This document shows, piece after piece, positions 1 through 23,490 of a stretch of DNA of 23,490 nucleotides. The notes under the pieces are model-generated. The model was given only the letters and a program-made list of their open reading frames with translations. It ran no database searches and had not been told where the DNA came from. Position 1 is the first letter of the stretch. Every line of letters begins with the position of its first letter. The translations under genes were made by a program, and so were the position numbers. This DNA comes from a virus: positions 1 through 23,490 of the IMG/VR virus record IMGVR_UViG_3300021368_000907. One strand, given 5' to 3'.

Positions 1-698
1 GGGGTAATCATGCATCAGAAGGTTATCTAGTTGCTACCAGTACAGATAAAACTAACTGGAACACAGCATATGGATGGGGTGACCATGCACAGGCAGGATA
101 CCTAACAAGTTATACTGAAACTGATCCAGTATTCTCTGCTTCTGATGCTGCTGCGATTACCTCTACAGATATTTCAAATTGGAATACAGCATATGGTTGG
201 GGTAACTATGCACCAAACGGAGCACTTAATTTAAGTGGAACCACACCATCACTTAAGATTAACAATTCATCTGGAACTGGGTGGGCAATGTTTGACTATA
301 GACTAGTCGGCAATGTATCATATCAACTTCCTGCATTACCATCAACTAATGGAGACGTTCTCTCTTGTACAACAGGTGGTGTTATGTCATGGGTGACACC
401 TGCTAGTGGAGGTGGTGGTGGTGCCAATGTAACCATCTCTGACACTGCTCCTGGTAGTGCATCTGTTGGTGATCTATGGTGGGAGAGTGACACTGGTCGC
501 CTGAAGATTAGATATCAAGATACTGATAGTACACAGTGGGTTGATACAAATCCACCACTTTCTCCATCACTATCTTCTAATGCTCCTGCTAGTGCTAGTG
601 CTAATGGAACTGCTGGTGATATTAGGTATGATAGTAACTATGTTTATATCTGTGTTGCTACTAATACCTGGAAGAGAGCAGCACTTGCAACTTGGTAA
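1..698 (+). CDS. Tail-fibre-like virion protein, 5'-truncated by the window edge
   Basis: The reading frame is open from base 3 to the TAA at 698, so about 231 codons of the C-terminal part are visible and the true start lies upstream. The ATG at 288 is internal. The protein has copies of a repeat with core NWNTAYGWGDH followed by GYL, encoded at 54-104 and 177-227. The tail end of another copy opens the window at 3-29, and segments like TETDPVF lie between copies. Next comes a glycine-run linker at about 409-423, then a C-terminal region with GDLWWESDTGRLKI and a TWKR end. Such repeats and C-termini are familiar from marine phage fibre proteins. The gene lies directly before another gene sharing the repeat, which fits a structural cluster. 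The fibre role is inferred. Whether it binds the host receptor or is a connector cannot be told. Confidence 0.75.
   Translation, partial: GNHASEGYLVATSTDKTNWNTAYGWGDHAQAGYLTSYTETDPVFSASDAAAITSTDISNWNTAYGWGNYAPNGALNLSGTTPSLKINNSSGTGWAMFDYRLVGNVSYQLPALPSTNGDVLSCTTGGVMSWVTPASGGGGGANVTISDTAPGSASVGDLWWESDTGRLKIRYQDTDSTQWVDTNPPLSPSLSSNAPASASANGTAGDIRYDSNYVYICVATNTWKRAALATW
54..104 (+). repeat. Fibre repeat unit, copy 1 (NWxTAYGWGDH...GYL)
   Basis: These 17 codons encode NWNTAYGWGDHAQAGYL. Closely matching copies are at 177-227 (NWNTAYGWGNYAPNGAL) and in the next gene at 1037-1087. The DNA match is high around acagcatatgg and tggggtgacca. Confidence 0.8.
177..227 (+). repeat. Fibre repeat unit, copy 2
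   Basis: This encodes NWNTAYGWGNYAPNGAL in the frame of the truncated fibre gene. It is preceded, as in the other copies, by a TETDPVFSAS-type spacer. It is more divergent at its end (NGAL in place of AGYL). Confidence 0.75.
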
Positions 699-699
699 T

Positions 700-707
700 T
701 CTAAATA
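700..707 (+). promoter_or_regulatory. Possible late promoter element (TCTAAATA)
   Basis: TCTAAATA differs by one base from the T4 late -10 element TATAAATA. It lies just after a stop codon and 24 bases before the next start, as other late elements in this window do. It is the weakest match of the set. Confidence 0.4.
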
Positions 708-730
708 CTACGGAAGGAGCATCTTAAGAA

Positions 731-1570
731 ATGGCAATTAATTTTCCTGATACAACAGGACAAGCGACAGACGGTTCATATACTTATACAGTAGCGGGAC
801 TGGTATATTCCTGGGACGGTACATCTTGGTCTGCAGCAGGTGCTGGTGCTAGTGCAACTAACAGAAGTTTGTTTAGTGTCACTCAAAATTCTGCTGGTAC
901 TGCTGCTCTTTCATACAGTGATCTCACTGGTGTTTTTAGTTACACTCCACCAGATCTCTCTGGTTATCTAACAGCAGAGACTGATCCTGTATTTGCTGCA
1001 TCTGGTGCAAACGGTATTACTCTTGCTGATCGTGCTAACTGGTCTACAGCATATGGATGGGGTGACCATAGTACACAAGGATATCTAAGTTCTGTTGCAC
1101 TAACTACTGCAACTGATGTAACTATTACATTACCTCAGATCGAGCAGGTATTAAAATACAATGGTAGTTTTTGGGTAAATGCAAATGCACCTCTTGGTCT
1201 TGCATCTAGAACAACTGCACAAGTAACACAATCGATTGCTAATGGTGCTGCATCGAACGTGTCTATCACAACTCCTAAATCATACGCACTACTTAAGATT
1301 GAAACATCACATGCTGCATGGGTAACTCTTTACAGTGACACTACAAGTAGAACTGCTGATTCTAGTAGATCTGAAACTACTGATCCAGTTCCTGGTTCTG
1401 GTGTTCTTGCTGAAGTAATTACTGGTGGTGCTGCTACTCAACTTATTACTCCTGGAACAATCTGTTTCAATTCATCTGCATCTAATACCACTTATGCAAA
1501 AATTGTAAACAAGAGTGGTTCTACAGCAAATGTAACAGTAACTCTTACTTACGTTCAACTAGAGGCTTGA
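731..1570 (+). CDS. Fibre-like virion structural protein (279 aa)
   Basis: ATG at 731 follows a good ribosome site, GGAAGGAG at 712-719. The N-terminus (MAINFPDTTGQ, then YSWDGTSW) is the kind seen at the start of many cyanophage fibre proteins and may be a docking segment. Residues from about 75 to 120 contain ETDPVFAAS and one copy of the NWxTAYGWGDH repeat, the same module as in the gene before. The C-terminal ~100 residues (from KSYALLKIETSHAAW to TYVQLEA) look like a compact beta-rich domain, perhaps the distal knob. It is followed one base later by the subtilase gene, suggesting co-transcription. The protein is probably part of a fibre or appendage, but its place in the virion is not determined. 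Confidence 0.7.
   Translation: MAINFPDTTGQATDGSYTYTVAGLVYSWDGTSWSAAGAGASATNRSLFSVTQNSAGTAALSYSDLTGVFSYTPPDLSGYLTAETDPVFAASGANGITLADRANWSTAYGWGDHSTQGYLSSVALTTATDVTITLPQIEQVLKYNGSFWVNANAPLGLASRTTAQVTQSIANGAASNVSITTPKSYALLKIETSHAAWVTLYSDTTSRTADSSRSETTDPVPGSGVLAEVITGGAATQLITPGTICFNSSASNTTYAKIVNKSGSTANVTVTLTYVQLEA
1037..1087 (+). repeat. Fibre repeat unit, copy 3, in a different gene
   Basis: This encodes NWSTAYGWGDHSTQGYL. It matches copy 1 at 54-104 at both protein and DNA level, although it lies in the neighbouring gene, so the module is shared between genes. Confidence 0.8.
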
Positions 1571-1571
1571 T

Positions 1572-3620
1572 ATGTCGGAAAAGGTCTACGTCGTCACCCT
1601 CTATAAACGTGAAGATCTAGAGGGTTTTTACACAGAGATGGCGGAGAATGGTTTCCGCCTCAGTAAAAAGCGTCCTATCAGTAGAAACACAAACTACTGG
1701 ATGACTGAAGAACAAGCAGAAGAACTGAAGCAAGACCCTAGAGTTTGGGAGGTTGAAGAACTTCGTGACATGCCAGTTCGCGTTAAGGCAAACAGAGAAC
1801 CTTGGGTGTCAGCAAAAACGTTTTGGAAAAATGCTCCTGTAGGCACTACTCTTGACTACTCATGGGGACAATGGGGACATGTTCATTGTGCTGGAGATGT
1901 AGCACAAAGAAGAAAAGGTAATTGGGGTGATGGATCTAGTCCTGCCACAGAATTAGCTGTTGATGTTGTTAATATATTTGATAATGGTAGACACGTTGAT
2001 GTAGTCATCGTTGATGATCCTGTGTCGTATGATAATGAAGAATGGGAAAGACCAACGGCACCAGGACAAACTAGATTTGTTCAATACCAATGGTTCAATG
2101 AGTTGAATACTCTCGTCAATACTATTGATGATGACGGAGAAACAGAACCAACAGGAACTATTACATATGGCACCAGTGCATCAACACCACAGTTTCATGG
2201 CAATCACGTTACAGGAACTGCATGTGGTAAATGGTATGGATGGGCAAATGAAGCAAACATTTATAATCTTGCAGTAACTGATCCATGGCCATCGGGACAG
2301 CAGGTAGGTGCATTACTGATCTATGATTATCTCAGAGCATTTCATCAAAGCAAACCAGTTAATAATGCAACAGGTAAGAAAAATCCTACAGTCAGCAACC
2401 ATAGTTATGGTGGTGTCAGAATTTTAAACGAAGCAGAGGGTGTCTTACAACTTGCGGATATTGGTTCTGTAGTTTACAGAGGTACTACATACTCATCTTC
2501 TAGTCCTGGACCATCTGGTTGGACAACATCAGGACTACAAACTGATTTTGGTATAAGATTTAATTTAGATAGGTATCCATCATATAGTGCTGCTGTCGCA
2601 GCAGATGTCCAAGATTGTATTGACGATGGTATTGTATTCATTGGTGCTGCTGGTAATGATAATCTTTTGATGGATGTTCCTGGTGGAACTGATTGGGACA
2701 ATAGAATTGTTATGAATAATGGTATTGGTTCAATCTACTACAACAGAGGAGCATGGCCATGCACTGCTGATACTGAATGTATTAATGTTGGTGCTTTGTC
2801 TGACCACTCTGAATTCAGAAGATCTACTTATACTATGTTTGGTCCTGGCGTAGATATCTTTGCTCCTGGAGATGGTATCTTATCTGTCTTTGGTAACACT
2901 GGACTTGCTGACAGTAAATATTCTGCTGGTAACTACTATCAGCAAATACAAGGGACGAGCATGGCATCACCACAGGTTGCTGGTATTGCAGCGTGCTTTG
3001 CAAATACAAAAGAAAGAGTATCAAACAAAGATATACGAGGATACTTACAGAAGACTTCGGTTGAAGGTGACATGACCTTTGATGTATCTGGTGGTACATT
3101 TAATGACAGCACTTGCCAAAAAGGAAGTCCTAATAAGTATCTACAAGCTATTAATCCCAGAGAAAATGTTGGGTTCCTTGCTGAAACTAAGAGTGAGAGA
3201 CCTACTATTGGATTGGGTTTTCCAAGACAAAGTGTTTTCATGACACCAGCACCTGCTGCTGTACCATCATCAAATACATACACATTTACTGTAGGAAATA
3301 GTGGAGCAAGTCATTATGTAGTTACTGGAACGGATGCTTCAACGACACATAGTAGTGCAAATGATCCAACAATTAATTGTAGTAGTGGTGACATTCTAGA
3401 GTTCACTGTAAGTGCAAGTGGTCACCCATTCTTGATTAAGACAGCTCCTACCACTGGAACTGGTGATCAAGTTCAAAGTTATCAGGGTAGTGGTAATGGT
3501 GTACTTGGAAATGGTAGAGCAGTAGGAACTGTTACTTTCTATACTTCAGGTTTAACAGGTACATACTATTACATTTGCGAGTATCATGGTAGTATGGTAG
3601 GATCTATCGTTATTTCATGA
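1572..3620 (+). CDS. Subtilisin-like (S8) serine protease fused to a C-terminal cupredoxin-like domain
   Basis: This is a 682-residue protein starting one base after the previous stop, with AGAGG just upstream. The S8 triad is visible. The Asp is D148 in VVIVDDPVS, the His is H209 in HGNHVTGT (compare HGTHVAGT), and the Ser is S463 in GTSMASPQVAG. The oxyanion Asn is N362 in GAAGND. Residues 1-80 may be a propeptide or docking part. From about 567 to 682 lies a separate beta domain ending in YYYICEYHGSMVGSIVI. With H618 in SGHPF, it shows the His...Cys-x2-His-x2-Met pattern of blue copper (cupredoxin) sites: C669, H672, M675. There is no signal peptide. Its place among fibre genes suggests a virion-associated protease that could process a fibre or attack host surface protein. 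The fold calls are firm; role and copper binding are inferred. Confidence 0.85.
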   Translation: MSEKVYVVTLYKREDLEGFYTEMAENGFRLSKKRPISRNTNYWMTEEQAEELKQDPRVWEVEELRDMPVRVKANREPWVSAKTFWKNAPVGTTLDYSWGQWGHVHCAGDVAQRRKGNWGDGSSPATELAVDVVNIFDNGRHVDVVIVDDPVSYDNEEWERPTAPGQTRFVQYQWFNELNTLVNTIDDDGETEPTGTITYGTSASTPQFHGNHVTGTACGKWYGWANEANIYNLAVTDPWPSGQQVGALLIYDYLRAFHQSKPVNNATGKKNPTVSNHSYGGVRILNEAEGVLQLADIGSVVYRGTTYSSSSPGPSGWTTSGLQTDFGIRFNLDRYPSYSAAVAADVQDCIDDGIVFIGAAGNDNLLMDVPGGTDWDNRIVMNNGIGSIYYNRGAWPCTADTECINVGALSDHSEFRRSTYTMFGPGVDIFAPGDGILSVFGNTGLADSKYSAGNYYQQIQGTSMASPQVAGIAACFANTKERVSNKDIRGYLQKTSVEGDMTFDVSGGTFNDSTCQKGSPNKYLQAINPRENVGFLAETKSERPTIGLGFPRQSVFMTPAPAAVPSSNTYTFTVGNSGASHYVVTGTDASTTHSSANDPTINCSSGDILEFTVSASGHPFLIKTAPTTGTGDQVQSYQGSGNGVLGNGRAVGTVTFYTSGLTGTYYYICEYHGSMVGSIVIS

Positions 3621-3622
3621 GG

Positions 3623-3630
3623 CATAAATA
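3623..3630 (+). promoter_or_regulatory. Late promoter element (CATAAATA)
   Basis: CATAAATA lies three bases after the subtilase stop and 32 bases before the ATG at 3663. It matches the T4-type late -10 element recognised by gp55 at seven of eight positions. The same octamer recurs before other transcription units in this window. Confidence 0.65.
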
Positions 3631-3662
3631 AGAACGAGCACTAGTATCTATTGGCAAGTTAA

Positions 3663-6600
3663 ATGGCTGATCGTTTTCCATTAATCGTTAATGAAGTCTC
3701 AAGGAAGATTGAAGAAATTGTAGCAGGAGACAAATTAGAACTCACTGGTAATGGTATTATTATCAGTGGAGATTCGGGTGCTGGGAAGTATCTAAAGAGT
3801 GATGGATCCACGGTCTTCTGGGAAGCGCCTGGTGATGTATACTTAGACGCATCGCAGACAGTAACTAATAAAACTTTTGAAAGTTGTGTTATCAATGGTA
3901 ATAACAACACCGTTGCTAACTTGCCCAACACTGCTCTAGTCAACTCTGGTATTACAATCAACGGAGCAACTATTGCTCTTGGTGGTGTGGTTGTAACGCC
4001 AAACGATGATACTAAGTTTGCTCTAAGTGCAGTAGATGGTGTTGATGCTACTGAAAAGAATATCCGCATCACTGGTACTGACGGCACTACAACTTCTGAT
4101 GTTATTCTGAAGCAGGGTACTAACGTTACTCTAACTAGAAATCAGAATGAAATTATTATTACATCCAGTTATGTAGATACTAATACAGTTACTTCTATTC
4201 AAGCTGCTAGTGGTGGTTCGGCACAGACTGGTATTATTAGTATTGCTGGTACTGGATCTACTACAGTATCTCAAGATACTTCAACAAAAACTATTACAAT
4301 CAACTCTTCTTATGTTGATACTATCACCAGATTGAGATCGGGAACTGGTAACGTATTTAACTCTGGAGACTTTACATTTTTACAAGGTGGTGCAACCACT
4401 CTTGCTCAAGCAGTTGATGGCAATGGTGACCCAACAATCACAGTCAGTTCCACTGATACTGTTACTAGATTGAAGGGTGGTGGTGCTGGTTCCTTGACAT
4501 CGGGTGATGTCACAATTACTGGTGGCACTAATACTACAGTATCTCAAGCAGGCACAACGATTACAGTTGACAGCACAGACACAAATACTGTTACTGAGGT
4601 TGCTGCTAACTCGGAAGCACTTAACTCTGGTAGTTTTAGACTTCTACCTTCTGGTGCTACATCTATTACTACTGCAGTTAACAATGGTGTAAAAGAGATC
4701 ACCATTAGTTCTGTTAACACTGACAGTGGTGCTGCGGCAACTGCATCTGGTGGTGTTCAAAAAGTCGGCAATGATTTTAGACTTAAGAACTCTGGCAACT
4801 TTACTGGTAATACACTAATCAAATATGATAGTGGTAACCAACAACTAGCAAACAGTCTTATTACTGATAATGGTTCTGCTGTTACCATCGGTGGTGACCT
4901 AGTAGTCACTGGTACACAGACTATTCTAGAAACTGCAACCTTGGTTGTAGAAGATAATCAAATTGAATTAAGAAAAGGCAACAGTCTAACTGGTGCTGAT
5001 GGTGGTGTTCAAGTTAATAGAACTACTGACGCTCAGGGATCTGTTCTTACATACCAGGCAATGCAATGGTATGAAAGTGGTGGATACTGGAGATCATGGG
5101 ACGGTTCTGTTGAAAAGAGATTTGTAACTGAAACAGATACACAAACTCTTTCTGGTAAAACACTTACAGCACCAACACTTACTGCTCCTGTTCTAGGTGC
5201 AGCAACTGCAACATCAATCAATGGTCTTGAGATCACATCAACAGCATCTGCTGTACTTGATATCGCTGCAGATAAAACACTAGATGTTAACAGAGATCTT
5301 GTTCTTACATCTGATGACAACTCAAACGCTGTCAGTATTAACTTCAGAAGTGGTGGACAGGTTGCATATAAGTCAGACACTCTTGCATCGTTCTCCTCTA
5401 CTACATCCACTCAACTTCGTGGTTTGATCAGTGATACTACTGGTACTAGCAAACTTGTATTCCAACAAAGTCCATTCATTGAGACTTCTATTCAAACTGG
5501 ATCGGCAACATTTGCTCTCATCAATGCTACTGCTACAACAGTAAACTTCGCTGGTGCTGCAACTGCCATTAACATGGGTGCTAGCAGTGGCACTACTACA
5601 ATCAATCACAGTGCTGTCATTACAAATGAATTGACAGTTGGACAAGATGTTAACGATGCTATTCTAATTAATGGTATTCTAAACTCTGAGAATTCTGATA
5701 TCTTTATCAGAGGAACAGCAACCGATCCCATTAGACTTGGTAGAGGTAATGGTGCTGTTGCATCCAACACTGGATTTGGTACTAGAGTTCTAAACTCCGC
5801 AAGTTCTGCTGCATTCAATACAGGATTTGGTTTTGAAACTCTATTCACTGCAAACAGTGGATCTAGAAACACTGCCCTTGGATACTATGCTCTAAGATCT
5901 ACGGGTGTGGGTGATGACAACGTGGCGGTTGGTCACCAGGCAATGATCACCAACCTAGACGGTGAAAAGAATACTGCACTGGGTTGTCAGACACTAGCAT
6001 CTGCTAACTCTGGCGTTGCAAACATTGCCATCGGTCACTACGCTGGATATGGTCAGATTGCAGGTACTGGTAACGTTATCATTGGACCTGCTGATGATGA
6101 GAACGGTACTAACCCAACATATGTTTTACCATCTTCTGGTGGTAGCAGACAACTAGTTGTTGGTTCTGGTACTGTTGCTTGGATTAGAGGTGATAGCACT
6201 GGTAAAGTTACACTCCCAAATAATTCTGAGATTGGTGGAGACTTACTACTCAAAGGATCTTTGACAGTTGAGGGTACTACAACCACTATTAATACAAATG
6301 TACTAAGTGTTGATGATAAAGAGATCACACTTGGTGATGTTATTGCACAGACATTCAGTGCTGTTACCACCAATGGTAGCAATACACTTAATGCAGTATT
6401 CCCAACCGCTGAACTGATCCCTGGACTTGAGGTTGTATCTACAACAAATGGTATTAGTGTTCCCCTAGGAACAACTATCCTTACTGTCGTTGGTGACATC
6501 ATTACACTTTCAAACTCTGTTACTGGTGCTGGTACTTGCCAATTTGTAACTCAGGGTGCTGATAACAACTCTGCAGATCAGGGTGGTATCAGACTGAAGG

Positions 6601-7196
6601 GAACAACAGACAAGAGAATTTACTACGATAACTCAAGAGCTGATAAGTATTGGGTGATGACTGAGAACCTGGAACTTGCTTTTGGCAAGAAGATGGTGAT
6701 CAACAACCAGTTAGTTCTATCCACTACAACCCTTGGTAGCACAGTTGTAAACTCCTCACTAACATCAGTTGGTACACTCACTGGTCTAACTGTTGATGGT
6801 GCTATTACTCTTGGTGGTGTAATTACTGAGAAGGTATTCAACAGTTACTCTACAACACTCACTCCATCTGCTGGTACACTAACAATTAACATTGCTGGTG
6901 CTAATACTTTGGTTGGATCACCTACATCTAATGCTATTACTACGTGGGCGTTTACTGGAGTTGGATTAACTAACGGTCAATCTAAGACACTCACTCTTAT
7001 CCTTGACGCAAACACTGCTGCTACATATGGTGATGCATGTACTGTTGATGGAATTGCAGTTAGCACTGGCGTTCAGTGGTCTGGTGGTTCTCCACCAATC
7101 GCAACATCTAATAACGATATTTTGACATTCATTATTGTCAGAGATAACTCTGGTGTGACTAAAGTATTTGGACAAGGTAATACAGACTTCAGCTGA
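3663..7196 (+). CDS. Large fibre-like virion structural protein (1177 aa)
   Basis: The protein begins MADRFPLIVNEVSRKIEEI, followed by a GAGKYLKSDGSTVFW segment and TQTVTNKT-type repeats. That N-terminus is typical of large cyanophage fibre proteins. The body is Thr, Ser, Gly and Asn rich with many short beta repeats (TVTRLKGGG-like, roughly 170-340). Two related modules with VTGTQTILETATLVVEDNQ and VEGTTTTINTNVLSVDDK stand near 410-450 and 865-890. Residues about 700-810 carry repeats of the type NTALGYYAL, NVAVGHQAM, NTALGCQTL, NIAIGHYAG, like the head repeats of trimeric surface adhesins. A compact beta-rich C-terminus follows. A late promoter element precedes it, and the next gene begins 12 bases after its stop. 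A trimeric fibre shaft with host-contact regions is the likely role, inferred from repeats and context. Confidence 0.75.
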   Translation: MADRFPLIVNEVSRKIEEIVAGDKLELTGNGIIISGDSGAGKYLKSDGSTVFWEAPGDVYLDASQTVTNKTFESCVINGNNNTVANLPNTALVNSGITINGATIALGGVVVTPNDDTKFALSAVDGVDATEKNIRITGTDGTTTSDVILKQGTNVTLTRNQNEIIITSSYVDTNTVTSIQAASGGSAQTGIISIAGTGSTTVSQDTSTKTITINSSYVDTITRLRSGTGNVFNSGDFTFLQGGATTLAQAVDGNGDPTITVSSTDTVTRLKGGGAGSLTSGDVTITGGTNTTVSQAGTTITVDSTDTNTVTEVAANSEALNSGSFRLLPSGATSITTAVNNGVKEITISSVNTDSGAAATASGGVQKVGNDFRLKNSGNFTGNTLIKYDSGNQQLANSLITDNGSAVTIGGDLVVTGTQTILETATLVVEDNQIELRKGNSLTGADGGVQVNRTTDAQGSVLTYQAMQWYESGGYWRSWDGSVEKRFVTETDTQTLSGKTLTAPTLTAPVLGAATATSINGLEITSTASAVLDIAADKTLDVNRDLVLTSDDNSNAVSINFRSGGQVAYKSDTLASFSSTTSTQLRGLISDTTGTSKLVFQQSPFIETSIQTGSATFALINATATTVNFAGAATAINMGASSGTTTINHSAVITNELTVGQDVNDAILINGILNSENSDIFIRGTATDPIRLGRGNGAVASNTGFGTRVLNSASSAAFNTGFGFETLFTANSGSRNTALGYYALRSTGVGDDNVAVGHQAMITNLDGEKNTALGCQTLASANSGVANIAIGHYAGYGQIAGTGNVIIGPADDENGTNPTYVLPSSGGSRQLVVGSGTVAWIRGDSTGKVTLPNNSEIGGDLLLKGSLTVEGTTTTINTNVLSVDDKEITLGDVIAQTFSAVTTNGSNTLNAVFPTAELIPGLEVVSTTNGISVPLGTTILTVVGDIITLSNSVTGAGTCQFVTQGADNNSADQGGIRLKGTTDKRIYYDNSRADKYWVMTENLELAFGKKMVINNQLVLSTTTLGSTVVNSSLTSVGTLTGLTVDGAITLGGVITEKVFNSYSTTLTPSAGTLTINIAGANTLVGSPTSNAITTWAFTGVGLTNGQSKTLTLILDANTAATYGDACTVDGIAVSTGVQWSGGSPPIATSNNDILTFIIVRDNSGVTKVFGQGNTDFS

Positions 7197-7208
7197 GGAT
7201 AACGATCA

Positions 7209-10200
7209 ATGCCAGTAGGAATTAGTAGTCCCGCTAGAAACCTCTTTCTCTTAGGTTCTACGGGAGAACAAACTGTAACAAACTTTTTTAAAGCAGTTGA
7301 TCTGTCTGCATCATCTGATGGTGTGTTTCTTCCAGAAGCTCTTAAGTACAGATATGGTGATGATAGTTATACTATAGGTGGAACTGCTTCTGATCCACAG
7401 TCAAAACGATTTGGGTGGATTGAAAACAGAACATACAATCCTGATAATGCAGCATCAACTCAAGTTTGGGATGATAGAATTGAGAGTGGTGTTCCTGGAC
7501 AAAGTGTGTTTCTGCGTAGTATTATCTTCGATCAAGCAGGTAATATTGTTGCAGTAGGTCATGGTGGTGGCACCTGTTGGATTAGAAGATACTCTTCTGC
7601 AGGTGTGCTTGATTGGCAAGCAACCACGTTTACTGGTGAAGCAAGATATCTTGGCGTTGCACATGATGGTCTTGCTTATTATGTGTGTGGTCACACTGGA
7701 CCTGGGGATGATAATACTGCTATAGCATACGTTGAAAAATTTGATGACCAAGGCAATCCAATCTGGGGTAAGGCAGCTTTCTTTGAATACGATGATGTAC
7801 TATTAGAATCTATTACTATCGCAGACGATGGTAATATCTTGGCGGTTGGTAGAATAGATGATAATGATGGACAGAAAGGTTTCATGGTGAAACTTGACAG
7901 TCAAACTGGAGATGTTCTTTGGGATAAAACAATTACCAGTCCTAAGAAATTCAATCAGTTCTTAACACTCAAAGAAAGCGTTGGACTTGAGAAGATATAC
8001 GCTGATGGTAATGGACAATTCTATGTTGTTGGAAGAATACTATCCACAAGAACTGGTTCAGTAGCAAGCAGAGGAATTCTAATTAAGTTTGATACTGAAG
8101 GCAATATTATTTGGCAGAAAGAAACACCGTTGGATGCTACTAAGAGCATTGAATTCTTTGATGTTAGTGCAGAGACAGATACAGAACAGGTAATTGTTCT
8201 TGGTAGATATTATGATGGAACTGTTAATGATGAGATGGGTATCCTTAGTAAGTATACTAAGAATGGTACGCTTCTTTGGAGAAGAACTATCAAAAGTTCT
8301 CGCGAGAGTTCTGATAAATTCAGCACCACTATTAATCCACCAGCATTAGATGCTGATTCTTCTTTTTATTATCTACTCTTTCGTGATGAAAGTATTAATA
8401 CTCTTTCAGGTGAACCCGATCGTTATACTTTTGGTAAGGTAAGTACATCAGGTAATGGTCTGGGTGACTTTCAATATGCTGACAGCACAGGAGAAACAAT
8501 TGATTACGAGATCGTTAATATTGACAGTAACGTTGGGGTTCTCCAAGATGGTTCTGTAACTAATAGTGTTAGTGACTTACGTTCTACCCCTTACAGTGCT
8601 GATAAGATTGTGTTCGATGACTATGCTACTAACATAGCAGGTAAGAAACGAAAAGTCAGTGAGGGTTTTCAATCTTTTATGTACAGTGGCAGTCCTGCTG
8701 TTAGACCACAGGATTTTTGTGTAGATCTAAGAGCTTTTGTAAATGATTTGCCAAATCAACCAAGACAAAATTATATTGGGGATTCTGATAACATCACCCC
8801 AGATGTCACATCAACAACTGATTATGGAAACAAGTGGAGGAGACAATCGACTGCTGTAGTAGTTACTGCTAATGCTATTGCTAATCCTTTAGGAGATGGA
8901 CAGACGGCAGAATTGTATAATTTAACAGCAACAGCTGGTAGAAGAATAGAATATGGAGGTCCTTCTGTAGTAGCGGGACAAAGATATACTTATTCTTGGT
9001 GGATGAAAGCAGTTACAACTAACGCTCAGTGGACATTCCAAGCATATAATATTGGCACAAGTAATAATACTATTCGTATTGCTGATAGATCTGGTAACAT
9101 TTTAGAAAATATTTCTACTACAAATACCACAACATATAAACCAACAGATACTGAATGGCATAGAGTAGTGTGGTCTTTTGATGCTGACAGCACAGCCACA
9201 GTTGCCATGGGAGGATACAATAGTAATAGTCAAACAGGAGATCTGTGGTATCTCTATGGAGCTCAAATGGTTGATGGAGATTCTCCTGGAAACTATTATC
9301 AAACATCTCTCCCACAACCAACTGAATTTGAGACATTACCAACTACAGATGGAAATTTCTACCGTGATAATGATTATTGGCAATTTGATGGTCCTAACAG
9401 TAATGACTTCATTCAATTACCACATGAAGACAAACTTCACAGTGAGGATTTCACATTTGAATGGTGGATGTACAACAATAGTATCACCACTTCTTCCGCA
9501 ACTGCATTCTTTACAAAGAGAACTAACAATGAAGATGGGTATATGATTTTTACCCAAGCAAATCAAATTCTACATTTTGATTTTGGAACACCTACAATCT
9601 CAGGACACAGATGGAGCACTGGATTTAATTGTGGTGGTTCTAATCTAGCTAAGTGGTTCCATTGTGTGTTAACTAGATCTTCTAATGGCAGAGAACTTTA
9701 TATAAATGGTGAGTTGTTTTCCAATACTGAAGATGCTGGTGTTTATATTCCTAACATACAGGATTTATTTGTTGGGACTGATAGTGAAAATCCAAGAAGA
9801 TATGAAGTCAATGGTAAAATTGGAGAGTTTCGTATCTACGATAGAGTTTTATCAGCATCACAAGTTTTCCAAAACTATAATGCTTCTAAATTTACTTATA
9901 ACTCAGAACTACCAAACACTACACCAAGACTAAATGTAAGTCCTATTATTACCGATAATAATTTGTTGTTGAATTATGATTTTGGTAATCCTTCTTGCAT
10001 TGAAAAGAGTTCTGAGATCAATGCATCTTTTACTGAGACTATTTTAGACGATGCTTCAACTAATGGTGCTGCTTTTGGTGATGGTCAGTGTGTCGCTGTT
10101 GGTTATGGTAAAGTTGTAGTTGGTGCTCGTGGAGAAGACTGCACCATACCTGGATATACTTACACTGCTGGTGGTAAAGCATACATTTATAATGCTGCAA

Positions 10201-11816
10201 CTGGTGCTCTAGAAGCTACTTTGATAGCATCAGATATTTCTGGTAATGATTGGAACTTTGGTAATGCAGTAGCTATTTGTGGTTGCTCTGGAAGAATTGC
10301 TGTCACCAGTGCTGGTAGATTGTATTTGTATGATGCTGATGGCACCAATGAATTTATTGTTGACCTACCTATCAGTCCTCCTGGTGGTAATACTTTTGGT
10401 AATGGACTTGCTATCTCTGGCAATAGAGTTTGGGTATCAGATGATAATGTACCAACTGGTCCTAACTATAATGGAACAGTCTACTGTTTTAATGCTGAGA
10501 CAGGAGCATTCTTATATAAATTGAGACCAAAAGATATTTTTGGTAACTTTAGTTCATATGGATTAAGAATTGCAGCAGGTGGTGGTAAACTTGCCATTGG
10601 TGCTAATAATCTTACTCATCCTGTAACTGGTAGATCTTCTACTGGTAAAGTTTATTTGTATAATGTTGATGGAACAGACGAGAAGATTATTGAACCTGAT
10701 GTACTAACAACTTCTGCTTTGTTTGGTCAAGGTGGTCTTGTCATTGAGCATGGAATGCTTGTAGTTGGAGCATCTAGACAACAAAGAGTAGAAAATCCAC
10801 TAGAAATAGGTAGTGGTGAGGTATATGTATTTGATCTGAAAGGTGAGTTAAAGTTTAGCATCAGACCATCAGATGATCCAGCAGATGAAGACACTGATGC
10901 CATGGGATTTGGTGACAGTGTTGCTGTCAGTAGTGATCGTATCATTGTAGGAGCACAGTATTATGCACTCAATCTTGGTGGAGTTATGGGTAGATCATAT
11001 CTGTTTACTCATGCAGGTAGGGAACTAGACCGTTGGATTGGTTCGGGAAATAGTGGAGATAATTCTGCCTTTGGTTCTTCCATGGCTGCATCTGGAGGTA
11101 CGCTAGCAATTGGTGCAGGTTCTGGTAGTCCTGATTCATCTGGTAGAGTATACCTTTACCCACTAACAGGGTCACCATCTGGAACAGTAAAGAACCTCTC
11201 AAGTAGTTCTTTCCCTGGCACGTTTGATGCAGAAGCAGTTGGAGGATCTCCAGAATTTAATGCAGGTGGATACATGGTATTTGGATCCAAAGAAAGTATT
11301 AGGTTTGGATCTCTTAATGATCTAGGTTTCCCAACTGGTTCTCAATCACATACAATAACGTTTGAATGTTGGGTTCAAAGTAATACAGGAGCAAATCATA
11401 TCTTTGCTGGTATTCAAACTCCAGCTAGTCAAAGATGCTACTTAGCTAGAGAGAGTGGTAAGTGGGAGTTTGGATGGGGAAATTATAGTTGGGTGAATGG
11501 ATACACTGGTGGAACATCTGGAACTGATGCTGCTGATGTTGTTTTAGATACTTGGACCCACTATTGTTTATCTATTACGAGTGGTGTTGCCAAACTCTAC
11601 ATCAATGGTAGTTTTACCATAGAAAAAACTGACACTTCTGTTGATTTAGAAACAGGAGACTTCCCAATCGGATCTTTCTTTGAACCATCACAAACGTATA
11701 ATAATAGTTACGCATCTCCAAACTCTATTGCTGAGTTTAGGATTTACAATATTGGACTATCAGCAGCACAAGTATCCCAAAACTTCAATGCTACCCGTGG
11801 CAAGTACGGTGTCTGA
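7209..11816 (+). CDS. Giant virion protein with propeller-like repeats and two LamG/concanavalin-like domains (1535 aa)
   Basis: The ATG at 7209 follows TGAGGAT, where the previous stop codon forms part of the ribosome site. Residues about 80-400 hold blades with D..GNIVAVG or DDGNILAVG motifs typical of a beta-propeller. About 530-700 looks like a carbohydrate-binding jelly roll (YTYSWWMKA, then EWHRVVWSFDAD). About 724-895 is a LamG-like domain (FTFEWWMYNN, then ELYINGELF, ending GEFRIYDRVLSASQVFQNYN). About 945-1327 is a second propeller of FG-GAP-like repeats (KVVVGARG, GRLYLYDADG, GKVYLYN). About 1350-1535 is a second LamG-like domain with the same end motif (AEFRIYNIGLSAAQVSQNFN). LamG and propeller folds commonly bind sugars, so host lipopolysaccharide recognition is plausible but inferred. 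The gene seems co-transcribed with the preceding fibre gene. Confidence 0.75.
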   Translation: MPVGISSPARNLFLLGSTGEQTVTNFFKAVDLSASSDGVFLPEALKYRYGDDSYTIGGTASDPQSKRFGWIENRTYNPDNAASTQVWDDRIESGVPGQSVFLRSIIFDQAGNIVAVGHGGGTCWIRRYSSAGVLDWQATTFTGEARYLGVAHDGLAYYVCGHTGPGDDNTAIAYVEKFDDQGNPIWGKAAFFEYDDVLLESITIADDGNILAVGRIDDNDGQKGFMVKLDSQTGDVLWDKTITSPKKFNQFLTLKESVGLEKIYADGNGQFYVVGRILSTRTGSVASRGILIKFDTEGNIIWQKETPLDATKSIEFFDVSAETDTEQVIVLGRYYDGTVNDEMGILSKYTKNGTLLWRRTIKSSRESSDKFSTTINPPALDADSSFYYLLFRDESINTLSGEPDRYTFGKVSTSGNGLGDFQYADSTGETIDYEIVNIDSNVGVLQDGSVTNSVSDLRSTPYSADKIVFDDYATNIAGKKRKVSEGFQSFMYSGSPAVRPQDFCVDLRAFVNDLPNQPRQNYIGDSDNITPDVTSTTDYGNKWRRQSTAVVVTANAIANPLGDGQTAELYNLTATAGRRIEYGGPSVVAGQRYTYSWWMKAVTTNAQWTFQAYNIGTSNNTIRIADRSGNILENISTTNTTTYKPTDTEWHRVVWSFDADSTATVAMGGYNSNSQTGDLWYLYGAQMVDGDSPGNYYQTSLPQPTEFETLPTTDGNFYRDNDYWQFDGPNSNDFIQLPHEDKLHSEDFTFEWWMYNNSITTSSATAFFTKRTNNEDGYMIFTQANQILHFDFGTPTISGHRWSTGFNCGGSNLAKWFHCVLTRSSNGRELYINGELFSNTEDAGVYIPNIQDLFVGTDSENPRRYEVNGKIGEFRIYDRVLSASQVFQNYNASKFTYNSELPNTTPRLNVSPIITDNNLLLNYDFGNPSCIEKSSEINASFTETILDDASTNGAAFGDGQCVAVGYGKVVVGARGEDCTIPGYTYTAGGKAYIYNAATGALEATLIASDISGNDWNFGNAVAICGCSGRIAVTSAGRLYLYDADGTNEFIVDLPISPPGGNTFGNGLAISGNRVWVSDDNVPTGPNYNGTVYCFNAETGAFLYKLRPKDIFGNFSSYGLRIAAGGGKLAIGANNLTHPVTGRSSTGKVYLYNVDGTDEKIIEPDVLTTSALFGQGGLVIEHGMLVVGASRQQRVENPLEIGSGEVYVFDLKGELKFSIRPSDDPADEDTDAMGFGDSVAVSSDRIIVGAQYYALNLGGVMGRSYLFTHAGRELDRWIGSGNSGDNSAFGSSMAASGGTLAIGAGSGSPDSSGRVYLYPLTGSPSGTVKNLSSSSFPGTFDAEAVGGSPEFNAGGYMVFGSKESIRFGSLNDLGFPTGSQSHTITFECWVQSNTGANHIFAGIQTPASQRCYLARESGKWEFGWGNYSWVNGYTGGTSGTDAADVVLDTWTHYCLSITSGVAKLYINGSFTIEKTDTSVDLETGDFPIGSFFEPSQTYNNSYASPNSIAEFRIYNIGLSAAQVSQNFNATRGKYGV

Positions 11817-11822
11817 TAAATA
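11815..11822 (+). promoter_or_regulatory. Late promoter element (GATAAATA) overlapping a stop codon
   Basis: GATAAATA begins inside the TGA stop of the 1535-residue gene and lies 35 bases before the next ATG at 11858. It matches the T4-type late element at seven of eight positions. Confidence 0.6.
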
Positions 11823-11857
11823 GATAAAGCATAATATCAATCCGAGGAACATAGGTA

Positions 11858-14800
11858 ATGGCAAGGAAAACCATTCAGAGTAACTACTATCTCTTTGATG
11901 CTTCTGCGAGAGAAGTTATCATCCCTGGTGGTGTTCAAAGAGAAAACCTCATTCTTATCACTAACGTTGTTGATAACAAGGTAATCTATAATTTCTCGGA
12001 CCCCGAACTGACTGCAACAACTTACAGTATTCAAACTGACATCCGTAATGTTACGACAACCAGAATTGTATTGTCGTATGATACAACATCAATGTCTGAT
12101 ACTGATGATTTACAGATCATTGTTGATGACTTTGAAGAGACTGTAAGACCTGCTGAAACATACAACGACGCAGTTAACAAGTCTAGAGTATCGACACCAC
12201 AGGCACAGATTGATACCGACTTCGAGTATGGTGTACAGGATACGAAGTGGGAAGCAGTTGCACTAATTAACAACAACCCATTTGCATATAAGTCTGCAAA
12301 CAATATTGTCATTACTGATGTACAAGCAGTACAGAACAGCAGAGAGATTACTGTTTCTGTAGATACCAATGCATCAACACGTCCACCTGCTGGTACTGCA
12401 ATCTATATGCAAGACACTAGGTTCCCTGGTGCAAATGGTGTCTTCATCGTAGACAAAACACAAGGATCTACAGACTTTAAATACACCGCAAAGTATGACT
12501 GGACACTAGGTTCTGGTGCTATTATTGATAGTGGTAGAACAGCATTGTACTCTGGTGTTCACTTCACTGGTTCTGATATTGGTGGTTCAATTACTCTTGC
12601 AACACCTTCTGGAACCATGCTTGATTCTGTTCAAGTAGATACCACACAAGCACATGGTCTTGAAGTTGGTAATGAGATTGCTGTTGCTGGATCTAGTGGC
12701 ACTAACGTCAATGGATCTTGGACTGTTGCTAGAGTAGAAAGTCCTACTCGCTTCTATTATTTCCCAGATGCAGCACCATCTGGTAACGTCAACAATGGTA
12801 CAAAGAAACTATATCCCAGACCACAAGGCAACTCTATTCATAGAGCATTTGATGGTGGTGTTAAGTTCTCTACCAATAGTTTCTCGAAGAACCAACAGGC
12901 AATTAGACAGACAAAACGTTACTTTAGATATCAGTCTGGTAAAGGTGTATCATTCTCTACTGGTTCTATCCTAGAACCATCAATTCCAAACATTGATAGC
13001 ATCACATCATCTAGCACAACCATAACTGTTGTAGCTACTGAGGCACATAACTGTACAATTGATACAGTTGTTGATGTTCGTGGTGCTAATGATAACGCAT
13101 ACAATGGAACTTATCAAATTACATCTGTAATTGATCCATTCACATTTGAGTATGAAGTTCCAACTCCTCCAACCGAAACAACTGCTGGCGGTGAGTATAC
13201 AGTAACACCTAAAGGTGCTTTCGGAACCAATCTTGAGATTGGTATGATGGATCAGCAAAATGGTATCTTCTTCCGTTATGCAAATGGTGAACTAAGTGTT
13301 GTTCGTAGATCATCTACATTCCAGTTGTCTGGTAAAGTTACTGTCAACAATGGAAGCACATTAGTTTCTAGTTTCACTGGTATCAATGGACAAGGCACCA
13401 AGTTTGCTAAGCAGTTGCAGCCTGGTGACTATGTTGTCATTCGTGGATCTTCTTATCGTGTCGATGGTATCATCTCTGACACACAGATGGTTATCTTCCC
13501 TGACTATCGTGGTCCTTCCGCAGGTAATGTACCTGTAACTAAGACTACAGAAGTAGAATGGAAACAGGGCGACTGGAACATTGACCGTTGTGATGGTACT
13601 GGTAAGACAGGTTATAACCTAGATGTTACCAAGATGCAGATGTTCTACATGGACTACTCTTGGTATGGTGCTGGTTTCATCCGTTGGGGTTTCCGTGCTC
13701 TAAATGGTGACGTTATCTACGCTCACAAAATCCCTAACAACAACCAGAATACTGAGGCATACATGCGTTCAGGTAACCTACCTGCTCGTTATGAAGTTAA
13801 TACTATTCCACCAAAAACAGTTGCAACTAGAACATTTGCAAGTGGTGATAGCACTCTATATGTTGCTGATGATCTTTCTCAGTTCCCATCATCTGGTACA
13901 CTTCGCGTTAAGCAATCTTCTAGTGCTACTGGTGGTACACAAGAATACATTAACTACACAGGAAAAACATCATTTGTTCAGGACATCATTAGTGTAGATG
14001 CAGGTAACGATACGATTGTTGTTGCTTCTACTACTGGACTAACACCAGGCGGTCAGCAAACAATTATCTTTGACACTCCATTCTCTAATATTGTTGCTAA
14101 CAAGACATACTTTGTTGCTGCAGTTCCATCTTCTACTACGTTTAAAATTACAGAAACACAAGGTGATTCTACTGGTATTGCATTGACTGGTGCTACTGGT
14201 TCTGCATTGTCTCCTCTTTCTCGTGCTAGAGCAGGTTCCTTTACTGGAATTACTAGAGAACAAGCAGGTGCTGCTAGCGTAAATCTCAGTATTGGTAACG
14301 GTCAATCCTCTGGTACAGTATCTTCTGCAACTGGTATTCAAAAAGGACAAAGAGTAATTGATAACTCTGATATCCCTGCTGATACTTTTGTTCACTCTAT
14401 TAGTGGAACAAACATTACATTGAGTAGAGCAGTAACAGCAGACAATCCTGCTGGTGTTAAGTTCCCACCACTTGGCGCGGGTTCTGCATCTACATTTACA
14501 TACAGTGCAACTCAACCGATTGGTGTTGAACTTATCCAAGCATCATCTGTCCCACAGATTAGTCACTGGGGTTCTTCAATTATTATGGATGGTGAGTACG
14601 ATGAGGATAGAGCATACATCTATTCTGTTGGAACCAAGACGGGAAGAAGCGTTAGTTCTGGTGCAACCAAAGCTATTCTTGGACTAAGACTAGCACCTAC
14701 TGTTGATAATGGTATTACTGGAACTCAACTTGGTGATAGAGAACTGGTCAACAGAATGCAGTTGGTTATGAGAGACTGTCAGATTGTTGCTAACGGTGTT

Positions 14801-15190
14801 TTCTTCGTAGAACTAGTCCTCAATCCTACTGTTACAATTCAAGCAGAGTGGGAACCAGTTGGTGGTACATCACTAGCACAATATGCTGAACTTAATAACA
14901 ACTGTGAACTAGTAGGTGGCGAAGTTGTTTACGCATTCTACGCTGGTGATGCAGGTGGTTTCGGTGCTGGTGCATCTACTGTTCCTCTAGATGACGTTAA
15001 GGAAATCTCTAACTCTGTTCTAGGTGGTGGTGGAGCAAACCTTGTCGTTGCATCTGGCGCTAACCCAACTGGCGTATTCCCTGATGGTCCAGAGGTTCTC
15101 GCTGTACGTGTTACTAACATCGCTGGTGGATTTGGATCTGGTTCTAGATCTGCTGACTTTAAATTCTCCTGGACAGAGGCACAGGCATAA
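11858..15190 (+). CDS. Large conserved virion structural protein (1110 aa)
   Basis: The ATG at 11858 has GAGGAA about 8-10 bases upstream. The N-terminus (MARKTIQSNYYLFDASAREV, then VIYNFSDP) and the DTDFEYGVQDTKWEA segment at about 118-132 are features I associate with a virion protein conserved in T4-like cyanophages. Internal repeats of a small beta domain run from about 147 to 445: AHGLEVGNEIAVAGSSG with NGSWTVARV, and AHNCTIDTVVDVRGAND with NGTYQITSV. Further modules near 650-780 include FPSSGTLRVKQSS with INYTG. The C-terminal third, from about 900 (SHWGSSIIMDGEYDED), has no repeats and may be the anchoring or assembly part. A baseplate or proximal-fibre role is possible; no T4 gene number can be assigned. 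Confidence 0.75.
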   Translation: MARKTIQSNYYLFDASAREVIIPGGVQRENLILITNVVDNKVIYNFSDPELTATTYSIQTDIRNVTTTRIVLSYDTTSMSDTDDLQIIVDDFEETVRPAETYNDAVNKSRVSTPQAQIDTDFEYGVQDTKWEAVALINNNPFAYKSANNIVITDVQAVQNSREITVSVDTNASTRPPAGTAIYMQDTRFPGANGVFIVDKTQGSTDFKYTAKYDWTLGSGAIIDSGRTALYSGVHFTGSDIGGSITLATPSGTMLDSVQVDTTQAHGLEVGNEIAVAGSSGTNVNGSWTVARVESPTRFYYFPDAAPSGNVNNGTKKLYPRPQGNSIHRAFDGGVKFSTNSFSKNQQAIRQTKRYFRYQSGKGVSFSTGSILEPSIPNIDSITSSSTTITVVATEAHNCTIDTVVDVRGANDNAYNGTYQITSVIDPFTFEYEVPTPPTETTAGGEYTVTPKGAFGTNLEIGMMDQQNGIFFRYANGELSVVRRSSTFQLSGKVTVNNGSTLVSSFTGINGQGTKFAKQLQPGDYVVIRGSSYRVDGIISDTQMVIFPDYRGPSAGNVPVTKTTEVEWKQGDWNIDRCDGTGKTGYNLDVTKMQMFYMDYSWYGAGFIRWGFRALNGDVIYAHKIPNNNQNTEAYMRSGNLPARYEVNTIPPKTVATRTFASGDSTLYVADDLSQFPSSGTLRVKQSSSATGGTQEYINYTGKTSFVQDIISVDAGNDTIVVASTTGLTPGGQQTIIFDTPFSNIVANKTYFVAAVPSSTTFKITETQGDSTGIALTGATGSALSPLSRARAGSFTGITREQAGAASVNLSIGNGQSSGTVSSATGIQKGQRVIDNSDIPADTFVHSISGTNITLSRAVTADNPAGVKFPPLGAGSASTFTYSATQPIGVELIQASSVPQISHWGSSIIMDGEYDEDRAYIYSVGTKTGRSVSSGATKAILGLRLAPTVDNGITGTQLGDRELVNRMQLVMRDCQIVANGVFFVELVLNPTVTIQAEWEPVGGTSLAQYAELNNNCELVGGEVVYAFYAGDAGGFGAGASTVPLDDVKEISNSVLGGGGANLVVASGANPTGVFPDGPEVLAVRVTNIAGGFGSGSRSADFKFSWTEAQA

Positions 15191-15193
15191 ATA
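15186..15193 (+). promoter_or_regulatory. Late promoter element (CATAAATA) overlapping a stop codon
   Basis: CATAAATA contains the TAA stop of the 1110-residue gene and lies 21 bases before the ATG at 15215. It would drive the four membrane-protein genes that follow. Confidence 0.65.
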
Positions 15194-15214
15194 AAGCTGC
15201 CTAACTCCAATAAT

Positions 15215-15514
15215 ATGACTGAAGATAAATCTACGGTCGTAGTTGAAGAGAAGGATAACGATGAAGATAAAAGTGAAGTTCTTGGTAATCTAGTGAAAGT
15301 TGTAGTCCTCATTTGGTCTGCATCCCTTCTTACATTCAGCTACGTTCGCTTGCCTAATGGTCAAAAGATTTTAGATTTTGATCCCACCTTCATCGCCTCG
15401 GTGTTCAGTGGATCCTTAGCTGCGTTCGGATTGTCTCCTGCCAAGAACGGATCTGCTCCTAAGAAAGCACCTGCTATTGGTAAAAAGGAGGAACAAAATG
15501 CAAAAACTAATTAA
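15215..15514 (+). CDS. Small membrane protein with two hydrophobic segments (99 aa)
   Basis: The N-terminus is very acidic (MTEDKSTVVVEEKDNDEDK). Hydrophobic stretches follow at about 27-44 (VKVVVLIWSASLLTFSYV) and about 58-75 (PTFIASVFSGSLAAFGL), then a lysine-rich tail. No clear ribosome site precedes the ATG, but a late promoter element lies just upstream. The last 17 bases overlap the next gene. I do not recognise a named family. Two membrane spans with charged ends, late expression and the position after structural genes would suit a holin or another envelope-acting protein, but nothing in the sequence proves this. Confidence 0.7.
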   Translation: MTEDKSTVVVEEKDNDEDKSEVLGNLVKVVVLIWSASLLTFSYVRLPNGQKILDFDPTFIASVFSGSLAAFGLSPAKNGSAPKKAPAIGKKEEQNAKTN

Positions 15515-15728
15515 TGTATTAGCAGTCTTGTCGTTCGTTGGAACGGCAGGCATCATTGGTAGTGGATACTATCTGTATACACAGAAAGATCCTATCATTA
15601 AAGGTCTAAAAGAGAAGGTAACTAAAGCTGCAGTGGAAGGTGTTACTAATGCTCTCCCTGGTCTACTAGACAGTGCAGTTCCTGAGTTACCAGAAGTCAC
15701 TGGTCCTGCTATGCCATCAATGCCATGA
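15498..15728 (+). CDS. Small protein with N-terminal membrane anchor or signal (76 aa)
   Basis: I chose the ATG at 15498 because a textbook ribosome site, AAGGAGG at 15485-15491, stands seven bases before it. An upstream in-frame TTG at 15477 is less likely. The protein starts MQKLINVLAVLSFVGTAGII, a hydrophobic stretch that could be a membrane anchor or uncleaved signal. An amphipathic, lysine-rich region follows, then a proline-rich end (VPELPEVTGPAMPSMP). It overlaps the previous gene by 17 bases and the next by four (ATGA), so the block is probably translationally coupled. Function unknown. Confidence 0.7.
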   Translation: MQKLINVLAVLSFVGTAGIIGSGYYLYTQKDPIIKGLKEKVTKAAVEGVTNALPGLLDSAVPELPEVTGPAMPSMP

Positions 15729-16342
15729 ACTTATTCAACAGCGACAAAGAACAACCAGAACTAAAGAAGGAAAAACCGTCTACGTTTAAGATTTTTATCG
15801 GCACAGTTGGTGCTTTGTTTGCTGTATCACACATAGGTTTAGTTGGTTATCTAATGAGACAACCATATCAAGTCCCTAGTATCAATATTCCTAAGGGTGA
15901 CTATTCATCCTATGAGTTGAATGCAGGACCTGATGGTTACTCAGTTAAGTACAAAGCTAACGATCCTGCTATTCTAGAATCAGATAGATCTCTGCACTTG
16001 AATAAGCACAAGCAAGGATTGTTTGGTGGAGAACAAGTTGAGATGAGACGTGAGTATCGTCGCGACCAATACACTATGGATGGTTCCCGTAACCTAGGAG
16101 GGGGGGCAGTTAATGCTGAGGGAAAGTCCCTTGCAAAAACCGAAGAGTGTATCAGGGCGGACGCTGGCGCACGGTCTCAAGGTGCAATGGCAGGAACAGC
16201 AATTAGTGCTGGTCTTGTAGTCCCAGCAGTCTCTAGCATCCCTTATGTTGGGTGGTTAGCAGGTGGTTGGGCATTACTCTTAGGACAAAGTGCAGGATCT
16301 GAAATTGGATCTGAAATTGGTAGCGCATTCAATGATTGTTAA
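15725..16342 (+). CDS. Membrane-associated protein with glycine-rich hydrophobic C-terminus (205 aa)
   Basis: The start overlaps the preceding stop as ATGA. After a charged N-terminus (about 1-22, rich in Lys and Glu) comes a membrane segment at about 23-45 (IFIGTVGALFAVSHIGLVGY). A hydrophilic middle follows (about 46-140, with RREYRRDQYTMDGSR). The C-terminus, about 150-205, is rich in Gly, Ala and Ser and includes AISAGLVVPAVSSIPYVGWL and a GSEIGSEIGSAF motif like a glycine zipper, which could insert into a membrane or self-pack. The gene holds a GC-rich patch at about 16095-16180 with a run of seven G. No family is recognised. Coupling with its neighbours suggests one envelope-related complex, an inference. 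Confidence 0.7.
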   Translation: MNLFNSDKEQPELKKEKPSTFKIFIGTVGALFAVSHIGLVGYLMRQPYQVPSINIPKGDYSSYELNAGPDGYSVKYKANDPAILESDRSLHLNKHKQGLFGGEQVEMRREYRRDQYTMDGSRNLGGGAVNAEGKSLAKTEECIRADAGARSQGAMAGTAISAGLVVPAVSSIPYVGWLAGGWALLLGQSAGSEIGSEIGSAFNDC

Positions 16343-17112
16343 TGGAAATCCCTGATATTAGAATAAGGGGTGGGGATATTGATATCATTCGTATCCCTTT
16401 CACCCCTGATTATTTGTTAGAACCACCACAGGCTTTACAAATACAACCACCAATCACAAATCAGATTGGTGTACCCATCGTGGACATCCCTGGATGTGTT
16501 GAGGCACACGACGTGGATGAGAATAACATGCTGGAAGGAGATGATCCTAAAGGTGTGAAGACTTTTTGTGATGGTCAGGTGCCATCGTTCAATCCAATTG
16601 ATTACAATGCAGATGAGTTGCAATTCACAGGAGAGGCACAGGTGCCCCCTGTACGTCCTCCAGAAGCACCTGAAGTAAAGTCACCTGAGATACCTAAGAA
16701 GACTAATACAGCGGAAGTGAAGTGCCCTACAGAGGCACAGGAACTCAAGGAACCTATCGGTACTCTAGTAGAGAATGGAACCAAGAAAATCGTTGAGTAT
16801 AGACTGGTCGGAAAAGAATGTATACCAGTCAAAGAAGATATCAAGATCCCAGATCAAATCATTCAAGCAATCCCAACTGCAGGAGCTATCACAACTACAG
16901 GTGGCATTGCAGTTGTTGCTACAACATCCGCTCTATTAGCAAAACCGTTGGCAGACTTAGTGCTCAAGGCAGTCAAACCAACGGTCAAGAAAGTTATTAA
17001 AAAGATTGCTGCTATCAGGGGGAAGTCCGTTCCCGTCCAGTCTTTAAGGGACCGCCAAGCAGAGCAGCGTCTGAGGAACCACGCAATTCGGAAGTTGAAG
17101 GGGAAGGAATAG
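16342..17112 (+). CDS. Proline-rich protein with a C-terminal hydrophobic segment and basic tail (256 aa)
   Basis: I place the start at the ATG at 16342, which shares one base with the preceding TAA (TAATG). An in-frame TTG at 16336 is less likely. The N-terminal two thirds are rich in Pro, Ile and acidic residues (MEIPDIRIRGGDIDIIRIPF; PPVRPPEAPEV at about 103-115) with a few Cys (for example in GCVEAH, TFCDG, VKCPTEA, KECIPV). A likely membrane segment follows at about 176-206 (GAITTTGGIAVVATTSALLA), then a strongly basic tail (KPTVKKVIKKIAAIRGK). It is the last gene of the plus-strand membrane block. Its final 98 bases overlap the convergent minus-strand gene. Function unknown; anchoring in the inner membrane is inferred. 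Confidence 0.7.
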   Translation: MEIPDIRIRGGDIDIIRIPFTPDYLLEPPQALQIQPPITNQIGVPIVDIPGCVEAHDVDENNMLEGDDPKGVKTFCDGQVPSFNPIDYNADELQFTGEAQVPPVRPPEAPEVKSPEIPKKTNTAEVKCPTEAQELKEPIGTLVENGTKKIVEYRLVGKECIPVKEDIKIPDQIIQAIPTAGAITTTGGIAVVATTSALLAKPLADLVLKAVKPTVKKVIKKIAAIRGKSVPVQSLRDRQAEQRLRNHAIRKLKGKE

Positions 17113-17884
17113 AATGAACGTGTGGTGTGATGTAGTTTTTACCAATCACTTGTACATCAGCACAGATACGAGCATACTTTGTGCCAGGAACAAAGCGAAT
17201 TCCTTGCTTTAATAATTCTCCACAATTTTTAAGTCTCGCGATCTCAAAATCTAATCTCTTGTTAGCATTTTGCTGACGCATTAGATCAATGTTTGCTGCA
17301 GCTGCTTCTTTACATTGGTCTTGCAACTTTTTATCTTGTGGGATAGACCATGTAGCAGATACACCTACAGAGATGTTATAGTTATCCTTTTGTCCAGTTC
17401 TTGTAGGAACGAAGTATAAAATATCTCCTGGATTATTTAAGTTTCCATCGTCATCGGTAGTCATATCATAGACAGGACTATCCCAGTAATCTTCATATGG
17501 TTTAGCAGCTGATGCACTACCAGTTACAAAAGGAGTTATGTTTAGAGTAGGACCTTGACACTGTATTCCTCCCCCGTAAGTATTAGTGATATAAGGACCC
17601 TGTAATACCTGGATCGCCTGATTAGTCACTGAGCCAGAGCTATTTGCCACTGGAGCTGCAGTTGCTGATACACCACCAACAGTTTCTGCATTGACTGGAG
17701 ATGCAAATAGTAATGCAATTACTGCTGGAAGATACTTGTAGTGTCCGTGACGCTTGTTACCTCGGTCACCCTGTTTATAATCGTGTGGTTGCTTAAACCA
17801 GGACCTGAATATGTCTCTGCGAACTGAAACGCTGCTCCTGGTGTCGTCTGAGTAAATGTTGGTTTGCCTGTTACTCCTGTCCAT
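17015..17884 (-). CDS. Exported protein, third gene of the minus-strand module; start codon uncertain
   Basis: The well-formed part begins at about 17743 with a Sec-type signal sequence (YKYLPAVIALLFASPVNA, cleavage before ETVGG). A secreted domain follows with SYxTNTYGGG-like and CQGP segments, then a likely coiled coil with Cys (KKLQDQCKEAAAANIDLMRQ). However, no ATG, GTG or TTG lies in frame near the signal sequence. The only canonical in-frame start is the ATG at 17884. It would add about 47 residues encoded in the overlap with the upstream gene and has no ribosome site. So either the start is non-canonical, or a start was lost, or the frame is joined to the upstream gene by a frameshift. 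The C-terminus overlaps the convergent plus-strand gene by 98 bases. Function unknown; export is well supported. Confidence 0.6.
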   Translation of the reverse strand: MDRSNRQTNIYSDDTRSSVSVRRDIFRSWFKQPHDYKQGDRGNKRHGHYKYLPAVIALLFASPVNAETVGGVSATAAPVANSSGSVTNQAIQVLQGPYITNTYGGGIQCQGPTLNITPFVTGSASAAKPYEDYWDSPVYDMTTDDDGNLNNPGDILYFVPTRTGQKDNYNISVGVSATWSIPQDKKLQDQCKEAAAANIDLMRQQNANKRLDFEIARLKNCGELLKQGIRFVPGTKYARICADVQVIGKNYITPHVHSIPSPSTSELRGSSDAALLGGPLKTGRERTSP

Positions 17885-18165
17885 GATGATGTCACGCCAT
17901 TAATAGTTACATTGTTTGTACCTGTCGAAGGGGACAGGTTCCCACTTGCTGTCACTCCTGAACCAGTTGCAGAGTATTGATACCCTGTGTTATAGTCCAT
18001 GGAGTTGATAGTCTCAGTTATTCTTGATGTCGTCTCCGTATGGCTCGTCATCGAGCCCTGTGTGAAGTTTGGGACAACGGGCACTGCCTGGGCGGTGGCA
18101 CCTGTAAATAGGATTGCCACCACACTCGTCGCAATACTCCAGTAAGTCCACCCAGAAGTCGTCAT
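17719..18165 (-). CDS. Exported protein, second gene of the minus-strand module (148 aa)
   Basis: I chose the ATG at 18165 because GAGGA lies eight bases upstream. An in-frame TTG at 18180, overlapping the previous stop, is the alternative. The N-terminus MTTSGWTYWSIATSVVAILF runs into TGATAQA, a signal peptide with an AxA-type cleavage site at about residue 27. The mature part is rich in Thr, Ser, Gly and Asn (SATGSGVTASGNLSPSTGTN) and looks like beta structure without cysteines. It ends inside the signal sequence of the following gene. No family is recognised. Together with its two neighbours it forms a set of phage-encoded exported proteins; a virion or cell-envelope place is inferred. Confidence 0.7.
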   Translation of the reverse strand: MTTSGWTYWSIATSVVAILFTGATAQAVPVVPNFTQGSMTSHTETTSRITETINSMDYNTGYQYSATGSGVTASGNLSPSTGTNNVTINGVTSSWTGVTGKPTFTQTTPGAAFQFAETYSGPGLSNHTIINRVTEVTSVTDTTSIFQQ

Positions 18166-18176
18166 TACGAACGTCC

Positions 18177-18671
18177 TCAATCAATTACGGTGATCTCGCT
18201 AACAAATTGTCCTGTTGCACTTGTACCAGCTCCACCTGCCGTTACGGTTAGAGCACCGCCAGTGGTTACTGTACCTGCTAGAGTATCTTTTGTACCTGCA
18301 GTGTAAGAAGTAAGTGAGGAGAAGTTTGGATTAGCACCTACTGTTGCAGCACTAGTTGGAACAGCATCACCTTGAGTAAAAGATTGACTAAAGGAGAAAG
18401 CGTTACCATCTGTAGCTTGTGTTGCAGAGATATTGCCAGGAGCAAGTAGACCAGAGGTGATAGTTCCTGCAGAAATAGTTCCAGCAGTTGTACCATCTGT
18501 AGTATTCACTCCACTACCTGAGATTGCGTAGGAAGAACCTACTCTCGTAGCGGTAGATCTAGCAGCATCAACAGTCAGTTGGACGCTAGAAGCGTGTTTA
18601 GTAACAAGTCCGCCAGCATTAGCTGCACTTGCGGTCATCAGTAGCATAACGAGTGGTAATAATTTTTTCAT
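18177..18671 (-). CDS. Exported Ser/Thr/Gly-rich protein, first gene of the minus-strand module (164 aa)
   Basis: The protein starts MKKLLPLVMLLMTASAANAG, a classic signal peptide with cleavage after AxA at about residue 19. The mature part is a low-complexity, beta-prone chain rich in Thr, Ser, Ala and Gly (ISAGTITSGLLAPGN; TVTTGGALTVTAGGAG), with no cysteines or known catalytic motif. GAGTG lies about five bases before the ATG. A late promoter element on the same strand, at 18697-18704, stands about 25 bases upstream, so late expression is likely. It is followed by the second exported gene with only a few bases between coding frames. I recognise no named family. Surface-exposed or virion-associated roles are possible. 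Confidence 0.75.
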   Translation of the reverse strand: MKKLLPLVMLLMTASAANAGGLVTKHASSVQLTVDAARSTATRVGSSYAISGSGVNTTDGTTAGTISAGTITSGLLAPGNISATQATDGNAFSFSQSFTQGDAVPTSAATVGANPNFSSLTSYTAGTKDTLAGTVTTGGALTVTAGGAGTSATGQFVSEITVID

Positions 18672-18696
18672 ATCACTCAGATTTGGGATCCATATT

Positions 18697-18704
18697 TATT
18701 TATG
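18697..18704 (-). promoter_or_regulatory. Late promoter element (CATAAATA) for the minus-strand module
   Basis: The minus strand reads CATAAATA here, 25 bases before the ATG at 18671, matching the late elements used on the other strand. It is 13 bases from the divergent hli promoter. Confidence 0.65.
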
Positions 18705-18717
18705 CCGACTTAACCCC

Positions 18718-18746
18718 TTGACAAGACTTTACATTTACTATATACT
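18718..18746 (+). promoter_or_regulatory. Sigma70-type promoter for the hli operon (TTGACA-17-TATACT)
   Basis: TTGACA at 18718-18723 and TATACT at 18741-18746 are separated by exactly 17 bases. The -35 is perfect and the -10 differs by one base. A start near 18753 would leave a leader of about 20 bases before hli. Host RNA polymerase could use it directly, predicting early or middle expression. Confidence 0.8.
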
Positions 18747-18772
18747 TTTGTAGTAATTCGTTACATTAACTC

Positions 18773-18976
18773 ATGACTGTCACCACAAATGAATTTGGAC
18801 AACAGAATATGTTTGCCAAAGAACCTCAAATGGTTGTGGAGGACTACAACCGTAAAGGTCTCTTCTCCCCAATGCAATACAAGGAGATGTACAATGGTCG
18901 CTGGGCAATGATGGGTCTCATTCTGGGCTTCGTCACCTATGCTATCAATGGTAAGTTCTTCTTCGGTATTTTCTGA
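18773..18976 (+). CDS. hli: High-light-inducible protein (HLIP), 67 aa
   Basis: HLIPs are single-span relatives of light-harvesting proteins. They bind chlorophyll and carotenoid near photosystem II in the thylakoid and help dissipate excess light energy. Here the signature ExxNGRxAMxG is seen at residues 38-48 (EMYNGRWAMMG), within a hydrophobic span of about 41-58. The N-terminus is longer than in the second hli gene of this window and contains a VVEDYNRKGLF stretch. The C-terminus (INGKFFFGIF) lacks the usual TGQ ending. A strong host-type promoter lies just upstream. The stop overlaps the next start (TGATG), so translation is probably coupled. The assignment is secure; the benefit to the phage, protecting photosynthesis during infection, is established for the family in cyanophages. 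Confidence 0.9.
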   Translation: MTVTTNEFGQQNMFAKEPQMVVEDYNRKGLFSPMQYKEMYNGRWAMMGLILGFVTYAINGKFFFGIF

Positions 18977-19155
18977 TGCTTGAACTGCTGACTTATTATG
19001 TTATCGTGGCGCTCGTATTCGTGGGAGCACCAGCAGTCTTTTTCTTTATTGTGTTCATGCCAGCACTTCAAAACACGAAAGGTCGTATGGTAGGATACAA
19101 AGACCATAAAACTTATGGTGATTCAACTATATACGAAGTAAACCGAACTACCTGA
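18976..19155 (+). CDS. Small single-span membrane protein (59 aa)
   Basis: The ATG shares its A with the TGA of hli. Residues about 6-30 (YYVIVALVFVGAPAVFFFIV) form one clear membrane segment. They are followed by a hydrophilic tail with KGRMVGYKDHKTYGDSTIYE. The size and shape recall the tiny subunits of photosystem II, but I cannot match it to a named one and do not assign it. Its position between two hli genes suggests a role in thylakoid membranes, an inference from context only. The next gene begins two bases after its stop. Confidence 0.7.
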   Translation: MLELLTYYVIVALVFVGAPAVFFFIVFMPALQNTKGRMVGYKDHKTYGDSTIYEVNRTT

Positions 19156-19156
19156 C

Positions 19157-19306
19157 ATGCCTAATCCGAATGCTCTATATGAGGATATCCAGAAACTCGA
19201 CGATTTGTATGAAGAGCTACTGTGGCATCCTGACGATGAGTTACAATTTACCCATGATGGTGAACGCATCATCATTATTAACACAACACTGGAGAACAAA
19301 CAATGA
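19157..19306 (+). CDS. Small acidic soluble protein (49 aa)
   Basis: The protein starts MPNPNALYEDIQKLDDLYEE and is acidic throughout. It has an amphipathic helix-like N-terminal half and a C-terminal strand-like piece (LQFTHDGERIIIIN). There is no membrane span or known motif. It begins two bases after the preceding stop, and its stop overlaps the next start as ATGA, so it is part of the hli operon. Function unknown. The strongly protein-like composition and tight packing support it as a real gene despite its size. Confidence 0.7.
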   Translation: MPNPNALYEDIQKLDDLYEELLWHPDDELQFTHDGERIIIINTTLENKQ

Positions 19307-19422
19307 AATTTGGTTTTACACCTGAAGCAGAAATCCTTAACGCACGTGCAGCAATGATCGGTTTTATTGCAGCAGTTGGTTCTTACATTACCACTGGACA
19401 AATCATCCCAGGAGTATGGTAA
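19303..19422 (+). CDS. hli: Short high-light-inducible protein (HLIP), 39 aa
   Basis: This is a minimal HLIP, starting MKFGFTPEAEILNARAAMIG and ending TTGQIIPGVW. The chlorophyll-binding signature is at residues 10-20 (ExxNARAAMIG), with Ala in place of the usual Gly of NGR. One membrane helix spans about 14-31, and the TTGQ ending typical of cyanophage HLIPs is present. It is far shorter than the 67-residue copy upstream because it has almost no N-terminal extension. The start overlaps the previous stop (ATGA) and its stop overlaps the next start (TAATG). Role as for the other hli: pigment binding and photoprotection at photosystem II. Confidence 0.9.
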   Translation: MKFGFTPEAEILNARAAMIGFIAAVGSYITTGQIIPGVW

Positions 19423-19550
19423 TGTTAGTCCTAGCAGCAACGATGATCGGATCATTTATATTATGGTCAGTTATCTTTGCTGACGAAGTTGATGACGATG
19501 ATGATCATCAGGGTGGTACAATGATACCTATTGCTGTACCATCAGCATAA
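19422..19550 (+). CDS. Small membrane protein with poly-Asp stretch (42 aa)
   Basis: The ATG shares one base with the preceding stop. Residues about 1-19 (MLVLAATMIGSFILWSVIF) form a membrane span, followed directly by ADEVDDDDDHQGG and a hydrophobic end (TMIPIAVPSA). The acid cluster next to the membrane could bind cations or keep the tail on one side of the membrane, which is speculation. It is the last gene of the hli operon. Its stop codon lies inside a late promoter element, and a strong terminator follows 25 bases later. No family is recognised. Confidence 0.7.
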   Translation: MLVLAATMIGSFILWSVIFADEVDDDDDHQGGTMIPIAVPSA

Positions 19551-19553
19551 ATA
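19546..19553 (+). promoter_or_regulatory. Late promoter element (CATAAATA) just before a terminator
   Basis: CATAAATA contains the TAA of the 42-residue gene. Initiation would fall near 19560, about 15 bases before the hairpin at 19575. A transcript from here would therefore meet the terminator almost at once. Confidence 0.5.
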
Positions 19554-19574
19554 ACAAATGAATATCGTCGCCGC

Positions 19575-19616
19575 AAGGATCCTCTGCCACAAAACAGAAG
19601 GATCCTTTTTTCTTTT
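19575..19616 (+). terminator. Strong intrinsic terminator after the hli operon
   Basis: AAGGATCCTCTG at 19575-19586 pairs with CAGA-A-GGATCCTT at 19595-19607, giving a 12-base-pair stem with a single bulged A and a loop of eight. TTTTTTCTTTTT follows. It separates the hli operon from the psbA region. Confidence 0.9.
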
Positions 19617-19624
19617 TAGAGGTT

Positions 19625-19798
19625 ATGGTACAAGAAAAACTTTTTCACATCTATAACAAGGCAACCAATGAACCCGTCAAGGTTTGCCTGACAATTGAAG
19701 AACTGGAACAAATGATCGCAAAAAGAGAAGTAGATTGGTCTCACTGGGAGGTGGAACCATGCTATACTGATTACTGTGTTGAGGACGCATCGTTCTGA
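19625..19798 (+). CDS. Small conserved-looking protein upstream of psbA (57 aa)
   Basis: The frame runs from ATG at 19625 to TGA at 19796-19798. The product starts MVQEKLFHIYNKATNEPVKV and includes a helical LTIEELEQMIAKREVDW segment and three cysteines (C21, C46, C51). The length and residue mix look like a small folded protein, not a chance frame. AGAGG ends only two bases before the ATG, unusually close for a ribosome site. It begins eight bases after the T-run of the terminator, so its message must come from readthrough or from a start inside the terminator region. Function unknown. Its fixed place before psbA may mean it is expressed with the photosystem genes. Confidence 0.65.
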   Translation: MVQEKLFHIYNKATNEPVKVCLTIEELEQMIAKREVDWSHWEVEPCYTDYCVEDASF

Positions 19799-19828
19799 AT
19801 TTGAGCACAAATACTCATTCTTCAGGGC

Positions 19829-19862
19829 TTGACTGGTTTTCCACACTGTGTTACCATAAATA
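19829..19862 (+). promoter_or_regulatory. Overlapping sigma70-like and late promoter for psbA
   Basis: TTGACT at 19829-19834 is followed after 17 bases by TACCAT at 19852-19857, a moderate host-type promoter. CATAAATA at 19855-19862 overlaps it and matches the late element. psbA could thus be read both early or middle and late from nearly the same start. Confidence 0.5.
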
Positions 19863-19904
19863 GGTAAACAAATGTAACGTACCGTTTCGGTTTCGTAACA
19901 AATC

Positions 19905-19970
19905 CCTGCCGTTTGACCGAGACTAGGCAGGTAAAATCCGTCTCTCATACCTCTACTTAGGGTGTAGAGG
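19905..19970 (+). promoter_or_regulatory. Structured psbA 5' leader with two hairpins
   Basis: CCTGCCGTTT at 19905-19914 can pair with AGAC-TA-GGCAGG at 19920-19931 (ten pairs including one G-T, with a two-base bulge). CCTCTAC at 19950-19956 pairs perfectly with GTAGAGG at 19964-19970 around a seven-base loop. Neither is followed by a T-run, so they are not terminators. The 222-base gap 19799-20020 otherwise holds only the promoter region. No ribosome site is seen before the psbA ATG, so these structures may control psbA translation or message stability. Confidence 0.5.
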
Positions 19971-20020
19971 AATAGTAACTCCACCATTTCCCTGATGGTC
20001 TTACTTTTTTGTTCAAAACA

Positions 20021-21103
20021 ATGGCTCAATCTACTCTTCAAGGTCAATATACTGGATCCTCGTGGGATAATTTCTGCGAATGGGTCACCTCCACCAACAA
20101 CCGTCTGTATGTCGGTTGGTTCGGCGTCCTGATGATCCCCTGCCTCTTGGCAGCAACCATCTGTTTCGTCGTAGCATTCATCGCTGCTCCCCCTGTGGAC
20201 ATCGATGGTATTCGTGAACCAGTTGCTGGTTCGCTCATGTATGGTAACAACATCATCTCTGGTGCTGTTGTTCCTAGTTCCAATGCAATTGGACTTCACT
20301 TCTACCCAATTTGGGAAGCAGCTACTCTTGATGAGTGGTTGTATAACGGTGGTCCTTTCCAACTCGTAGTCTTCCACTTCCTCATCGGCATCTATGCTTA
20401 CATGGGACGTGAATGGGAACTCTCTTATCGTCTTGGTATGCGTCCTTGGATCTGCGTTGCATACTCTGCACCTGTTGCAGCAGCATCCGCAGTCTTCCTG
20501 GTCTATCCTTTCGGTCAAGGTTCTTTCTCTGACGCAATGCCTCTTGGCATCTCTGGTACTTTCAACTACATGCTTGTCTTCCAAGCAGAGCACAACATCC
20601 TGATGCACCCCTTCCACATGATGGGCGTCGCAGGTGTCTTCGGTGGTTCCTTGTTCAGTGCAATGCACGGTTCACTGGTTACCTCTTCTCTGGTTCGTGA
20701 AACAACTGAAACTGAATCCCAGAACTATGGTTACAAGTTCGGTCAAGAGGAAGAGACGTATAACATCGTCGCTGCTCATGGTTACTTCGGTCGCCTGATC
20801 TTCCAATACGCATCCTTCAACAACTCCCGTTCGCTGCACTTCTTCTTGGCAGCATGGCCTGTTGTTGGTATCTGGTTCACTGCACTGGGCGTAAGCACCA
20901 TGGCATTCAACCTCAACGGTTTCAACTTCAACCAGTCCATCGTTGAATCACAAGGTAAAGTGATCAACACTTGGGCAGATGTTCTGAACCGTGCTGGTCT
21001 TGGTATGGAAGTAATGCACGAGCGTAATGCTCACAACTTCCCCCTCGACCTCGCTGCAGCAGAGAGCACTCCTGTCGCTCTCACCGCTCCCGCAGTCGGT
21101 TGA
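20021..21103 (+). CDS. psbA: Photosystem II reaction centre protein D1
   Basis: D1 binds the manganese cluster, the chlorophylls of charge separation, and QB in thylakoid membranes. The gene is complete at 360 residues, starting ATG ([10 protein letters not shown]). An in-frame TTG four codons earlier is not needed. There is no intron. Numbering here is one above the usual. Tyr-Z is Y162; Mn ligands are D171, E190, H333, E334, H338, D343 and the A345 terminus; chlorophyll and iron ligands are H199, H216, H273. A cleavable tail of 15 residues follows A345. The residue equivalent to 130 is Glu (GREWEL), the high-light D1 form. Unusual are Ala for Cys at 125 (YAYMGR) and Ala for Gly at 171 (SFSDAMPLG). 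The gene looks more GC-rich than the structural genes, which fits a host-derived origin. A terminator follows. Confidence 0.98.
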
Positions 21104-21123
21104 TACAACTTACATAATGAATA

Positions 21124-21149
21124 AGGGACCTTCGGGTCCCTATTTTTTT
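21124..21149 (+). terminator. Intrinsic terminator after psbA
   Basis: AGGGACC at 21124-21130 pairs with GGTCCCT at 21135-21141 around TTCG. This is the very stable C(UUCG)G tetraloop arrangement. A run of seven T follows at 21143-21149. Confidence 0.95.
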
Positions 21150-21167
21150 CTCTGCATATGTAAAGTT

Positions 21168-21308
21168 ATGATAACTTCAGAGACACCTTACAAACTTGCC
21201 GAGATCATTCGTGATACTTGGCCACAACTGTACTACTTAAAGGATAGAAAAGATGGTCGCTTCAACTCTAAGTCCCCCCAAGAGGGGGTGGTTCGATGTT
21301 CTCGATGA
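21168..21308 (+). CDS. Possible small protein overlapping the psbD start (46 aa)
   Basis: The frame from ATG 21168 gives [20 protein letters not shown] followed by [13 protein letters not shown], a plausible amphipathic sequence. It then runs 56 bases into psbD in another frame before its TGA. Its ribosome site is poor. It fills the otherwise empty 150-base gap between psbA and psbD, and its first ~29 codons are not under psbD. That supports a real small gene coupled to psbD, but it could also be a chance frame. I do not recognise a family. Confidence 0.5.
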
Positions 21309-22308
21309 CTGGCTTAAACGAGACCGCTTTGTATTTGTGGGTTGGTCTGGATTACTACTTCTTCCCACTGCTTATTTGGCAATTGGTGGGTGGCTTACTG
21401 GCACGACGTTTGCTACGTCATGGTATACCCACGGGTTGGCGTCTTCTTATCTTGAGGGTGCTAATTTCCTCACGGCAGCTGTGTCAACTCCTGCTGATGC
21501 TATGGGTCATTCTCTTCTTCTACTTTGGGGTCCTGAGTCTCAGGGGGATTTCCAACGCTGGATCCAACTTGGGGGACTATGGAATTTTGTGGCGCTCCAC
21601 GGTGCCTTCGCCCTGATCGGGTTCATGCTCAGACAATTTGAGATAAGTAGACTAGTAGGTATTCGTCCGTACAATGCGATTGCTTTTTCAGGTCCTATTG
21701 CCGTATTCGTTAGTGTATTTCTCATCTACCCTCTCGGACAATCGAGTTGGTTCTTTGCGCCGTCCTTTGGCGTGTCGGCAATCTTCAGATTCTTACTTTT
21801 TCTACAAGGATTTCACAACTGGACACTCAACCCCTTCCACATGATGGGTGTTGCTGGTATTCTTGGCGGGGCATTGCTTTCTGCCATCCATGGTGTTACA
21901 GTAGAGAATACTTTGTATCAAGATGGTGATGGAGCAAATACATTCAAAGCGTTTGAACCTACACAGGAAGAAGAAACCTACTCAATGGTTACAGCGAACC
22001 GTTATTGGTCGCAGATTTTCGGGATCGCGTTTAGCAACAAAAGGTGGTTGCATTTCTTTATGTTGTTTGTGCCTGTTATGGGTCTCTGGACTTCATCCAT
22101 TGGCATTATTGGTCTTGCCCTCAATCTCCGTGCTTACGATTTTGTTTCTCAAGAACTGAGAGCAGCAGAAGACCCAGAGTTCGAGACGTTCTACACTAAG
22201 AACATTCTTTTGAATGAAGGACTTCGTGCTTGGTTGGCACCAGTCGATCAACCACATGAGAACTTCGTATTCCCAGAAGAGGTGTTGCCAAGAGGTAACG
22301 CTCTATGA
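21253..22308 (+). CDS. psbD: Photosystem II reaction centre protein D2
   Basis: D2 partners D1 in the photosystem II core, carrying QA and Tyr-D. The gene is complete at 351 residues, close to the usual 352. The ATG has AAAGGA about eight bases upstream. The N-terminus [20 protein letters not shown] has a phage-specific first ten residues, then the conserved [16 protein letters not shown]. Numbering is one below the usual. Tyr-D is Y159 (FLIYPLG), and chlorophyll and iron ligands are H196 (NPFHMMG), H213 (AIHG) and H267 (WLHFF). The C-terminus [10 protein letters not shown] is standard. No key residue is missing. Carrying both psbA and psbD is common in broad-range T4-like cyanophages. Its last bases belong to a repeat block shared with the region after the HNH gene. 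Confidence 0.98.
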
Positions 22309-22314
22309 TATACT
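22285..22314 (+). promoter_or_regulatory. Promoter-like element in the psbD 3' end (TTGCCA-18-TATACT, extended -10)
   Basis: TTGCCA at 22285-22290 and TATACT at 22309-22314 lie 18 bases apart. TGA, the psbD stop, stands directly before TATACT and makes an extended -10 (TGN). Initiation near 22321 would fall inside the terminator hairpin, so the resulting message would escape termination and start about 20 bases before the HNH ATG. The -10 is identical to that of the hli promoter. Confidence 0.5.
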
Positions 22315-22339
22315 GAGGGTCTAACGACCCTCTTTTTTT
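22315..22339 (+). terminator. Intrinsic terminator after psbD
   Basis: GAGGGTC at 22315-22321 pairs with GACCCTC at 22326-22332 around TAAC, followed by seven T. The T-run ends one base before the HNH start codon. Confidence 0.9.
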
Positions 22340-23335
22340 ATGGACACTAAAACTTGTAAGAAGTGTGGTATTGAAAAACCAGTCTCTGATTTTGGTAAGA
22401 GTGGTAAACAACTTCTAGCGAGTGGAGAATGGAAACAGTATTATCACACTACATGTAAGCAGTGTGTAAATACACCACGAGTTCGTAAGGACAATGTAGA
22501 CCCAAAAGTTTGTAATAAGTGTGGTGTTTCAAAACCTTTATCTGAGTATGCTTTTGAAGCACATCGTGATAGGTATCGTGGTGAGTGTAAGCAATGCAAA
22601 TATGAGCAACGAATAAAAAGTCGTGCAGAAAATCCAGAGATTGTTGTGAGGGAGAGGGAACGTAATCGTTGGCGCTATAATAATGTAGAGGGTGTTGCTG
22701 AGCGAGCTCGTGAAGTTTGTAACAAGTCTCGCGCAAAACATAAGGATCGTAGGAATGCAGAACAACGTGAGCGTTATGCAAATGATCCAGAGTATGCAGA
22801 AAAGCAACGTCAAAAGCAAAGAGATCTCTGGGCAAATAATCCAGAGCATCGTGAGAAGTCAAAGAAACAGAATAAAATTTATAGAGAAGAAAATAAAGAA
22901 GAACTTCGTATCAAACAACAAAAATACATTGAGGAAAATAAGGACAAGATTAGAGAGAGGCAAAGAAAGTATTACTATGACAATCCTGAGCATATGAAAA
23001 AACTCAGGAAAGCACAGTATGAAAAACATCAAGAGAACCGTGTCAAAGATCAAAGAAAAATTAGAGACGAACGTAGACAATATCTAAGAGAATATCTTGG
23101 TGGTAAGTGTGTTAGGTGTGGTGCAACTGAAAGACTTGAGTTTGATCACATCATTAAGGAAACTAAATCATTTACAATTGCATCTTCACTCACCTGCTTT
23201 AGTATTGAAGAGTTGATTGAGGAGGCAAACAAATGTCAGTTGTTATGTAGACCTTGCCACATCATCAAGTCAGATGAAGAAGGTGACTGGGCTAAGTTGA
23301 CACCAGAAGAGAAAGCAAAACGAAAAAGACGGTGA
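22340..23335 (+). CDS. Zinc-finger/HNH endonuclease, homing-type
   Basis: This 331-residue protein has two N-terminal paired zinc-finger units (C6-x2-C9 with C39-x2-C42; C58-x2-C61 with C83-x2-C86). A long, highly charged helical middle follows at about 95-250, with repeats like YANDPEY, WANNPEH, YYDNPEH. The C-terminal HNH nuclease has C257-x2-C260, D269-H270 (LEFDHII), N297 and C303-x2-C306-H307. The fingers would select the DNA site and the HNH domain would cut it, as in free-standing phage homing endonucleases. The tail is basic (KAKRKRR). The ATG directly touches the psbD terminator T-run and has no normal ribosome site. Direct repeats of the psbD end flank the gene, marking it as an insertion between psbD and its original downstream gene. 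The family call is firm; homing into psbD is inferred. Confidence 0.85.
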   Translation: MDTKTCKKCGIEKPVSDFGKSGKQLLASGEWKQYYHTTCKQCVNTPRVRKDNVDPKVCNKCGVSKPLSEYAFEAHRDRYRGECKQCKYEQRIKSRAENPEIVVRERERNRWRYNNVEGVAERAREVCNKSRAKHKDRRNAEQRERYANDPEYAEKQRQKQRDLWANNPEHREKSKKQNKIYREENKEELRIKQQKYIEENKDKIRERQRKYYYDNPEHMKKLRKAQYEKHQENRVKDQRKIRDERRQYLREYLGGKCVRCGATERLEFDHIIKETKSFTIASSLTCFSIEELIEEANKCQLLCRPCHIIKSDEEGDWAKLTPEEKAKRKRR

Positions 23336-23366
23336 GAAAGTATTGCCAAGAGGTAACGCTCTGTGA
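23334..23366 (+). pseudogene. psbD: Remnant of a psbD 3' end after the HNH gene
   Basis: In one frame this reads [10 protein letters not shown] and stop, against [10 protein letters not shown] at the true psbD end (22276-22308). Codons differ at synonymous places (GTA for GTG, CTG for CTA), so it looks like the end of a different psbD allele and not a fresh copy. Its first two bases overlap the HNH stop. Confidence 0.75.
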
Positions 23367-23372
23367 TATACT
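23343..23372 (+). promoter_or_regulatory. Second copy of the promoter-like element
   Basis: TTGCCA at 23343-23348, 18 bases, then TATACT at 23367-23372 with TGA directly before it. Both hexamers, the spacing and the extended -10 are unchanged between the repeat copies. Confidence 0.45.
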
Positions 23373-23396
23373 GAGGGTTATATGACCCTCTTTTTT
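23373..23396 (+). terminator. Intrinsic terminator, second copy
   Basis: GAGGGT at 23373-23378 pairs with ACCCTC at 23385-23390, extended by a T-G pair, around an ATAT loop. Six T follow. It differs from the left copy mainly in the loop, so pairing is kept. Confidence 0.85.
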
Positions 23397-23490
23397 ATGG
23401 AAGAAAAGCGAAACGCAATACAGTTCCCTGAGTTTGAACTACCCTTCAATAGTTTTATTGGAGGGTGGTTTATCCCCACTGATGTTTGTG
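23397..23490 (+). CDS. Start of a gene cut by the window end, possibly a 2OG-Fe(II) oxygenase
   Basis: The frame begins MEEKRNAIQFPEFELPFNSF and continues with IGGWFIPTDVC to the window end; only 31 codons are visible. The ATG abuts the T-run of the terminator copy, exactly as for the HNH gene, and there is no ordinary ribosome site. The IGGWFIP..VC stretch loosely recalls the N-termini of cyanophage 2-oxoglutarate/iron oxygenases, but too little is present to be sure. It was probably the direct downstream neighbour of psbD before the HNH insertion. Confidence 0.5.
   Translation, partial: MEEKRNAIQFPEFELPFNSFIGGWFIPTDVC

Follow-up and report, generated by a model that had tools for sequence, protein, structure and literature searches.

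We consider it probable, with moderate confidence, that the psbD 3' end of a T4-like cyanophage was invaded by a free-standing homing-type HNH endonuclease gene and that the resident psbD tail was retained as a promoter. The DNA analysed here (the window), a viral record 23,490 bases long, comes from a marine T4-like cyanophage whose closest isolates are Synechococcus phages including ACG-2014h, S-H9-1 and Sf-CH1b. In this window, psbA and psbD are followed by a gene for a 331-aa HNH protein (HNH331), and a 57-nt block containing the psbD end stands on either side of that gene (Table 1). This reading would carry a mechanism of fungal mitochondria, the replacement of a target's 3' end by an endonuclease gene, over to phages and to an ecologically important photosynthesis gene, for which several independent cases and natural empty sites are available for comparison.

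Organization of the psbD-HNH locus

The block comprises the last eight codons of psbD with the stop, a -10 box (TATACT), a stem-loop and a T-run. Directly after each copy there is an ATG; the left one opens the HNH gene and the right one the gene of a 2OG-Fe(II) oxygenase. The repeat of about 57 bases described in the earlier note is confirmed at 51 of 57 identical positions, compared with at most 32/57 for composition-matched random flanks; at the twin locus in contig L002, blastn of one flank against the other gave E = 1e-18. The right copy is joined to no psbD and starts inside the HNH stop codon (TGAG followed by AAAGTATTG). Its codons GAG AAA GTA TTG CCA AGA GGT AAC GCT CTG TGA encode a ten-residue D2 end and a stop. 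Since other psbD genes read CCTGAGGAAGTATTG at the corresponding place (e.g. L041), the HNH stop codon itself may be derived from psbD.

Relative to the left copy, the right copy carries a Glu-to-Lys change at codon -9, GTG/GTA and CTA/CTG exchanges and four further changes, all of which fall within the hairpin loop region and leave the hairpin intact. Codons -9 to -1 of the two tails thus differ by two synonymous and one non-synonymous change, and the earlier view of the tail differences as synonymous is correct for the GTG/GTA and CTA/CTG pairs but not for codon -9. Because psbD tails are too short for a tree, identity counts were used instead. The exact tail pattern had no match in 84,980 bacterial and archaeal species genomes, and a host origin of the block is excluded at this exact-pattern level.

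Table 1. Features at the psbD-HNH locus of the window
Feature	Position	Strand	Evidence
psbD (D2), functional copy	21253..22308	+	351-aa ORF; phage psbD matches; ends in a ten-residue tail and stop
Left block copy: psbD tail, -10, stem-loop, T-run	22282..22338	+	Direct repeat, 51/57 identical to right copy
Promoter-like pair inside psbD: -35 TTGCCA (codons -7/-6), 18-nt spacer, extended -10 TGA-TATACT over the stop codon	22285..22314	+	Promoter scan; codon -7 constraint
Stem-loop and T-run resembling an intrinsic terminator, immediately 5' of the HNH ATG	22315..22339	+	-12.7 kcal/mol, z -4.9
HNH endonuclease gene, 331 aa	22340..23335	+	ORF; PHROG HNH families; motif alignment
HNH catalytic region: C257-x2-C260, F268-D269-H270, C303-x2-C306-H307	23108..23260	+	Invariant in 10 aligned members
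Orphan psbD tail, ten residues and stop	23334..23366	+	Overlaps HNH stop codon
Right block copy	23340..23396	+	Direct repeat, 51/57 identical to left copy
Second promoter-like pair TTGCCA-18-TATACT, intact; probable promoter of next gene	23343..23372	+	Promoter scan; tail retention
Second stem-loop and T-run	23373..23396	+	-10.5 kcal/mol, z -3.1
Next gene, start only (MEEKRN...), 2OG-Fe(II) oxygenase	23397..23490	+	PHROG 61; complete in L002

Uninterrupted psbD ends in related phages

The right block matched 58 places in 58 isolate records, one in each, and wherever the annotation is informative the place is a psbD end, which agrees with the interpretation of this block as a psbD remnant. In two S-T4 records, the matched place is annotated 'hypothetical protein' and the match is only partial. 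S-PM2 and Syn9 both carry the block. These HNH-less genomes carry a single block, as expected if the HNH gene was inserted after psbD, and a second block was not seen in any HNH-less relative among the 58 isolate records. The junction comparison proposed in the earlier note gave the same picture: in S-WAM2 (L015), L080 and L106, one block joins psbD directly to the orthologous oxygenase gene, whose product is 61-62% identical in amino acids to that of the window.

Across 85 contig stretches, two exact block copies occurred, among the matches listed, only in L002, which repeats the entire arrangement of the window. The two sequences differ by one base over ~2.8 kb around the HNH gene, from ~20,720 to the window end, and identity drops to 70-95% in the 5' part of psbA. 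Either this tract was exchanged recently by recombination, or one of the two contigs is a chimeric assembly. At the window itself, the tract shared with L002 is the only possible sign of co-conversion. Within positions 20000-20750 of the window, the change in identity to L002 is a sharp break inside psbA, from ~100% to 70%.

HNH331 and its relatives

In HNH331, two Cys-rich modules at the N-terminus are followed by a long helical arm and a C-terminal HNH domain. It matches PHROG HNH families with E-values of 3e-25 to 1e-18, and its Pfam HNH match is sub-threshold. The CxxC, FDHI and CxxCH motifs are invariant in 10 members, with an ambiguous middle N of the HNH motif, which is D in most relatives. 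The AlphaFold model (pLDDT 78, pTM 0.31) is of low confidence and was left out of the evidence, and a search by sequence found no related solved structure.

Relatives of HNH331 at 49-90% identity each lie directly 3' of another phage gene. The genes in front of the family number at least eight and include regA (RegA-type repressor), gp23 (major head protein), purM, uvsY, a clamp-loader gene, a PHROG 2615 gene, psbA (L309) and psbD. By this distribution over several sites in divergent genomes, HNH331 is classed as a member of a mobile family. Only the window and L002 have psbD as the preceding gene. No host-gene tail duplicates were found at HNH331 relatives away from psbD, and among ~80 HNH loci only those behind psbD have a tail repeat, which rules out the repeat as a general trait of HNH loci.

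At L309 377-1483, an HNH331 relative (66%) is found directly behind psbA, and the psbD end of the same contig is uninterrupted. At L303 705-2767, a family member follows a gene of PHROG 2615, the family adjoining psbD in S-RIM8.

A putative promoter in the last codons of psbD

The earlier note described the block as psbD tail plus terminator; the stem-loop and T-run are indeed present, but a promoter-like -35/-10 pair had been missed. Judged from the sequence, the block is a promoter-like pair joined to a stem-loop, so that a terminator is only part of it. Both copies contain TTGCCA-18-TATACT with a TG ahead of the -10, and the two rank highest among the promoter-like sites of the 2.5-kb stretch that was scanned. 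The total of such sites in the scan is not above chance, and codon use was therefore tested on 178 psbD ends, collapsed at 95% identity. Leucine -7 is encoded by TTG in 69 of the 72 psbD ends whose stop is immediately followed by TATAnT, compared with 22 of the 106 that lack it (p = 1e-25, a value that is indicative only because of remaining relatedness). Elsewhere, TTG makes up 10-12% of Leu codons in both groups. Codon -8 varies freely in the same ends (entropy of 1.74 bits vs 0.25 at codon -7), so shared ancestry of the tail is no explanation for this bias. The contigs with the -10 were collected mainly by a pattern of which codon -7 is not a part.

These counts indicate that the last codons of psbD double as a putative promoter that constrains codon choice, an overlap that one synonymous change could test. 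Such a promoter would explain how many different genes start directly behind psbD. A comparable -35 constraint was not supported at psbA ends (2/7 vs 6/83, p = 0.12).

The fate of psbD tails behind inserts points in the same direction. Nine inserts, not all of them independent, lie in residents with the -10 described above, and the orphan tail is kept in eight. In the ninth (L223 350-420) the tail is lost, and the last HNH codons supply TTGAAA 17 nt from the resident TATACT. By comparison, six of nine inserts in residents without that -10 have lost the tail. The orphan tail is thus probably kept as the promoter of the next gene, and in the window the -35/-10 pair of the right block is the probable promoter of the oxygenase gene.

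Orphan psbD tails behind other inserts

A census of more than 200 psbD ends revealed further orphan tails in L030/L095, L200/L217/L218/L222, L215, L220, L224, L225, L232, L100 and L169. In all cases, the junction between insert and orphan tail falls at psbD codons -10 to -7. A second HNH family of ~160 aa (PHROG 3322) is unrelated to HNH331; in its top ~20 relatives, the gene lies behind psbD. In L200/L217 and L215, the C-terminus of the second-family HNH is fused in frame to the orphan ten-residue psbD end; likewise, a 48-aa ORF is fused in frame to the orphan tail in L030/L095.

The psbD in front of the second-family HNH has a recoded end; in L030, GAAGAGGTTCTTCCGAGAGGTAATGCACTATAA precedes the insert and GAGGAAGTATTGCCAAGAGGCAACGCTCTGTGA follows it. 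This recoded end together with the HNH gene precedes different resident tails and downstream genes in L217, L221, L224, L225 and L232. In six such phages, the psbD bodies are 77-88% identical, the last 48 nt 95% and the following 25 nt 98.7%. When HNH-less groups of matched psbD bodies were drawn at random, only 2 of 14,225 reached a tail identity this high. Because the psbD tail is far more conserved than the gene body, homing with co-conversion is indicated for this family by the sequence comparison, and the recoded 3' end plus HNH gene is read as the footprint of a moving unit.

The recoded tail GTTTTRCCTCGYGGAAATGC also occurs without HNH, joined to ordinary resident ends, in L398, L405, L407, L409, L411, L413, L415, L416, L417 and L423, which excludes it as a strict HNH marker. 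These tails are possible relics of HNH loss or resistant alleles, and they may also reflect plain allelic variation.

Not every insert is a nuclease gene. The L100 insert is a PHROG 2615 gene, a psbD neighbour in S-RIM8, and its empty site is represented by L083, where the insert is absent, the next gene is the same and the right block of L100 stands on psbD. A related situation was observed at psbA in L095 2256-4362 (and on the minus strand of L030), where an orphan psbA tail (EATPVALTASSIG-stop) comes two genes after an Endo VII gene that lies behind psbA. This Endo VII is 39% identical to F-CphI of phage S-PM2, and relatives of the F-CphI-like protein are nearly all located behind psbA. At L169 1-226, the orphan psbD tail lies behind another gene at the contig edge, in a phage whose psbD end is of a different type (no TATACT).

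Origin of the duplicated psbD end

In the invasion model, a break would occur in the last codons of the resident psbD, near codon -10, and be repaired from a donor carrying a psbD end plus HNH. The left side would be joined by homology, bringing in the donor psbD end, and the right side would attach, without long homology, to the resident tail near codon -10 through microhomology or end joining. Such a one-sided non-homologous join is needed because co-conversion by itself exchanges flanking DNA and makes no second copy. The earlier proposal of homing with co-conversion is retained as the likely driver, but it does not by itself account for the duplicate. Survival of the remnant would be explained by a probable promoter of the following gene within the repeat: its -35 and -10 would overlap codons -7/-6 and the stop, with the stem-loop after them. 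The orphan tail would also supply psbD homology on the right side and allow later homing into any psbD, whatever gene follows, and the flanking psbD homology would permit scarless loss of the element. The HNH-less recoded tails joined to ordinary ends fit such scarless losses.

As to polarity, the resident end is probably represented by the right-hand copy, and the functional copy on the left would be the one that came in. The right remnant shares 26 of 27 nt with HNH-less phages that have the same next gene, compared with 24 of 27 for the left copy, and three relatives show the same direction; in the window this is a weak pointer, because the tails differ by only two synonymous changes over the last nine codons. 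For the same reason, the assignment of the two tails to different psbD alleles, as first proposed, finds too little difference in the window alone, but distinct alleles are evident in the sister cases.

Gene stacking by unequal recombination is the main rival to invasion, and we regard it as rather unlikely. Under this scheme, psbD promoter-terminator cassettes are shuffled as in PeSL-type exchange without an endonuclease cut: a parent with psbD-block-HNH recombines with a psbD-block-oxygenase parent, and an illegitimate joint 3' of the HNH gene places the two genes in tandem. Many different genes do begin right behind the psbD block, and L100 shows exactly such a layout, its two psbD neighbours each being known on their own, one in S-RIM8 and the other in L083. 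Since L100 has the same architecture with a non-nuclease gene, the layout as such does not require homing. The left terminator moreover resembles one upstream of HNH in L004, and terminator homology could have brought the HNH gene in. Against stacking, most orphan-tailed inserts contain a nuclease (at psbD from either of two HNH families, at psbA from an Endo VII family), the second-family unit has spread through diverged psbD backgrounds, and the junction recurs within the same four codons.

Local duplication of a single resident psbD end at insertion, followed by drift of the right copy, would be in line with just 6 of 57 differing positions and with a non-synonymous Glu-to-Lys change, as expected of an unconstrained copy. 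Yet at its two synonymous differences the right copy agrees with HNH-less phages in which the same gene follows, the four changes in the hairpin loop region preserve the hairpin, and the left and right tails are plainly different alleles in the sister cases; we hold such a duplication to be improbable. Least credible is an assembly artefact joining the psbD ends of two co-occurring phages. Both psbD and psbA are conserved and prone to chimeric assembly, and the sharp psbA identity break relative to L002 is of the kind expected, but the whole junction is present in L002 as a second contig, and many contigs show the same architecture with other inserts.

Extending the invasion reading to all inserts is more tentative. 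The psbD 3' end might be a shared invasion site at which unrelated nucleases each bring their own psbD end, leaving the resident end as an orphan that serves as promoter of the next gene and as second homology arm. The result would be a self-contained cassette able to home into any psbD and to exit without a scar.

Comparison with known systems

No precedent at a psbD end or elsewhere in phages was found in the open-licence papers searched. The closest systems are the mORF gene hybrids of fungal mitochondria, known for atp6, atp9, cox2 and nad3 of Glomus sp. and atp6 of Allomyces macrogynus (PMC3630166). As in the phages, an endonuclease ORF stands right after the target gene, the element brings a synonymously divergent C-terminal end, and the native end survives downstream of the ORF (PMC3630166). 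Duplication of the gene end beyond the endonuclease ORF is found in the window, L002 and the sister cases, and a native end closer to uninvaded relatives is clear in L100 vs L083. The mitochondrial enzymes are LAGLIDADG or GIY-YIG proteins in contrast to HNH in the phages, and the phage tail is much shorter (8-10 codons). The native end is not transcribed with the gene in two of four Glomus hybrids (PMC3630166), whereas the phage orphan end probably holds the promoter of the next gene.

Among phages, the nearest cases are the free-standing homing endonucleases of T4 (PMC2988022) and F-CphI of S-PM2 (PMC6083498). The seg and mob genes of T4 similarly lie between conserved genes, are sporadic and co-convert their flanks, but the parts of the review consulted describe no duplicated target-gene tail (PMC2988022). 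F-CphI is likewise a cyanophage nuclease gene adjoining a photosystem II gene; it differs in its Endo VII catalytic family and in targeting intronless psbA (PMC6083498), and no gene-end duplication is described for it in the consulted portion of that source (PMC6083498). The parallel with S-PM2 drawn in the earlier note is thus thematic only: F-CphI and HNH331 share no full-length similarity, and kinship is ruled out, with only short weak segments at E = 0.03 or worse.

The block also has a sigma-70-like promoter joined to a stem-loop with T-run, by sequence evidence a PeSL-type trait. PeSL promoter-stem-loop cassettes of T4-type phages were reportedly described by Arbiol in 2010 and Comeau in 2014. 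Both arrangements share a composite promoter plus stem-loop at module borders and varying downstream genes (PMC4503421). The psbD block differs in having its -35 inside the upstream coding end, so that moving the cassette moves the psbD tail.

Elsewhere in the window, at 1572-3620, a 682-aa ORF resembles a subtilisin-type protease (GTSMASPQVAG) and has a plastocyanin-like C-terminal part.
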